Shown in pieces: positions 1 through 64,000 of a stretch of DNA of 64,000 nt (position 1 is its first letter; each line of letters begins with the position of its first letter). The stretch is taken from assembly GCA_025350695.1 (NCBI GenBank), contig JANXXI010000235.1, forward strand, positions 1 to 64,000. Direction: 5' to 3'. This stretch comes from Acidobacteriota bacterium (GTDB lineage: Bacteria; Acidobacteriota; Terriglobia; Bryobacterales; Bryobacteraceae). The notes below the pieces were generated by a model that was not told the DNA's origin, made no database searches, and saw nothing but the letters and a program-made list of their open reading frames with translations. The position numbers were made by a program, and so were the translations under genes.

Positions 1-70
1 CGCTCACGCCGCCATAGCCCAGCGATAGAGCTTCATTCGCCGCCCACAGCCGCAAGCTCGCCTCATTCAA

Positions 71-1075
71 ATGAGGCCGGATGCGTTCAAACTTCTCCGC
101 AAGCGATACGCCAAGGCGAGGCACTCCCCAGTCATATCACAATCGGCCCAGTCGTTCAAGTTATTATTGCTAACTGCCTTAGGCGCCACTGTTGATGCGG
201 TGGATCATCGGGAAACGAACTTCAATCAAATGCGCGGCGTGGGGCTTTTGGCGAAGGAATTGGCACTTGCCGGGAAATTGGATTGGTTCGATATTGATCT
301 CGATGGCCGCTTCGAGCTTCCTCGCCGGCACTATTCGTTCGCATTGTTTCTCGGGACTTTGTATCACTTGAAGAATCCGTTTTACGTTCTGGAGCACTTG
401 GCGGCGAGTGTGGATTGGTGCGTGGTCAGTACCCGCATTGCCTCCATCACTCCAGAAAAGAACAGCATGGAAACGGAGGCCCTGGCCTATTTGCTTGGAC
501 CACGAGAAGCCAATAACGATCCGACAAATTATTGGATTTTCTCCTCCACCGGGCTGAGGCGTCTGTTAGACAGGACGGGTTGGATTGTGGTCAATCAGGA
601 ACGAGTAGGCTATGCCGGCAAGTCAGATCCGGTCAATCCTGCCGCAGATGAGCGTATGTTTTTGTTGTTAAAGAGCAAGCGGCTGCACCCTGAATTTCAT
701 GTAGGAGCGATTGAAGGGTTTCACCTTATTGAAGCGGCTGGGTGGGGCTGGACCGCCAAGCAGTTCAGCCTTGAAGTGACGTTAAATTTAGATTTCCCGC
801 CTACGGAGTTTGCTTTATATTTGATAATTCCCGATGCGGTATTGCTGACTGGCGAGCCAGTGATCGTAACCTGTTCAATTTCCGGAGTGCCCGCCGGTAA
901 GCTGCATGTCGAATCGCCCGGTTCGATCGAGTTCCGAGGGCGATTCCCCATAACGATCCTTTCGCCATTGCGTCTGGATTTCAAAGTGGAAAGTGGGTTC
1001 GAGGCCCCAGGAGACCAACGCGATCTTGGCGTAATCGTACCCTCAGTGGGTGGGATTCCATTTCGTATTTCCTGA
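71..1075 (+). CDS. SAM-methyltransferase-like protein, motif I not recognisable
   Basis: The first ~180 residues resemble class I SAM-dependent methyltransferases of the tRNA-wobble-methyltransferase-like (DUF1698) kind. An acidic post-beta2 segment (VDAVDHRETNFNQMRG, about residues 41-56) and the LGTLYHLKNPFYVLEHL block (about 94-110) are clear. The glycine-rich SAM-binding motif I, which should lie just before the VDAVDH segment, is absent: that place reads SQSAQSFKLLLLTALGA. An in-frame stop at 26-28 rules out a longer N-terminus in this frame. The last ~110 residues look like an all-beta tail of unknown role. The gene may be a 5'-truncated remnant or a divergent enzyme. It is convergent with adk. 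Confidence 0.6.
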   Translation: MRPDAFKLLRKRYAKARHSPVISQSAQSFKLLLLTALGATVDAVDHRETNFNQMRGVGLLAKELALAGKLDWFDIDLDGRFELPRRHYSFALFLGTLYHLKNPFYVLEHLAASVDWCVVSTRIASITPEKNSMETEALAYLLGPREANNDPTNYWIFSSTGLRRLLDRTGWIVVNQERVGYAGKSDPVNPAADERMFLLLKSKRLHPEFHVGAIEGFHLIEAAGWGWTAKQFSLEVTLNLDFPPTEFALYLIIPDAVLLTGEPVIVTCSISGVPAGKLHVESPGSIEFRGRFPITILSPLRLDFKVESGFEAPGDQRDLGVIVPSVGGIPFRIS

Positions 1076-1086
1076 GGGCATTGCGA

Positions 1087-1677
1087 TTATCGTTTTTTAC
1101 GAGGTTCAGGCAAACCCAGCAGGCGCCGAATGTCCAGGTAAACCTCCTCCACTTCCCGATCGCCGTCAAGAGTGAGCAATAGGTTTCGCTTCTCGTAGAA
1201 ATCGAGCAGCGGACTGGTTTTTTCGGTGTACTCTCTGAGGCGGACCTTCAGGGCCTCGGCGTTATCGTCCGCCCGTTTGGTGAATCCGCTTCCTTGTCCC
1301 ATCTTGGCCCGATGCATGACGCGACCAAACACGACATCATCAGGAATGTCCAAATAGATCACCCGGTCGATGTCCCAGTTTTCAAACAGGTATTCGGCTT
1401 GAGATCGCGTGCGGGGAAAACCGTCCAGAACGAAGCCATAGTTCCAATCGTGCTGATCGAGTCGAAGTCTTACGACATCTTCCACAATCTCATCTGGCAC
1501 AAGTAAACCAGCGTCGGTGATACGGCGGATCCTAGCGGCCAACTTCGTGTGTTGCGCCACATGCCACCGGAAAATTTCACCAATGGAGATGTGCGCGAAG
1601 TCATAGTCACCGCATAGGCGCTCACTTTGGGTTCCCTTGCCCGAACCCTGTGGGCCACAAATAACGTACTTGTTCAC
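1087..1677 (-). CDS. adk: Adenylate kinase family nucleoside monophosphate kinase
   Basis: This 196-residue protein converts AMP and ATP to two ADP in the cytoplasm. Visible features are the P-loop GPQGSGKGT at residues 8-16, the NMP-binding DGFPRT at 85-90, and a short LID containing KRADD near 134-138. The GEIFR segment at 33-37 sits where GDLLR/GDMLR is usual. Short-LID enzymes of this size are common beside the ~215-residue long-LID form, so activity on other NMPs cannot be excluded. The gene follows a 70-codon unknown gene by 46 bp on the same strand, which suggests co-transcription. There is no secY/infA neighbour as in the ribosomal adk locus, so a second adk may exist elsewhere. Confidence 0.85.
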   Translation of the reverse strand: MNKYVICGPQGSGKGTQSERLCGDYDFAHISIGEIFRWHVAQHTKLAARIRRITDAGLLVPDEIVEDVVRLRLDQHDWNYGFVLDGFPRTRSQAEYLFENWDIDRVIYLDIPDDVVFGRVMHRAKMGQGSGFTKRADDNAEALKVRLREYTEKTSPLLDFYEKRNLLLTLDGDREVEEVYLDIRRLLGLPEPRKKR

Positions 1678-1723
1678 GGGACACTATCTTAACAAAAAAC
1701 CGAATATCACGTAGGTTGGGCGT

Positions 1724-1936
1724 TTATCGGCTTCTTTCGTGGAACTTGTTGGCTAGTTCTTCAACAAACGACACTTCCTGGTCTGTCAGCACAGGGGTAA
1801 AACGGGCCGTCCGCAACGGGATGGTCTGACGAATCGTATATCGGCCTGAAAAATGTTGTTCTAAATCGGCTCTGTCAACAACGAGTTCTTTGAACAACAA
1901 CTTAACGGAAATTGGTACTGCTCCATTCAAGGGCAA
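1724..1936 (-). CDS. Small protein of unknown function (TTG start)
   Basis: This is a 70-residue ORF with a TTG start. A strong Shine-Dalgarno AAGGAGGG lies about 9 nt upstream on the minus strand (around 1945-1952), which is the main reason to accept it as a gene. The product is soluble, with no signal peptide or membrane segment, and its C-terminal third (about residues 48-68) is predicted-helix-like and charged. I do not recognise the family. It lies 46 bp upstream of adk on the same strand and is divergent from lexA, so its promoter region overlaps that of lexA. Confidence 0.5.
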   Translation of the reverse strand: MPLNGAVPISVKLLFKELVVDRADLEQHFSGRYTIRQTIPLRTARFTPVLTDQEVSFVEELANKFHERSR

Positions 1937-2000
1937 AAGTTTCAGCCCTCCTTAGTTTTCATCATGACAGAGTTTCACTTCCCAAGCGAGTTTTAAACAC

Positions 2001-2027
2001 CTTAGTTCCATAAGTACTAATACTAAG
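2001..2027. promoter_or_regulatory. Inverted repeat in the lexA upstream region (possible operator)
   Basis: CTTAGT (2001-2006) and ACTAAG (2022-2027) form a 6-bp inverted repeat with a 15-nt spacer, and TACTAA is directly repeated at 2015-2026. The position, between the divergent small gene and lexA, suits an autoregulatory LexA site. The motif matches neither the Gram-positive nor the enterobacterial SOS box, so the assignment is only positional. Confidence 0.25.
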
Positions 2028-2072
2028 ATCTTGATTTTCGTGTTTTCTTCGCCCATAATGGTTAACAACCCT

Positions 2073-2711
2073 ATGGCTCTAACACCCAGGCAGAAGGAAG
2101 TCCTCGACTTCCTAGTCAACTTTGTTGAAGACAACGGCTATTCTCCCAGCTTTGAGGAGATCGCCGGCGGAATGAATCTTGCTTCGCTTGCCACAGTGCA
2201 TAAGCACATTTCGGCGCTTGAGGCCCGCGGATACTTAAAGCGTGGCTTCAATCAAAGCCGATCTCTGGACGTATCCGCTGAATACGTTACCCAGCATAAG
2301 CTGAACCACAGAGCGTCCGCTGCGCTGCCCCCTTTCGAAATCCCGTTAGCTGGGCAGATTGCCGCGGGTATGCCGGTTGAAACAATTCAACAGCAGGAAA
2401 CGCTAAGCTTCGGTGACTTCATGGGAAATAGTGGTACATTCGCCCTACAAGTGCGAGGCGAATCCATGATTGATGACCATATCATGAATGGAGATTACGT
2501 TCTGGTTGAGAAAACCGACCGGGTCATGGATGGCGAAATCGTTGTGGCGCTGGTTGCCGGATGTGAGACTACCTTGAAGCGTTTCTACCGGGAACCGGAA
2601 GGCATTGCGCGGCTCCAACCGGCCAACTCCTCAATGGATCCGATCCGGGTGCCGCTCGACAACGTGTCGATTCAAGGCCGGGTTCTAGCGGTTCTTCGCA
2701 AATATAAATAA
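2073..2711 (+). CDS. lexA: LexA repressor
   Basis: LexA represses the SOS regulon and cleaves itself when bound to RecA filaments. An N-terminal winged helix (ALTPRQKEVLDFLVNF at the very start) is followed by an S24-type peptidase domain. The scissile Ala-Gly lies in QIAAGMP, the catalytic Ser in VRGESMIDDH, and the catalytic Lys in ETTLKRFYRE. I chose the ATG at 2073 because LexA proteins normally begin M-x-L-T-P-R-Q; ATG 2058 and TTG 2031 would only add residues with no family match. No good Shine-Dalgarno precedes any of the three. The 212-residue length is normal. No imuA/imuB/dnaE2 cassette follows. Confidence 0.93.
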   Translation: MALTPRQKEVLDFLVNFVEDNGYSPSFEEIAGGMNLASLATVHKHISALEARGYLKRGFNQSRSLDVSAEYVTQHKLNHRASAALPPFEIPLAGQIAAGMPVETIQQQETLSFGDFMGNSGTFALQVRGESMIDDHIMNGDYVLVEKTDRVMDGEIVVALVAGCETTLKRFYREPEGIARLQPANSSMDPIRVPLDNVSIQGRVLAVLRKYK

Positions 2712-2717
2712 AAAATG

Positions 2718-2742
2718 GCCGCTCCGGTAGACCCGAAGCGGC
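2718..2742. terminator. Hairpin after lexA
   Basis: GCCGCT (2718-2723) pairs with AGCGGC (2737-2742), and inner CGG pairs with CCG. It lies 7 nt after the lexA stop. An A-run precedes it on the plus strand but no T-run follows, so the classic intrinsic-terminator signature faces the minus strand; it may stop transcription in both directions. Confidence 0.45.
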
Positions 2743-3092
2743 TTGGAGGATTGATTAGGATTGCTTCCGAGACCCTGCTCGTCCCGGGAACACTAGAGTG
2801 CAAGAACTTTCGTCCTAGCTCTCCGAGTTCAAAAGTATCACGTGATGGGCAACTCACCAAGTACTGAAGTTCTGAATTGGTACTGTTCCGATAGAGCCAC
2901 TTGCAAAACTCGGGCGAAAATCAATGACGGGACCAAAATAATTGGCCGCAAGTGAACGCGAAGAACGCGAGTGGGAATAAAGACAAGATTTCCACAATTG
3001 GAACGAGTTTTGCAGGAGCCTCGATAGTTACAACAATTTGCACAGATCACATAACTGTGGGCTAGTCCATTTCGTAGTACGATGAGAGACGA
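2743..3092. other. 350-bp non-coding interval with inverted repeats
   Basis: I see no convincing gene here. The interval holds an 11-bp inverted repeat, TGCAAAACTCG at 2902-2912 and its complement at 3004-3014, and a nested CACTTGC (2898-2904) / GCAAGTG (2948-2954) pair, with a GAACGCGA direct repeat between them. A promoter for the downstream ribonuclease gene must lie here, but no clear -35/-10 pair stands out. A minus-strand ORF across it has no family match. Confidence 0.4.
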
Positions 3093-3926
3093 ATGAGACT
3101 TAAGAGTCTGCTTATTTTTTCCACTTCTTTGATGATTGTTTGGCTTCAAGGTTGCCGCGAATCAAGCATCACTCCCGCGGCTTCTCAACACGGAGCCCCG
3201 TCATCCCAACAAGGGCCATCGATTGGCAAAGAGTTGCCACCGGTTCCTTCTGTCACTGATACCCGATCTGCCTCGGCAGAGGATGGCGAACCGGCGCAGG
3301 AGAAGCGATCCAAGCGCAGAAGGCCCAAATCTGGGGACCGGAACGCCCCTCGTGGCGAAGCTGGAGATTTCGATTTTTACGTATTAAGTCTTTCCTGGTC
3401 GCCTCAGCACTGCGCAACTCCGGCGGGGCAACACGATCGGGACCAGTGCAGCGGTATGAAGCAATTCAATTTCGTGGTGCATGGCTTGTGGCCACAATAC
3501 GATCCGCGGGGTTGGCCTCAGAGCTGTCGTGGCGATCCGCAAGTCAACGGGCGGTGGATAACAGAAATGCTGCCTCTGATGCCTAGCCCGAAACTAATCC
3601 GTCACGAATGGGAAAAGCATGGCACATGCAGCGGGTTAGGTCAGGATGGCTACTTCGCCAAGATTAAGCAGGCCCGAGCCAAAGTAAATGTTCCTGCTGA
3701 CTTTCAATCGCCCCGAGATGCGATTCGTACGTCGCCCAGTATCGTAAAATCGAAATTTGTGGCGGCAAACCCAGGAATGCCCACCGCCTCCATGGGGGCC
3801 ATTTGCGGCGGAAGGTTTCTGCAGGAAATAGATGTTTGTTTGACCAAAGATTTGAATATCCGCAACTGCCCAAGTGGCGTGCGGGACACTTGCCCTGATG
3901 AACTTATTATTCAGCCAGTGCGTTAG
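3093..3926 (+). CDS. Ribonuclease T2 family lipoprotein
   Basis: RNase T2 enzymes cut single-stranded RNA through a 2',3'-cyclic phosphate. Both catalytic segments are present: HGLWPQ at residues 130-135 (CAS I) and HEWEKHGTC at 171-179 (CAS II), each with its catalytic His. The N-terminus is a lipoprotein signal ending in LQGC (18-21), followed by ~65 residues of low-complexity linker rich in Pro, Ser and basic residues, so the enzyme is probably tethered in the periplasm or at the outer membrane. Several Cys are available for disulfides, as is usual for the family. It lies 31 bp upstream of the penicillin-binding protein gene. Confidence 0.88.
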   Translation: MRLKSLLIFSTSLMIVWLQGCRESSITPAASQHGAPSSQQGPSIGKELPPVPSVTDTRSASAEDGEPAQEKRSKRRRPKSGDRNAPRGEAGDFDFYVLSLSWSPQHCATPAGQHDRDQCSGMKQFNFVVHGLWPQYDPRGWPQSCRGDPQVNGRWITEMLPLMPSPKLIRHEWEKHGTCSGLGQDGYFAKIKQARAKVNVPADFQSPRDAIRTSPSIVKSKFVAANPGMPTASMGAICGGRFLQEIDVCLTKDLNIRNCPSGVRDTCPDELIIQPVR

Positions 3927-3957
3927 GATAGCTCCCCAATTGAGACAATAATAAGAC

Positions 3958-6471
3958 ATGGCGAAACTAGTCCGCAAAGCGCCTCGGTCCCCACTCTGGA
4001 TAAGATTGCTTGAATCTAACGTCTTTCGATGGACGGCGGGTGTTTGTGGGGGCCTGATCCTCATACTAGTGGGCATTTTCACCTACTTTTGGATCACGCA
4101 CTCGCGCATGATTGATGAAACCCTGGCGCGGGGGCCATACAACACATCCTCTCGTATTTACGCCGCGCCGAAATCCATTCATGTTGGAGATGCAGCCACT
4201 TCAGATGAACTGCGAGCCCTGCTGAGAAACGCCGGATACGGGGAATCGAAATCGAACCGGATGGGCTGGTATAACACGCGGCCCGGGGTGCTGGAGATTA
4301 TTCCTGGTCCCGATTCTTTTTCTGAAAACGATGGCGGTGTGATTAAGATTGATGGCGGCAAGGTTAAGGAGATCATCTCGCTGCGCGACAACACGCCGCG
4401 CAACTCCTATCAATTGGAGCCTGAGCTAATCACCAATACCTTCGATCAGAAGCGGGAGAAGCGCCGCGTGGTGCGTTACGAAGATATTCCCAAGGTGCTG
4501 GTGGACGCGACTCTTTCCGCCGAGGACAAACGGTTTTTTCAACACACGGGGTTCGACCCTCTGCGAATATTGAAAGCGTTTTATGTCAACCTCCGCTCCA
4601 ACCGCCATAGCGAGGGAGCCTCCACCATAACTATGCAGGTGGCGCGCAACATGTTTCTTACTCGTGAGAAAACGTGGAAGCGTAAGATTTCAGAAACACT
4701 AATCACGGTGCAGTTAGAATGGAAACTCTCCAAGGAAGAGATTTTTTCCTACTATGCTAACCAGATTGTCGATATGGGCCGAGTCGGAAGTTTTGCTATT
4801 CGCGGATTTGCGGAAGCCTCGCAAGCCTATTTGGGGAAAGATATTCGCGAACTGACATTGCCTGAAGCGGCGTTACTGGCGGGAATGAATCAGCAGCCGA
4901 GCGCAACGAATCCTTTCTTATATCCCGATCGCGCTGTGAAGCGGCGCAACATCATTCTTGGAATGATGCGTGAAAACGGTTACATTACGGATCGCGCTTA
5001 TGCCGAGGCGGTCGCCACGGCTATAAAAGTCACCCGCGGAACCAGCGGGGCGAACGAATCGGCTTACTTCATCGACTTGATCAACGAAGAGCTGGAAAAG
5101 CATTTCAGCGAACATGACTTTACCGGTTCGGCCTACCGCATCTACACCACGCTTGATACGGAGTTGCAGAAGGACGCTACCGAGGCCGTGCGGATCGGAA
5201 TGGCGGAAGTGGACAAGATTTTGGAACGGCGGAAGAGTAAGAATCCAGGTGGCGCGCAGGTGGCATTGGTGGCGCTTGACCCTCAGACGGGAGAAGTACG
5301 GGCGCTGGTGGGTGGTCGCAACTACGCAGCCAGCCAGTTAAACAGGGCACTTGCCAAACGTCAGCCTGGATCAATCTTCAAACCGTTTGTATATGCGGCG
5401 GCTCTGAATACCGGGCTCCAGAACGGTGCGCAGACGGTCTACACCACATCAAGTACAATTGTGGACGAACCGACGACTTTCTGGTATGACGGCAAGCCTT
5501 ATGAGCCAAGCAATTACCACCAAGCGTCCTATGGCGTCGTGACGCTACGGCAAGCTTTGTCCCGGTCGATGAATATTCCAACCGTGAAGTTGGCCCAATC
5601 CATAGGATATGGAAATGTCGCGTCGCTTGCGCGGCAAGCCGGGATGGGCAACGCCCGCGGAACCCCGTCGGCTGCCCTCGGATCCTATGAAGTGACGCCC
5701 ATTGACGCGTCAGGCGCCTATACTGTTTTTGCGAATCGGGGGCAATTTTCAAAGCCGTATTGGATTCAAAGCATCCGTGATTCGTCCGGCCAAAGCCAGT
5801 TTGACGGCAAGCCCGTTCATAAACAGGTGATCGATAGCCGTGTGAACTATCTGATGGTGAATCTGATGGAAGAAGTGTTGCGTTCGGGTACTGGCGCCGG
5901 CATCCGATCGAGAGGCTTCGGATTGCCCGCGGCCGGCAAAACCGGCACTTCCCACGACGGCTGGTTTGCCGGGTTTACGACAAAACTCGTTTGTGTAGTG
6001 TGGGTCGGTTTTGACGACAACGAGGACCTGAAGCTGGATGGTTCGCAAGCCGCTCTCCCGGTTTGGACGGAGTTCATGAAGCGAGCTCACAACCATCGTG
6101 AATATAGGGGCGCTACCTACTTCAACGCGCCGGACGGTATCGTAAGCGTGAGCATGGATCCGGCGACTGGGCAACTTTCAACCGAAGCGTGCCCGACGAA
6201 AATTACTGAAGTGTTCATCACTGGATCTCAGCCGCTTGAGACCTGTGCGTTGCATGGCGGCTCGCGCGCGGTGGCCCAGGTATCAGGATGGGATACCCCA
6301 GATCCTCAACAACCGACAGAGGCCGACGTGGCGGCGATAAAGGCTCCGCGCAGAGTTGTGAAGGTAAAACCGCCTCCGGAATCCGCTGACAAGGTTCCGC
6401 AACAGGATCCACAAGCGAAGCCCGAACCTAATAAAGGCTTCTTCGGCCGCATCAAAGACTGGATGAAATAG
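3958..6471 (+). CDS. Bifunctional penicillin-binding protein (PBP1b-like, class A)
   Basis: This enzyme polymerises lipid II glycan strands and cross-links their peptides at the inner membrane. It has a cytoplasmic basic N-terminus, one membrane anchor (about residues 27-46), and a segment at 65-165 resembling the UB2H domain of PBP1b. The glycosyltransferase domain shows EDKRFF (catalytic Glu 189) and STITMQ (222-227). The transpeptidase shows SIFK (Ser 472, Lys 475), SMN (537-539) and KTGT (661-664). All catalytic motifs are intact at 837 residues. The C-terminus is a Pro/Lys-rich tail. The UB2H-like region favours PBP1b over PBP1a; UB2H normally docks an outer-membrane lipoprotein activator. 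Confidence 0.93.
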   Translation: MAKLVRKAPRSPLWIRLLESNVFRWTAGVCGGLILILVGIFTYFWITHSRMIDETLARGPYNTSSRIYAAPKSIHVGDAATSDELRALLRNAGYGESKSNRMGWYNTRPGVLEIIPGPDSFSENDGGVIKIDGGKVKEIISLRDNTPRNSYQLEPELITNTFDQKREKRRVVRYEDIPKVLVDATLSAEDKRFFQHTGFDPLRILKAFYVNLRSNRHSEGASTITMQVARNMFLTREKTWKRKISETLITVQLEWKLSKEEIFSYYANQIVDMGRVGSFAIRGFAEASQAYLGKDIRELTLPEAALLAGMNQQPSATNPFLYPDRAVKRRNIILGMMRENGYITDRAYAEAVATAIKVTRGTSGANESAYFIDLINEELEKHFSEHDFTGSAYRIYTTLDTELQKDATEAVRIGMAEVDKILERRKSKNPGGAQVALVALDPQTGEVRALVGGRNYAASQLNRALAKRQPGSIFKPFVYAAALNTGLQNGAQTVYTTSSTIVDEPTTFWYDGKPYEPSNYHQASYGVVTLRQALSRSMNIPTVKLAQSIGYGNVASLARQAGMGNARGTPSAALGSYEVTPIDASGAYTVFANRGQFSKPYWIQSIRDSSGQSQFDGKPVHKQVIDSRVNYLMVNLMEEVLRSGTGAGIRSRGFGLPAAGKTGTSHDGWFAGFTTKLVCVVWVGFDDNEDLKLDGSQAALPVWTEFMKRAHNHREYRGATYFNAPDGIVSVSMDPATGQLSTEACPTKITEVFITGSQPLETCALHGGSRAVAQVSGWDTPDPQQPTEADVAAIKAPRRVVKVKPPPESADKVPQQDPQAKPEPNKGFFGRIKDWMK

Positions 6472-6489
6472 GCGCTTTGGCTTACGGTT

Positions 6490-6520
6490 GGCCCCGCCTA
6501 ACCCTACTTAAGCGGGGGGC
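6490..6520 (+). terminator. GC-rich hairpin after the PBP gene
   Basis: GCCCCGC at 6491-6497 pairs with the GCGGGG-rich run at 6512-6520 across a ~14-nt loop, 20 nt after the stop codon. No clear T-run follows, so it may be a weak or Rho-assisted terminator. Confidence 0.45.
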
Positions 6521-6546
6521 ACACGCCTCTTCAATTTGGAGCTAGA

Positions 6547-7338
6547 ATGAAGCTAACAGGAGTGGCGCGCTATATGAACCATCGGATACTTGCTTCTTCT
6601 ATCTTCATTGTTACCTCAACAATTGCTATCTCAATAAGTTTCGCCGCTGAGAGCGATCCCGGTTCGAAGCCTTCCGATCCAAAGTCTCAGTTAACTCCAG
6701 AAATGCGCGGCGACATCCTCATGGCTCGCAAGGAGTACAGGGACGCCATTGAAGTTTATCAGTTGGGTCCCAAGAATTCGGCAATCCTACTGAACAAAAC
6801 CGGTATTGCGTATCATCAACTGACGGATACAAATACCGCACGAAAATACTATGAGAAAGCGGTTAAGGTGAATCCTGAATACTCTGAGGCCGTCAATAAT
6901 TTGGGTACCGCTTTCTATGCTCATAAGAACTACAGGAAAGCGATTACGCAGTATTTAAAGGCACTGCAGTTGAATCCAAATTCGGCATCCGTTTACAGCA
7001 ATCTGGGAACGGCTTTCTTCGCGCGCAAAAAGTACGATCAAGCGTTGCAGGCGTATCAAAAGGCATTGCAACTGGATCCTGAAGTTTTCGAGCATAGGAG
7101 CTCAGGTGGAGTGCTGTTGCAGGAACGCACGGTAACCGAGCGGGCAAAGTTTCACTACTATTTAGCAAAAACCTACGCCAAGGCCGGAGAACATACACGG
7201 GCCTTGAGTTACATGCGCAAAGCCCTTGAAGAAGGGTTTAAGGAAAAAAGCAAATTCATGGAAGATCCGGAGTTCGCCCAGATGAGGGAACTTCCTGAGT
7301 TTCAACAGTTAATGACTATGGAGATGCGTGTCCTATAG
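6547..7338 (+). CDS. Secreted TPR-repeat protein
   Basis: This 263-residue protein carries a hydrophobic signal segment (about residues 12-32, ending near FAAES) and then at least three consecutive tetratricopeptide repeats (about 75-185; e.g. AVNNLGTAFYAHKNYRKAI and VYSNLGTAFFARKKYDQAL). The last ~70 residues are also helical. TPRs usually scaffold protein complexes; the partner is unknown. The ATG at 6547 has GGAG 7 nt upstream; ATG 6574 would give a more compact signal peptide. The 3' end overlaps the next TPR gene by 11 bp, so the two are translationally coupled. Confidence 0.8.
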   Translation: MKLTGVARYMNHRILASSIFIVTSTIAISISFAAESDPGSKPSDPKSQLTPEMRGDILMARKEYRDAIEVYQLGPKNSAILLNKTGIAYHQLTDTNTARKYYEKAVKVNPEYSEAVNNLGTAFYAHKNYRKAITQYLKALQLNPNSASVYSNLGTAFFARKKYDQALQAYQKALQLDPEVFEHRSSGGVLLQERTVTERAKFHYYLAKTYAKAGEHTRALSYMRKALEEGFKEKSKFMEDPEFAQMRELPEFQQLMTMEMRVL

Positions 7339-9046
7339 CCTTTTTAATTCTCGAACTGCCGCTTTAATCTTTGTCGCCGTTCTCACCACCGCTTGTCGAA
7401 CAAGTTCACCTGCCGCCTTCGAGCGAGTTGGTATTTTGCACTTCGATAATCTGTCCGGTGATCCTCAGTTTGATTGGCTCGAAAAAGCAGCACCGAGATT
7501 GTGGAAGTCTCAACTGTCGGGAAGCCGAAGCGCCGTTACGTTCGGAATAGAGAGTGAAACCCAGGTTGACGCACTGCAGCTTACGCGCGTAATCAATGGT
7601 TATTTTCTAACCCATGGTGGCCAACTCCGCGCGCACGTTGTCATCACGGACGCGGGCGGATCTACAAAGAAGACAATTGAGGTGCGCGCCCAGGATCCGG
7701 TCAGTCTGCTGGAACAAATATCCGGACAATTCGGATTGCCTGTGCGTCCATTGCCGTCGAAGTCTTTGGATGCTTTGAGTGCCTATGGTCGCGGATTGGC
7801 CGCGGCGGCTCCAGCCAATTCCATAGCGGAGTTCGTAAAGGCGACGAAGGCAGATGCGGCATTCGGACCGGCGTGGTTTCAATTGATCGACATGCTGCAG
7901 AGGCAAGGAGACAAGCAGGGAGTGGCGGCTGCGGCGCAACAGGCCCTTGCGCAAAAGAAACTGCCTAGTTTGGAACAGGCCGAAATCTTGCAACGGTCTT
8001 TGCCCGCAAACGCTACTATTGCTGAAAGACTGGCCAGCCTGGAAGCGGTTGCGAGGGAGCATCCAGGTGATGGCCAAGCCGCGGGTCAGGTGGCTGAATT
8101 CGCCGTGGCCGCCAGGGCTTATCCAAAGGCAATTGAATGGTATAAAACGGCCACGCGGTTATTGCCGAACTCAGCGCCCTTGTGGAACGCAAAGGGGTAT
8201 GCTGAAGCATTTGGCGGCGACCTAAACGGGGCAGTCCAAAGCATGCAGCGATATCAGGCTGTGTCGCCGGGAGACACGAACGCCAATGATTCCCTGGGTG
8301 AAGTCTATTATATGTACGGCCGTTTTGCTGAGGCGGAAGCATCTTTTGTCCATGGTTTCGCGAAGCAACCCGGGGCGCAGGGCGGCGCCATGATGCGTAA
8401 GGCAGCGTGGGCGCGGCTCCGTTCCGGAGATGCGACGGGTTCAAGGAAGTTGTTCGACCAATACCTGGACTTTCGCAAGAAGAACAACGATCCGTTTGAA
8501 CCACTGGAGCGCGCACAATGGGAATACTTTACTGGCGCTAGAACCGCCGCGAAAGAACGTTTGGAAAAATTCGCGGCCGAATCAAAGTTTCCAAACGCTT
8601 GGGCGCAGTTGAGTATTTGGGCGCGGTTTGAAGGAGATCAACCTAGAGCCGCGCAATTGGCGCAAAAAGCAGTTGCAGGCCTAGCGAGTGCTCCGCAATT
8701 TCGCAACCCTGTGGCGATTGCGTTTGTGTTGGCGCAGCCAAACGCCGTGGCGGGTGTTTGGGTCCAGCGTTTGAACGGATCTCCAATAGCCTCGGTTGGA
8801 ATGCTGGCGTCAGGCGACTATGCCGGAGCCGCTCAGTTTTTGGATCAAGTAAGAGCAAAGATGAACCCACTGCAGGAATACTATTGGCGGGATCTGCATG
8901 CAATCGCCTTGTTCAAGGTAGGGAAGAAGGATGAGGCCAAGGCTTTGTTACGGCTTTATTCGCTGCCTGAGACGACGGAGGATTCCATTATCCTGTGCTT
9001 TGCGTTTCCGGGTGATCAGGAGATCCGGCGCGAATTGGCAAAGTAA
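7328..9046 (+). CDS. TPR-containing lipoprotein
   Basis: This 572-residue protein starts at a GTG inside the end of the preceding TPR gene. A lipoprotein signal ends in LTTAC (Cys about residue 23). Residues 30-140 form a domain (VGILHFDNLSGDPQFDWL...) resembling the FlgO/TolB-N-like 'integral of regulator activity' fold that often precedes TPRs in acidobacterial and planctomycetal proteins. TPR-like helical pairs follow from ~160 to the end. It is probably a periplasmic or outer-membrane scaffold acting with its neighbour. The specific function is unknown. Confidence 0.75.
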   Translation: MSYSLFNSRTAALIFVAVLTTACRTSSPAAFERVGILHFDNLSGDPQFDWLEKAAPRLWKSQLSGSRSAVTFGIESETQVDALQLTRVINGYFLTHGGQLRAHVVITDAGGSTKKTIEVRAQDPVSLLEQISGQFGLPVRPLPSKSLDALSAYGRGLAAAAPANSIAEFVKATKADAAFGPAWFQLIDMLQRQGDKQGVAAAAQQALAQKKLPSLEQAEILQRSLPANATIAERLASLEAVAREHPGDGQAAGQVAEFAVAARAYPKAIEWYKTATRLLPNSAPLWNAKGYAEAFGGDLNGAVQSMQRYQAVSPGDTNANDSLGEVYYMYGRFAEAEASFVHGFAKQPGAQGGAMMRKAAWARLRSGDATGSRKLFDQYLDFRKKNNDPFEPLERAQWEYFTGARTAAKERLEKFAAESKFPNAWAQLSIWARFEGDQPRAAQLAQKAVAGLASAPQFRNPVAIAFVLAQPNAVAGVWVQRLNGSPIASVGMLASGDYAGAAQFLDQVRAKMNPLQEYYWRDLHAIALFKVGKKDEAKALLRLYSLPETTEDSIILCFAFPGDQEIRRELAK

Positions 9047-9074
9047 TTACCGCGGAATCGGCTCAGTTGCTAGA

Positions 9075-10001
9075 CTACTCAGGGATTCCTAAATCCTTCG
9101 CCCCCAGTGGCGACATCAAAGCCTTCGGGCAGAGACGCTTAATAAAACCGCAAGCAATTTCAGCACGTCTCACGCGCTCCCGGCTCAAGGCGATCACCGT
9201 GTTTTCAAGATGCGTCCCACTCGGATACACATCGGGAGAATTACGAAGCCCGAATTTTAGGTAGATCGGCGAGGCAACCCGGATCAGTTCCGGAATATCG
9301 TAGTAGCGAAGAAATCCACCGATGTTATCCGGAGCCTCCACATAGAAATCGATGGGCTTGGTCGAGGCAGCCCGAATACTGGCGATTTGCCCAAGCGATA
9401 GATCGGAAGGCACGTTGATCGTATCGGCTCCCAAATCCTCCAATACCTTGGCGCTTGCCGGATTGGCGGGAGCCATCATGACCGACGTCTTAATGATCAG
9501 GTTCTTTGGCAGCTTTCCCGCTTTCCTCAATTGATCGGTGACCGTGAGCGACCCAATATCGCTGATCAAAATGCTGCGGCAACCGAGCTTAACCGCGCGT
9601 TCGGTATCCATCACGCCCTGGGCCAATTGGTTTGAACCACGCATGCTCAAGGCAATCGACTTGCCGGCAATAGAAACAGCCTGCGCCCCGGTATCCCAAC
9701 TTGCGCGCGGCCCTAAAAAGAGATTGACTTCCATCTTCTGCTCGCGGCCCAGTTTCATCATTTCGCTGATTTCCGCATCAGTTAACAGCATGATGCCACT
9801 GCCTTGACTGACACGATGGACGGGGACTTTTCTCTTCTTTGCTTCCTCAATAACCGCTGCCAGCGAAGCGGGGCCTTCGGTGGAAGGGATCTCCATGCGG
9901 TATTGCCCGCCATCGGGAAATCGCAATTGTGAAGACGGAACCTCTTGTGGATCAGACGCTTTGTAGCCGATCGATTCCATCCAGGTCTCAATATTTTTCA
10001 T
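9075..10001 (-). CDS. TIM-barrel protein, peptidase U32-like
   Basis: This 308-residue soluble protein has alternating beta/alpha segments typical of a barrel, with blocks such as RSILISDIGSL, INVPSDLSLGQI and FYVEAPDNIGGF that resemble the U32 peptidase/hydroxylase superfamily. The Cys residues that bind the Fe-S or metal site in classical U32 enzymes are not obvious, so catalysis by that mechanism is doubtful. The start overlaps the homoserine kinase stop by 4 bp (ATGA), so it is co-translated with thrB, and it lies downstream of sugar-type enzymes. Assignment to U32 is moderately secure; the substrate is unknown. Confidence 0.6.
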   Translation of the reverse strand: MKNIETWMESIGYKASDPQEVPSSQLRFPDGGQYRMEIPSTEGPASLAAVIEEAKKRKVPVHRVSQGSGIMLLTDAEISEMMKLGREQKMEVNLFLGPRASWDTGAQAVSIAGKSIALSMRGSNQLAQGVMDTERAVKLGCRSILISDIGSLTVTDQLRKAGKLPKNLIIKTSVMMAPANPASAKVLEDLGADTINVPSDLSLGQIASIRAASTKPIDFYVEAPDNIGGFLRYYDIPELIRVASPIYLKFGLRNSPDVYPSGTHLENTVIALSRERVRRAEIACGFIKRLCPKALMSPLGAKDLGIPE

Positions 10002-10903
10002 GCCCCTGCTCCTTCGTGAAGTTCAAATCCGTTCTTGGCGATTTCGGTCCAAAGAATTTCCGAACCGTGCCCGTGGTGTTGAAAGATTTGACGGACATGT
10101 TCGCAAACCTGCTCATGTCCTTTTTCATAGAACACCACGATGGAAGGACCGGCGCCGCTTAAAGCGCAACCCAGTAGGCCCGGCGCGCGAAGTTTCAATA
10201 TTTGCTCCAGGCCCGGGACGAGTCGCGCCCGATAGGGTTGATGCATACGGTCTTCAAGCGCTGTTGGAAAAGCCGCGGTAAGACCCGTGGTCAATGCTGC
10301 AATCAACAATGCGCTGCGTTGCACATTGAAGATGGCATCCGCCTTGGAATAGGTATCGGGCAGCACTTGCCGCGCCTCGCTGGTGGGCAGAATAAAATCA
10401 GGAACAACAATTGCCACGCCGTAATTCGGATGCAGTTCCAGCCTGACCGCGCGCGCCACACCACCCCCGTCAATAGCGCTGGCGACAATTGAACCCAGTA
10501 CGCAGGCAGCGACGTTATCGGGATGACCTTCAATGCGCGCGGCCTCATCGAGAATTCGCGCCGGCTTCCACTTCAAACCCAATAACTGATCGGCGATGAC
10601 CACCCCAGCCGTCAAAGCCGCGGCGCTGGAACCCATGCCTTTACCAATTGGAATCTCGTTGTGGATCTCAAGGTATACCGGCGGCAACTCCCCGCCGGCT
10701 TCTTTCGCCACTTGCAGTGCTGTTTGCCAGATGAAGTTGTTTTCCCCAGGAGCGATCATTGCCGCGTCACGGCCGAACGCATGAATCTCCAGCTTCTCCG
10801 ACGGAGCGAATCGGCACTCGAGCCACACTCCAAGGGCTAAACCCAAAGCGTCGAATCCGGGGCCGAGATTGGCGCTGGAGGCGGGTACGCGAACTCTGTG
10901 CAT
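9998..10903 (-). CDS. thrB: Homoserine kinase
   Basis: ThrB phosphorylates L-homoserine with ATP in threonine synthesis. It is a GHMP kinase of 301 residues: the N-terminal VPASSANLGPGFDALG block (6-21) and the phosphate-binding PIGKGMGSSAAA (85-96) are both textbook, and the C-terminal GCALSGAGPSIVVF matches GHMP motif 3. It lies 6 bp downstream of an oxidoreductase gene and overlaps the U32-like gene. No thrA, thrC or asd is beside it, which is common where threonine genes are dispersed. Confidence 0.92.
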   Translation of the reverse strand: MHRVRVPASSANLGPGFDALGLALGVWLECRFAPSEKLEIHAFGRDAAMIAPGENNFIWQTALQVAKEAGGELPPVYLEIHNEIPIGKGMGSSAAALTAGVVIADQLLGLKWKPARILDEAARIEGHPDNVAACVLGSIVASAIDGGGVARAVRLELHPNYGVAIVVPDFILPTSEARQVLPDTYSKADAIFNVQRSALLIAALTTGLTAAFPTALEDRMHQPYRARLVPGLEQILKLRAPGLLGCALSGAGPSIVVFYEKGHEQVCEHVRQIFQHHGHGSEILWTEIAKNGFELHEGAGA

Positions 10904-10909
10904 GACTGG

Positions 10910-11929
10910 CTAGTTCCCCAGCACAACTTTGCGGTCTTCACGGCAGGATTGATACGTGGCCAGCACCAACTCAAGCGCCCGTAGCCCTTCTTCTCCGGAA
11001 ACCAGAGGCGTGCCACCTGTCTTGCAGGCATTGCCAAAATCGAGGAATTGCCGTTCAAACGGAGTCAGCGGACTGGCCATAGGATCACTTGCGCCGGATT
11101 CCACAGAGGTTTCAACGGGGGCAGTCGGGCCGGAATCATCCTGCACGTCCCAAGCTGTCAACTTATCGCCCGTGATGATGGCCGTGCCCTTCGCGCCATG
11201 TATCTCAACTCGCTCGCTATAACCGGGCCACATGGCGGTGGATGCCGTAATGATTCCCGTCGCTCCATGCTCAAAGCGCATCATGGCGTTTACCACGTCT
11301 TCTGATTCAATGCTGTGCAGCGCACCCAGTTGCCAGGACCCGACAACCTCCTTCACGCGGCCCACAAGCCACAACAATATGTCGATCTGATGGATGGCCT
11401 GGTTAATCATTGCGCCGCCGCCTTCCGTCGCCCAACTGCCTTTAATGGGGCGCGAATAATAAGCAGCGGAACGGTACCACTTAACATAGGCATCGGCCTG
11501 CAGGATCTTTCCTAACCGCCCATCGGCAAGAGCCTTTTTCAGAAAACGCGAGGAATCATCGAAGCGATGTTGGCTTACGACGCCTAGTATAATCCCGGCC
11601 TTTTTGGCAGTGGCCACCATTTTGTGCGCGGTCTCAAGCGAGACGGAAATAGGCTTTTGCACCTGCACGTGCTTCTTCGATTCCGCGCAAATTTCAATCG
11701 GCTGCAGTCGAAAATCCGGGAACGTGCAAACATCGACGTAATCCACTTTTGGGTGACGGCAAAGTTCTTCGTAGGTGGGTACAAATTCGCAGCCGTACGT
11801 CTCGGCGAACTTCTTGCCTGCTTCCGGAAAAACGTCTGTGCAGACGGTCAGCTCGTAGCCAATGTTCTTAAGGGCACGGGCGTGCATATTCGAAATAGCG
11901 CCTGTGCCTATGATTCCAACTCGCATCAC
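10910..11929 (-). CDS. Gfo/Idh/MocA family oxidoreductase
   Basis: These NAD(P)-dependent dehydrogenases act on sugars, inositols or their acids. The Rossmann motif GIIGTGAISNMHARAL lies at the N-terminus; the catalytic EKP signature appears as QKP (VQVQKPIS, near residue 95), and the Rossmann half is followed by the beta-sheet half with HQIDILLWLVG in the usual place. There is no signal peptide. The substitution of the first residue of EKP is common in the family and the Lys is kept. It lies between a sugar isomerase-like gene and thrB on the same strand. Confidence 0.85.
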   Translation of the reverse strand: MMRVGIIGTGAISNMHARALKNIGYELTVCTDVFPEAGKKFAETYGCEFVPTYEELCRHPKVDYVDVCTFPDFRLQPIEICAESKKHVQVQKPISVSLETAHKMVATAKKAGIILGVVSQHRFDDSSRFLKKALADGRLGKILQADAYVKWYRSAAYYSRPIKGSWATEGGGAMINQAIHQIDILLWLVGRVKEVVGSWQLGALHSIESEDVVNAMMRFEHGATGIITASTAMWPGYSERVEIHGAKGTAIITGDKLTAWDVQDDSGPTAPVETSVESGASDPMASPLTPFERQFLDFGNACKTGGTPLVSGEEGLRALELVLATYQSCREDRKVVLGN

Positions 11930-11962
11930 TAAAGTATAACGTTGTAGGTGAGTAGATTGATT

Positions 11963-13561
11963 CTACAGCCCGTGATGGTTGCCGCAGATAGTTACTTCCA
12001 CTCCTAATTCACGGAACAACGCCGCCTTTACCGCAAGAGCCCGATTGGCAGCGGCAGCCGTTGGTCCGTAAACTACTTGAATATGATTGGCTTTGTGCTT
12101 GGCCATCAATTGATCTCGTGACACACCGTATAAGACAGCGTGCATGATCGGCCATTGCGGGGTGGTCAGCTGCCAACGGCGATCGGTTTCTTCGTTGGGC
12201 AATTTCACAACTTTGCCACGGCCCAAGTCGATCTTAAGTTTGCCGTTGTCCACATAGACGCGGCTCCAGACGATTTCGCCCGCTTTCGAGCAGCCTTTCA
12301 CGCTACCGCCGCCCTTTGCAAAATACATCGGTGGTTGCCGTTCGCTAGTGGTTCCAGCGTAGCCACCTTCAAAGTGGGCAGGGGGCGCTGCGCCCGAAAT
12401 CAGGAACACCCAGACAAATTCACCGTTGAATTCCTCGCCCCACCGAACGTCGTGCAGGGTATTTTCCGGAGGATATCCCAGTTTTCGCCAAACTTTGTAG
12501 GTGACAAAGCCGTCCAGGCCGGCGCATTCGTCAACCTCGTTGAAGTGCGGCAACATTTCATTGGCAAACAGTTCACGCTTGCCATCGGCGCTGAACACCG
12601 GTGGCCGATCCATATTGTTCAGTAGCCCTTCGGCCAAGTCTGATGCCGGAGTCAGATCCTTCAACCCAAGCTGGTACTGAATGCCAATGGTGGCGCAACC
12701 GAATTCGTCGGCTATGCGGACCGCCGCGATGTACATTTTCAGTTGCTCAACAATCTGCCCGTCGGTGAGTTCGGTGGCCTCATTCTTTCCCGTGACAAAA
12801 CGCATGCCCCGTTTTTCAAGCCACAGCCGAGCGGTTAGAGCTTCAGAATCGGAGACCAATTGCATGGCGGCGAAAAGAGCCGATTGACTAAGCCGCTCTT
12901 TGAATACACCAGTTTTGTGCAGCAGTTCGTCGGGAATAATGGCGTTGTACATTCCCATGCAACCCTCGTCGAAGACCCCCATAATGGCCTTGTCCCGCTT
13001 CAGTTCCGTTGCCATTGTCCGCCCTGTTTTTTCGGCGGCCGCTGGAATCGTCAATTTTGATAGAGGCGTGGCGTGCCTTAAGTTGTGGGATAGTTTTCCG
13101 GTTCCCAGCCACTTCTGCAAGCCGTTCAAGAAAAAAGGGTCGGCGAAAGTTTCACTCCAAAGAGTGGAATAGTTGACTCCCGCTTTTGTCAGGCATCCAT
13201 TCAAATTGAGCATCCCCACGAGCCCTGGCCATTGGCCACTCCAGTTGGCGATGGTGAGGATGGGGCCTTTATGAGTGGTGAGTCCAGCCAGAACATGATG
13301 GCTAAATTGCCAGACTGCCTCCACCACAAGTAGCGGGGCGTCAGGCGGAATGTTGCGGAATACTTCCATCCCGTATTTCTGCGAATCGATGAACCCATGT
13401 TTTTGAGCCGCGATGTAAGGATGTCCGCGACGCACCTTGTAACCGAGCTTTTCAACGGCTCCAGTCACTGCGGCTTCGACTTTTTCCTGGGCGGGCCAAC
13501 AAACTTGATTAGCGGCGGGGCGCAGGTCACCGCTAGCAATTAGGATCACTTGTTTAGGCAT
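11963..13561 (-). CDS. L-fucose/L-arabinose isomerase-like protein
   Basis: This 532-residue cytoplasmic protein resembles the FucI/AraA-like isomerase fold in length and overall pattern (N-terminal Rossmann-like part with VVEAVWQFSHH, and a C-terminal half with metal-site-like acidic and His residues). The classical FucI motifs are not strongly conserved, so the reaction is inferred only at the fold level. It heads the minus-strand run with an oxidoreductase, consistent with sugar catabolism. It is divergent from the DUF362 gene across a 98-bp spacer that must hold both promoters. Confidence 0.6.
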   Translation of the reverse strand: MPKQVILIASGDLRPAANQVCWPAQEKVEAAVTGAVEKLGYKVRRGHPYIAAQKHGFIDSQKYGMEVFRNIPPDAPLLVVEAVWQFSHHVLAGLTTHKGPILTIANWSGQWPGLVGMLNLNGCLTKAGVNYSTLWSETFADPFFLNGLQKWLGTGKLSHNLRHATPLSKLTIPAAAEKTGRTMATELKRDKAIMGVFDEGCMGMYNAIIPDELLHKTGVFKERLSQSALFAAMQLVSDSEALTARLWLEKRGMRFVTGKNEATELTDGQIVEQLKMYIAAVRIADEFGCATIGIQYQLGLKDLTPASDLAEGLLNNMDRPPVFSADGKRELFANEMLPHFNEVDECAGLDGFVTYKVWRKLGYPPENTLHDVRWGEEFNGEFVWVFLISGAAPPAHFEGGYAGTTSERQPPMYFAKGGGSVKGCSKAGEIVWSRVYVDNGKLKIDLGRGKVVKLPNEETDRRWQLTTPQWPIMHAVLYGVSRDQLMAKHKANHIQVVYGPTAAAANRALAVKAALFRELGVEVTICGNHHGL

Positions 13562-13659
13562 GTTTCTGTATTAGCGTAACCGAAGTTGCCCTACTATGCC
13601 TAATGCCTTTTCGCGAGGCAAAATGAGAGAATGCAAGAAGTATTTGAAGGAGGGTTAGG

Positions 13660-14784
13660 ATGAGGCCACTCTGCATGACAAGGCGCCACTGGCTGGCTTC
13701 CGCCGGAGTTGCGGCAAGCACAATTCAGTTGGCTTGCGACACAAAACACACGTCGAAGGCGCCAGCGCATAGTAAGCTTTCCATGCCTGGACCGTTTCGT
13801 GGGCGTGTGGTTGCCGTGGAACATCCTAGTGCGATCATTGAAAACGTCTATCAGAGAGACGCAATTTCCTCGATGATGAAGCGCGGCATGACTGCCCTTG
13901 GCGACGCTGGTGGGCACCTGGATACCTGGCGATTGCTGTTTCAGCCGGGCGACGTCGTGGGTATCAAGTTGAACCCCGTGGGCCGCCCTCACGTAATTTC
14001 TTCGCCCGAGGTGTTGCATCACATTATCGCGGCGCTCAAGGATTGTGGCGTGAAGGCGCAGGACATCGTCTGCTATGACCGCTACAAAGTGGAGTTCCTG
14101 GAGGCGGGCTTTGACAAGTGGTTACCCGATGGCGTGCGTTGGATGCATGCGGCGGAAAAATATGAGAACGTCCAGAAAAACATTCTTGGGTATGATCGTG
14201 ATCACTTTTTCGAGTTGCCGTTGACTCTACCCGGTGAGGATGCGGACGATTCTGAGAATCGCCGTTCCTACGCTGCTGAGTTCATCACCAAGCATGTGGA
14301 CAAAATGATCAACCTTTGCGTGCTGAAAGATCACCAGTCCGCGGGCATAACCATGGCGCTTAAGAATATGAGCCACGGCCTTGTGAACAACGTGAACCGC
14401 AGCCATGCCACCAGTACATTGAATGCCTGCGGAGCCTTCATTCCCGCATCCGTATCGTTGCCGGTGATTCGCAACAAGGCAGTGCTGCATATTCTGGATG
14501 GGGTGAAGGGGCTGTATCACGGCGGGCCTGGCGCAAAGCCTCAGTTTGTTTGGGATCACAACACAATCTATTTCGCCACCGACCCAGTGGCGCTTGATCA
14601 CGTCGGCTGGCGGGCGCTGGACGCCAAGCGCGAGCAGATGGGAATGAAGTCGGTGGCTACGGACTTGCCAGACAAGTTCAGCACCTTCCTTCGTAGGCAA
14701 CCGGAGCATGTGGAGATAGCGGGGGCACTGGGGTTGGGGGAATGGCGTTGGGAAAAAATTGATGTGCGGCGCGTGGTGGGGTAG
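13660..14784 (+). CDS. Tat-exported DUF362 protein
   Basis: This 374-residue protein starts with a twin-arginine-like signal (TRRHWLASAGVAAS, residues 7-20) followed by a possible lipobox (QLAC). The DUF362 domain is recognised by FQPGDVVGIKLNPVG, by PEVLHHIIAALKDCGV and by the KDHQSAGITMALKNMSHG block. DUF362 proteins are often linked to Fe-S or cofactor-related functions, but no 4Fe-4S CxxCxxC cluster is present here and the reaction is unknown. The start has a strong AAGGAGGG 5 nt upstream. A second DUF362 gene lies at 58.2 kb. Confidence 0.82.
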   Translation: MRPLCMTRRHWLASAGVAASTIQLACDTKHTSKAPAHSKLSMPGPFRGRVVAVEHPSAIIENVYQRDAISSMMKRGMTALGDAGGHLDTWRLLFQPGDVVGIKLNPVGRPHVISSPEVLHHIIAALKDCGVKAQDIVCYDRYKVEFLEAGFDKWLPDGVRWMHAAEKYENVQKNILGYDRDHFFELPLTLPGEDADDSENRRSYAAEFITKHVDKMINLCVLKDHQSAGITMALKNMSHGLVNNVNRSHATSTLNACGAFIPASVSLPVIRNKAVLHILDGVKGLYHGGPGAKPQFVWDHNTIYFATDPVALDHVGWRALDAKREQMGMKSVATDLPDKFSTFLRRQPEHVEIAGALGLGEWRWEKIDVRRVVG

Positions 14785-14800
14785 TCGGATAATAAGACCT

Positions 14801-15958
14801 GTGTCAGACCCCCAAAGTTTCGAGAACTTGAAAATTCGTGGATTTCGGCGACTCGCCAACATCGATTTTGACTTGAAAGGCGTCAATGTTCTTATTGGAG
14901 CCAACGGCGTTGGGAAATCCTCTTTTCTCGAGGCGCTTGCCCTCCTCGCGGAAGCTTCAAATGGCAATTTGGAGAAGACTATTAATCGGATGTCCGGCCT
15001 GGCGTCGATGATGACTTATGACCGTGCCGATTCGATTGATTTGAGTATCTCGAGACTTGTACCTGGACACGAACCTCTTGTCTACGAACTAAGCTTGGTA
15101 ACACAGGCAAATGCTTACCAGATATCGCAAGAGAAGCTCTTTCAAAAGAGTCCGAAAAGACTTAGTCCCTTTCTTCACATTGATTCCAGAGGTACAAATA
15201 TTAAGTATTTTGAGGTCGTGAAAAACAATTTAGTTCAACCTACTTGGGAACACAATCCCCGCGAGACATCTCTTTTCCAGGTTCCAAAGATGTTCCGTGA
15301 ACCGGAAGAATTCAGGCAAAAACTTTCTTCTTCGACTTTTTACCATGTCCTCAATGTAGATCCACGTTCCCCTGTCCGTTTGCCACAAGCCATGCGTCCG
15401 GCCGAACTACCAGGCAAGGATGGAGAGGACTTGGTCACTTGCCTCTACTATCTTCGTGAGGCCGAACCAGACAGGTTTGAAGCCATCGAAGACGCGCTAA
15501 AGTCCGCCTTCCCCTCATTCAAGCGACTCGATTTCCCGCCGGTCGCCGCGGGTACAATTACCATGACATGGCGCGATTCTGCTTTTTCCAAACCTATCTA
15601 CCTTCACCAATTTTCAGAAGGGATGTTGCGCTTCCTATGGCTGGCAACATTACTTCAAAGCCCCGGACTCACCGCCATCACTCTTCTCGATGAGCCCGAA
15701 GTGAGCCTTCACCCGGAGTTGCTCAGTCTACTAGCTGACTTGTTTCGGGAAGCCTCAAGACGGACGCAATTGGTGATTGCAACCCATTCCGACCGGTTGA
15801 TCAGTTTCTTGAACCCGGATGAGGTCGTTGTTATGGATACCGCCGAAGACGGAACCTCGAACCTCACGCGCGCGGATCAGTTGGATATTGAGGAGTGGTT
15901 GAAAGACTACACTCTCGACGAATTGTGGCGCAACGGAAGGCTCGGAGCAAGGGCATGA
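14801..15958 (+). CDS. AAA/ABC-type ATPase of the OLD/RecF-like class (defence-type)
   Basis: The 385-residue product has an SMC/OLD-like ATPase head: Walker A GANGVGKSS (33-41), ABC-type signature QFSEGMLRFLWLATLL, Walker B TLLDEPEVSLHPE and an H-loop ATHS near the C-terminus. No nuclease domain is fused. I chose GTG 14801 because the family start (FENLKIRGFRR) follows directly; ATG 14759 would overlap the DUF362 gene and add unrelated residues. The gene ends in a 4-bp ATGA overlap with the DUF4276 gene, so the two products are made together. Stand-alone ATPases of this type paired with TOPRIM-like partners are a recurring abortive-infection architecture. Confidence 0.85.
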   Translation: MSDPQSFENLKIRGFRRLANIDFDLKGVNVLIGANGVGKSSFLEALALLAEASNGNLEKTINRMSGLASMMTYDRADSIDLSISRLVPGHEPLVYELSLVTQANAYQISQEKLFQKSPKRLSPFLHIDSRGTNIKYFEVVKNNLVQPTWEHNPRETSLFQVPKMFREPEEFRQKLSSSTFYHVLNVDPRSPVRLPQAMRPAELPGKDGEDLVTCLYYLREAEPDRFEAIEDALKSAFPSFKRLDFPPVAAGTITMTWRDSAFSKPIYLHQFSEGMLRFLWLATLLQSPGLTAITLLDEPEVSLHPELLSLLADLFREASRRTQLVIATHSDRLISFLNPDEVVVMDTAEDGTSNLTRADQLDIEEWLKDYTLDELWRNGRLGARA

Positions 15959-16554
15959 GGATCGCGATCTTGGTGGAGGGTCAAACAGAAAAGGTATTCC
16001 TGCCCTTCGTGAGGCAGTTTATCAGTAACCGCCATCAGGGACCGATGCCAAAACTGCGGTCCATCAAGTATGACGGCAGAATCCCCAAAGAAGAAAAGCT
16101 GAAACGTTGCGTTGAGAACCTGCTTCACGATGGAAACAATTACGTAATCGCCCTCACTGATGTTTATACCGGCACTGGTGATTTCACAGACGCTGCCGAC
16201 GCCAAACAGAAGATGAAGAATTGGGCAGGGAACAATAGCAAATTTTTTCCACATGCCGCCCAACATGATTTCGAAGCTTGGCTGCTTCCCTATTGGGAGG
16301 ATATCAAGAAGCTTGCCAAACACACCAAGAACGCTCCCACTGGCGCGCCGGAATCGGTGAATCACAACCATCCGCCGTCGTGGCATCTGAAGGAACTGTT
16401 CCGAATTGGTGCTGGAACGAGGGACTACATCAAAACCAGAGATGCCAAGAAAATTCTGGAAGGCAAGGATTTGAAGATCGCCGCGGACGCCTGTCCTGAA
16501 CTAAAGGCTTTCTTGAATACTATTTTGACGGTCTGTGGTTCAGAGCCAATATAG
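15955..16554 (+). CDS. DUF4276 (TOPRIM-like) partner of the ATPase
   Basis: This 199-residue protein begins MRIAILVEGQTEKVFL, the VEGxTE motif with the acidic residue that binds metal in TOPRIM-like nucleases. ALTDVYTG (about residues 62-69) supplies a second acidic position, and HDFEAWLLPYW (about 103-113) matches the HEFEALLF block of DUF4276. The start ATG overlaps the ATPase stop by 4 bp; a longer in-frame start at 15895 lies inside the ATPase gene and has no family support. It is probably the effector (a nuclease or nucleotide-acting enzyme) controlled by the ATPase. Nuclease action is inference. Confidence 0.8.
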   Translation: MRIAILVEGQTEKVFLPFVRQFISNRHQGPMPKLRSIKYDGRIPKEEKLKRCVENLLHDGNNYVIALTDVYTGTGDFTDAADAKQKMKNWAGNNSKFFPHAAQHDFEAWLLPYWEDIKKLAKHTKNAPTGAPESVNHNHPPSWHLKELFRIGAGTRDYIKTRDAKKILEGKDLKIAADACPELKAFLNTILTVCGSEPI

Positions 16555-16559
16555 CCTTT

Positions 16560-18539
16560 CTACTGTTTCTCCACCTTCAACCCCGTATTGGGGGCCGCCA
16601 AATCCAACACAGCCTTGCCCCGAATCGGCCCCGCCGCTGAATTATACCGAAGATCTGTTACCTGCACCTTCGCCCCACGCCAAGCCACTCGACCCTTCAC
16701 TTCTTCCAACTCCTCAAGTCCTACTTTAAACTTGCTGACAGTGAAATCCCCATCCACGCGCCGCGCTGCCGCCCACTCAGGAATCTTCGCCTTGCCGAAC
16801 GCCAACGTTCGCGCCAGAAAGCTGCGTTTCCTCTGCAAAAGCGGCTCCAGGATACCTTCTATCTCCGGGACGGAAGCCGTCGGAACCTGTAATGAAAATG
16901 TTCCGTGTTTAGGATCTTCGCGAAACTCTCCACTCCATCGCAAGCCTCCAACCTGCGCATCTTGCGTAACCAGCCGAATCCGGCCTGGCGCGATGTCGAG
17001 CGACCCAAGATGCAACAAAAGCGGAACGGCCAAATCCGGAATTCTCGTTTGCACATTCTTGAAGTCCAAATGCCCTTGCCACTGTTGTTCCTCGCCGCTG
17101 ACCGGCGGCAGAGCCAAAGTTCCGCCCCAGGATCCGTTCTTCCAAGCCGACAGCCACGGCACTGGAGGTGCGGCGCACAGGCCCCGCAATTTTTCGGTAT
17201 TAGCAACGTCCAACAGTTTGGTTTCCCAGTTATAAGTCCAAAGCGGTTGCGCAAAGTTATATTCAGCATCCACCACTACCGATTGCTCTCGGGCCATTTC
17301 CAATCGTGAATTTCGTGACGCGAGTTTGCCGTTTTCGAACAACAAATCCGCCTGGGCCAGAACCACTTCCGGCTCGTCTCCCATGGCAATTGCCGCATCC
17401 CGAACCGCCAGTAATCCGTTCAGGCCATGTCGTGAGGAACTGCCGACCACGCCTGTCGCCGTACCTCGCAACTTCCAGCTCGCCGGCAGCGCAATGCCCA
17501 CGGCCCTGGCGAATCCGGGAAATGGTTCCATTGGTATGGATGCGAAGTCCGCGAGGAGCCCCCAGTTCGGTTGGCCAAGAAAGTTCTCAGCCCGGAAGCG
17601 CAAGCCAACCGGCCGTTTACTAGCTGCGGGCGGATCCGTTGCGATCGCAACTTGCTGCGCTTTATAGTCGATCACGCCCTTATAATTCACCACCCATTGA
17701 CTTCCAGATCCAGGCAAAATCGCCCAGCGCGGAATCTCTCCCACCTCTACACGGCCAGTAACGCCGATATTGGAAAGAGGTCCCTCCAATCGTGTACGCG
17801 ACGTCAGCACCGTGTGCAATCCGAAATCACGCCCCGTTGTCAGGCGCAGGATTTCCTCGAGAAAACTCCGCTCCAAATCGAAAGTAATATCGAGTTTCGG
17901 TTCCGAGCTTTCCGGAAGCCAAAAGCGGCCGCGGCTTCGAAACTGTCCGAAGGCCTGGGCGGGTTTGTCGCTTCGCGCCGGGGACGCCGTGAACCTCACG
18001 GAATATGCCCCATCCGAATCTGGCGAAAGCGTAACTACCCCATCAACGGCCGTAAAGTAGAAAACAGATTTGTGGTTGGCCAACTTAAAGTTCACGCGGC
18101 CACCCTGCACCTCAATGTCAGGGAAAATGTGGGCCACCGGAGCTGCCCCAGGGGAGGGAAGAAATGCGTTCCAATTCCATCCACCTTGTTCGCCGCGCGC
18201 CAAATTCAGGCTGGGCTCTTCCAATCGAAGGCTCTTGATCTCAACCTGCCCGCGAAAGAGTTTCCACAAGTTGGGACGGATTGTAAGCGTCGTGACATAG
18301 GCCGCCGGCTCAATTCCAAATCTAGGGTCGTCATGAATCACAACATCTGAAACTGTGATTGCCGGCCCGGACCACAAGCTAAATCGCACAGGGCCTGATT
18401 CCACCTTGCGCTGCAGCGCAGATTCAAGCCTAGATTGTATCGCTGGTCGAAATTGATCGGCTCCTTGATAGAACGGAGCATATGCCACCACGGCAAGCAC
18501 CGCGGCCAACAGCAATGCGGCAATCTTACCCTTTGACAT
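16560..18539 (-). CDS. AsmA-family envelope protein
   Basis: This 659-residue protein has one N-terminal membrane anchor (about residues 6-24) and a long periplasmic part rich in beta-strands. The opening block (FRPAIQSRLESALQRKV... followed by LTIRPNLWKLFRGQVEIKSL) is the AsmA N-terminal signature. AsmA-like proteins form long grooves that are thought to carry lipids between the inner and outer membrane. It is the last gene of an operon with the nucleotidyltransferase (14-bp overlap) and xdhC, and it is convergent with DUF4276 with 5 bp between stops. Confidence 0.8.
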   Translation of the reverse strand: MSKGKIAALLLAAVLAVVAYAPFYQGADQFRPAIQSRLESALQRKVESGPVRFSLWSGPAITVSDVVIHDDPRFGIEPAAYVTTLTIRPNLWKLFRGQVEIKSLRLEEPSLNLARGEQGGWNWNAFLPSPGAAPVAHIFPDIEVQGGRVNFKLANHKSVFYFTAVDGVVTLSPDSDGAYSVRFTASPARSDKPAQAFGQFRSRGRFWLPESSEPKLDITFDLERSFLEEILRLTTGRDFGLHTVLTSRTRLEGPLSNIGVTGRVEVGEIPRWAILPGSGSQWVVNYKGVIDYKAQQVAIATDPPAASKRPVGLRFRAENFLGQPNWGLLADFASIPMEPFPGFARAVGIALPASWKLRGTATGVVGSSSRHGLNGLLAVRDAAIAMGDEPEVVLAQADLLFENGKLASRNSRLEMAREQSVVVDAEYNFAQPLWTYNWETKLLDVANTEKLRGLCAAPPVPWLSAWKNGSWGGTLALPPVSGEEQQWQGHLDFKNVQTRIPDLAVPLLLHLGSLDIAPGRIRLVTQDAQVGGLRWSGEFREDPKHGTFSLQVPTASVPEIEGILEPLLQRKRSFLARTLAFGKAKIPEWAAARRVDGDFTVSKFKVGLEELEEVKGRVAWRGAKVQVTDLRYNSAAGPIRGKAVLDLAAPNTGLKVEKQ

Positions 18540-19110
18540 GCAGCGCTTCTTCCGTTAATAGCTGCCGGTAAGTTGCGGGATCGTCGATATCCTCAACCGT
18601 CCGCTTGTCGTCAACTGCGATTAGACTGGCTTCTCCAAGATGGTAGTGTATAACTTCCTTTGCCGATGCCGTAACGGGTAATGCCAATAACTCCTGTACC
18701 AGCCCGCGCGATATCATGCAGGGATGCCCACGTTTTCCTTTGTAGCTTGGCAGCGTTAGAACGCCATTGAATTCATCTGCTACGCGGCGAATTGAATCCG
18801 CTTCAACCGGCGCATAATCGACCGGACAGAAAAGCACCGCGTCAGCCGTCTCTGAAACAGCAGCCAGACCACATTGGAGCGAACTTAGCATTCCACGTTC
18901 CGGATCTTCGTTTGTGACGAATTGCGCACTTCGTTTCAGGGAGGAGATGTCAAGCTCGCGTCGCGCCACCACCACAACTTCCGAGCACCGCTCCCCAAAC
19001 AGGCCTATCAATCTGTCAAGAAAAGTTTCCCCTCGGAAGGGCAGCAGTGCTTTTGGCTGCCCCATCCGCGAGGACGCGCCTGCAGCCAGTATCACGCCGG
19101 TACAATTCAC
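18526..19110 (-). CDS. MobA/MocA-like molybdenum-cofactor nucleotidyltransferase
   Basis: The 194-residue enzyme has the nucleotidyltransferase signature GVILAAGASSRMGQPKALLPF at the N-terminus and the metal-binding FCPVDYAP near the middle. MocA adds CMP and MobA adds GMP to molybdopterin; the link to xdhC (4-bp overlap) favours the MocA-type CTP-using enzyme that serves xanthine dehydrogenase and CO dehydrogenase family proteins. Those target enzymes are not in the window. The exact nucleotide is inferred from context. Confidence 0.8.
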   Translation of the reverse strand: MNCTGVILAAGASSRMGQPKALLPFRGETFLDRLIGLFGERCSEVVVVARRELDISSLKRSAQFVTNEDPERGMLSSLQCGLAAVSETADAVLFCPVDYAPVEADSIRRVADEFNGVLTLPSYKGKRGHPCMISRGLVQELLALPVTASAKEVIHYHLGEASLIAVDDKRTVEDIDDPATYRQLLTEEALHVKG

Positions 19111-19943
19111 TTTGACAATGCCCGGGCTTCCTGACCCGAGAAAACCGACTTCGAGAGCTTACGCCAATCAGCACTGGGTTGGCGACGAACGGCGATCATT
19201 TCAGCCACAACCGAAACGGCTATCTCTTCCGGTGTGATAGCGCCAATCTCGAATCCCATGGGCGCATGGATCCGCTCAAAAGCTCCATGCGGTAGTCCTT
19301 CCCGTTCCAGCTCTTTTATGACGCTAAGTACCTTGCGGCGGCTCCCAATCATGGCAATGTAGCGGGCGGGCGTATTCACGGCCCATTGCAAAACCAGCAT
19401 ATCGTCGCGGTGACCGCGGGTAACGATGATGACGTAGCTGGTATCGCGAATATCCAACTTCGGAAATACGTCCGAATACTCTTCGGCCAGCACTTCTTCC
19501 GCTTCCGGAAAGCGATCCTTGTTAGCGTAAGTTTCACGGTTATCCACAATGATACTGGCGAAGCCCGCTAGATTTGCCACCTTAGATAGGCTCTTCGATA
19601 TGTGCCCGGCGCCAAAAATGAAAGCTTTCGGATTGGGAACCACTGGTTCAATAAAAATTTCCAACTGCCCTCCGCATATTAAGCCATTGTCGTATGCCGC
19701 GTCCTGCCCCAAAGAGAACTTCATTTGCTTCGGCCGTTCGGACGCGATTACTTCTCGCGCGGCATTCCAAACCTCCGCTTCCACGCATCCGCCGCCAATT
19801 GTCCCCGCCATGGATCCGTCTTCCCGCACCACCATCTTTGCGCTTTCATAGCTGGGAATGGAGCCATTTACTTGAACAATTGTTGCTACTGCGCACTTCT
19901 GCCCCAATTTGCGAAGACGCACAATTTCGTCGAAGATGTCCAT
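19107..19943 (-). CDS. XdhC/CoxI family protein
   Basis: XdhC proteins bind molybdenum cofactor, help its sulfuration and insert it into xanthine-dehydrogenase-type enzymes. The N-terminal XdhC/CoxI domain shows GSMAGTIGGGCVEAEV (about 48-63), and the C-terminal Rossmann part shows FIFGAGHISKSL (about 109-120). Length (278) is normal. It is first in an operon with the MocA-like enzyme and the AsmA protein. It implies that molybdo-hydroxylases exist elsewhere in the genome. Confidence 0.88.
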   Translation of the reverse strand: MDIFDEIVRLRKLGQKCAVATIVQVNGSIPSYESAKMVVREDGSMAGTIGGGCVEAEVWNAAREVIASERPKQMKFSLGQDAAYDNGLICGGQLEIFIEPVVPNPKAFIFGAGHISKSLSKVANLAGFASIIVDNRETYANKDRFPEAEEVLAEEYSDVFPKLDIRDTSYVIIVTRGHRDDMLVLQWAVNTPARYIAMIGSRRKVLSVIKELEREGLPHGAFERIHAPMGFEIGAITPEEIAVSVVAEMIAVRRQPSADWRKLSKSVFSGQEARALSK

Positions 19944-20050
19944 TGCCTAAATTTTAGCTCATAAGGAAAACCCCGGGGATCCAAACTTTTTTTCCCGAAG
20001 AGCTAAAGTCAATTCCCTAAGGCGACGATAGAGTACTCAGTGAGGCAGAA

Positions 20051-20698
20051 ATGTTCAACTCAAGCGCCCCGGAAAATGTAGTGGATATCAATTCTTATCT
20101 AGCCAATCCGCTCCCATCAGCCCCCAGCCAGACTGCGAACTCCGCGCAGGTTGAGGCTTCGACAGTGGACCTGGTTCAAACCAACAAGCGGTTAGTGACC
20201 ATTGTTATGGGCATGACCTTAATGATCGGCCTCGTGGCTTGCATCGCCTACCTTGCCGGTAGAGCGATGACTATTGCCCGCTCGAACGGAAGTCCCCAAA
20301 TACGGCAGTCTGGCCCGATCGTTGTGGATTCTCCAAGAGTACAAGAATCCAGAACATTAACGCGGCCGCAAGAGACTGCTCCCGTCGCTCTGCCAGTAAC
20401 GCCGGCCCCGCTTAAGGTGGCCGTATCAGCACTCCCGGCCAAGCCTGCCGTGACTCTTGGGAGTGAGGTTCCAACTCCCGGTAAATGGTACGTTCAAGTC
20501 GGACACGTTGAGGCAACTCAGTTAAGTACGTTCCGCAACGCCCTTGAGGCAAAAGGCTTTAAAACATTCGCCACCAGCGGTGAAACCGCCGATACCCGGC
20601 GAGTCCTACTTGGACCGTTACAAGATGATGACTCCCGCCGTGCGATGCAGCAGAATCTAAGGGCTGCCGGCTACGAATCGTTCCAACGCCGCTTCTAA
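20051..20698 (+). CDS. SPOR-domain membrane protein
   Basis: This 215-residue protein has a cytoplasmic N-terminus, one membrane segment (about 56-76, VTIVMGMTLMIGLVACIAYL), a Pro-rich periplasmic linker, and a C-terminal SPOR domain (about 142-215, starting GKWYVQVGHVEATQL). SPOR domains bind denuded glycan at the division septum, so a role in cell division or septal peptidoglycan is likely. The gene is alone and is followed by an intrinsic terminator. Confidence 0.82.
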   Translation: MFNSSAPENVVDINSYLANPLPSAPSQTANSAQVEASTVDLVQTNKRLVTIVMGMTLMIGLVACIAYLAGRAMTIARSNGSPQIRQSGPIVVDSPRVQESRTLTRPQETAPVALPVTPAPLKVAVSALPAKPAVTLGSEVPTPGKWYVQVGHVEATQLSTFRNALEAKGFKTFATSGETADTRRVLLGPLQDDDSRRAMQQNLRAAGYESFQRRF

Positions 20699-20753
20699 GT
20701 TTTTAACAGCTTTCGCACTCGTTCATTCCATTACTCAAATTTCTTCCTGCGAG

Positions 20754-20804
20754 GCCCGCTCTCTTGTCCGCCGTCAAAGCGAATTAGAGGCGGGCAATTT
20801 TTTT
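20754..20804 (+). terminator. Intrinsic terminator after the SPOR gene
   Basis: GCCCGCTCT (20754-20762) pairs with AGAGGCGGGC (20786-20795) with one bulge, and AATTTTTTT follows directly. The hairpin plus T-run is a classic Rho-independent terminator, about 56 nt after the stop. Confidence 0.75.
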
Positions 20805-20823
20805 GGTTCCGGCGTCTGCCGTC

Positions 20824-22245
20824 CTACGCCAGCAAATCCTTAACCACCCGCCCGTGTACATCAGTCAATCGGAAATGCCTGCCCTGAAATTTGAACGTCA
20901 GCTTCGTATGATCGATACCCAGGCAATGCAACAAAGTAGCATGAAGATCGTGCACGCTTACCGGATCCTTCACAATGTTGTAGCTGTAATCGTCCGTCTC
21001 TCCGTACGTGACGCCTGGCTTGATGCCTCCGCCGGCCATCCACATGCTAAAACAGCGCGGATGATGATCGCGGCCATATTCTTCCGGTGTGAATTTGCCC
21101 TGGCAATAAACCGTCCGGCCAAACTCACCACCCCAAACCACCAGCGTTTCATCTAGTAAACCGCGCTCTTTCAGATCCTGCACTAAGGCAGCCGAAGCCT
21201 GGTCCACGTCATAGCATTGCCCCCGAATCGCCGGGGCCAGTGTCGTATGGTGATCCCACCCACGATGGAACAACTGCACAAACCTGACGCCACGCTCAGA
21301 GAGCCGCCTAGCCAAAAGGCAGTTAGCCGCAAACGTACCTGGCTTGCGCGACTCCGGCCCATAAAGATCGAACGTCGCCGCAGTCTCTTTCGATACATCC
21401 GTTAACTCAGGCACCGAACTCTGCATCTTGAACGCCATTTCATATTGCGCGATGCGCGTAGTAATTTCGGGATCGTGAAATTCGTCCTGCTTGATGCGGT
21501 TTAACTGCGCCAAGTCGTCAATGAACTGCCGCCGGTCGCCCCCACTAATGCCCTCAGGGTTTGACAAGTACAACACCGGATCGCCCTGCGAGCGAAACTT
21601 AACCCCCTGATACTTGCTGGGCAAGAATCCACTGCCCCATAGGCGGTCATACAACGGTTGATCAGCGCTGCGTCCCGTGCCCTGCGAGACCATCACCACG
21701 AAAGCCGGCAAATCCTGATTCTCGCTCCCTAACCCATAGTCGAGCCAGGAGCCAATACTGGGCCGCCCCGCGATCTGAAAGCCAGTTTGGAAAAATGTTA
21801 CGCCCGGGTCGTGATTGATAGCCTCGGTGTTCATCGACTTGATGAAACTCAGTTGATCCACAGCCTTCGCCGTATGCGGCAACAAGCTGCTAACCCAAGC
21901 CCCTGATTGTCCATGTTGCTTGAAGTCGAAAATCGGTTGCGCCACCGGAAAGCTAGCCTGTGTGGACGTCATGCCCGTCAGCCGCTGCCCCTGCCGAATC
22001 GAATCCGGCAGTTCCGATCCATGCAGCTTTTTCAGCAGCGGCTTGTAATCAAACGTTTCGATCTGCGAAGGCGCACCTGACTGAAACAAATAGATAACGC
22101 GCTTTGCTTTCGGAGCAAAATGTGGACCAGCCCCCGGCGTCTCACCATGCAAAAGACTCGCCAGCGCCGTCGCGCCAATGCCACCTGCCGCCCGGCCAAA
22201 TAACTGCCGCCGTGTAACTTGCAAATTAATCCGCGCCCGCTGCAT
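20824..22245 (-). CDS. Tat-exported DUF1501 protein
   Basis: DUF1501 proteins are secreted, sulfatase-fold-like proteins of unknown reaction that are abundant in Planctomycetes and Acidobacteria. The N-terminus has a Tat motif ([12 protein letters not shown]), then [22 protein letters not shown], and a C-terminal half with [11 protein letters not shown] and [17 protein letters not shown], all typical of the family. The start is ATG 22245 with AAGGAG 7 nt upstream; an earlier in-frame start at 22272 lies in the upstream gene. It is almost always encoded beside a DUF1549/DUF1553 protein, as here, and the two probably act together. Confidence 0.92.
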
Positions 22246-22249
22246 CTCG

Positions 22250-25200
22250 TTACTCCTTCGATACCACTTCATCCAAGTTAAGAATCAGGCTCGCCAAATG
22301 TGCATAAGCCGCAAGTTCCGTTTTGTCCAATGCCCCATTCACTATTGAATCGCCTTGCTTCAAAAGCGCCACGGCGTCGCCCGGTTTCGTCTGAAAACGA
22401 TCGCGAGCCCGGTCGAAACTAGACCGCAGAATCTCCATCTCCCGCCCACTCGGCGCGCGCGCAAGCAGCAGCTTAAACCCATAGCCAATCCGCGCTCCTG
22501 CATCCGGTCCACCTTCCAACATCATCCGTTCCGCCAACTTGCGCGACGCCTCTAGATAGGTCACATCATTCATCAAGTTCAATGCCTGTAACGGCGTATT
22601 AGTTCGCGTCTCTCTAACGGTGCACGCCTCGCGCCCCGCTGAATCGAAGTTCATCATGAAAGGCGGCGGAATGGTTCGTTTCCAATAGGTGTACAAACTG
22701 CGCCGGTAAAGCCCCTCGCCCTTATCCGCTACATAATCGCCGTCATTCGATAGCTCTTTCCATAAACCCGCTGGCTGATAAGGTTTCACGGAAGGCCCAC
22801 CCGTCTTCTCCACCAAAAGACCTGCGGCGGATAACGCTTGATCGCGCACCATCTCCGCCGCCAAACGCTGCCGAGGCCCACGAGCGAGCAACCGATTTTC
22901 CGGGTCCCTCGCAATCAATTCGTCCGATGCCCGCGAGCTTTGCTTATACGTCGAACTCATCGCCATCGTCTTAATCATCCCCTTCACGTCCCAGCCCGTC
23001 CTGACGAATTCCGTCGCCAACCAGTCCAACAGTTCCGGGTTCGATGGCCATTCTCCCTGTGACCCGAAGTCTTCCACCGTCTTCACGATCCCGACGCCGA
23101 AAACCATCTGCCACATTCGATTCACAGCGACGCGCGAAGTTAACGGGTGTTCGGCTGCAGTAAGCCACTTTGCCAATGCCAGCCGATTCACAGTAGCCGA
23201 GGCGGGCAATGGCGGTAGAGCTGCGGGAACGCCGCGATCCACCTTCGCCCCAGGCCGGTCATAAGCTCCCCGAATCAAAACATGCGTGTCGGGACGATTC
23301 GGCAGCTCCTGCATCACCATCACTGAAGGTAACGATTCTCTCAGCTTCGTCAATGCTTCACCCAACGCAAAGGCGTTGCTCCAAGCCGATCGCAACTGAG
23401 CCGCCGCGACATTCTGAATGAAGTAAGCGGAAAGTTTCGCCCGCTGAGCTTCGCTCCTATTCGGTGCGGCAATCGCCAAAATCTCATTCACCGATTCCCG
23501 GGGCGCTAAAGATTGGATCTCCTCCTCATGGAGGGCCGCCATAAACACGCGTACATCTCGAATCTCGCCCGTAAAGCGCATCCCCGATCCACCGCCGATG
23601 CGGAACGGCGCGGTCGCAAAGAACGACTGGTTCAACATGTCCAGCAACGTCTTCAACTTCGCCTGTTTCCCATCCACATAAATATGAACACCCGAAGCCA
23701 GCCGCGTCCCATCATAGCGAACAGTCACGTGATGCCACTGGTTCAGAGCCAATGGCTGCTCCGTCTCCACGCGCAGAGCATCATCCAGCCACCGCTGCGT
23801 CATATGAAATTGCAGCTTGCCACTGATCAGGTACAAGCCGTACCCAAGCTCTTCCGACGTGTCCTTGCCCCGCGCGAAAACGGCTCCGTTCGCCGCCTCC
23901 GGCTTCATCCACAACGACACAGTGAACTTATCTAAATATCCAAAGCCGCCTGTCTGCAGGCCCGCGCTAATTTCCCGCTTCCCGTCGAACCGTCCTTCCG
24001 CGCCGGTCAATTTCATCTGAGTCTGCAAAGCTCGCCCCGGCATCCACTCGATCCCCTCGTTCGATTTGGAAGCTTCCTCTGCCCAACGCTTTTCCGCCTG
24101 CGCAACCACCGGCCGCGTCTGCTCCCACTTCTTCCGCGCATCCGCATGCCGCGCTTCCAGCTCGGTTAACTCCTTTTCCTGCTCCTTCGTCGGGGCAGCA
24201 ATGTAAGGCGGCGTGTTCCCATACTTGACGTACCGTCCCCATTCACCAATGTTGTTAAAGAACGCATAGAGTTGGTAATATTCTTTCTGCGTCAGAGGAT
24301 CGTACTTGTGATCATGGCAACGGGCGCACCCAGCCGTCAGACCCAGGAACACAGTCGAAAACGTGTCCACTCGGTCCACCACATATTCAACCGCATACTC
24401 CTCAGGAATAATTCCGCCTTCGGAATTCCCCCGATGGTTGCGATTAAATCCCGTCGCGATGATCTGGTCCCTCCTGGCGTTTGGCAGAAGATCTCCAGCC
24501 AACTGTTCGGTCAAAAACTGATCGTATGGTTTGTTGGCGTTGAACGCATCAATCACCCAGTCGCGCCATCGCCACATCACGCGTTCCCCGTCGCTCTGAT
24601 AACCTTGCGTATCGGCGTACCGCGCCGCGTCCAACCAGCGGATCGCCATCCGCTCGCCGAATCGCGATGACTTAAGCAACCGGTCCACAACCCGCTCATA
24701 CGCCCCCGGTGTTGTATCGGCCATGAAGGCATCCACCTCGGCTGGAGTCGGAGGCAGTCCCGTTAGGTCAAAAGTCACCCGACGCAAGAGCCGGCCTCGA
24801 TCTGATGGTTGCGCAGGCCTCAGTCCGTTCTGTTCCAGTCGAGCCAACACGAAGCTGTCGATGGGATTGCCCACCCACCCTGCCATCTCAACCGAAGGGG
24901 GCGTTCTCCGTTTAGGAGCCACGAACGACCAGTGCTTTTCCCACTGCGCGCCTTGCGCAACCCAGCGTTCCAAGGTTGCGATTTCGCCGACGGATAAAGT
25001 TTTACCGGAGTAAATAGGAGGCATCCGCATCGCCGGCTTCTCCGCTTTGATTCGCTCAACGAATACTCTCTTGTCCAGGTAGGCGGCCCCAGCTTCCGTA
25101 TCAAGCCTTAATTTCGACTTACGATTCGCCTGATCAGGGCCATGACAAAAGAAGCACTTATCGGACAGGATGGGTCGGATGTCGCGGTTAAACTCCAACT

Positions 25201-25255
25201 GCTGCGCGCCTGATAGCGTACCGAATAGCGTTGTAATCAAAAGTGCGAACTTCAT
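22250..25255 (-). CDS. DUF1549/DUF1553 (PSD1) protein with PSCyt1 c-type haem site and LamG-like domain
   Basis: This 1001-residue exported protein has a signal peptide (ending near SGAQQ), a planctomycete-type cytochrome c segment with CFFCH (34-38), then DUF1549 (including [11 protein letters not shown] and [17 protein letters not shown]), a second CxxCH (CARCH) and DUF1553/PSD1 at the C-terminus (including [16 protein letters not shown]-type block near the end). A concanavalin/LamG-like stretch ([13 protein letters not shown]... [12 protein letters not shown]) separates the two. I chose ATG 25255 because the signal peptide begins there; the longer ORF reaches into the divergent gene. The substrate is unknown; redox action on a polymer is a reasonable guess. 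Confidence 0.9.
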
Positions 25256-25334
25256 GGCTGTACATAGGCATTGTATAGGATCGGTTACAACAATTGAGCC
25301 TTCCCAATGAGCGAAAAGAGTGTAGGATCGAGAT

Positions 25335-25937
25335 ATGGCGGCCAAACAATTTCTGAAACTAGTCTTAATGGGCACAACAATGGCGGCCGCGTGGGCGCAA
25401 GTTCGTCCGTTTCCTTACGATCCCTACGCAGAAGTCAAACAGTTTCTCGACCTCACCGCGGATCAGTCTTCGAAGCTCAATTCGATTCAAGCCCAATATC
25501 AACTTCTCGTGCAGAATAAATTGGGCCGGGTGAACCAGGTGAATCAGGAAATTGATCAGGAGACAGCCAGGCCGAGCCTCGACGCTACAGCTCTTGGGGT
25601 TCGCTATCTTGAATTAGAAGTGATCTGCCGTGAGATGCAGAGGGCCGCAGCCGGGATTTCCACAAGCAGCCTAGCTGTGCTAACCGATCCTCAAAAAATC
25701 AAGCTGAAGCAGTTGGAAGACACTGCCAAACTCGCTCCCATTATTTCGCAAGCTCAGTCATTGGGCTTGTTGCCGGGTGTCGGATTAGGATCTGCCCGCT
25801 GGTTTGACACCTCTGGTTTTCAAATTGCCTTCCCGCAGCCCTCATCTTACTTTCCCGGTTGTCGAACTACGACGGGTGGCCTAATATCCCCTGTCCTTTT
25901 ACCGCTCTCAAACTCTGATGCGAGCAAGCAACAATGA
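25335..25937 (+). CDS. Secreted protein of unknown function, first of a tandem pair
   Basis: This 200-residue protein has an N-terminal signal (KQFLKLVLMGTTMAAAWAQ) and a helical middle (about 38-150) of the Spy/LTXXQ-like kind: LTADQSSKLNSIQ, then DQETARPSLDATALGVRYLELEVICRE. The C-terminal ~50 residues are Pro/Ser/Gly-rich with one Cys. The next gene is a paralogue; they overlap by 4 bp (ATGA). Spy-like helical proteins often act as periplasmic chaperones or metal-stress proteins; that is only an analogy here. Confidence 0.7.
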   Translation: MAAKQFLKLVLMGTTMAAAWAQVRPFPYDPYAEVKQFLDLTADQSSKLNSIQAQYQLLVQNKLGRVNQVNQEIDQETARPSLDATALGVRYLELEVICREMQRAAAGISTSSLAVLTDPQKIKLKQLEDTAKLAPIISQAQSLGLLPGVGLGSARWFDTSGFQIAFPQPSSYFPGCRTTTGGLISPVLLPLSNSDASKQQ

Positions 25938-26554
25938 AATTCATCGCCCTATTCATTCGCTATTCGATACTGTGCGCCTTTGCAATCGCCGGTCATGCCC
26001 AATCGCCTCTGCCTCCATTACCCATCGACGCACCCGACCCCTTTGCCGGCATAAAACAGTTTATTGGTCTAACTAACGATCAATACGGCAAGGTGCTCGC
26101 CATCAATGCGCAGTACAATCGCATTTCCCAGACCAAACAAGAACGGGCGGATCAAGTGAATTTGGAGATCAACCAGGAAACAGCCAAGCCCAACCTTGAC
26201 GCCATGGCCCTGGGCGTTCGCTATTTGGAGCTGGAAGTAATCTGCCGGGAACTTCGCGCCGCCGCCACAGCTGTTCCGGTCAGCAGCCTCTCCGTCCTAA
26301 CCGACGTTCAAAAAGCAAGACTGAAGCAACTGGACGACGCTGTTAAGCTAGGCCAAACGATCTCCGAAGCCCAATCCTTAGGATTGCTCCCCGGCGGGTC
26401 GCCCGGCAGTTCCGGATCTTTTGCCTCTTTTCTTCTAGGCGGAATTGGCTCCTTCACCTTTCAAAACTCCCTGATAGGCTGCAGAACCCCAAGCTTGCTG
26501 GAAATTACGCCAGGAACGTCCGTACCCGCTCCCACATCGGTTCCAACACGCTAA
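25934..26554 (+). CDS. Secreted protein of unknown function, second of a tandem pair
   Basis: This 206-residue protein is a clear paralogue of the preceding one: NQETAKPNLDAMALGVRYLELEVICREL and AQSLGLLPGG recur almost unchanged, as does the LTNDQYGKVLAIN helix start and a single C-terminal Cys. It has its own signal peptide (ending near GHAQS). The pair arose by tandem duplication and is translationally coupled. The 3' end overlaps the convergent esterase gene by 50 bp. No function can be assigned. Confidence 0.7.
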   Translation: MKFIALFIRYSILCAFAIAGHAQSPLPPLPIDAPDPFAGIKQFIGLTNDQYGKVLAINAQYNRISQTKQERADQVNLEINQETAKPNLDAMALGVRYLELEVICRELRAAATAVPVSSLSVLTDVQKARLKQLDDAVKLGQTISEAQSLGLLPGGSPGSSGSFASFLLGGIGSFTFQNSLIGCRTPSLLEITPGTSVPAPTSVPTR

Positions 26555-27125
26555 CCAATTCGTGGTCCGATTCCCACACATGCAACTCCGCGTTCTCATG
26601 TTTTTTCGCGAACTCCACAGAAAAAGAAGCGGGAACCACGTCATCATGCTTGCCATGAAAAATCAGGGCCGGTTGCCCAAAGTTCGGAAAGTCGGCGTAC
26701 TGCAGTCCGTCTTCGAGCAACTTGTAGCGCACTCGCTTCAGTTGGTTGTATCCGTAGTGGAAAACTTCCATGCTCCCTTCGCGTTGCCAGGCGTCCGTCA
26801 CCTGCTGCCCCAATCGTAAGGGCCACCGTCGAGCAAATCCAAATGCGGGCGCCATCAACACAACTCGCCGCACTTCCAGATGCCGTTCCGCATATAAGGC
26901 GGCGAGGTAACCGCCCATGCTCGACCCGATCAACGAGATTGGAGCTCCCTGCGCCTGCTCTTCAATCATTTTCAATTGACCGGTAAGAGTAAGGTTGTAA
27001 AAATCCCCGCCGTCAAGCGCCGGAATGACGACGTCTTCCCCCATCGCTTTCAGCCGCTCGGCGAAAAAGCGAGCCTTCTTCGACGCAGGGGTTGAGGCGA
27101 AACCATGCAAGTAGAAAATCACCAT
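26505..27125 (-). CDS. YqiA/YcfP-like alpha/beta-hydrolase (esterase)
   Basis: This 206-residue cytoplasmic enzyme opens with YLHGFASTPASKK, the YqiA-like oxyanion-hole block, and carries the nucleophile elbow GSSMGGYLAALYAE near residue 70. The Asp (HGKHDDVVP, near 160) and the catalytic His (ESDHEL, near 186) follow in the right order. YqiA-type enzymes hydrolyse short acyl esters; the natural substrate is unknown. The last 16 codons overlap the convergent tandem-duplicate gene, which limits sequence drift in that stretch. Confidence 0.85.
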   Translation of the reverse strand: MVIFYLHGFASTPASKKARFFAERLKAMGEDVVIPALDGGDFYNLTLTGQLKMIEEQAQGAPISLIGSSMGGYLAALYAERHLEVRRVVLMAPAFGFARRWPLRLGQQVTDAWQREGSMEVFHYGYNQLKRVRYKLLEDGLQYADFPNFGQPALIFHGKHDDVVPASFSVEFAKKHENAELHVWESDHELVSVLEPMWERVRTFLA

Positions 27126-27169
27126 TCAATGGTAGCTTAAGATGAAAAATCGGCTGTTCCTTAGTTTTG

Positions 27170-27204
27170 GCCGACGCTCCGTCGGCGTGCGACTCTCAAG
27201 TCGC
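27170..27204. repeat. REP-like double hairpin
   Basis: Two adjacent palindromes lie in the 196-bp gap downstream of the ADOP gene: GCCGAC/GTCGGC (27170-27175 and 27181-27186, 5-nt loop) and GCGACT/AGTCGC (27189-27194 and 27199-27204, 4-nt loop). Closely spaced short stems of this kind are typical of REP/BIME elements. Whether copies exist elsewhere cannot be seen from one window. Confidence 0.45.
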
Positions 27205-27321
27205 GGCGTGCGAGGCTTGCCGAGAGCCAGTGCACCGAACGAACCGCAATCTTCGCCTTCTTGCGTTCAGTCGCGCCAATCAAGAATCCAGTAGTCACTA
27301 GGCCTGGCGTGAAATAATTCG

Positions 27322-29721
27322 CTATCCCAGCCTCATCATAGCTGCCGGATCCGTCCTAGCTGCCTGCCGCGCCGGCCAGTACGCCGCCAGAATCCCAATC
27401 AAGCCCAGCAACGCCGCCGCCGCCAACCAACTCGCCCAGTCCCAAGGTAACGGAGTGTTGTTCAGCACCAGAACTTTGCTCAGGGCCACGGATGCGGCAA
27501 GCGAAATCGCCCAGCTGGCAGCCACCGCAAGCATTCCCCAGCGCACTGCTTCCAAAACCAGCCGCGCTGGCGCTGCCCCCAAAGCCGATCGTATTCCCAT
27601 CTCTCCCCTCCGTTCGGTGAATGTCGCCGCCAAGCTCGAAGCCAACCCAAATCCCACGATGATTGAGGAAAGCACTCCAAAAAGCCCCAACAATTGCACC
27701 AGAGCCCGCCGCCCAGCCAGCGATTTTTCCACATGCGCGGCCAGAGGTCTCACTCCAACCCGTTGGATCTCCGGGTCCACGCGCCACACCGCCTCGGCCA
27801 CGGCGTTCTTCATTTGATCCGCCCCCAAACCCCTGCGCATAAAATACGTCAGCCCTTCCATTGCGACCTGGTTCGAGGTGATAAGAATCTGCGGTTCATG
27901 CTCCAACGTCAAATCCCGATTTCGTGTATTCCCCATCACGCCGACAATCACATGTTCCTCATACGGCTTCATCGCGAAGCCGTTGTAAAAACTCACCCGA
28001 AGCTTGCGCCCCAACGGAGATCTTCCCGCAAGATACTTTTCAACGAATGCCTGATTCACCACAGCCGCCCTCGTTGCCCCCCATCGGTCCGTATCATCGA
28101 AATCTCTGCCCGTAAGAATCGGAATAGATAACATCCGCAACAGACTTGGACTGGCTATGCCGAACTGCGCCACCCTCTGTTGATCTCGTGGCGCACTTTC
28201 ATCGTCCAACAAAAATCGCGTACGCCCGCTGCTAACCGGCATCGACGAGCCGCCGGCCGCCCCCGTTACTCCAGGGATCCGCTCCAATTGTTCAATCACC
28301 CGCCGATGAAACTCAATCATCTTCGGATCGGTGTTGTAGGTCGTCTCCGATATACCGATCCCCGAAATTAGAATCTGCTCAGTCCGAAAACCACGATCAG
28401 CGGTCAGCAGTCCCTGCACATTGCGGAAAATCAGAATCCCCGCATAGCCCAGCGTTGCCGTCAACGTCAGCTGAACCACGGCGAGCCGAAAGCGCAGCCG
28501 ATTCGAGTGGCTCGCAGTCGCCGTCCGACTGTTCGACAAAACTGAGGCACACAGCTCCTCAACACGCAGCGTCAGCAGCGGAGCCATCCCTCCAGTTAAA
28601 CTCGCAAGGATAGCCCCAATTCCCACAAGCAAGCACGTGAACCAGTCGAGCGAGGCTTTGTTCCATAACTCAAGCTGCTCCAATTCGCGGCCCAGGAACG
28701 GAGAGCCGCGCAAGGCAGCCAAAAGCAAAACCGTCCCGGCAATTCCAAACAACGCGCAGCCGGCAGCTAGCCAAAGTAGCTCTGCCGCCTGCCCGAAAAG
28801 TACCTGCCTTTTGGATGCGCCCAGGCAAAGTTGGATCCCCGCCGCGCGTTGCTGCCTCAACCATTGAGCGAGCCAAATCCCACTGGCGTTCGCAATGGAA
28901 ATCAACAGCAGCGTCCCAATCGCAGCCCACATCCAATACAGCAGTTTGACTCGGTCCCCAATCAGAGCTGTCGTCAAGTCGCCCGCTCTGAATTTCAACT
29001 CTCTACTTGTCACCGGAAACCGTTCGGCGAGTTCATTCGACCTGGCCTCCAACTCGGCTTGAAATTGCCCCGGCTGTCCAGTCGGCCCAAGCCTGGCAAT
29101 TGCTCCAAGCCCGCCCGCGCCCCGGTCACGCCAAAAGTCTGCACGGTTCAGCGGTATGTATATCTCCGGACTCTCGCCCGCCTGTGGAAAGTCAAACCAG
29201 GAAGGCATGACTCCCGCAACCCGATAGGCCGCCGAATTAATCCAGATGGTCCGATTTTCAAATGGAGCCTCGCCCAGCAACTTGCTCCAAGCTGCGCGCG
29301 AAAGCCAAACCCAGTTTTGATTCCCAGGTTGTTCATGATCACGCGTCAAGGGCTGACCAAACTCAGGCCGCACGCCCAACGCATCAAAAAACTCGCCAGT
29401 GATTTGAAGGGAAAGAACCACTTCCACATGCCCATGCTCTTCTATCTGAAATCCCCAAGTCCGGCGTAAATACCCCGCCACATGCTGAACCGAACTAGTC
29501 CGCAGATCCTCCAGAGCCATCCAACTAAGCCCTCCGGCTTGTCCTTTTTTCAGCGACTCAAGGGCAAACAGGCGCTGTGGCTCAGGGAAGGGAATTGCAG
29601 AGCGCAGCAAAGGGTAAGAGATGGCAATCCAAGCCCCCACCAGCGTCAAGGCGGACCCAATAACGGTGACGAAGGCCAATGAGCAAAGCCAATCCCGAAC
29701 CCTACGTTTCAAGGAAACCAT
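27322..29721 (-). CDS. ADOP-type permease (MacB/FtsX family)
   Basis: This 799-residue inner-membrane protein has the layout of acidobacterial duplicated orphan permeases: one N-terminal membrane segment (about 15-37), a long periplasmic MacB-type domain, a first block of three FtsX membrane helices (about 272-425), a second periplasmic domain, and a second FtsX block (about 680-790). The C-terminal end (YWPARQAARTDPAAMMRLG) is the family signature. No ATPase partner is adjacent, as is usual for these 'orphan' permeases. They are thought to export or sense unknown molecules. It is the most lineage-specific gene in the window. Confidence 0.9.
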   Translation of the reverse strand: MVSLKRRVRDWLCSLAFVTVIGSALTLVGAWIAISYPLLRSAIPFPEPQRLFALESLKKGQAGGLSWMALEDLRTSSVQHVAGYLRRTWGFQIEEHGHVEVVLSLQITGEFFDALGVRPEFGQPLTRDHEQPGNQNWVWLSRAAWSKLLGEAPFENRTIWINSAAYRVAGVMPSWFDFPQAGESPEIYIPLNRADFWRDRGAGGLGAIARLGPTGQPGQFQAELEARSNELAERFPVTSRELKFRAGDLTTALIGDRVKLLYWMWAAIGTLLLISIANASGIWLAQWLRQQRAAGIQLCLGASKRQVLFGQAAELLWLAAGCALFGIAGTVLLLAALRGSPFLGRELEQLELWNKASLDWFTCLLVGIGAILASLTGGMAPLLTLRVEELCASVLSNSRTATASHSNRLRFRLAVVQLTLTATLGYAGILIFRNVQGLLTADRGFRTEQILISGIGISETTYNTDPKMIEFHRRVIEQLERIPGVTGAAGGSSMPVSSGRTRFLLDDESAPRDQQRVAQFGIASPSLLRMLSIPILTGRDFDDTDRWGATRAAVVNQAFVEKYLAGRSPLGRKLRVSFYNGFAMKPYEEHVIVGVMGNTRNRDLTLEHEPQILITSNQVAMEGLTYFMRRGLGADQMKNAVAEAVWRVDPEIQRVGVRPLAAHVEKSLAGRRALVQLLGLFGVLSSIIVGFGLASSLAATFTERRGEMGIRSALGAAPARLVLEAVRWGMLAVAASWAISLAASVALSKVLVLNNTPLPWDWASWLAAAALLGLIGILAAYWPARQAARTDPAAMMRLG

Positions 29722-29801
29722 TCACCAATATTAGGACAAGTTAGGCCGATCCGTGAGCGGCGCTCGGCCCCCAAGACGACCTCGCCAGGATCTGGGAAAT
29801 A

Positions 29802-30332
29802 CTAGTCTTTACGCCGGGCAGCCATCTCTTTACCTACCGCCGCCAACTCCGCTGCGGAAAGCGATGCACTAACCTTGGGGAATAAATCATGCTCCTCAAT
29901 TTGAATGTGCTCGCTATAAAGAGAACTCAATTCTTCCACGTCGGTTTTCATCCGGGTCCAATCCGAAGGACTCAAAATGCCACGCGCTGACCACAACATG
30001 CCAAGCTGCTCTATAGTAGCCTGCAATTCGTGCAACCGTGCATGTTGCTTCTCCAGTTTGGCGATCACGGTCTTCATGCCGCTAGCCTTTTTCAGTCGCG
30101 GGAACAGGCTGTCGTCTTCATCGGACGAATGCTTTGGGGCGGCGTTCCGAAAATAGTTTAAGCTGCGCTCTAAAGCGCCCCGACGCTCTGGATTGAGCGG
30201 TTCCGGCTTATCTGCCACGGTCAGAGTTTCTAACACTCCGACGTGATCCTCAATCTTCCGGTGGCACCCTATCAGCACACCTACGGGATCAGAAAAGTCA
30301 GCGGGTTTAGAAGCTCCAATTTTTACAAGCAT
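29802..30332 (-). CDS. Hemerythrin HHE domain protein
   Basis: Hemerythrin-like domains bind a di-iron centre with His and carboxylate ligands and sense or carry O2 or NO, or store iron. This 176-residue protein shows IGCHRKIEDH (about 22-31), the paired KHSSDEDDSLFPRL block (about 70-83), KQHARLHEL (about 95-103) and SEHIQIEEHDLFP (about 142-154), the four-helix HHE pattern. It lies in a minus-strand run between the DinB/YfiT gene and the ADOP permease. The role is not evident from context. Confidence 0.85.
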   Translation of the reverse strand: MLVKIGASKPADFSDPVGVLIGCHRKIEDHVGVLETLTVADKPEPLNPERRGALERSLNYFRNAAPKHSSDEDDSLFPRLKKASGMKTVIAKLEKQHARLHELQATIEQLGMLWSARGILSPSDWTRMKTDVEELSSLYSEHIQIEEHDLFPKVSASLSAAELAAVGKEMAARRKD

Positions 30333-30397
30333 TTGCTCACCATCCAGGTTAACTGTTTGAGCGCGAAAAAGCTCGTTTGAGGGTAAAATTCCAATCG

Positions 30398-30925
30398 CTA
30401 TTTCCAGTTCATTCGGGCTTTTAGGCCGGTGATCTGCGCTAAGTGATGATTTCCGTGCCAGGAATAAAGCTGCAGCATCTGATCCAGCGAATAGTGATTC
30501 ATATACTCAGGATGGATATAAGTCCTCGCCCATTGTTTACCCTGGACACTCTTCCACACAGCCGTCCAACGAGCTTGGACCGCCCGATAATGGTCCAGAG
30601 CACTCGCCACGGGTAGATTCGAATCCGGAAGCTTCGCCCACAAGTCCTCCAAATATGGCTTGATAATCGGCGAATCTTCGGTCAGCGCCAGTTTGGTGCG
30701 GACATACCCATTTGAGTGCGAATCCGGTAGATGATGGCAAACTTGCCGTACGGTCCAGCCACCTGGACGGTACGGCGTGTCGAGTTGTGCGTCTGAAAGG
30801 CTTGTAACTTCGGCTTGAAGTTGCCCTGGAGCCTGGGAAAACTCCTCAATCCATTCGGCCCTCTGCTCGTCTGTAACGCTTTTTAAATACTGCGGTTTTC
30901 CGATTGGATATTGGAGATGTTCCAC
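30398..30925 (-). CDS. YfiT/BstA-like DinB-superfamily protein
   Basis: This 175-residue protein belongs to the DinB four-helix superfamily, whose members include thiol S-transferases such as bacillithiol transferase (YfiT/BstA). The conserved ending of the family core is present: TVRQVCHHLPDSHSNGYVR and, at the C-terminus, LYSWHGNHHLAQI, with the His residues that bind the metal. Acidobacteria may use a different low-molecular-weight thiol, so the substrate is uncertain. The gene follows a secreted unknown by 11 bp. Confidence 0.82.
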   Translation of the reverse strand: MEHLQYPIGKPQYLKSVTDEQRAEWIEEFSQAPGQLQAEVTSLSDAQLDTPYRPGGWTVRQVCHHLPDSHSNGYVRTKLALTEDSPIIKPYLEDLWAKLPDSNLPVASALDHYRAVQARWTAVWKSVQGKQWARTYIHPEYMNHYSLDQMLQLYSWHGNHHLAQITGLKARMNWK

Positions 30926-30936
30926 TGATTTCGATC

Positions 30937-31869
30937 CTAGATTTTCCTTCTAGCAGCCGGCGCCCCATGCATCATCTTCTCAAGTTGCTCCTGAGGTAGA
31001 GCAATTTTGATACGAAGGGTCTTTGTCTCTTGAGAAATCTGCATTCCTTCGAGAGCGGTGGCCAGCATCCGAGCCTCTTCGTTGTCCCGATTCATTTGCA
31101 CCATGTTCGTCAGGAAGCGAACTACGTCCGCCAAGGCACCGGCGTCTTTTTCCGTCTTCGCCTGGGCCTCCATGTTCAATTCGACGCTACCGGGAAAGAA
31201 GCGCAGACCGACAGCTGCTTGTTCGACTGATTTAAGAAAGTCACCATTCAATCCAGCCATTGGCGACCCGGAATTGTTTCTGGCTACGCCCGGTTTGGAG
31301 CGCATTCCCACACTAGGAGTAGACGCGATCATCCAAACGTCATTGCCCTGACTGAGACTTTGCGCCCGGCTCGCCCTGGCTGCATCCAGATGCGTTCCTC
31401 CGTTGCGCCGGTCCACGGCGGCCCGGACCGATTCCAGATCGCCCAACAGCGCCGTATGGTCACCGATCAACGTGAAGCCGCCGGAGTTGTTGCCCTGCTG
31501 CTTGAAGATCTCCAGGCCATTTCGATTCTCTACAAGGCTTGGCCCAAAAGCCCTAAGCGCGTCGCTGATCTTTGACGGATTAAGCCTACCCCGCACAACA
31601 AAAATCCCTTTACCGCCATGGCCACCGGCTTCGACGCTGGCAAACAGAATTTCGTCTAAGTCCCGCTTCGGATCGAGTCCTATCTTTTCAAAGAAATCGC
31701 TCGGCATCGAATCCAGCATCGATTTCGCGAAGCTTGATGTCTTAGCCTTTTGCACGTCGATGCCACCCAGAAACTGGGCTTCGGGCATGACGAAGTTGAG
31801 TAGGGCGGAATCAGCGGCGAATGCCGGGATACAAAGCGGTATTAGTAGGGCGGAAACGAAAGTGCGCAT
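30937..31869 (-). CDS. Secreted protein of unknown function (DUF3352-like)
   Basis: This 310-residue protein has a clean signal peptide (ending AFAADS) and then an alternating alpha/beta body with no catalytic motif I recognise. The pattern (GIDVQKAKTSSFAKSMLD, then DEILFASVEAGGHGGKGIFVVRGRL) resembles DUF3352-type periplasmic proteins seen in Acidobacteria and Planctomycetes. The gene lies 18 bp after the ribBA homologue and 11 bp before the DinB gene, so it is in that operon. The function is unknown. Confidence 0.65.
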   Translation of the reverse strand: MRTFVSALLIPLCIPAFAADSALLNFVMPEAQFLGGIDVQKAKTSSFAKSMLDSMPSDFFEKIGLDPKRDLDEILFASVEAGGHGGKGIFVVRGRLNPSKISDALRAFGPSLVENRNGLEIFKQQGNNSGGFTLIGDHTALLGDLESVRAAVDRRNGGTHLDAARASRAQSLSQGNDVWMIASTPSVGMRSKPGVARNNSGSPMAGLNGDFLKSVEQAAVGLRFFPGSVELNMEAQAKTEKDAGALADVVRFLTNMVQMNRDNEEARMLATALEGMQISQETKTLRIKIALPQEQLEKMMHGAPAARRKI

Positions 31870-31887
31870 GAAAGAAATACTCCTGTC

Positions 31888-33045
31888 CTATAAACGGTTG
31901 AGCAATGGGGAAAGTTCCCGTTTTTTGACCGGAATCTGCTCGGTGATCTCTATTCCGTACCCCTCAAGGCCCACAACTTTACGCGGATGATTGGTTAACA
32001 GTCGGATCCGGCGAAGCCCCAGGTCTGACAGGATCTGCGCTCCAATCCCGGCTTCGTGCAGCAGCACTTTCATCTGATTCCCTGTCAACGCCGTCTGGGA
32101 GTGCACCGACTCCAGATGTGCCGGCATCTCCTCTCGTTTGAATACCTTGTATCCCAAACCCGTCTGATGTAGGTAGACTATGGCTCCAGATCCGTTCTCC
32201 GCAATCGCCTGCATCGAACCTTCCAAAGTAGACGAGCATGCGCAATCAGTCGAATGAAATACATCCCCGAATACGCAGTGGGAATGCATGCGGACCAAAA
32301 CGTTATCCTTGCCCGAAATGTCGCCCATCACCAGCGCCATGTGAGTTTCCGGATCAATCGGACTTTCATAAGCGATGCTACGAAATGTACCGTAGGGCGT
32401 CGGCACAATACCTTCGGCCTTTCGCCGAAGAAAGCGTTCATTCTCCAAACGGAAGCGGATCAGCGCAGCCACGGAGATCATTTTCAAGTCATGTTGCTTG
32501 CAATAAATGATCAGATCCGGCACTCGAGCCATGGTGCCGTCTTCCTTCATGATTTCGCAGATCACTCCACCCGCTGGAAGGCCGGCTAGCCGCGCCAAGT
32601 CCACGGCGGCTTCGGTTTGTCCAGCGCGAACAAGGACACCGCCCTCGCGGGCTCGTAGCGGAAACATATGGCCGGGTCTTGCCAACTCAGAGGGGCGTGT
32701 GTCATCCCTCATGGCGATCTGGATGGTAAGTGCCCGATCAGCCGCTGAAATGCCGGTTGTAACTCCCTCCACGGCATCGATCGATTCGCAAAACGCCGTA
32801 CCGAATTGGGAGGTGTTGTGGGAGCTGACAAGCGGCAGACCCAGCTGATCACACCTGTCGGGACTCAAGGCCAGGCATATCAAACCACGGCCATGCACGG
32901 CCATGAAATTGATGATCTCAGGTGTGACTTTATTTGCCGCAACGGTGAGATCGCCTTCGTTCTCCCGATCTTCATCGTCGACGACAACCACCATCTTTCC
33001 TTGGCGGAAATCTTCAATAGCTTCTTGAATGGAGGCGAAGGGCAT
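31888..33045 (-). CDS. ribBA: RibBA-family protein with altered GTP cyclohydrolase II site
   Basis: RibBA proteins join DHBP synthase (RibB) and GTP cyclohydrolase II (RibA) for riboflavin synthesis. The RibB half keeps [10 protein letters not shown] (23-32) and ARPGHMFPL (122-130), but the usual GHTEA is AGQTEA, with Gln 143 where the metal-binding His normally lies. The RibA half keeps the zinc Cys 257, 268 and 270, yet the catalytic DxR of E. coli RibA (Asp126, Arg128) aligns with Leu 328 and His 330 ([10 protein letters not shown]), and RQEGRGIG reads HQTGLGYK. So the cyclohydrolase is probably inactive, as in RibBX-type hybrids. It heads the operon. No FMN riboswitch is visible upstream. 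Confidence 0.85.
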
Positions 33046-33123
33046 GTTTTATTGGAGAGCTATAACCAATATACCCTTTGAAGGATCATCAGGCAGCCGG
33101 GTAATCTTGACCGCGCTGGTAAT

Positions 33124-34041
33124 TCAACCAGCCCACGCCGAGGCAGCCGTCGCGTTCGTCGGTTGCGCTTCGTCAGCGGTTAGGAAGGTGCCGGAAATAT
33201 GGTCCTGCCAGGAAAGGCTTTCCTCGTCAAGGAAGACCCACAGTAGTCCAATACCCGCAGCCATGGAACTCAAGATCGAGGCGAAAACGCGATGGACTCG
33301 TTCGCGAGCTTTGGGTCGGCGGCCGTCAAAGTCGGTCAGCCGCAGACCAAGGTATTGTGCGCCAGGTGTTTCGGTTCCCGCAGCCGCCCAAAAGAGCTTG
33401 TAAATCATCGGTAGCATCACAAGCAGTGATCCGAAGACCAGTTTGTTTTCCATCGGGCTGAAATCGAACTCGCCCCCGCCATAGACGAAGATGCCCGCAA
33501 ACAGGGCAATAGAAAAAAGAATCAGACTTCCATCGATCACTGAGGAAAGCGCGCGGTGCAATACAGACGCAACGCGATAATCGCAATAGACAGCCGAACG
33601 GACTTCCTGCCCAACGTGCCGAAACTCCATTTTGGGGGCACTGAAGAAATCAAGGACCCCCTGATCGAAGGTTTCCCCTGAAGATTTCTTTGCCGCATAC
33701 GATCTTTTCCTGGTCGTCGGCGCAGTTGCTTCACGGCCATCGATTGTGACCACCTTCAGTCCATCACGGCCAAACAGCGAGCCTTGAACCGGAAAACTCA
33801 AGGATTGTCCCGTGCTTCGCTCTCCATGGAAAGTTTCAAAAGCCGGCGCCCGCTCCGCTACTGCAACGGCAGCCATCGGTTCTCGATCCACAACCACGTC
33901 GTACTTGCGCGCAGTGGCATCACGGTTAACAGGATAGGCATTGACCGCATAGGCGGTTACGACCGCGCCAAGACGGCGTTGGCAGCGGCGGCAGCGATGT
34001 TCGGTTTCAGAATTCAAGGTTCTGCAATATTCGCAGATCAT
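33124..34041 (-). CDS. RDD-family membrane protein with N-terminal zinc ribbon
   Basis: The N-terminus is a zinc ribbon (CEYC at about 3-6 and CRRC at about 18-21). After a ~120-residue linker comes an RDD domain with three membrane helices (about 165-185, 195-215, 250-275) and the RDD-type motif near SVIDGSLIL. I placed the start at ATG 34041 because the zinc ribbon begins there and AAGGA lies upstream; the longer ORF begins 14 codons earlier. Such ribbon-RDD proteins are common in Acidobacteria; substrates are unknown (some RDD proteins act in ion transport). It is divergent from lptD. Confidence 0.7.
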   Translation of the reverse strand: MICEYCRTLNSETEHRCRRCQRRLGAVVTAYAVNAYPVNRDATARKYDVVVDREPMAAVAVAERAPAFETFHGERSTGQSLSFPVQGSLFGRDGLKVVTIDGREATAPTTRKRSYAAKKSSGETFDQGVLDFFSAPKMEFRHVGQEVRSAVYCDYRVASVLHRALSSVIDGSLILFSIALFAGIFVYGGGEFDFSPMENKLVFGSLLVMLPMIYKLFWAAAGTETPGAQYLGLRLTDFDGRRPKARERVHRVFASILSSMAAGIGLLWVFLDEESLSWQDHISGTFLTADEAQPTNATAASAWAG

Positions 34042-34291
34042 AAGTTTTTCGGTCCTTATCTGAAGTCCCTTTGCCCCCACCATCCAAGTGTTTACCTTTG
34101 GCAGGTTGCTCCAGGCTTAAGATCCGTGCTAGCTTCTTCGTTTGAACAGCTCCAAATCGAAACGTTAGGAACCAGCACTGATCCCCTCCACTCCATTCCT
34201 TACCCCTGTCCCCGGTACTACTGGGTCGAGGGTCCATTCCCTTAGTTGGGCTCTTTTTTCGGCCCTTGGGTCCAGCACTAAGTACTTTATT

Positions 34292-36706
34292 TTGTGCAGA
34301 CCCAGTATCTTTCGTAACATATTCCGTGGGAAATGTCACGAACTATTATTGACCACTAGGCTGGTACTACTAGCACTATACAATATATCGGCGGATGCCC
34401 TTAGAAACTACACGGTATTGTGCTTAGGGATTTTCCTGGACAACTATTCTGTGGCTCAGGTCCGTCCCCAATTAAATCCTACGCCTGTAGTTAAAGCCCC
34501 CTCGGTCCGCCCGAACCGTATCCGAATTAAGCGATCTAATGCTCCTGCGCCGGACGAAATCCGCGTTGTCGCTGTCACCGAGGAAGCCGACGGAAATCTC
34601 CGTAAATTGCGTGGCGCAGTGCAAATCGAAACCACCGAATTCCTCCTGAAAGCTGACGAGGTTGACTATGACGAGGACACCCGTTGGGTTGAGGCCCGCG
34701 GTAACGTCTTTTTCCAGAATTTCGATGGTGGTGAGGAAATCCATTGCGATCGCGCTCAATACAACATGGAGGACGAGACGGGCCGATTCTATGCCCCGAA
34801 GGGCCAAGCTCCTGCCAGAGTTGAAGCCAGGCGAGGAGTTCTTGCCTCGTCCAACCCATTTATTTTTGAAGGCAATTGGGCCGAAAAGATCAGGGATCGC
34901 TATATACTTTACGATGGCTTCGTGACCAATTGCAAATTACCGAAACCATGGTGGCGCTTGACTGGACCTAAGATCGATATAATTCCTGGGGATAGAGCCA
35001 TTGCATACAAGTCTTACTTTAAGGTCAAGCGCTTCCCGGTTCTATACGCCCCCGCGTTCTACAAGTCCCTCGAAAAGCTCCCGCGCCGGAGTGGGCTCTT
35101 AACCCCGAATGCCGGCATTTCCAGCCGCTTTGGCAAAATCATCAACGCTGGATACTTTTGGGCGATTAATAGGAGTTATGACGTCACTTACCGGGGGCAG
35201 CTTTATACCGCGAGAGGGTTAAGAAATCACATTGACTTTCGTGGGAAACCAAATGATAAAACAAGCTTTAATTTCATATTTGAAGGTATAAAAGACCGCG
35301 GTGCTCTGCAAGACGATGGCTCCAGGATCAAACAGGGGGGCTACCTCATGTCACTTACTGCCAAAACCGACCTCAAGTACGGATTCGAAGGTCATGTGAA
35401 CGCCAACTACCTGAGTTCGTTCACCTATCGACAAGCATTTTCTCAAAACTATAACGAAGCTATCTATTCTGAAAACAACGCGATAGGATACCTTTCCAAG
35501 AATTCGGATGCATACACGCTTCACTTCGTCGTTTCTCGCCACCAAGTTTTTCAAAGTACCGTTGAAGGCGACGAGATCGTCATCAGCAAACTCCCCAGCG
35601 TCGAGTTCAACTCCCGAGACAAAAAGATTAGCGATAAGTTTCCCATCTGGTTTTCATTCGACTCCTCCGCCTCCCTCCTGCGACGCCAACAACCTCTTTT
35701 TCAAACCCGAGCCTTCATGGACCGGCTGGACGTGGCGCCAAGAATCATGACTGCCTTCCGGTTTGGGGGCTTCAATTTCCTGCCTTCCATTTCCGCCAGG
35801 GAGACCCATTACAACGAAAGCCGCAATCCGAATACCTTACAAGTTACAGGGGAAAACGCTCACCGTGAAGCCATCGAATTTGGCTTCGATATGATCCCTC
35901 CGTCGATAGAGAAGACTTATGATGCGCCAAAGTGGCTTGGGGAAAAGCTGAAACATGTGATCGAGCCCCGTGCCTCCTATCGGTATGTGAGCGGCGTTAG
36001 GGACTTCAACGACCTGATCCGCTTTGACCAAACGGAACTGATCAGCAACACCAACGAATTGGAAGTCAGCCTGATCAATCGGTTTTTCGCCAAACGCAAC
36101 GGTAACGTAGAAGAAGTTCTCAGCTGGCAGCTATGGCAGCGCCGATACTTCGACCCTACTTTCGGCGGAGCGTTGCAACCCGGTCAGCGCAACGTTCTGC
36201 AAAGCACCAACGAGTTGACGGCTTATGGCTTCCTCGACCAACGCCGCAACTACTCGCCGATTGTCAGCGCAATCCGGGCTAAACCTATTCCAGCATTAGC
36301 TATTGAATGGCGGGCCGATTACGATCCACTTCGCGGTATTTTTACCAATTCCGGATTTACGGCGGATGGCCGCAAAGGCCAGGTTTTTGTCGCGTTCGGG
36401 CACAACAAGGTGGCCAAGATTCCGCTCCTTTCTCCAGAAGCAAATCAACTGGTTGGCCGCATTGGCTACGGCAATGAACAACACAAGGGGTGGAACGCAG
36501 GCTTTAATTCCGTGTACGATTACCGCCAGGGCATCCTCCAATACGCGGCTACCCAGGTCAGTTACAACTCCGATTGTTGCGGTATTTCTGTACAATGGCG
36601 GCGCTTCAGTTTCGGGGCGCGCAACGAAAATCAATACCTGGTGTCATTCGCCGTTGCCAACATCGGGACCTTCGGAACGCTACGTAAGCAAGAGCGCCTT
36701 TTCTAG
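34292..36706 (+). CDS. lptD: LPS-assembly protein LptD
   Basis: LptD is the outer-membrane barrel that inserts lipopolysaccharide at the surface. The body shows an OstA-type beta-jellyroll (about 90-210, e.g. LKADEVDYDEDTRWVEARGNV), a Cys-containing FVTNCKLPKPWW segment, YFKVKRFPVLYAPAFYKSLE, and a long C-terminal barrel region ending in aromatic KQERLF. The true start is unclear: only TTG codons (34292 and 34418) are in frame, and TATACAAT at 34377-34384, a good -10, favours 34418. The coordinates give the widest reading frame. It implies an LPS-bearing outer membrane. Confidence 0.88.
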   Translation: MCRPSIFRNIFRGKCHELLLTTRLVLLALYNISADALRNYTVLCLGIFLDNYSVAQVRPQLNPTPVVKAPSVRPNRIRIKRSNAPAPDEIRVVAVTEEADGNLRKLRGAVQIETTEFLLKADEVDYDEDTRWVEARGNVFFQNFDGGEEIHCDRAQYNMEDETGRFYAPKGQAPARVEARRGVLASSNPFIFEGNWAEKIRDRYILYDGFVTNCKLPKPWWRLTGPKIDIIPGDRAIAYKSYFKVKRFPVLYAPAFYKSLEKLPRRSGLLTPNAGISSRFGKIINAGYFWAINRSYDVTYRGQLYTARGLRNHIDFRGKPNDKTSFNFIFEGIKDRGALQDDGSRIKQGGYLMSLTAKTDLKYGFEGHVNANYLSSFTYRQAFSQNYNEAIYSENNAIGYLSKNSDAYTLHFVVSRHQVFQSTVEGDEIVISKLPSVEFNSRDKKISDKFPIWFSFDSSASLLRRQQPLFQTRAFMDRLDVAPRIMTAFRFGGFNFLPSISARETHYNESRNPNTLQVTGENAHREAIEFGFDMIPPSIEKTYDAPKWLGEKLKHVIEPRASYRYVSGVRDFNDLIRFDQTELISNTNELEVSLINRFFAKRNGNVEEVLSWQLWQRRYFDPTFGGALQPGQRNVLQSTNELTAYGFLDQRRNYSPIVSAIRAKPIPALAIEWRADYDPLRGIFTNSGFTADGRKGQVFVAFGHNKVAKIPLLSPEANQLVGRIGYGNEQHKGWNAGFNSVYDYRQGILQYAATQVSYNSDCCGISVQWRRFSFGARNENQYLVSFAVANIGTFGTLRKQERLF

Positions 36707-36716
36707 ATAGTCGCCC

Positions 36717-37460
36717 TTACCGCGCGCTGAATTTGGGACGCCAGAAATTATCCGCGCTCAATTCTGCGAACTCGGTGGAAACATAACTCCATTCCGGATC
36801 CAACCGCAGCAACTGATGATCGCGGCTCAGTTCAATCTCACTCGCGATCTTTCGTAAACTCGGGCCCGTGTCCCCCATCGCGGCCGCGTAGGCCGGGTTC
36901 CGCACGGAACCATTGTCTAGCGTCTTGAGCGATGTTAAGGGCGCAATCATTACGTAAGTCCCCGAGCTCGTTCCTGAGACCACCTGATAGGCCCTCTCGG
37001 GCCTGTCCAGATTGATGGCATCGTAGGCTGCCCGCCGCAGGCGCATTAGGTCTCCGAATTCTGCTCCAGTCCCTGGCCGGATTCGATATGTGGGAATCTG
37101 AAGATAGCGGGCCCGTGGCATCAGCTTCGCAGCCAGATCAGGGCGGAAGCTGAGCCCAGGTAGGTGCAGCAGAAGCGTGGAGAAGGGCGCCGATCGTTCT
37201 GATAGTTTCCCTAGGTGTGAAACGGCGTCAACCGCTTCGAGACTCGCGTAGGATTCGTGGATCTCGAAGAAAACCGTCTCGGGCATCCCCGTTGTGGCGG
37301 TTGTGGCGAGAATTGGCGTTCCAACACGAAAGCCCAAGTAATTCGAAGCCCTCTCGGTGGCCTGCACCCGCATTGGTTCCCGAATCATGCGGATCAGAAT
37401 TGGTGGTTCCTGCGCGGCCAATGTGCCTATGAGGATGCTGATGGCAAATGTTCGCTTCAT
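36717..37460 (-). CDS. Secreted NIPSNAP-like protein of unknown function
   Basis: This ~247-residue protein starts with a signal peptide (MKRTFAISILIGTLAAQ) and is otherwise soluble. Its second half has the YLQIPTYRIRPGTGAEFGDLMRLRRAAYDA pattern of ferredoxin-like NIPSNAP/ABM folds, and the first half has a related hydrophobic-aromatic pattern, so two such folds may be present. I chose ATG 37460 because the upstream ORF extension crosses the terminator hairpin of the LysM gene. The function is unknown. It ends 10 bp from the lptD stop. Confidence 0.65.
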   Translation of the reverse strand: MKRTFAISILIGTLAAQEPPILIRMIREPMRVQATERASNYLGFRVGTPILATTATTGMPETVFFEIHESYASLEAVDAVSHLGKLSERSAPFSTLLLHLPGLSFRPDLAAKLMPRARYLQIPTYRIRPGTGAEFGDLMRLRRAAYDAINLDRPERAYQVVSGTSSGTYVMIAPLTSLKTLDNGSVRNPAYAAAMGDTGPSLRKIASEIELSRDHQLLRLDPEWSYVSTEFAELSADNFWRPKFSAR

Positions 37461-37501
37461 GTCAGCATTGACGTTGAAACTGGCCCGCTCGTTGTAAACG
37501 A

Positions 37502-37529
37502 AAAGGGCGAACCGTGTGGCTCGCCCTTT
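37502..37529 (-). terminator. Terminator hairpin after the LysM/BON gene
   Basis: AAAGGGCGA (37502-37510) pairs perfectly with TCGCCCTTT (37521-37529) across a 10-nt loop. On the minus strand the 3' arm runs into TCGTTT, so it fits a terminator for the LysM/BON gene that ends at 37557, and it separates that gene from the next. Confidence 0.6.
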
Positions 37530-37556
37530 CATTACCGAACCAACTATGGACACAAT

Positions 37557-37952
37557 CTAGTCGGGGATCACTAGCACATCGCCGGGATGAATGATGGTAT
37601 GCTCATCCTGCAGTTGTCCAGGATTGCCCGCAATGATCTTAGGAAACTGCGCGCCATTTCCGTAAAAGTGGGTCGCGATCTTCCACAGCGAGTCTCCACC
37701 TACCACCGTATACGTCTTTTCCGGCGGGGCCAGGCTCGAATCTACTGAGAGGTCGCACGTCAGATCGGCAAAGCCACTATCGACCAGCTTGATCTGGTTC
37801 CAAATATCATTCTTTACGTCTTCCGAAGGCGCCGCGCCTTGCAACAACAATTTATTATCTTGAACGTGGCAGTGGGCCAGAACAACACCCTTTTGCTTGA
37901 TGATGTTCAATACCGATTGGTATTTCAATTTTAGTTCGTCTACTCGTTCCAT
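37557..37952 (-). CDS. BON + LysM domain protein
   Basis: The 131-residue protein has an N-terminal BON-like domain (about 1-70) and a C-terminal LysM domain (about 79-131: YTVVGGDSLWKIATHFYG ... IHPGDVLVIPD). The arrangement matches the YgaU/LysM-BON proteins of other bacteria, small potassium- or envelope-stress proteins. There is no signal peptide, so it is cytoplasmic or leaves by another route. GAGGAG lies 6 nt upstream of the ATG. A terminator hairpin follows. Confidence 0.85.
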   Translation of the reverse strand: MERVDELKLKYQSVLNIIKQKGVVLAHCHVQDNKLLLQGAAPSEDVKNDIWNQIKLVDSGFADLTCDLSVDSSLAPPEKTYTVVGGDSLWKIATHFYGNGAQFPKIIAGNPGQLQDEHTIIHPGDVLVIPD

Positions 37953-37967
37953 TGTTTCTCCTCAGTT

Positions 37968-39323
37968 TTATTTCCGGGGCCGAATGCCCCACCGGTTGGA
38001 CAAAAAATCCACCAATTGACTTCTAAATTCGGGCTTCACGTCTGCCCCCCACCGCACCATTTTATCCACTTCCCGCTCCCATTGGCCACGAGTTAATCGT
38101 TGCTGTTCGATTACATCGCTGCCATGGCAAACCATGCAAGTGGATTTGAACTCGGCAGGAGGCTCAGTCAAGGCCGGGTTTGCCGGCTTTAGCCCCGATG
38201 CGGGAGGCGTGTTTGCTACATCGATTCCTACCGTGGGAACGGCGTTGTGGGCATATCCCGATGGATTCCACTCTGGGACAAAAGGCTGCGAGTCCCCTCC
38301 GGCACTGCGGGCGCGGGCCATTACTTGATAGTAGGCTTCCTGACCTGGCTTCCATTCGTACGACCACTGGCTCCAACCGTATTTTCCACCTGATGCTCTC
38401 ACCGCAGCCGGACGCCAACTACGACCGTTATCGGTGGAAACTTCGACAGCAGAGAGTGGCGATTCGCCGCTCCAGGCCACACCCCACAACTTAATCGGGC
38501 CGAGAGGAACTACCGCGCCATCTTGATGACTGGCGATAACGCTCTTAATCCGCAAGGACGTCAGGGGCGACATCTTTGCAGGATCGACCGCGGATCCTGG
38601 TGATACGTTCTTGCCCGGATGACGATAGGCGGTCTTCATAAAGAAGCCGTCGAATTCCTTGTCCAGAACCTCAATCTTTGTGACCCACTTCACCCAGCTA
38701 TCGCCGGCCCAACCGGGGGCAATCAAGCGCAACGGGAACCCGTGGGCTACCGGCAACTCTTCCCCATTCATTTCGTAGGCTAGGATCGTATCCGGGTGCA
38801 GCGCTTTGTTCAGCGGAACCGTGCGTTTGAACTCGGGCATTTTGCCGATTGGGACATCCGCGCCGTCGAACAGCACCTCGATAGCAGGCTGCTTAATGCC
38901 GCATCGACGGAGCACGTCCGCCAAACGGACCCCAGCCCATCGGCCGTTGCCCACTGCGCCGTATTCCCACTGCAGTCCAGGCACCGTCGCCTCGTAAAGA
39001 GCGCGTCCGTTGCCGGCGCATTCGAGCACGCTGACTAATTCCACTCTCGGCATCTTTTTCAAGTCAGCCATTGTGAATGTCGCCGGCGTAGTGACTTGGC
39101 CCGAGATCGCCAAGCGCCAATCGTTCAACTCAACCTTCGGAACGTAGTGGTGACTCCGGACGAAGAAATTCTCGATGGGTGTAATGGCATGCCGGAAATT
39201 AGGCAACGTCATTTCCAGATCTTCGGGCCGTGCCGCGCGGACGATCATGTCCTTCTTCGGCGCACCGGAAATAAGTTGAGCGGAGGCCGTTGCGGCTAAC
39301 GCGAGAAGTTGGCGTCTATGCAT
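37968..39323 (-). CDS. Sulfite oxidase-family molybdoenzyme with C-terminal haem c
   Basis: SorA-type sulfite oxidases oxidise sulfite to sulfate in the periplasm. After a Tat-like signal (MHRRQLLALAATASAQ) comes the molybdopterin domain, with the Moco-binding Cys in VSVLECAGNGR and the GFPLRLIAPGWAGDSWVKWV block, then the dimerisation domain, then a ~60-residue C-terminal tail with one c-type haem site, CMVCH (396-400). SorAB systems carry this cytochrome on a separate subunit; here both are one chain. I chose ATG 39323 because AAGGA is 5 nt upstream and it starts 8 bp after the kinase gene. Confidence 0.88.
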   Translation of the reverse strand: MHRRQLLALAATASAQLISGAPKKDMIVRAARPEDLEMTLPNFRHAITPIENFFVRSHHYVPKVELNDWRLAISGQVTTPATFTMADLKKMPRVELVSVLECAGNGRALYEATVPGLQWEYGAVGNGRWAGVRLADVLRRCGIKQPAIEVLFDGADVPIGKMPEFKRTVPLNKALHPDTILAYEMNGEELPVAHGFPLRLIAPGWAGDSWVKWVTKIEVLDKEFDGFFMKTAYRHPGKNVSPGSAVDPAKMSPLTSLRIKSVIASHQDGAVVPLGPIKLWGVAWSGESPLSAVEVSTDNGRSWRPAAVRASGGKYGWSQWSYEWKPGQEAYYQVMARARSAGGDSQPFVPEWNPSGYAHNAVPTVGIDVANTPPASGLKPANPALTEPPAEFKSTCMVCHGSDVIEQQRLTRGQWEREVDKMVRWGADVKPEFRSQLVDFLSNRWGIRPRK

Positions 39324-39330
39324 ATCGTCC

Positions 39331-40968
39331 TTACCAAGATACCCGGAATTCTGCGATGGCGCCTTCAGTAATTTCAATGTCACGCTCTTTGGGCTCGTTT
39401 CCGGGAATGGTTATGGTGATCCGATGTTTGCCGACTGGTAGTGTCAGCACTGTTGGAGTTCGTTCGGAACGTAACGCTCCGTCCACCTTGATTTCCGCCC
39501 CCAGGGGCGTCGTTACCAGGCTCAATTTACCTGTGGCCGCTTCAAGCGTCGCGTTCACCTCGGTCTGGTCAGGTACTTGAAGTATGCGAAAGGCGGATAG
39601 GTAGCCAGGAGCGCTGATGGCGAAAGTATGCCGCCCGGGAACTAGAGGCAGAGAACACGGGGAAGTACAAGTTGGTGAACCCGAATCGACGAGTATTTTC
39701 GCCCCGGCCGGGATGGTTGTTACTTTGATAGCGTACTCGCCTGCGCCCAGCGGATCAGTCGTTCTTGGCGGAGCCTTGGAAGGGGATTCACTTGCATCGA
39801 ACGGTTGAACCACGGTCGGTGTTCGCGGTGATGGAACGGGGGTCTCCTCCTTAATCATGTTTTCAGGTGTTGCCGTCGCTTTGACGTCCGGTGGCGGCGG
39901 AATCGCATTTGGATCGGGCAAGGCCACGGTCTGTTGCGGCGCCGGGGGCCGATTCTGTAAATACGTAAAAGCTCCAACCGTTAGCCCAATCACCGCGGCC
40001 ATGGCAAGAATCATTCCCAAACCTGAGAATCTCGAACTGGCCCGCGAAGGCGGAGGCTGCCTAACGAAAGGTGGCAACTCGACGGGAGATTTTTCCGCTA
40101 CCGGGGCGAATGCCATCGTTGGCAAAGTTAATTCCGGCTCATGCGCAACCGTGGTCCAATCGCCTGATAGTGAATTGACGAAAGCCGTGCAGTTTTCAAA
40201 TCGCGCGACAGGGTCCTTTGCCAGTACCCTGCTCAGTGCCGCTTCGATGGCCATCGTCAGAGACTGGTTTGCCTGGCGTGCAGGCGGTGGCTTCACCGAT
40301 ACGACTTGATAAAGCAGGCTGGGAATGGAATCGGCGTGATAAGGTGTATGTCCGGTCAGCATTTCGTACGCCACTATTCCAAGTGAAAATTGATCAGCTC
40401 GTGCGCCAGCCGTCTTGCCCTGGACTTGTTCAGGAGCCATGTAGGTCGGCGTCCCTAAAATGGCTCCGTTAAGAATCGTCGCATTCTGCGACTGCATGCG
40501 AGCGATTCCAAAATCGGCAATCTTGACGACTCCCTCGGAGGTCACCATCAGGTTGGCAGGTTTGACGTCGCGATGCACGACGCCCTTTTGATGAGCAAAA
40601 TCGAGAGCGGCCGCAGTTTGCTCCAGGATTGATCGGGTTTCTTCCGGACTCAGCATCCTCTTGCGGAGAATCTGTTCCAGCGTTTCACCCTCCACATACT
40701 CCATGAAGATGTTAGCCGACGACCCTTGCTGTTCCTGAATATCGTAAATAGTGACAATACCTGGGTGGGAGAGCTGCCCGGCAGACTGTGCCTCGCGAAA
40801 CAACCGCTCCCTCAACCTTTGGCGTTCTTCTGGGGTGGAGACGTTATCGAAACATATCTGCTTGATGGCGACGATGCGGCCAATGATAGGATCGCGCGCG
40901 CGGTAAACCACTCCGCTTGAGCCTCGTCCTGCTTCGCCTTCCACGACGTACCTGCCGATGGTCTGCAT
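39331..40968 (-). CDS. Ser/Thr protein kinase with PEGA domains
   Basis: A Hanks-type kinase domain (about 1-265) shows the Gly-loop GEAGRGSSG (11-19), Lys 36, HRDVKPANL (132-140) and DFG (152-154), all intact. A single membrane segment (about 315-338) leads to a periplasmic region with two PEGA repeats (about 410-480 and 480-545), which often bind envelope components. The layout is typical of acidobacterial PknB-like kinases. It is directly upstream of the sulfite oxidase gene (8 bp) and may be co-transcribed; a regulatory link is only suggested by position. Confidence 0.92.
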   Translation of the reverse strand: MQTIGRYVVEGEAGRGSSGVVYRARDPIIGRIVAIKQICFDNVSTPEERQRLRERLFREAQSAGQLSHPGIVTIYDIQEQQGSSANIFMEYVEGETLEQILRKRMLSPEETRSILEQTAAALDFAHQKGVVHRDVKPANLMVTSEGVVKIADFGIARMQSQNATILNGAILGTPTYMAPEQVQGKTAGARADQFSLGIVAYEMLTGHTPYHADSIPSLLYQVVSVKPPPARQANQSLTMAIEAALSRVLAKDPVARFENCTAFVNSLSGDWTTVAHEPELTLPTMAFAPVAEKSPVELPPFVRQPPPSRASSRFSGLGMILAMAAVIGLTVGAFTYLQNRPPAPQQTVALPDPNAIPPPPDVKATATPENMIKEETPVPSPRTPTVVQPFDASESPSKAPPRTTDPLGAGEYAIKVTTIPAGAKILVDSGSPTCTSPCSLPLVPGRHTFAISAPGYLSAFRILQVPDQTEVNATLEAATGKLSLVTTPLGAEIKVDGALRSERTPTVLTLPVGKHRITITIPGNEPKERDIEITEGAIAEFRVSW

Positions 40969-41035
40969 CCGTTGCCTTCCATTCTAACAAGTGGTTTTGT
41001 TGAGAGCCCGCGTGGACTTTTTGCACTTAAAGAAT

Positions 41036-41878
41036 ATGGCCCAAGAATATGATGTCGCTCTCAAACAGCTTTTCAGGCGATCAGGGACTAGGTTGTTGAG
41101 GGAGCTTTGCGGCGAGAGTGTCATACACTGGCATGACAAAGAGTTGCCGCGGGTCCGAAATACCCGAGGTGACATGATTGGCGAGACAGAATCGGGGAGG
41201 ATCGTTCACCTGGAATTTGATGCCGATCCCGGCCCCACCCTTGGTCCTAGGTTTGGCATTTATTATTTGGAAATTTATCTCAAGTTCGGCCAGTATCCCG
41301 ATCAGAGTTTGATTAATGTGGCGCCGGAGCCGACCCGCGCGAGCGGTATTTTGACGTCTCCCAAGATGAGTTACATGTACAACGTAGTCAATCTGTGGGA
41401 GCGAGACGGCGAGCCTTTTTTGCGAAGCAGGGACGTGGGAGACCAGATTCTTGCCGTCCTGATGCGGCTCGAAGACCAGAAGGATGCCGTGGGGAAAGTG
41501 GTGGATTCAATCACCAAATTGAAAGGAGAGAAGCGAGATGCGGCACTCGGGCAACTTTTGGTACTCTCGGGATTGAGGCGGTTGGAAGGAACCGTGGAAC
41601 GGGAGGTGGGGATGAGAACGGGATTCGGGAGCATTCTGGAGAACAAGGTTCTTGGACGTGAGTACAAGAAGGGCTTAGCCCAAGGCTTGGAGCAAGGCCT
41701 GGAGCAAGGCGTCATTCAGGGCCGCGCCCTTGTAGTGAGAAATCTCCTGCTGAAACGATTCGGTAAGATTCCAGGCTGGGCGGAGGCGAAGCTTCTTAAA
41801 GCGAATGCAAATGACTTGGACCTTTGGGGCGATAGATTGCTTGATTCTAAAACAATCAGACAGGTGTTTGAGACCTAA
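41036..41878 (+). CDS. Rpn-like PD-(D/E)XK nuclease/transposase-related protein
   Basis: This 280-residue protein matches the Rpn/DUF4351-type 'recombination-promoting nuclease' family. The N-terminal motif EYDVALKQLFRRSG, the IVHLEFDADP core (HxEF plus an acidic residue where many members have Gln), and the YYLEIYLKF segment are typical. The C-terminus has a glycine/glutamine-rich coil (GLAQGLEQGLEQGVIQG) and a helical end. I chose ATG 41036; GTG 40991 would add 15 unrelated residues. These proteins promote DNA recombination and vary quickly. It overlaps the convergent mfd stop by 4 bp. Confidence 0.72.
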   Translation: MAQEYDVALKQLFRRSGTRLLRELCGESVIHWHDKELPRVRNTRGDMIGETESGRIVHLEFDADPGPTLGPRFGIYYLEIYLKFGQYPDQSLINVAPEPTRASGILTSPKMSYMYNVVNLWERDGEPFLRSRDVGDQILAVLMRLEDQKDAVGKVVDSITKLKGEKRDAALGQLLVLSGLRRLEGTVEREVGMRTGFGSILENKVLGREYKKGLAQGLEQGLEQGVIQGRALVVRNLLLKRFGKIPGWAEAKLLKANANDLDLWGDRLLDSKTIRQVFET

Positions 41879-44800
41879 ATCAACCCCGCGACGCATTGCT
41901 GCAGATACGTCAACAAATCCTCGGGGGCAACCGACGCGTCGCAGGGCAAGCGCAGAAGTCCGGCTGGAGTAAATTGCGCGCCCGGCGTCCCGCTGACCAA
42001 AGCCATGAGCTGCTTCGGATCGATGCGGGCCTCCTGGTGGAATTTCACGTTCAACATTCCTTGCCTCCGATCAATTGACTCAATGCCCGCCCTCTGCGCC
42101 GCAGTCTTAAGTTGTGAAAACTCAACCAGCAGACGCACCGAGCCTGGCACAGGGCCGTAACGGTCCTCCAACTCCTCCAACATCTTCACGGCGCTTTCAG
42201 CGTCTTTCAAATCCGCCATCCTCTTATAGGCGCGCAGGCGTTGATTTTCATCGGAAACGTATTCTGATGGGATACGAAGGTCAAGCCCAAGGTTCAGCGA
42301 CGAATGAACTTCGGGCGGCACTTCTTCGCCGCGCAGTTCGCGCACCGTCTCCTCAAGCATCTTCATATACATGTCGTAGCCGACCGCCTCTATTTGTCCA
42401 TGCTGTTCGCCACCCAGCAAGTTACCTGCCCCGCGCAATTCAAGATCCAGCGCGGCAATCTTGAATCCCGCACCCAGATCGCTGAACTCCTTCAAGGCGG
42501 CCAATCGCTTACGGGCAATCTCACTCAGTTCCTTACCTTCAGGCACCAGCAGGTAGGCATAAGCGCGTCGATTGGAACGTCCAACGCGGCCTCGCAACTG
42601 GTACAACTCGCTGAGGCCATAGCGCTCGGCATTCTCCATGATGATCGTGTTGGCCAGTGGGATATCCAGGCCGTTTTCCACGATCGTCGTGCAGACAAAA
42701 ACATCGTACTCCTTGCGCATGAAGCCCAACAGGACCTTCTCTAAGGCCTCTTCTCCCATCTGCCCATGGCCCACTGTCACGCGGCAATTGGGCAGGGCTT
42801 CTTGAATCGAAGCTGCCCGGGCGTAAATGCTTTCCACGCGATTATGGACAAAGTAAACTTGCCCACCGCGGCTCAACTCCTGTTCAATGGCAGTTTTGAT
42901 TAGGTCTTGATTGAAGTGCGCAACCACCGTATGAATCGCCAAACGATCTTTCGGTGGAGTTTCAATCACCGACATGTCGCGCAGCCCCAGAAGCGACATG
43001 TGTAGCGTACGCGGAATAGGCGTTGCCGACATAGTAAGCGAGTCTATATTCGCCCGCACATGCTTCAACCTCTCCTTATGCCGCACCCCAAAACGCTGCT
43101 CTTCGTCGATGATCATCAGGCCCAGATCGGCGAATTCCACGTCCTTCGAAAGAAGGCGATGGGTGCCAATAACGACGTCTACTTTCCCCGCCGCCACGTC
43201 TTCCAGAACTTGTGTAATCTCTTTGGCGCTACGAAACCGGCTCAACATTTCCACGCGGGCAGGGAACGCCGCAAAGCGTCGTTTGAAGGTTTCAAAATGC
43301 TGAAAACAGAGCACCGTTGTTGGGGCCAACAATGCCACCTGCTTACCGTCGCCCAACGCCTTGAACGCGGCGCGCATGGCCACTTCGGTCTTGCCAAATC
43401 CAACGTCGCCGCACAGAAGGCGATCCATCGGTTGATCGCTTTCCATATCGCGCTTTATGTCTTTGACGGCTTGCAGTTGGTCCTTTGTAGGTGTGTAATC
43501 GAAGGCATCCTCGAATTCGCGCTGCCAGTTACCGTCGGCGGAAAACGCGAAGCCTATGGCCATTTTGCGTTGGGCGTAGAGTTTGATTAACTCATCGGCC
43601 ATGTCGCGCATCTTGGCTTTGACGCGTGATTTCGTCTTGGTCCAAGTGACCCCGCCAAGCTTATCCAGGCCGGGCTTGTTGTCGCCCGCCCCACGATACT
43701 TCTGCACAAGATCCAGCCGCGTGAGCGGCACGTAAAGCTTGGCGTCGGCGGCGTATTCCAGTACCATGAAATCGCCCTTCTGATCTCCTTCGCCCAGTTC
43801 CTTCAATCCGGCGAAGCGCCCCACGCCATGCGTTACATGCACCACGTAGTCGCCGGGTTTCAGGTCGGCCAAATCCGCGGCAAAAGCTGCTGCCGCCGAT
43901 TTATTGGTGACCGGATGCGCCACAAGGTCAGAGGAATCGAACAAGTCTTCGGAACCGAAAACTGTCAGCTTCTCTTCCGGGAAACTGACGCCACGACGGA
44001 TCGCGCCTTTGGCCAGCAGTATGTTGCCCGCCGATGGGCCACTCCACCCGCGATTGGTGGCGGCGTAAGAAGCAGTCTCTGAGCTATCGAGGCAAACCGT
44101 GAAGGGCAGACTATATTCAGTGAAGACGTCCGCCAAGCGTTCCACTTCACCGGTCGATGCCGCGAAGAAAACGGCGCGTTCCGATTTTTCCACCATCGAA
44201 CGAGTCTCAGCGATCACCGCTTGAATGTTGCCATGGAAAGCCATGGCCGGACGCGTGGAGATGTGCCCCGCATTTTCTTCCAAGGACAACTGGCGGAATT
44301 CCAATTGCTCCTTGCCGTTAATCTGTTGCTCGAAATCATCCCAGCTGTAGAAGATCTTCTCCGGGGGGACTGGCTCAAACACGGAGTCATGATCTTTCGG
44401 CGGAGTATCAAGCCGGATCCACAAGCGTTCCCCGGCGGCCTTGATCTGTTCCGGTTCATCCAACAAAATTACCGGCTGCACAGCTATGTCGAAAATAGAA
44501 AATTCACGAGCTTCATCCACCGCTTGCCTGAACTCCCAGCCAGAAGCCGACAGTTCCGTGCGCGGATACTCAACCAACGGAAGCAACGTGGTTTGATCCA
44601 CCTTCAGGACGGACCGCTGCGTATCGACGTCGAATTTGCGCATCGATTCGATAAGGTCACCGAACATTTCCATCCGTATGGGGCGGTCGGCTTCGGCGGG
44701 AAATATGTCGACGATGCCGCCACGTATGGAAAACTCACCTACCATTTCCACAGGTTCGCGCCGCTCGTAGCCGATCGAGACCAGATGCGCCGCCAAGTCT

Positions 44801-45285
44801 TCTTGCGCGATCTCTTCGCCAAGACGAATGGTGAGCGCTAAGTGCCGGTAGTAATCGCCTTTGTTCGTGCGCAGCATTGCGCCAGTGACCGGCGTGATAG
44901 TGATGGGCGCGGTGCCCATCGCTAGCCGCCACAAGCCGATGGCGCGTTGCTCGCTGATTTCCGAATGCGGCGAAAGCTGCTGGGCCGGTAACACATCCAG
45001 CGCCGGAATCAGTTGTGGCCGTCCGATAGTCGTCGATTCGGCAAGAATGTCGAAGAAAGTGCAGGTGAGTTCATGCAGCGTTTCCGCCGCGCGCGAACCG
45101 TCGCAGACCACGATGACCGGCTTGCCAGTTACGTGCCACGCGTGGACCGCGTAAAGCGCCTTGGCGGCGGGAACCAACCCTGCCAGCGAGGCGTGTCTTG
45201 AAGCTGCCAGGCGGCGCATGACGTCGTGAAAAGACGTGCGTTTTCCGAGCGCTTGGAACAGTTCGCGAATTGCTGGATGAGTCAA
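41875..45285 (-). CDS. mfd: Transcription-repair coupling factor Mfd
   Basis: Mfd removes RNA polymerase stalled at lesions and recruits UvrA. The 1136-residue protein has a UvrB-like N-terminus, the CarD/RID domain (around 495-560: KPGDYVVHVTHGVGRF), Walker A CGDVGFGKTEVAMRAAF, the DEEQ box (LMIIDEEQRFGV), the SMSATPIPRTLHMSL motif, helicase motif VI (RGRVGRSNRRAYAYLL), and the C-terminal TRCF domain. All motor motifs are intact. It ends 7 bp from the rfaE2 gene it follows, and the two may be co-transcribed. Confidence 0.96.
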   Translation of the reverse strand: MTHPAIRELFQALGKRTSFHDVMRRLAASRHASLAGLVPAAKALYAVHAWHVTGKPVIVVCDGSRAAETLHELTCTFFDILAESTTIGRPQLIPALDVLPAQQLSPHSEISEQRAIGLWRLAMGTAPITITPVTGAMLRTNKGDYYRHLALTIRLGEEIAQEDLAAHLVSIGYERREPVEMVGEFSIRGGIVDIFPAEADRPIRMEMFGDLIESMRKFDVDTQRSVLKVDQTTLLPLVEYPRTELSASGWEFRQAVDEAREFSIFDIAVQPVILLDEPEQIKAAGERLWIRLDTPPKDHDSVFEPVPPEKIFYSWDDFEQQINGKEQLEFRQLSLEENAGHISTRPAMAFHGNIQAVIAETRSMVEKSERAVFFAASTGEVERLADVFTEYSLPFTVCLDSSETASYAATNRGWSGPSAGNILLAKGAIRRGVSFPEEKLTVFGSEDLFDSSDLVAHPVTNKSAAAAFAADLADLKPGDYVVHVTHGVGRFAGLKELGEGDQKGDFMVLEYAADAKLYVPLTRLDLVQKYRGAGDNKPGLDKLGGVTWTKTKSRVKAKMRDMADELIKLYAQRKMAIGFAFSADGNWQREFEDAFDYTPTKDQLQAVKDIKRDMESDQPMDRLLCGDVGFGKTEVAMRAAFKALGDGKQVALLAPTTVLCFQHFETFKRRFAAFPARVEMLSRFRSAKEITQVLEDVAAGKVDVVIGTHRLLSKDVEFADLGLMIIDEEQRFGVRHKERLKHVRANIDSLTMSATPIPRTLHMSLLGLRDMSVIETPPKDRLAIHTVVAHFNQDLIKTAIEQELSRGGQVYFVHNRVESIYARAASIQEALPNCRVTVGHGQMGEEALEKVLLGFMRKEYDVFVCTTIVENGLDIPLANTIIMENAERYGLSELYQLRGRVGRSNRRAYAYLLVPEGKELSEIARKRLAALKEFSDLGAGFKIAALDLELRGAGNLLGGEQHGQIEAVGYDMYMKMLEETVRELRGEEVPPEVHSSLNLGLDLRIPSEYVSDENQRLRAYKRMADLKDAESAVKMLEELEDRYGPVPGSVRLLVEFSQLKTAAQRAGIESIDRRQGMLNVKFHQEARIDPKQLMALVSGTPGAQFTPAGLLRLPCDASVAPEDLLTYLQQCVAGLI

Positions 45286-45292
45286 GCTTCAA

Positions 45293-45760
45293 TTACCGGG
45301 AAAGAATTTCTTTTTCAATGTTAGTGGTGGAGTAGCCTGGTTCCAGCGGCAAAGCCATCACTGTTCCACCGGCGGCTTCCACCTCTTCACGGCCCGCAAT
45401 GAAATGGGACCAATCGGCTCCCTTAACCAGCAAATCAGGCAGCACGGCGGCTATCAGTTCCCTGGGCGTATCCTCGTCGAAACTGGTGACAACGTCAACG
45501 GCTTCAAGAGCGGCAGCCATCGCAGCGCGTTGTTCCAGCGTCAGTAGCGGGCGCGACGGCCCCTTCAGCCGCGCAACCGAATCGTCCGTGTTCAGCGCCA
45601 AAATCAGAATGTCGCCCAACGAACGGGCCGATTCCAGAAGCCGGATATGGCCCGGATGCAACAGATCGTAACAGCCATTGGTGAACACCACTTTCCGTCC
45701 GTCACGCTTCCAGCCAGACCTGGCGGCAACAAGTTCTTCGCGATTGAGAAACACACCCAT
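45293..45760 (-). CDS. rfaE2: D-glycero-beta-D-manno-heptose-1-P adenylyltransferase (RfaE2/HldE C-type)
   Basis: This enzyme makes ADP-heptose for the LPS inner core. The 155-residue protein is the stand-alone adenylyltransferase half of HldE: TNGCYDLLHPGHIRLLE carries the nucleotidyl-transfer HxGH motif, and the C-terminal YSTTNIEKEIL gives the last conserved TT. No kinase half (RfaE1) is fused or adjacent. With LptD it supports an LPS-bearing outer membrane, though such proteins also act on related nucleotide sugars. Confidence 0.9.
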   Translation of the reverse strand: MGVFLNREELVAARSGWKRDGRKVVFTNGCYDLLHPGHIRLLESARSLGDILILALNTDDSVARLKGPSRPLLTLEQRAAMAAALEAVDVVTSFDEDTPRELIAAVLPDLLVKGADWSHFIAGREEVEAAGGTVMALPLEPGYSTTNIEKEILSR

Positions 45761-45919
45761 CTACTTCCTAGTTTAGATGATGGGGCGGAACTGCTTACAT
45801 CAATATCGGTTGGGCAGAAAAATCAAGCAGACGTCGCACAACCCACATGCCAGGGCCCTTATCCCATTGCGATAAAGGAATCCGATTGTGTTTGACACCT
45901 ATGCCGGCACGGTACGGGC

Positions 45920-46201
45920 ATGATGACGTGGAAAATTTTCCGGCACAAGGGTCTGAAACGCTTGTCTGAGGACGATGATTCAAGCGGCTTTCATCTCGAC
46001 CGAGCTCATCACCCGTCTGATCTCCATTTGTCCGGCTATCGTCTTCACGCCTTGCGCGGAGAACCCAAGAGTTATTGGAGCGTGACAATATCGTGTAATT
46101 GGCGGGTCTCGTTTCGCTTTTTTGATGGCAACGCGCTTGAGGTTGTTGAAAAACGGGGACTGACGAAACTGACATCTTTTTTCGCCATCGCGAGCAATTG
46201 A
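45920..46201 (+). pseudogene. higB: HigB-type toxin gene, degenerate
   Basis: The reading frame matches RelE/HigB mRNA-interferase toxins: KIFRHKGLKRLSEDDD at the start and SGYRLHALRGEPKSYWSVTISCNWRVSFRFFDGNA in the second half are unmistakable. About 20-25 residues seem to be missing between these blocks, and after EVV the usual DYxDYH end is replaced by residues encoded by the arm of an inverted-repeat element (46148-46259). So it is probably inactive, although a stable short protein cannot be excluded. The antitoxin remnant follows. Confidence 0.75.
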
Positions 46202-46259
46202 TTTTTCTAAACGGTAACTTGCGGAAAAAGGCTGTCTGTTCCGTCAGCCCCCGTTTTCC
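46148..46259. mobile_element. 112-bp MITE/REP-like element with 22-bp imperfect inverted repeats
   Basis: The ends 46148-46169 and 46238-46259 are 22-nt inverted repeats with 19 of 22 positions complementary; each holds the core AAAACGGGG and CTGACG. The interior (~68 bp) codes for nothing I recognise. The element joins the 3' end of higB to the ribosome-binding site of higA, so it probably inserted in the toxin-antitoxin operon. GGGGACTG-type arms resemble REP elements mobilised by REP-associated Y1 transposases (RAYT). No target-site duplication is obvious. Confidence 0.6.
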
Positions 46260-46277
46260 TAACGGAGGAGTAAAAGT

Positions 46278-46403
46278 GTGCCAATAAAAAATCCACAGCA
46301 TCCAGGCCATTCGATTAAAGACGCCTGCCTTGTGAAACGGTATCACGTTTCACTTGCAGGAACTGAAACCGCTGATCAGCACTCATGCGTGGAATTTCTT
46401 TGA
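46278..46403 (+). pseudogene. higA: HigA antitoxin N-terminal remnant
   Basis: A perfect GGAGGAG (46264-46270) stands 7 nt before GTG 46278. The first 18 codons give VPIKNPQHPGHSIKDACL (Met at initiation), the signature start of HigA-type HTH antitoxins. The frame then reads VKRYHVSLAG... and stops at 46403 after 41 residues; the HTH is missing. VKRYH recalls the C-terminal end of some HigA proteins, so an internal deletion may have fused the two ends. The operon order toxin-antitoxin is as in intact higBA loci. Confidence 0.7.
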
Positions 46404-46617
46404 GCATGGCTTCGGTCGTTGGGGTCTCCATGATGGGAGGTTAATTTCGCTGTCTGTTGGGGATGGTCTGGACTAGGATCTGCGGCAACTACGATGGCCA
46501 AATCCCGTCGACCCTAACACTTACGCGACTAGTGGGCCCGCGGCCGCGCAAGACTGGAACCATGCCTCCGCCTCTCTTTGACGAATGCCTTTCCCTTCTA
46601 TGGGGGAAGCTCCTCAT
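46404..46617. other. Non-coding remnant between higA and the frameshifted gene
   Basis: No gene is supported in this stretch. Plus-strand translation is broken by stops in all frames with no recognisable domain. It probably holds debris from the events that damaged the flanking genes; no repeat of the 46148-46259 arms is found in it. Confidence 0.35.
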
Positions 46618-47311
46618 CTAATCGTTCAATTCAAAAAGGGTCAATAGTCCTTCGGAGAGGATTGTGAAGTACTCTTCGATGCTCTTTGCATCAACGTTAG
46701 TGAGGTAGCGTCGTTATAACAAAAATGTTTCGTTCAACCAAGACGGATACATTGTGGGATCCCAAGGTGGCCAAGGTTTTTACTTTAACATTGCTATCCT
46801 TGGGCCTAGACCCCGTCCACGCAGCACCAAACTTATTCATAAACTTGCGTAGTTCTTCGACTTTGCAATCTAAGAGCGGGTGACGAGCCCGAAGGCTTAC
46901 TTTCAATATCCCGAGGCCGTTCAAAAGGCGCTTAGAGAGATCAGTCATACTGAAATCCCGGTGAGTTCTATGATCGCTGTCGCTGTCAATGAAGTCGGCA
47001 TCGAGCAGCATGCCAAGGAATTCTCCTTTTCCGCTAAGCAGAAGGGCCTCGTTGGTGCGCCTGTCCAATTGGTCCTGATCGCATTCATGCCTCAGGTAGC
47101 TGTCAAAGCCATTGGCGGCGATGGTGAATCTCTCGAAACTTCCTTGAAAAAAGATCACGCCATCATAATCATGAAAGTGCCGTACATCATCAAAGGCCAG
47201 GAAAACGAGTCTGAGGCGCCCGGTTTCAACGTCACCTTGGAGTTTGAGCCCTTTGCGGTCGATCCCATAAACGGCAATTACCTTTTTATCTACCTCGGAC
47301 CGAGACTTCAT
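46618..47311 (-). pseudogene. Unknown gene with a 3' frameshift
   Basis: The minus-strand frame from ATG 47311 has natural codon use and a well-formed protein (DVRHFHDYDGVIFFQGSFER, FLGMLLDADFIDSDSDH, MTDLSKRLLNGLGILKVS). It stops at 46697 after 204 residues. If one base is skipped within about 46706-46712, the frame continues through RRYLTNVDAKSIEEYFT and ends at 46618 with LLTLFELND, a natural-looking C-terminus. So the gene is probably frameshifted by one base, by mutation or sequencing error. Upstream the frame stays open to 47366 with no start codon, which suggests 5' loss as well. I do not recognise the family. The plus-strand ORF over it is a shadow. Confidence 0.6.
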
Positions 47312-47499
47312 ATTCTCAATCTTCGCATGAGAAATTCCTTCCGTAATGACCCTGCAGATTTCGGTCTACAAATCAGAATCACAACCAATTCAAAAATCCC
47401 TCAACCCCCTCCGCCACAACCACTTACCCCTGCAATCCACCGCCCCGCACCCCCGGAAATTAGGAGCCACCCAGTCATACTGGAATCAGGAAAAACAAA

Positions 47500-47955
47500 A
47501 TGCCAAATGAACAAAAACCCAAGCCGCTCACCAAATCCGAAATGGTCCTCGACGTCGCCATGGAAGCCAAATATTTTCTCGCCCCCGGCGAGCCGCTCGC
47601 CCTGGTGCAAGTCCCCAACCACCTCACCATGCACAAGCCCAGCCCGCTCATCGGCAACTACGACTTCGCCTCCTGGCTCATGTGGCGCTGCTACAAAAAG
47701 CACGGCGTCATCGTCTACAGCGCCCTCATCAACAATGTCATCAAGCTGCTCAACGGCATGACCCTTTGCGAAGAATCCATCTCCGTTTGGACCGGTGAAG
47801 AACAGGCATCCGAATCACCAGTAACGCCGCCCAAATCGCTCGAATCAACGCCGGTTTTTCCACCCATCCGTGTAGTCGTGATGCCCCCACATTCCCACAA
47901 GCAACCAATCGCTCAGCCCGATCATCCTCGTCACCAAATCAAGGCGGCGGCATAA
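47500..47955 (+). CDS. Protein of unknown function with Pro/Ser-rich C-terminus
   Basis: This 151-residue soluble protein has a conserved-looking N-terminal ~100 residues (TKSEMVLDVAMEAKYFLAPGEPLALVQVPNHL, then NYDFASWLMWRCYKKHGVIVYSALINNVIKLLNG) and a disordered Pro/Ser/His-rich tail. AGGAAA precedes the ATG by about 6 nt. Codon third positions are more C/G-rich than in the neighbouring degenerate genes, so it may be a recent arrival or under strong selection. No family is recognised. It is divergent from the frameshifted gene. Confidence 0.6.
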   Translation: MPNEQKPKPLTKSEMVLDVAMEAKYFLAPGEPLALVQVPNHLTMHKPSPLIGNYDFASWLMWRCYKKHGVIVYSALINNVIKLLNGMTLCEESISVWTGEEQASESPVTPPKSLESTPVFPPIRVVVMPPHSHKQPIAQPDHPRHQIKAAA

Positions 47956-47967
47956 CAAACAGAGCAA

Positions 47968-48417
47968 CTATTCGTTCTTCGCGGCGGGCTCCAATAGCCA
48001 TGGCAGGGCGATCAGTAGAACCAGCTTCCAAACGTCGCAAGCAATATAGACCTTATGCAAAGGGCTTTGCGGCGGCACGGCGCCGCTAAGGAATACCGCA
48101 ACTCTCTGGTCAAGCGCCGGCAGGAGCCACAGAAACTGCAGCGCCAGTAGTCCTGCGATCAGAACGACAAGCGCACGCGGGAACCCGGATTGTCTTAAGG
48201 AAAACAGCAGAATGCCGAGCGCGACAAGCGCTCCCAGCTCAAGCTTGTTGAAGAATTGAAAGGTTTGGCGCCCAACGTCGAGTGCTACGGGTAAGGTAAG
48301 GGAGTGCGCCCAGAATTTGGCGGGTGTGGCGATAAAAGAAACCCCCAGCAGCGCCCCGGCCCAAAGGAGGGAAAGAGCGCTTGCCAGAAGTCTCCGTGTT
48401 TTCTGACTAGGCGCCAA
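47968..48417 (-). CDS. Small integral membrane protein (DUF4149-like)
   Basis: This 149-residue protein has four predicted membrane helices (about 11-31, 55-73, 80-99, 124-143), with [16 protein letters not shown] between the first two. The pattern resembles DUF4149-type membrane proteins. It overlaps the 3' end of ilvE by 11 bp on the same strand, so it is co-translated with the aminotransferase. The function is unknown. Confidence 0.68.
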
Positions 48418-49345
48418 CGGATACCGGCACGGGAGTTAGCCAGCCTTCGGTATCGGCGGAAACGCCGTTAACCAAGTCGAAGAACTCCTTTTGCAGCCGT
48501 TCTGTGATCGGTCCACGCTTGCCGGCGCCAACGGGAATACGATCAACGCTGCGCACAGGAGTAACTTCCGCGGCAGTTCCCGTGAAGAAAACTTCGTCGG
48601 CGATATAAAGCATCTCGCGTGGGATCAATGTTTCCACAATCGGGATGTTCGCTTTGCGAGCCAAATGAATCACTGTATCGCGCGTGATACCGGGCAAAAC
48701 ACTAGCGCCCAGCGGAGGCGTATACATCTTTCCGTCACGAACTACGAAAATATTTTCACCGGAACCTTCACTGATATACCCGGATGTGTCCAGCGCAATA
48801 CCTTCGGCATAACCATTGGCGTGCGCTTCCATCCGTATCAGTTGCGAGTTCATGTAGTTCGCCCCGGCCTTGGACATTGCCGGCAGTGTGTTCGGGGCCA
48901 GGCGATTCCAGGAGGATATACAAACATCCACGCCCGAAGCCAGTGCTTCGTCGCCCAAATACTTGCCCCAGCTCCAGCAAGCCAGGTAAATATCCAGCGG
49001 GTTATTGATGCCCAGAACGCCCACGTCGCCATAACCGCGAAGAAGGATCGGACGAATGTAGCAGCTATCGAGCTTGTTGACGCTTACAAGTTCCACGGCG
49101 GCTGCCGAAAGTTGGTCGACCGTGAAGTCAACCCCGTCCATGCGGTAAATCTTGGCCGAATCTAGAAGGCGGCGCATGTGTTCGCGAAGGCGGAACACGC
49201 GCGTTCCTTTTGGGGTTTCATAGGCGCGAATCCCCTCGAAAACGGAACTGCCATAGCTCACTACATGACTCAAAACGTGGATCTTGGCTTCGTTCCAATT
49301 GATGAATTTTCCGTTAAACCATATTTTTTCAGTAGGCGTCAACAT
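48407..49345 (-). CDS. ilvE: Branched-chain amino acid aminotransferase
   Basis: IlvE transfers amino groups between glutamate and the 2-oxo acids of Leu, Ile and Val. This fold-type IV PLP enzyme (312 residues) opens [20 protein letters not shown], has [16 protein letters not shown] (29-44), the PLP Lys 159 in [13 protein letters not shown], and [13 protein letters not shown] and [17 protein letters not shown] in the usual places. Class and length fit IlvE rather than D-amino acid aminotransferase. It is divergent from the M48 protease gene across a 161-bp spacer. Confidence 0.93.
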
Positions 49346-49506
49346 ACGTACCAGTATATCGCGTCTGCTTTATTGTAATATGCTGGGGCCGAAGCTCCTT
49401 CAGCGGGCGGCCCTAAGGACCCCCTGCTCAGATGTTGCGCAAGATCACCCAGTTCTGGTTGAATTAAACGGTCAGAAATGTGCATCATAGATGACTGGAG
49501 GACTGT

Positions 49507-50913
49507 GTGTCCAGACAATTCCTTTTTCTTCTGATGATCTCCGCAACCACTCTCTCGGCGGCCGATACCAAACCGGCTCCGACCCCCAAGCTAAAAACCT
49601 TCAAACCTGGCTTCAACTTCTTTTCCCTGGAACAAGACGTCCAGATGGGGAAGGAAGCGGCCGCGCAAGTGGAAAAACAGTACGAGGTGGTCAATAACCC
49701 GGAACTGAACAACTTTATCCAGACCATCGGCAAGAAGCTTACCTCGCAGCCACAGGCGGGAAATTTTCCCTACACGTTTAAAGTTGTCGCCGACACCAGC
49801 ATCAACGCTTTCGCACTGCCAGGCGGTCCCATGTTTGTGCATACCGGATTGATTTCGGCGGCCGAAAGCGAATCGCAGATTGCGGCCGTCCTGGCGCACG
49901 AAATTTCGCATGTGGCACTGCGGCATGGAACTCATCAGGCCTCGAAGGCCAACCTGATTCAGATACCGGCGGCGATGGCCAGCGGTATGTTAGGTGGCGG
50001 ATTATTGGGCACCTTGGAGCAAGCTGGAATTGGCCTTCTCGCCAACGGAATGCTGCTGAAATATTCGCGGGATGCCGAAACGCAGGCCGATTTGATGGGC
50101 GCTCAAATCATGGCCCAAGCCGGTTACAACCCAATTGAAATGGCGCGCTTCTTTGAAAAACTGCAAACAGAATCGGGGAAGGGAAGCAAGATCGGCAACA
50201 TGCTATCCGATCACCCGAATCCGGAAAATCGCGTGAAGAATGTCGAGGATCAGATCCGCGCGATGCCGCAGAAATCTTACACCGGTGAAGGTGGTGGTTT
50301 TGATCGCGCTAAGGGCCTCGTGAAATCGCTGCCGCCGCCCAAGAAGAAGTCTCAGGTTTCGCAAGGAGGGCAGGGCGGCGCACCACCCGCGGTTGGCGTT
50401 GTTCCCATGCCGTCGTTAAGTGAACTTCGTCCTTCCGGCAATTTCAAGACAGCTCAGAATGGTGGATTCTCCATACAATATCCGGACAACTGGCAGACGC
50501 AGTCCGACCAAAGTGGAGGCAGCTTGACGATCGCTCCCGCCAAGGGAATGATCAACAACGGTCAGGCCATCGGCTATGGGTCACAATTCAATTTCCAGCC
50601 GTTTCAAAACGGCCAACAGGTGACGTTGCAACAGGCAACCCAAAGCCTGATTCAGATGTTGCAGCAGGGTGACCCGAACATGAAAGTGGCGCAAAATGGT
50701 CAGCAGATTCAGGTCGATGGTTATCAGGGCATGATCACCATGCTGACTGCCGGTAGCCCTTTCCAGGGCCAGAAGGAAAATGATGTACTGTTGACCGTGA
50801 CGTTACCGCAGGGCGTGTTCTGGGGCGTATTTGTTGCTCCGGAAAGCGACATGCCAAACGTGCAGGGAACCTTCCAGCGGATGATTCAGTCCATCAAGTT
50901 TGCAAAAAATTAA
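49507..50913 (+). CDS. M48-family zinc metalloprotease, secreted
   Basis: This 468-residue exported protease has a signal peptide (ending TTLSAAD), the zinc motif HEISH (131-135) and the third ligand Glu within SRDAETQADLMG (about 188-199). The LSDHPNPENRV segment (about 234-244) is usual in BepA/LoiP-like M48 proteins. A C-terminal domain of ~150 residues (FSIQYPDNWQTQ onwards) is beta-rich and of unknown role. Relatives repair or degrade outer-membrane proteins, so an envelope quality-control role is likely. The GTG start has GGAGG 5-6 nt upstream. Confidence 0.88.
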   Translation: MSRQFLFLLMISATTLSAADTKPAPTPKLKTFKPGFNFFSLEQDVQMGKEAAAQVEKQYEVVNNPELNNFIQTIGKKLTSQPQAGNFPYTFKVVADTSINAFALPGGPMFVHTGLISAAESESQIAAVLAHEISHVALRHGTHQASKANLIQIPAAMASGMLGGGLLGTLEQAGIGLLANGMLLKYSRDAETQADLMGAQIMAQAGYNPIEMARFFEKLQTESGKGSKIGNMLSDHPNPENRVKNVEDQIRAMPQKSYTGEGGGFDRAKGLVKSLPPPKKKSQVSQGGQGGAPPAVGVVPMPSLSELRPSGNFKTAQNGGFSIQYPDNWQTQSDQSGGSLTIAPAKGMINNGQAIGYGSQFNFQPFQNGQQVTLQQATQSLIQMLQQGDPNMKVAQNGQQIQVDGYQGMITMLTAGSPFQGQKENDVLLTVTLPQGVFWGVFVAPESDMPNVQGTFQRMIQSIKFAKN

Positions 50914-50929
50914 ACTGCTGTTCTAGATA

Positions 50930-51532
50930 ATGTTTGAAGCTATTTTGTTTGATTTCGACGGCGTGATTGCCGACAGTGAATCTGTGCATTTCGAGGCTTG
51001 GCGCGAAATTCTCGCGCCCCTCGGAGTGCCGCTCAATTGGGACTTCTACTGCTCCAATTGCATTGGTGTTTCTGACCGGAAAACCGTCGATATTTTCTGC
51101 AAGGGTATGGGCTATGAGGTAGCCCGTTTGGATGACCTGTGCTTCAGCAAACGGGCTTTATTCCGAACGAAAGCCGTGGCCAATCCGCCCGTGACCGAAG
51201 CGACCAGGCAACTCCTTCCAGAACTGAAACAGCAATACAAGATCGCCGTCGTCACATCCAGCGGCCGGAACGAAGTACAACCTGTATTGGAAATTACTGG
51301 CCTCTGGCCCGTGCTTGACGCCTTCGTCTGCATGTCCGATGTGGAGCGCTTAAAGCCTCATCCGGATCCGTATCTGGAAGCCGCCCGAAGGCTTGGCGTA
51401 ACCAATGCGTTGGTGGTGGAAGACTCCGACCCCGGCGAGGCTAGCGGCCGGGCCGCTGGATTTGAAGTTCTCCGGATCCCCAACCCTGAATTGTTGTCTC
51501 ACCTCGTTCGAAGCCGCTTAGGAAAGCCCTAA
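50930..51532 (+). CDS. HAD-superfamily phosphatase (beta-phosphoglucomutase-like)
   Basis: The 200-residue protein has HAD motif I FDFDGVIADSE (Asp 8 nucleophile, Asp 10), motif II VVTSSGRNEV, motif III KPHPDPYLEAA and motif IV VVEDSDPGEASGRAAG. The cap is the small helical type of the beta-phosphoglucomutase/phosphonatase group. The substrate, a sugar phosphate or similar small phosphate ester, is not evident. It starts 17 bp after the protease stop; its stop overlaps the convergent zinc-ribbon gene. Confidence 0.88.
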   Translation: MFEAILFDFDGVIADSESVHFEAWREILAPLGVPLNWDFYCSNCIGVSDRKTVDIFCKGMGYEVARLDDLCFSKRALFRTKAVANPPVTEATRQLLPELKQQYKIAVVTSSGRNEVQPVLEITGLWPVLDAFVCMSDVERLKPHPDPYLEAARRLGVTNALVVEDSDPGEASGRAAGFEVLRIPNPELLSHLVRSRLGKP

Positions 51533-51693
51533 CTCTTTTCCACGCGCATGAAAAACGGACGGTAGAATCGATGGCCGCAGACTTTACACCGAAATGGAAG
51601 TAGCGCTAATATCGCTAGTATCCAATCCAAAACGCTTTGCCGTCTAGAGCGGCAAATGTCGTTCCCACCGCAGCGTTTGCACCAGAGTTCCAC
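51529..51693 (-). CDS. 54-residue zinc-ribbon protein
   Basis: This short gene gives (M)ELWCKRCGGNDICRSRRQ..., a central hydrophobic helix SVLDWILAILALLPF, then FRCKVCGHRFYRPF. The two CxxC pairs (WCKRC and RCKVC) form a treble-clef or zinc-ribbon-like site flanking the hydrophobic helix. The start is GTG 51693; the next upstream in-frame codon is a stop, so the frame is well bounded. No Shine-Dalgarno is clear. I recognise the layout from similar small acidobacterial proteins, but no function is known. Its stop overlaps that of the convergent HAD gene. Confidence 0.65.
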   Translation of the reverse strand: MELWCKRCGGNDICRSRRQSVLDWILAILALLPFRCKVCGHRFYRPFFMRVEKS

Positions 51694-51926
51694 GGAAACT
51701 ACAACTATAGCTCAATTTGCCCGTTAAAGGGCACCGCTCCGAATGTCAATCACTGAAAACGGGTTCTACCAGGCGCCACCGTTACAGAGTCCGTAGGCTG
51801 GATTAAAACGTATTTAGAATCAGTCAGTTGAAGAAGTTTCATCTTTCTCGGGAATCTCAAAGAATAATTAATTTTAACGTCGTTTGGGGTGGCGCTCCGC
51901 TCTCTTCGGGTGTATGTTGGAATCAC

Positions 51927-52628
51927 ATGGAAACGTCAATCCGAACCCTAGTCGTTGAAGATGAAAAGCGCATTGCTGATTTCTTGAGCCGCGGTCTTGA
52001 ATCTGCGGGCTACACAGTGGAGTTGGCTTATGACGGGCAATCCGCCCTCGATCTGATACATGGCGCCGATTATGATCTAATCATCCTGGACCTCGGCCTG
52101 CCCGATATGGATGGGTTAAAGGTTTTGGAGCGCATCCGCAACCGCAAGACGTCGCCTCCCGTGATGATTTTGAGCGCCCGTGGAAACGTGGACGATCGTG
52201 TGAAAGGCCTGGAGATGGGCGCCGACGATTACATCACCAAGCCGTTCGCGTTCGTCGAACTGCTGGCTCGTGTGAAGGCTCTCTTGAGGCGCGGTCAGCC
52301 GGTGCCGGAGCGGTTGCAAGTAGGAGAACTGACGCTCGATTGCATCCGTCGTAAAGTTACCCGCTCTGGGGATGTCATTGAACTGGCTCCAAAAGAGTTC
52401 AGCATTCTGGAATATATGATGCGCAATCCCGGGCGCCCGTTAAGCCGAACCATGATTGTGGAACATGTATGGGATATGGATTATGACGGGCTGACTAATA
52501 TCGTGGACGTTTATATTCGTCACCTACGCAGTAAGATTGATGATCGTTATCCCGACAAGATGATTCAGACAGTGCGAGGCATCGGCTATCTGCTCGAAAT
52601 GTCAGAACGCGCCGTAGCCGCCGGTTAG
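51927..52628 (+). CDS. OmpR/PhoB-family response regulator (orphan)
   Basis: The 233-residue protein has a receiver domain with acidic pocket VEDEK, phosphoacceptor Asp 55 (LIILDLGLPD) and Lys near ITKPFAFVE, and a C-terminal winged helix with GELTLDCIRRKVTRSGD, LAPKEFSILEYMM and VDVYIRHLRSKID. No histidine kinase is adjacent, so its partner is elsewhere. I chose ATG 51927 because the receiver begins there; the longer frame from 51828 has no family match. The regulated genes are unknown. Confidence 0.9.
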   Translation: METSIRTLVVEDEKRIADFLSRGLESAGYTVELAYDGQSALDLIHGADYDLIILDLGLPDMDGLKVLERIRNRKTSPPVMILSARGNVDDRVKGLEMGADDYITKPFAFVELLARVKALLRRGQPVPERLQVGELTLDCIRRKVTRSGDVIELAPKEFSILEYMMRNPGRPLSRTMIVEHVWDMDYDGLTNIVDVYIRHLRSKIDDRYPDKMIQTVRGIGYLLEMSERAVAAG

Positions 52629-52642
52629 TGGTTAACAAAAGT

Positions 52643-52683
52643 GGGGCAGACGCCAGGCAGACGCCCTCGTCTGTGGCTGCCCC
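52643..52683. repeat. GC-rich hairpin between convergent genes
   Basis: GGGGCAG (52643-52649) pairs with CTGCCCC (52677-52683), with CAGACG/CGTCTG inside, and CAGACGCC is directly repeated within the loop. It sits between the stops of two convergent genes, so it may act as a two-way terminator or a REP-type element. Confidence 0.45.
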
Positions 52684-52712
52684 GCAGCCTGCTGAGGATC
52701 GGAACAAAGTTT

Positions 52713-54212
52713 CTAATTCTTCTTCGCCGCTGCCGCGTTATCCGCTTTCCGGACTTCGTCGAAATATTTTTGGACGTATGCCTGATGTTCAATCGGCACT
52801 TCGTCGCGGTGAATTTCCCCGCCGGTTGAGGCATGCGTTGCTCCCGATTGCGAGTACTGGGTCTTCAACTGTTGCTTGCCCGAAGATACTTCCACCATGA
52901 TGTCGCCCTTGATGTTTTCGGCGCGCTTGCCCATGATCTCGCTGATCTTGCCCATCGCGTCTAACTGCTCGGCGTACCGGGCATCTTTATTGCCGTCGGA
53001 TTTTCCGACACCGCTCTTGGCGTCGGGCGAAGCTTGTGCGTCGGACGATGCTTTGTCGGCGCCTTCGCCCTGCGCTTCTTGACCCTTCTCGCCTTCACCG
53101 GATTGCTCGCCCTGCTGCTCGCCTTTCTGGTTGCTCTTGCTGCCCTTTTGTTCGCCGCCTTTGTCGCCTTTTTGCCCGTCTTTCTGGCCCTTCTGCGCTT
53201 GGGCTTGTTGCTGTTGCTCGCCGTCTTTGTTGGCCGATTTCAGCTTATCCATCATCTTTGATAGGGCGTCTTTCATCTTGTCCATCAGGCTGCTGTCGCT
53301 GTTGCCTTGGTTTTGCGCGTTAGCGTTCGATGGCTTGGGCGGAGCGTTCGCGCCCTTCTGTTGTTTCGCGCCGTTGTCGCCGTCGGAATTTCCGCCGTCC
53401 TTAGCGTCCTTGCTGGCGGCTTGGTCGCCCTTTTCCGCGCCGGCTTCACCTGGCTCCGGGGGCATGTCTTTTTCCACTTCAGCCGATTTGCCGACAGCAT
53501 CGCGACCACCAGTCAGGTCATTAACGTCGGGGATGTCGGGCGAAGACAGGAGATTGTCGGGTAACTTATCTTCAGCTGTTTTGTCCTGATCTTTTTCGTC
53601 GCCATCAAGCGAGATCCCGAGCTTTTCGAGCTCCTTCGCTAAGAGAGGATTATTCTGCTTAAACTTAGCCAGTTGCTTGGCCACCGAGGGCTTGAACATT
53701 TCCAGAACGCCGGAAACCAGCGGCCTTTCGAGGCTCATCGAGTTCGTCATTCCGTAGCGGGCAATCAGCATTGTGGCGGCTACCAGAGCCATTATGGCGG
53801 CGGGGTAGGCAGACCGGGGCATGCTCAGAGGCACCGCGGTCGGTATGTCGAGCGATGGCAAGAGACTTACGGTAGCCGCGCGTTGATCGGCGGCGATTCC
53901 GTCGCTTAAGGCGCGGAAATGATAGGCCGTGGAAAGGGCGTCGAAGAGCGAAAGTTTACGGTCAATTCGTTGCGCGGTTTCGTAAAGCGATGGCGCGCGG
54001 TTCCGAAAGCGGTAGGCAGAGATGGCGAGCACAACCGCGAACAGTAGCAGAGGCCAATACCAATTGAGGATTTGGGTACCCACCAGCAGCAGTACGATCA
54101 AGGCAGCCAAGCCGAAGCAGGAGGCGTAAATGGTTTGATGGACCAGAATATGGGCGAGGATGCGCCGCCTGACGGAGGTTAAAAGGGCTTCTAGTTGCGT
54201 TGCGGCGTCCAT
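52713..54212 (-). CDS. Membrane protein with long disordered Gln/Gly/Lys/Asp-rich region
   Basis: The 499-residue protein has two N-terminal membrane segments (about 26-46 and 50-68), a third near 150-168, then ~230 residues of low-complexity sequence in which Gly, Gln, Lys, Asp and Ser dominate (about 230-440), and a short charged helical end. The N-terminal block (ETAQRIDRKLSLFDALSTAYHF) resembles the DUF4175-like front of proteins near MoxR/BatA-type operons, but no such operon is adjacent. The start is ATG 54212; the longer frame overlaps the divergent hydrolase. The function is unknown. Confidence 0.6.
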   Translation of the reverse strand: MDAATQLEALLTSVRRRILAHILVHQTIYASCFGLAALIVLLLVGTQILNWYWPLLLFAVVLAISAYRFRNRAPSLYETAQRIDRKLSLFDALSTAYHFRALSDGIAADQRAATVSLLPSLDIPTAVPLSMPRSAYPAAIMALVAATMLIARYGMTNSMSLERPLVSGVLEMFKPSVAKQLAKFKQNNPLLAKELEKLGISLDGDEKDQDKTAEDKLPDNLLSSPDIPDVNDLTGGRDAVGKSAEVEKDMPPEPGEAGAEKGDQAASKDAKDGGNSDGDNGAKQQKGANAPPKPSNANAQNQGNSDSSLMDKMKDALSKMMDKLKSANKDGEQQQQAQAQKGQKDGQKGDKGGEQKGSKSNQKGEQQGEQSGEGEKGQEAQGEGADKASSDAQASPDAKSGVGKSDGNKDARYAEQLDAMGKISEIMGKRAENIKGDIMVEVSSGKQQLKTQYSQSGATHASTGGEIHRDEVPIEHQAYVQKYFDEVRKADNAAAAKKN

Positions 54213-54255
54213 GAGATCATTGTACGCTAAGGAGCTAAGGAGCAAGGGAGCAGCT

Positions 54256-55134
54256 ATGGCAATCGAAGGGCTAACGCCGGAGTTCCGATTCATCAAGACC
54301 AATGGCATTCGATTGCATTGCGCCCTGCAGGGAGAGGCCAATGCGGAACGGGGCACGCTGGTCCTTTTGCACGGCTTCCCGGAGTTTTGGTATGGGTGGC
54401 GCTATCAAATCGCGGACTTGGCGAGGGAGTACCGTGTCGTTGCGCCCGATCTACGCGGCTACAACCTTTCCGACAAACCTGAGGGTGTTGACGCCTATCG
54501 CGTGAAAACGATTGCGGCTGACGTGTCTGGACTGATTGAGGCGCTTGGCGATGGACCCGTTACCTTAATCGGACATGACTGGGGGGCTGCCGTCGCGTGG
54601 GCTGTTGCGGCGCTTTCTCCCCCACGGATTCGCTGGCTTGTGATTCTGAACGGCCCGCATTTCAGCACGTACACTCGCGAGATTATTTTCAGTCCGGAGC
54701 AGCGGCGGGCAGCGCAGTATATTCACTTTTTTCGTCAACCGGATGCGGCGAAGATATTGGCTGAGGATGGGTATCGGCGGCTGTTGCGAATCACGGGCGC
54801 GAAGGGCGAGGATGCTGTGAAGTATGTCGAAGCATGGAGTCAGCCAGGGGCGTTGGATGCGGCTTTGAATTATTATCGCGCCATGCCAAGCCCACCCCCG
54901 CTGGTGGATGAGGTAGTGGTGAATCCTGTCATTCCGGAGTTTGTGGTAACCACTCCCACGCTGGTGATCTGGGGGGTACGGGATGAGTTTATTTTGACCG
55001 GAAATTTAATTGGGTTGGAACATTTTGTGCCTGGTGTGAAGATACACAGGATTGCCGAGGCAACTCATTGGGTGCAGCACGAGGCGCCGGAAGAAGTGAA
55101 CGCCGTGATAAGAAGCTTCTTGACGGGGAGCTAG
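54256..55134 (+). CDS. Alpha/beta-hydrolase (epoxide hydrolase/haloalkane dehalogenase type)
   Basis: The 292-residue cytoplasmic protein has [17 protein letters not shown] (oxyanion hole), [12 protein letters not shown], the Asp nucleophile in [23 protein letters not shown] (acidic member) and the His in [14 protein letters not shown]. An Asp nucleophile fits epoxide hydrolase or haloalkane dehalogenase rather than a Ser esterase. The start ATG 54256 has GGGAG upstream. The substrate is unknown. It starts a plus-strand run with the xylose isomerase-like gene 11 bp after. Confidence 0.85.
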
Positions 55135-55144
55135 CACTTTTGAC

Positions 55145-56248
55145 ATGCTTCTAAAAGTTATGAGACGACGTGATGTATTTCCACTTGCCGCGGGATTGGC
55201 CGCGGGGCAAACGGCAATGGCCCAAGCGCCTGGGCGGCCACGAGGCGCGGGTAAGAAGGTGCTCATGAAGATTGGCACGCAGAACGGTCATACCGACGCG
55301 ATGCTAAAGCTATTCGCCGCGTTTGGAGTGAATAACATCTGCTCCGGTGCGCTGCCCATCGCTAATAAAGAACTTTGGACGGTTGAAGGCTTGACGAAGT
55401 TGAAGGAGCGCGTCACCAGCTTCGGTCTTTCGCTGGACATTATTCCGCTTCCACTGGCTTCGTCCTTGCTTGAAAAATCTGAACTGCCTAGCATAATGGG
55501 GGCTCTTCCCGAGCGGGATAAAGACATCGATCTGATTTGCCAGCTAATCAAGAACACGGCTGCGGCGGGAATTCCCTGCGTGAAGTACAACATGTCCATT
55601 CTTGGTGTTGTGCGCAATCCGCCAACCAAGGGACGCGGCGGCGCAATGTATTCCACCTGGGATTACGCCAAGGGCGACCAGAGCAAACCTTCGATCGCCG
55701 GTAAGGTCACTGACGATATTTATTGGGAGAGAATCACCTACTTCCTGGACCGCGTTGTGCCGGTGGCGAATGAATATAAGGTTAAGATAGCCTGTCATCC
55801 GCATGATCCTGGCATGCCGCGCGGCAAGGGGTTCCGTGGCGTTGAGACAGTGCTGGGTAATGTGGAGGGGTTGAAGAAATTCGTCGCCATTCGAGAGAGC
55901 AAGTACCACGGGTTGAACTTCTGTCAGGGAACCGTCAGCGAAATGCTGGAAGACCCCAATAAGGAAATTCATGATGTGATCCGATACTTCGGGTCGCGCA
56001 AGAAAATTTTCAACGTTCATTTCCGCAACATTGAAGGAAAGTTTGGAAAGTTCCGCGAGACGTTCCCAGATAACGGTGATGTGAATTTTCTGGAAGTGAT
56101 TCGCACCTATAAGGAAGTTGAGTATGACGGCATGTTGATGCCGGATCACGTTCCAAAGATTGAAGGCGATGCGGGCGGCGGACAGGCTTTTGCTTATTGC
56201 TTTGGATACATCCAAGCTCTATTGCAGATGGTGCGGCAGGAAGGGTAG
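55145..56248 (+). CDS. Exported sugar-phosphate isomerase/epimerase-like TIM barrel
   Basis: This 367-residue protein has a Tat-like signal ([21 protein letters not shown]) and then an AP-endonuclease-2 type barrel (xylose isomerase-like): [57 protein letters not shown] and [13 protein letters not shown] with metal-binding-type His, Glu and Asp. Many such proteins are mannonate-dehydratase-like or epimerases; the substrate is not evident. It is followed directly by the CFI-box membrane protein gene. Confidence 0.82.
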
Positions 56249-56250
56249 TT

Positions 56251-57180
56251 GTGCGAACGGCCCAGGGCTACGTTTATGCCTATGTTGGAATCTTAGCTGT
56301 CCTGTTGATACTTTTGGCATTGCCTGGATCAGCAGGACAAGATGGTGGTAGCCGTTCGATTGGAAGGTTCTCAGGAAATCTTTTCCGATTGTTTTTCGGA
56401 ATCTTAATCCCGATCACCTTTTTCATCGCATCCGCGTTGTTTGGGCCGCACTGGAGAGATCCAAAATTGTCTCCCTACAGCTGTTTGAATCTTTCAAAAT
56501 ACATTCTTTGGCCGTTTGTTCTTTGGGCTTGTGTCAGCTTTTACCTTGTGGTTGTGGTCCGGGTTGTTCAGATAAAGGCCTGGATGGTGCTCGGGCTTTT
56601 TAGCGGTTTACTAGTCGCCATTGTCTCTAACATAATTTTCCTTGATCTATTTTTTTCCGCGCCCAATTCTCTCAATGAGAAGTTCCTCCTTTCGTCACTG
56701 CTCTTACCTCTCGTCTATGTTCCCTATTGGTATGCCTCGGTTGCGTATCGGTGTTCAAAGAATATTAACGTGGAGAGGCATTCCTATCTTCTTGCAGTTT
56801 TGGCGCAAGCCGGTTTCTGGTTTTGGGCCGCAAAAAAATCGGAGCAGACTTATTACTCCTTGTCCGGCAAGCCCTGCTACGTTGTCACGGCGTCAGCCTA
56901 CGGCTATCCCTGGCTCGTTCATCCCAAGTTGATTGTCGATGAAAAAGGTGTAAGTTCTTTCGAGACCCAACAGCTTATTCGGTTTCGACGATTTGAGAAA
57001 GCCTTGATGGAAAGTTGTCCGCGAACTCACGGTCAAGTCAGAGGAGTGTACAACAGGGTGGGTCCCTACTTGGCAGGAAGAATTAGGGGCCCACTATTGG
57101 CGAGCCTAGCATACTTAGCACTAAAACCAATTGAATGGAGTATTCAACGGTTTTGGGGAACGCAGCAGGATCTGCAATGA
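56251..57180 (+). CDS. Membrane protein with C-terminal CFI-box domain
   Basis: This 309-residue protein (GTG start, AGGAAGGG about 6 nt upstream) has about five membrane helices (11-27, 50-70, 93-117, 122-145, 160-185) and a soluble C-terminus starting KPCYVVTASAYGYPW. That segment, with RFRRFEKAL and VYNRVGPYLAGRI after it, fits the small 'CFIATAAYG' domain seen at the ends of many bacterial proteins. Codon use is looser than in its neighbours. It begins 2 bp after the isomerase stop and overlaps the next gene by 4 bp. The function is unknown. Confidence 0.7.
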   Translation: MRTAQGYVYAYVGILAVLLILLALPGSAGQDGGSRSIGRFSGNLFRLFFGILIPITFFIASALFGPHWRDPKLSPYSCLNLSKYILWPFVLWACVSFYLVVVVRVVQIKAWMVLGLFSGLLVAIVSNIIFLDLFFSAPNSLNEKFLLSSLLLPLVYVPYWYASVAYRCSKNINVERHSYLLAVLAQAGFWFWAAKKSEQTYYSLSGKPCYVVTASAYGYPWLVHPKLIVDEKGVSSFETQQLIRFRRFEKALMESCPRTHGQVRGVYNRVGPYLAGRIRGPLLASLAYLALKPIEWSIQRFWGTQQDLQ

Positions 57181-58238
57181 TACCCGTTCGAAGAGGTGGG
57201 GAGATTCTAGTGGCCGAACGCGCCGCTGATTTCCCCTCGAACTTGCGCAAGCCGACGGCTGCTGAATTGGACAGCGTCGTTGACGTAAAGCCGGTATCGT
57301 GGCCTGGCGTCCAAGGACTGCATGCCGATGGGTCTGTGGCTACCGGACCGACCGGTCAACCTTGGGTCAACTCGAACGCGGCGTCGATTCGGATTGCTCA
57401 ATTTAAGAATTCAGGAAAGCAGCTTTGGGTTGGGTCGATGCCTCGATCGAGCCCAAGGGCTGAGGAGTTTGTGTTGGCCGTTGCCGACGCGGCTCAATGC
57501 GGGGCGCAGTGGATTGTTGCTGAGGGCGGAGATGCCAAGCGGGTTCAGGCCGCCTTACAGTTTTTTGCACAGCATCGGAAATGGACCGAATGGGAACCGG
57601 TTGGGGCTTTGGGCATTGTTTCTGATTTCGAAGCTCCAATTGAAAGAGAGTTCCTTAACCTTGCCGCGCGACGTGGACTTTCCACGCGGATCTTAGATCA
57701 ACGCAAGCCACAAGGTTTGGCTGGACTGAAGGCTCTGTTCTGGTTGCGCGAGAAGCCTCCGGATGAAAAGACACTTCGCTTCTTCACGCAATGGGCTGAA
57801 CTCGGAAATCTTTTGTTACTGCCCCATGGATCAAAGGTGGACGGCGCGGCTACCGAAGAACACGGTCACAAGGTTTATAAAGCAGCTAAGGCTAGGATAG
57901 CTGTACCTTTAGAGGTGTGGGCCGATCCTTACGCGCTGGTGCATCAGACACACTTGTTGTTAAGCCGACGTTACGACGTGATGCGTCTGTGGAATGGCGG
58001 ATCTTTGAATCCGTATTACACGCAATCGGCAGATGAGAAACGCGCCGTGATTCAACTGGTAAATTACACGGCGAGATCGACATCAAATGTCACTTTGGGG
58101 CTTGACAAGAAATTTCGAAAAGCCCGGCTTCATACCTTCGAGGACGTGAGAGAATTGAAGATCGAAGCAGCCCGGACGGGAGTGGAGATACCATTGCCTC
58201 CGGTTGGAGTTTATGCTGCGATAGAAGTGGAACTATGA
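57177..58238 (+). CDS. Unknown protein, possible sugar-related (GH42-like C-terminal pattern)
   Basis: The 353-residue protein starts in a 4-bp ATGA overlap with the CFI-box gene; a longer frame inside that gene is not credible. It has no signal peptide. The last ~100 residues (AVIQLVNYTARSTSNVTLGL, then VGVYAAIEVEL) resemble the C-terminal beta-sandwich of GH42-like beta-galactosidases, but no catalytic part is visible and the N-terminus may be incomplete. It overlaps the DUF362 gene by 4 bp. The function is unknown. Confidence 0.6.
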   Translation: MIPVRRGGEILVAERAADFPSNLRKPTAAELDSVVDVKPVSWPGVQGLHADGSVATGPTGQPWVNSNAASIRIAQFKNSGKQLWVGSMPRSSPRAEEFVLAVADAAQCGAQWIVAEGGDAKRVQAALQFFAQHRKWTEWEPVGALGIVSDFEAPIEREFLNLAARRGLSTRILDQRKPQGLAGLKALFWLREKPPDEKTLRFFTQWAELGNLLLLPHGSKVDGAATEEHGHKVYKAAKARIAVPLEVWADPYALVHQTHLLLSRRYDVMRLWNGGSLNPYYTQSADEKRAVIQLVNYTARSTSNVTLGLDKKFRKARLHTFEDVRELKIEAARTGVEIPLPPVGVYAAIEVEL

Positions 58239-59368
58239 GTTTTTCCCGTAGAGATTTTCTGGCGTCGACTGCAGCGGCGGCCATGTTTGCGCCGGGGGCG
58301 AAGGGCGCCCCAGTGGCTACCGTTTCCATGGCTCGCGCACGCACCTACAACCCAGTTGGTTTGACTCCAACGATGGAGCGGCTGTTTGATGGCATCGGAG
58401 GGTTGGGCCGAATCGTCAAGAACAAGACAGTGGCGATTAAGGTCAACCTGACTGGCGCTCCGAATTTACGCATGGGTCATTATCCGTTGGGTTGGGCGCA
58501 GTGGACGCATCCTACGGTGTTGGGCGTTGTTGTAAGTCTGATGGACAAAGCAGGGGCCAAGCGGATTCGTATTTTGGAAAGTCCATGGTCGACCGCTGAT
58601 CCCCTTGAAGAGTACATGCTTGAAGGCAATTGGGAGCCGATGGATTTTGTGCGCGCCGGGGCAAAGGTGGAATTTGAGAACACCAATTACCTGGGGAACG
58701 CGAAGAAATATTCGAGGTTTGCCGTGCCCAAGGGCGGGCATCTGTTCACGCACTACGATTTGAATCACAGCTACGAGGATTGCGACGTGTTTTGTTCGCT
58801 GGCGAAGTTGAAGGAACATGCTACCGCCGGCGTGACACTTTCGATGAAGAACTGTTTTGGCATGACGCCTTGCACGATTTATGGAGACGGCGCCGGTGTG
58901 GATGAACCGAGCGTTGTACCGAAGGGCGGACGCGGTACGATTTTTCATGCTGGTAAACGGGGGCCGGCGAAGTCGTCGGTACAGGAGAAGAACCCCGGGT
59001 CGCCTCGTGATGACAAGTATCGAATTCCACGTGCGGTGGCTGATTTGGTGGCGGCGCGTCCCATTGATTTGGCAATTGTCGACGGGATTGAGAGCATGGC
59101 CGGTGGTGAAGGGCCATGGATCAAGGGTGTGAGGCATTGTTCGCCCGGCGTATTGATTGCTGGTACTAACTGCGTCAATACGGATGCGGTTGGGACGGCG
59201 GTGATGGGTTTTGATCCGATGGCGGATCGGGGTCGCGCTCCGTTTGAGATTTGCGACAGCACGTTGCGGCTGGCGGAGGAACTGGGCGTAGGCTCGCGCG
59301 ATTTGTCGCGCATAGAAGTGGCGGGTCTGCAGATTGCCGATGCCCGTTTTGAAATTCGTAAAAGCTAA
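58235..59368 (+). CDS. Tat-exported DUF362 protein
   Basis: The second DUF362 gene of the window (377 residues). It has a Tat signal (FSRRDFLASTAAAAMFAPG), then NKTVAIKVNLTGAP, LKEHATAGVTLSMKNCFGMTP and GEGPWIKGVRHCSPGVLIAGTNCVNTDAVG. It is only loosely similar to the copy at 13.7 kb. It lacks a CxxCxxC cluster. It is the last of a tightly overlapped run of genes (4-bp overlap on its 5' side). Confidence 0.85.
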   Translation: MSFSRRDFLASTAAAAMFAPGAKGAPVATVSMARARTYNPVGLTPTMERLFDGIGGLGRIVKNKTVAIKVNLTGAPNLRMGHYPLGWAQWTHPTVLGVVVSLMDKAGAKRIRILESPWSTADPLEEYMLEGNWEPMDFVRAGAKVEFENTNYLGNAKKYSRFAVPKGGHLFTHYDLNHSYEDCDVFCSLAKLKEHATAGVTLSMKNCFGMTPCTIYGDGAGVDEPSVVPKGGRGTIFHAGKRGPAKSSVQEKNPGSPRDDKYRIPRAVADLVAARPIDLAIVDGIESMAGGEGPWIKGVRHCSPGVLIAGTNCVNTDAVGTAVMGFDPMADRGRAPFEICDSTLRLAEELGVGSRDLSRIEVAGLQIADARFEIRKS

Positions 59369-59389
59369 CTAATTTTTTCAATTCATAAC

Positions 59390-61684
59390 ATGGAAAACAA
59401 AACACTCCCGAATAGTGTCCTCATTCACATTTCGAACCTTCTTAGCATTGGGCTGAAAAGTTTGATTGCGGTCATTGAATTAATAGACGATGGCGGCACT
59501 GTTCCGTTCATTGCCCGGTATCGTAAAGAGCAAACCGGCAACTTGGATGAAGTCCAGATCCAGGCGATTCAAGAGAAGCTAGAGTATTTTCGCGAGCTTG
59601 AGGATCGGCGGGCGACCGTGCTGGCTTCCATTCAAGAGCAAGGCAAGCTGACCGATGAACTGAAAAAGAAAATCGAAGTCACAATGGAAAAGAGCGAGCT
59701 TGAGGATTTGTATTTGCCATACAAACCCAAACGGCGGACGAAAGCGTCTATTGCGCGCGACCGTGGTCTTGAGCCGCTTTCCATGTATCTGATGGAACAG
59801 GTTGCCGGTTCTGTATCGCTGGCCGATTTTGCGGCTACGTTCGTGGATCCCGCGAAGGAAGTGAACTCGGTTGAAGAAGCTTTTGAAGGAGCACGGAACA
59901 TTGTCGCGGAAGTGGTGAGTGAGACGGCTGATTACCGCAAGGCCGTGCGCGCGATGATGGCCGAGCACGGCGTGGTGACGGCGAAAGCGATTGAGGGCGT
60001 ACCTGATCCGGAAGGCAAATATAAGATGTATGCCGAATTCAGCGAAGCGGCATCTAAGATTCCGTCGCACCGCATGTTGGCGATCCGACGAGGAGCGAAG
60101 GAAGGCATCCTCTATTTCGAGATTGATTTGGAGCGGACGAAGGCGATTGAGTACCTGAAGGCGAAGACACACAAGGCCCCTGGCGATTGGGCGCAGCACC
60201 TGGATCTAGCCATTGAGGATGGCTACGACCGATTGATGAATCCATCGATTCAAACCGAGATTCGGCTGGACCTGAAGGATCGGTCTGACGAAGAAGCGAT
60301 CAAGGTTTTCCGTGAGAATTTGGAGAATCTGTTGTTGGCTCCTCCGGCCGGTTCGCTACGCGTGCTGGGGCTGGACCCGGGGATCCGGTCGGGTTGCAAA
60401 GTGGCGGTGGTGGATGAGACCGGCAAGATGCTGGACCATGCGGTGATCTATCCCCATGAGCCGAAGAACGACATTATAGGGTCGGTGCGGGTTCTATCGG
60501 AATTGATGCGCAAACATGCCGTGCGGGCGATTGCGATTGGGAACGGAACGGCTTCGCGGGAAACGGATCAGTTCGTGAAAGACTTTTTGAAGCAGTCGGG
60601 ATTGTCGGAAGTATTCACCGTTGTGGTTAGCGAGGCTGGTGCTTCGGTGTATTCGGCTTCGGAAATCGCGCGCCAGGAATTCCCGGACTTAGACCTGACG
60701 GTTCGCGGCGCGATTTCAATTGCGCGGCGCTTGCAGGATCCCTTAGCGGAGTTGGTGAAGGTTGACCCGAAGGCAATTGGCGTGGGTCAGTACCAGCACG
60801 ACGTGGATCAGCGGAAACTGAAGCAGGGCCTTGAGGCAACGGTTGAATCTTGCGTTAACCGTGTGGGAGTGGATCTGAACACGGCGTCGTGGGCATTGCT
60901 GAAACATGTTTCCGGCATCAGCGAGAGGACGGCTATCAAGATCGTTGAATACCGCAATGAGAAGGGGCGTTTCGCTTCCCGAACCAGTTTGATGGCAGTG
61001 CCGGGGTTTGGTCCGAAGACGTTTGAGCAGGCGGCGGGATTCTTGCGGATACGTGGCGGTGAAAATCCTCTGGACATCACGGCGGTGCATCCGGAATCGT
61101 ACACTGTGGTGGAACAGATTGCCTCCTCGCTTGGCGTTTCGATACCGGAACTGATCACCAAACCGGAGCTCGCGGAGAAGATCGATCTTGAGAAATTCAA
61201 GACCGAGTCGGTTGGTATTTATACGCTAACCGACATCAAGGAAGAGTTGCGAAAACCGGGACGCGATCCCCGTGATAAGTTCACCGTGGCCAAGTTCCGC
61301 GATGATGTGACGGCGATCAAGGATCTAACCGAGGGCATGGAACTAGAAGGCGTGGTTACCAACGTGACGCGCTTTGGCGCCTTTGTGGATATTGGAGTGC
61401 ATCAGGATGGATTGGTGCATGTGAGCGAAATCTCACACCGCTATATTACCGATCCGGCTGAGGCATTGAAGGCTGGGCAGATCGTTAAGGTGAAGGTGAT
61501 GTCGGCCGATGCGCAAACAAAGCGTGTGGCGCTTTCAATTAAGGCTCTGGAGGCGGCTCCGGCGGTAAAGATCAAGCACGGTGGAAAACCGCGGAGGCCC
61601 CAGCAACAGGTGCAGCAGAAACCGGCAGCCCCTTCCATGGATGATAAGATTGCGGCATTGGCGGCCAAGTTTAAGAGGCGTTAG
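59390..61684 (+). CDS. tex: Transcription accessory protein Tex
   Basis: Tex binds nucleic acid through an S1 domain and acts in transcription or RNA turnover. The 764-residue protein has the helical N-terminus ([15 protein letters not shown]), the YqgF-like core ([21 protein letters not shown]), the HhH region ([21 protein letters not shown]), and a C-terminal S1 domain (about 648-720: [34 protein letters not shown]), then a Pro/Gln/Lys tail. Its stop overlaps the convergent kinase stop by 4 bp. Confidence 0.96.
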
Positions 61685-64000
61685 CGTTCGTTTTCAATGG
61701 CGAAGGATGTTGTTTCGATACAACCGAGGCCTGTGGATTTTGTGGCCGAAACTCTGGCGATAGCGTTGATCAATTCGTCGAAACGAATGGGTTTGGAAAT
61801 GTAGTGATCCATGCCCGCCTCCAGGCATTTTTCCCGGTCACCCTTCATCGCGTTAGCGGTCATGGCAATGATGGGGGTACGGCGTTTGGAAGCTAGTTCC
61901 TGTCGTCGAACCAACTTAGTGGCTGTAATGCCATCCATTTCTGGCATCTGTACATCCATTAATACTAAGTCGAAGGTATCCTGCCTAAGACGTTCAAGGG
62001 CCAGTGCTCCGTTAGAGGCTACTTCCACGCGATGGCCGCTTTTTTCCAATAGTCCTTGCACGATCTTCTGGTTCACGAAGTTATCTTCAGCCAACAGGAT
62101 TCGCAACGGTGGTCCCAGCAAATGGACTTTGTCCTTGATCGGGGCTGCCGGTTCCTGGTCATTGTTAAACCAGCTGAGCGGCAAGGTGAAGAAGAAGCTG
62201 CTTCCTTGGTTTGGTTCGCTGACCACTTCCAATTGTCCGCCTAGCAATTCCACCAAACGCTTGGATATCGCAAGGCCCAAACCGGTGCCTCCATATTGGC
62301 GGGTGTTGGAACCGTCGGCTTGGCGGAATGGTTCGAAAATTTCCGCCCTTTTTTCCGAAGAAATTCCGATGCCGGTGTCCTTTACCTTGAACTCAACTAA
62401 CGCGCGTTCAGCCAGTGCTTCTGTTTGGTGGGCACACACGGTGACTACGCCGTCGTGGGTGAACTTCACGGAGTTCGAGATCAAATTCATCAAGATTTGG
62501 CGTAATCGCGCGGAGTCGCCAACCAGCTTGGATGGGAGCAATGGGTCGATTTCGAGGACAAATGTGACGCCTTTGTTCGCCAACTCGAGTTCAAAGCAGC
62601 GCAGGCAATCGCCGACGCATTCGCGGATGCCGAACGGGCGTGGGTCGACGTCCATTTGGCCCGATTCAATCTTGCTAAGGTCGAGAATGTCGCTGAGCAA
62701 CGTTAAGAGGGACTCGGCGGATTGCCGGGCGGTTTTCAAATATTCTTCCTGCCGCTCATCCAGATTAGTGGCCAGCGCGAGTTGCGTCATGCCGAGGATA
62801 CCGTTCATCGGCGTGCGGATTTCGTGGCTCATGTTTGCCAGAAACTGACTCTTTAGGTTATTTGCTTGCTCTGCCCTATTCTTGGCCGCCTCGAGTTCAC
62901 TGGTTCGTTCGACGATAATAGCTTCTAGACATTCGCGGTCTCGACGATGTTTCGATTCGCGCCAACGTCCGTTGGCATTTGTAAGACCAGCGCTTAGGAG
63001 TAACAATGAGCCGCAGAACCACCAAGAAGCATACCAGGGAGTTTCGATTTCAAATTTGGCCTCGATTGGCTTGGTGCTCCAGGCTCCTTCGGCGTTTCGT
63101 AGCCAGACGGATAAATGATAAGTTCCGAATGGAAGATTCGGGTACTGGAATTCCGCACTGGAAGACTCACTCCAATTGTCGACTTTTTGGCGCATCCAGT
63201 TGCCACCCGTCAAGTGGTAGCGAAAGCGGAGTTCTGTCGGAGCTCGATAGGTTAGCGGCGAAACAACCAGGTGGATACTATTTTCCGAATGCTTGACTTT
63301 GATTGGGGTATCCGCGGCAATGCCTTCGAGCGGCACGTAGTTGGTTTGGCCGAACGTCAAGCTGGCAATTACTGCTTGCAGCGGAGATGCAGGGGGCGCC
63401 GTTTCTTGATTTGAATAGCGGCTTAATCCCTCACTGGTTCCAATCCAAACCGCGCCGGACTGAGCGGCGTACATTGCCCGGCTGTTGAGATCATCATGCG
63501 CCAGCCCATCTTGAGTAGTGATGTGCTTCCATGCGGTTCCGGTGAAGACGTAGGCGCCGCGGTCCGTTCCGGCCCAGATCCAGCCCTTACGGTCGGAGGT
63601 CAAGGCAACGGTTTGCGTGTATTGTGGAGCATCCTTGTCATTGATGTGTTCTACCCGCCAGTCCGTTCCGTTGGGAATCAGGTGCGTGATCAGACTTGGA
63701 ATCCGGTAGGCGATCCAAATGCTGCCATCTTTTCCTTGGGCGATGCTGCTGGTGACCGATTCAAGCAGTCCTTCCTTCTTTGTCCATCGACGCCACCCAT
63801 TTTTGGTTTTGAGAAGCAGTCCGTTTGATCCAGCTATCCAAATGCGCTGTTCGGCGTCGACAATTCCTTGGAAGAACGTCTCTCTTGCCGCCGAATCCAC
63901 GTTTACTTGTTGAAACTGGATGCCATCTTCGTGATAGGGACGGTCCGACTTCCAAAGGCCCGGGGTGGCGCATATCCAGATGTGATTGGATTCGTCAATG
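61681..64000 (-). CDS. Hybrid histidine kinase with regulator propeller, incomplete at the right edge
   Basis: This membrane sensor kinase is read to the window edge; its start is beyond 64000 (the frame stays open from 63900 onward). From the visible N-terminal side come regulator-propeller repeats (e.g. [19 protein letters not shown]), a Y_Y_Y domain ([17 protein letters not shown]), a membrane helix ([15 protein letters not shown]), HisKA ([18 protein letters not shown]), HATPase_c (NLISNSVKF and [19 protein letters not shown]) and a receiver ([12 protein letters not shown]). The periplasmic propeller is a common polysaccharide sensor. No response regulator follows. Confidence 0.9.

Follow-up and report, generated by a model that had tools for sequence, protein, structure and literature searches.

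On the forward strand of the 64-kb window (the whole stretch of DNA that was analysed), the remnant of a higB-like toxin gene (45920-46201, 93 amino acids; PF05015, 1.6e-8 over residues 26-74, and similarity to relatives) runs into the core of a mobile hairpin element, GAAAAAC-GGGG...CCCCC-G-TTTTC (46148-46258). The alignment of the copies described below, together with pair counts, delimits a left arm (46148-46185) composed of an A-tract, GGGGACTGACG, AAACTGACATC and TTTTTTCGC, and a right arm (46221-46258) composed of GCGGAAAAAGGCTGTCTGTTCCGTCAGCCCCC, a G and a T-run. Behind the core lie CTAA (46259-46262), a target-type tetranucleotide which, in an alignment made by eye, falls opposite the stop of higB in a relative (L069), and a ribosome-binding-like stretch, CGGAGGAG (46263-46270), similar to the one found behind higB in the same relative. 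The remnant of a higA start (46278-46403, 41 amino acids) follows; it gave no Pfam match at E 0.001 and was recognised by eye from the likeness of its N-terminal DNA to that of HigA of relatives. On the other side of the core, positions 46139-46148 hold a possible remnant of an outer terminal repeat, GAGGTTGTT (46139-46147) / GAGGTTGTTG, to be compared with the GAGCTTGTTG of other copies, so that the left side of the element may include 46139-46147. This stretch overlaps HigB codons 74-76, and residue 76 is V here and D or E in the 11 fetched HigB relatives.

The similarity of HigB to its relatives stops at residue 75-76 (46144-46147) and residues 77-93 are encoded by the element, in agreement with the sequence-only reading, in which the element supplied a new C-terminus. 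All 11 fetched relatives end with D/E, two residues, D/N, Y, H and a stop. In the window, a GTT codon (V) is followed by the element, and C-TAA and the ribosome-binding-like stretch are found only beyond it, as behind the higB stop of G001; the comparison of the two endings indicates that higB is short of about 14 nt next to the element. Thirteen internal residues of HigB are absent as well by comparison with 10 of the 11 relatives, the match of the eleventh (L076) starting past that stretch. HigB and HigA are thus both remnants and, since the pair carries these other lesions, the element is only one possible cause of the breakage of the operon, which had been tentatively attributed to it.

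The 22-nt ends of the hairpin (46148-46169 and 46238-46259) are complementary at 19 of 22 positions, as previously read, and this is the single site of the window that reaches at least 19/22 at that spacing; AAAACGGGG and CTGACG were likewise found in the arms. The element strand of the window copy had a folding energy of -49.7 kcal/mol (z = -4.46), equalled by none of 200 shuffles, and six other copies gave z values of -7.1 to -13.8. The window had no match in Rfam at the gathering threshold.

To the suggestion that this is a small non-autonomous element, the host genome (G000; 7.19 Mb, a draft of 391 contigs) gave a clear answer. A DNA search, in which 40 of its 74 candidates were scored, recovered dozens of copies with 85-94% identity, a pattern search with the inner left arm gave 52 matches against 0 for the control, and a profile search of 59 fetched loci (39 first and 20 more; locus L066 held no copy) located the element in at least 61 places, 55 of them with full-length copies. 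These 55 copies can be aligned over about 110 nt, loop included, with a mean column identity of 83%, while their flanks are unlike. The element is short, devoid of a transposase gene, bounded by terminal inverted repeats and present in many copies, which are features of a MITE, and the search for further copies of the arms, which could have left the hairpin as the only one, did the opposite.

At E 0.001 the element was absent from 60 relatives, 36 of which belong to the same genus or family, bar one partial match of 38 nt in G058; this match, to the left arm and inside a gene whose product we take to resemble a STAS-domain protein, was regarded as a chance similarity. Parts of a full-ended copy were found in 3 of 256 other sampled genomes of the order, a search in which at most three candidates per genome were scored and which is therefore a weak test of absence. 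An exact 20-mer had one match in genome_contigs, in an archaeal MAG, which was also put down to chance (about 0.5 expected by our own estimate, in a collection that possibly does not include the window's own genome), and none in viral contigs. Searches of plasmid and phage collections with the full-ended copy L006 were negative at E 1. Synteny around a single site, L028, pointed to a region of G001 that is 71-75% identical, with both genes on separate contigs and no clean empty site.

Of the 55 copies, 14 carry a recognisable outer repeat, GAGCTTGTTG (at most two changes), on either side of the core, 11 carry it on one side, among which the window copy (left side), and 30 on neither side. The full form of the element would accordingly read as a target CTAG/CTAA (YTAR), GAGCTTGTTG, the core GAAAAANGGGGACTGACG...CGTCAGTCCCCN'TTTTTC, the outer repeat CAACAAGCTC and the target again. 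Eighteen copies, namely the 14 with both outer repeats and L030, L034, L049 and L059, were listed by hand, the ends of L059 and L034 having been misread by the script in that listing. CTAG, CTAA or TTAG lay directly outside the outer repeat in 10/18 copies on the left and 12/18 on the right, and the four letters were identical on both sides in five, one of which is the suspect L023. No clear target duplication was seen at the window copy. Across the copies, a YTAR occurred within the nearest 20 nt in 21/53 (left) and 30/53 (right), against 7/53 and 5/53 further out. The same YTAR on both sides was found in 7 copies, for a shuffled mean of 4.8 (186 of 1000 shuffles reached 7). Direct repeats in the flanks exceeded all 200 shuffles in one test; with five windows, the observed values were reached by 68, 1, 103, 185 and 248 of 300 shuffles.

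Two copies called for caution. The flanks of L004 and L023, close to contig ends, are inverted over the whole 55-nt comparison (identical at 53 and 55 positions) and are likely assembly fold-backs at the hairpin. Both were left out of the statistics on flank direct repeats, YTAR and private changes (L036 also, in one direct-repeat test) and were included in the counts of outer repeats, gene-end distances, CTAG stops, T-runs and the 18 hand-listed copies. In L012, L036, L059 and L008, the flanks are complementary past the target tetranucleotide, and for such complementarity the copies' own flank pairs exceeded shuffled ones (5 of 300 reached the observed value). At these sites, the element gives the impression of having landed in palindromes or terminators that were already present; some REP dimers are reported to be inserted within palindromes in a passage of PMC3733652.

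We searched 396 genomes of the phylum, the host included, for the pattern CTAG-GAGCTTGCTGAAAAA. Two matches were found in G185 and one in G384, each one change off, and G418 contained one further single match with one change. The three copies in G185 and G384 belong to an insertion sequence, a unit of 1276 bp (counting CTAG) that is bounded on each side by CTAG-GAGCTTGCTGAARAA. Its 357-amino-acid protein, tested on the L087 copy, is of the IS5 family (NF033581, 256 bits for a cut-off of 140), scored below the cut-off of the IS1182 model (190 of 270) and contains the Pfam domains DUF772 and DDE_Tnp_1. The left end of L023 is identical to the end of the L087 insertion sequence over 22 nt (22/22), and L006 matches at 18 of 19 positions, so that the element shares its outermost 19-22 nt with an insertion sequence of other genomes in the phylum, whose transposase belongs to the IS5 family. 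The host assembly itself had 0 matches to P0001 and 0 to DUF772; in a draft of 391 contigs, the parent transposase may be missing from the assembly. The E. coli IS5 has C(A/T)A(G/A) as target and a 4-bp duplication, according to a passage of PMC11677980. Among ten listed plasmid matches, the nearest named element was ISAzs10, 60% identical to the transposase of G185, and the stretch around it (L097) had no match to GAGCTTGTTGAAAAA with up to four mismatches. G613 contains another hairpin MITE (-76 kcal/mol), which shares the ends, CTAG-GAGCTTGTTGAAAAAGGGGACA, but has a different middle, GAGCTTGTTG being joined to AAAAAGGGGAC. In that genome, which belongs to another genus of the family, an element-type end (L104 1496-1530, contig C442) begins some 2 nt downstream of the stop of a 491-amino-acid ORF.

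The position of the copies was then related to genes, using our own hexamer-based ORF caller and no annotation; higB and higA were not called by it and the window copy is therefore outside the gene-abutting set. Among gene ends neighbouring a copy, 36 of 65 3' ends, including 7 that touch or overlap it, were at most 30 nt away, against 7 of 51 5' ends, with median distances of 17 and 103 nt, respectively. The copy was closer to the 3' end in 24 of 34 tandem settings (p 0.024), and 23 3' ends lay within 15 nt where 10.1 were expected, a figure reached by none of 5000 random placements in the same 48 gaps. The stop codon with its preceding base read CTAG in 11 of 31 abutted genes and in 9 of 90 other genes (p 0.0035), this being one of four stop-codon comparisons, the other three of which gave p values of 0.06, 0.035 and 0.08. 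In six copies (L002, L008, L023, L049, L057 and L062), the 10-nt outer repeat begins immediately after the stop. Together with the CTAG stops, these junctions indicate that in many cases the stop codon itself serves as the target. Selection against intragenic insertions would also favour siting at gene ends, and the two causes are confounded here. At L037 (near 1460-1500), a copy stands directly behind what appears by eye to be an ordinary intrinsic terminator.

The shape of the hairpin is that of a bidirectional intrinsic terminator, from which a function in termination is inferred. Four consecutive T follow the stem on both strands in 48 of 55 copies, and a G+C stem followed by a T-run is found behind genes, with a loop far longer than that of a textbook terminator. 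When 35 pairs were examined over 54 distinct rows, 94.4% of the cells paired, and 30 cells were changed on both sides with pairing kept, against 11.0 in shuffled data (0/500); 17 of these 30 double changes fall in one pair, beside the A-tract. Column variation was lower in the stem (0.038 and 0.030) than in the loop (0.158). Private changes per column were slightly fewer in the stem (0.65 and 0.56) than in the loop (0.85), and a test for selection on the RNA strand, comparing G-U with A-C by side of transcription, was null, so that maintenance of the element by selection as a terminator is only possible. A terminator, the alternative to which the sequence-only reading would have yielded, does fit the positions of the copies but does not displace mobility, the two being compatible.

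The same reading had called the element MITE/REP-like and likened its arms to REP sequences mobilised by RAYT transposases. The first half of the name was borne out by the copy number and the IS5-type ends, and the second was not. A REPIN, in which two inverted REPs are moved by a RAYT (a Y1 transposase), would account for a hairpin that is extragenic, prefers the 3' ends of genes and carries compensatory changes, all traits reported for REPs or REPINs in passages of PMC3116915 and PMC3733652, and the host does possess one RAYT-like gene, the only Y1 match found in its assembly (PF01797, L040). However, the ends of that gene are a different, 52-bp repeat, unrelated in sequence to the element (score 6.0 for a shuffled mean of 6.1). 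The RAYT arm folds alone (z -3.87), whereas the left arm of the element does not (z 0.16 for the window copy and -0.13 for L006) and the right arm in the window forms a weak 5-bp stem (z -3.73); the left arm is thus not the imperfect palindrome that each arm of a REPIN would be. No GTAG tag was seen at the element ends, and the outer repeat is that of an IS5-type insertion sequence. The REP/REPIN reading is mostly refuted and we consider it very improbable. The RAYT-like gene (L040 1399-2100, contig C74) is bordered by its 52-bp, 98% identical inverted repeat of two REP-like hairpins, and the ORFs around it, judged by eye, resemble type II secretion or pilin genes.

Two other explanations bear on what the mobile unit is, or whether there is one. 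The core (GAAAAA...TTTTTC) might be its own unit with another mover, core-only copies being the true form and the GAGCTTGTTG ends a later or separate addition. The 30 core-only copies have fairly sharp borders, L005 and L006 possess identical cores with different ends, which point mutation alone cannot explain, and in G615 core-type arms without outer repeat bracket a possible toxin-antitoxin pair. Yet core-only copies also have a YTAR nearby on at least one side (18/30, for a background of 5/30 further out), the outer repeat is present in 15 of 23 copies of a short-branch clade against 10 of 32 in the other clade, as if lost over time, in a tree with no well-supported fork, and the G613 element has the same GAGCTTGTTG in another context; we judge this explanation unlikely. 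A non-mobile origin, in which intrinsic terminators of the usual kind, all of a single sequence type, were multiplied by convergent selection or duplication, would agree with the placement behind stop codons and with the A-stem-T shape, but is hardly credible for copies that align through the loop between unlike flanks, that have outer ends in common with an insertion sequence when full, and that are missing at E 0.001 from the 60 relatives apart from the G058 fragment.

Taken together, these data make it probable that the hairpin in the window is a member of an IS5-type MITE family with a YTAR target that is often a stop codon and a terminator-shaped hairpin. Copy number, ends, site preference and shape were observed, as was an insertion sequence with the same ends elsewhere, and from these we infer mobilisation by an IS5-type transposase. 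The element would presumably have been moved in trans by an IS5-family enzyme no longer visible in the host assembly. With the target tetranucleotide often coinciding with the stop codon (C-TAG, C-TAA), a duplicating insertion would leave the gene end unchanged and place immediately after the stop a long hairpin, preceded by an A-tract and followed by a T-run. Several observations fit the IS5-type MITE less well: more than half of the copies have no recognisable outer repeat, the exact 4-bp duplication was seen in five of the 18 hand-listed copies, one of them suspect, pairwise YTAR did not exceed shuffles overall and the direct-repeat signal in the flanks was mixed, no transposase of that type was found in the host assembly, flank inversion beyond the target is not predicted by a simple IS5 insertion, and the evidence for selected pairing is uneven. 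In the window, the element would have been inserted at the CTAA corresponding to the stop of higB, and the loss of sequence before it would let the HigB frame run 17 codons into the element. Even if the stop-codon reading fails, the family explains the odd C-terminus of HigB by an insertion rather than by a variant toxin.

A broader proposal, which we put forward tentatively and hold to be possible though not the favoured outcome, is that the 4-bp target of a transposon family serves at the same time as a stop codon: each insertion would restore the stop and deliver a bidirectional terminator, spread would be harmless or useful, and the terminator core would be kept while the ends decay, leaving about 60 terminators throughout the genome that derive from a mobile element. 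If true, this would give a simple reason for the harmless multiplication of a hairpin in a gene-dense genome and a concrete route from transposon to regulatory DNA, the target carrying the stop and the body the terminator. No description of a MITE with a stop codon as target was found among the matches listed in the open PMC literature, which is not proof of absence.

The closest known system is the IS5 family with its MITEs, which has in common with the element the ends found in G185 and G384 and a 4-bp target of CTAG/CTAA type; the differences are that no transposase lies inside the element or was found in the host, and that the outer repeat is frequently absent. MITEAba12, a MITE of 111-114 bp with 90 reported copies that is most conserved at its ends, resembles the element in these traits but differs by a 9-bp duplication and by its parent, ISAba12, as given in a passage of PMC6382973. 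Uptake-sequence terminators, in which a repeated sequence pair forms a hairpin and possibly a terminator (a passage of PMC2267715), consist, unlike this long mobile hairpin, of paired uptake words, and ordinary intrinsic terminators differ by the same length and mobility. In G615 (L100 479-1529, contig C19 at about 5290-6341), element-type arms of 26 nt, 88% complementary and 999 nt apart, surround Gp49-like and HTH_37 genes, possibly a toxin-antitoxin pair forming a cassette carried between such ends.
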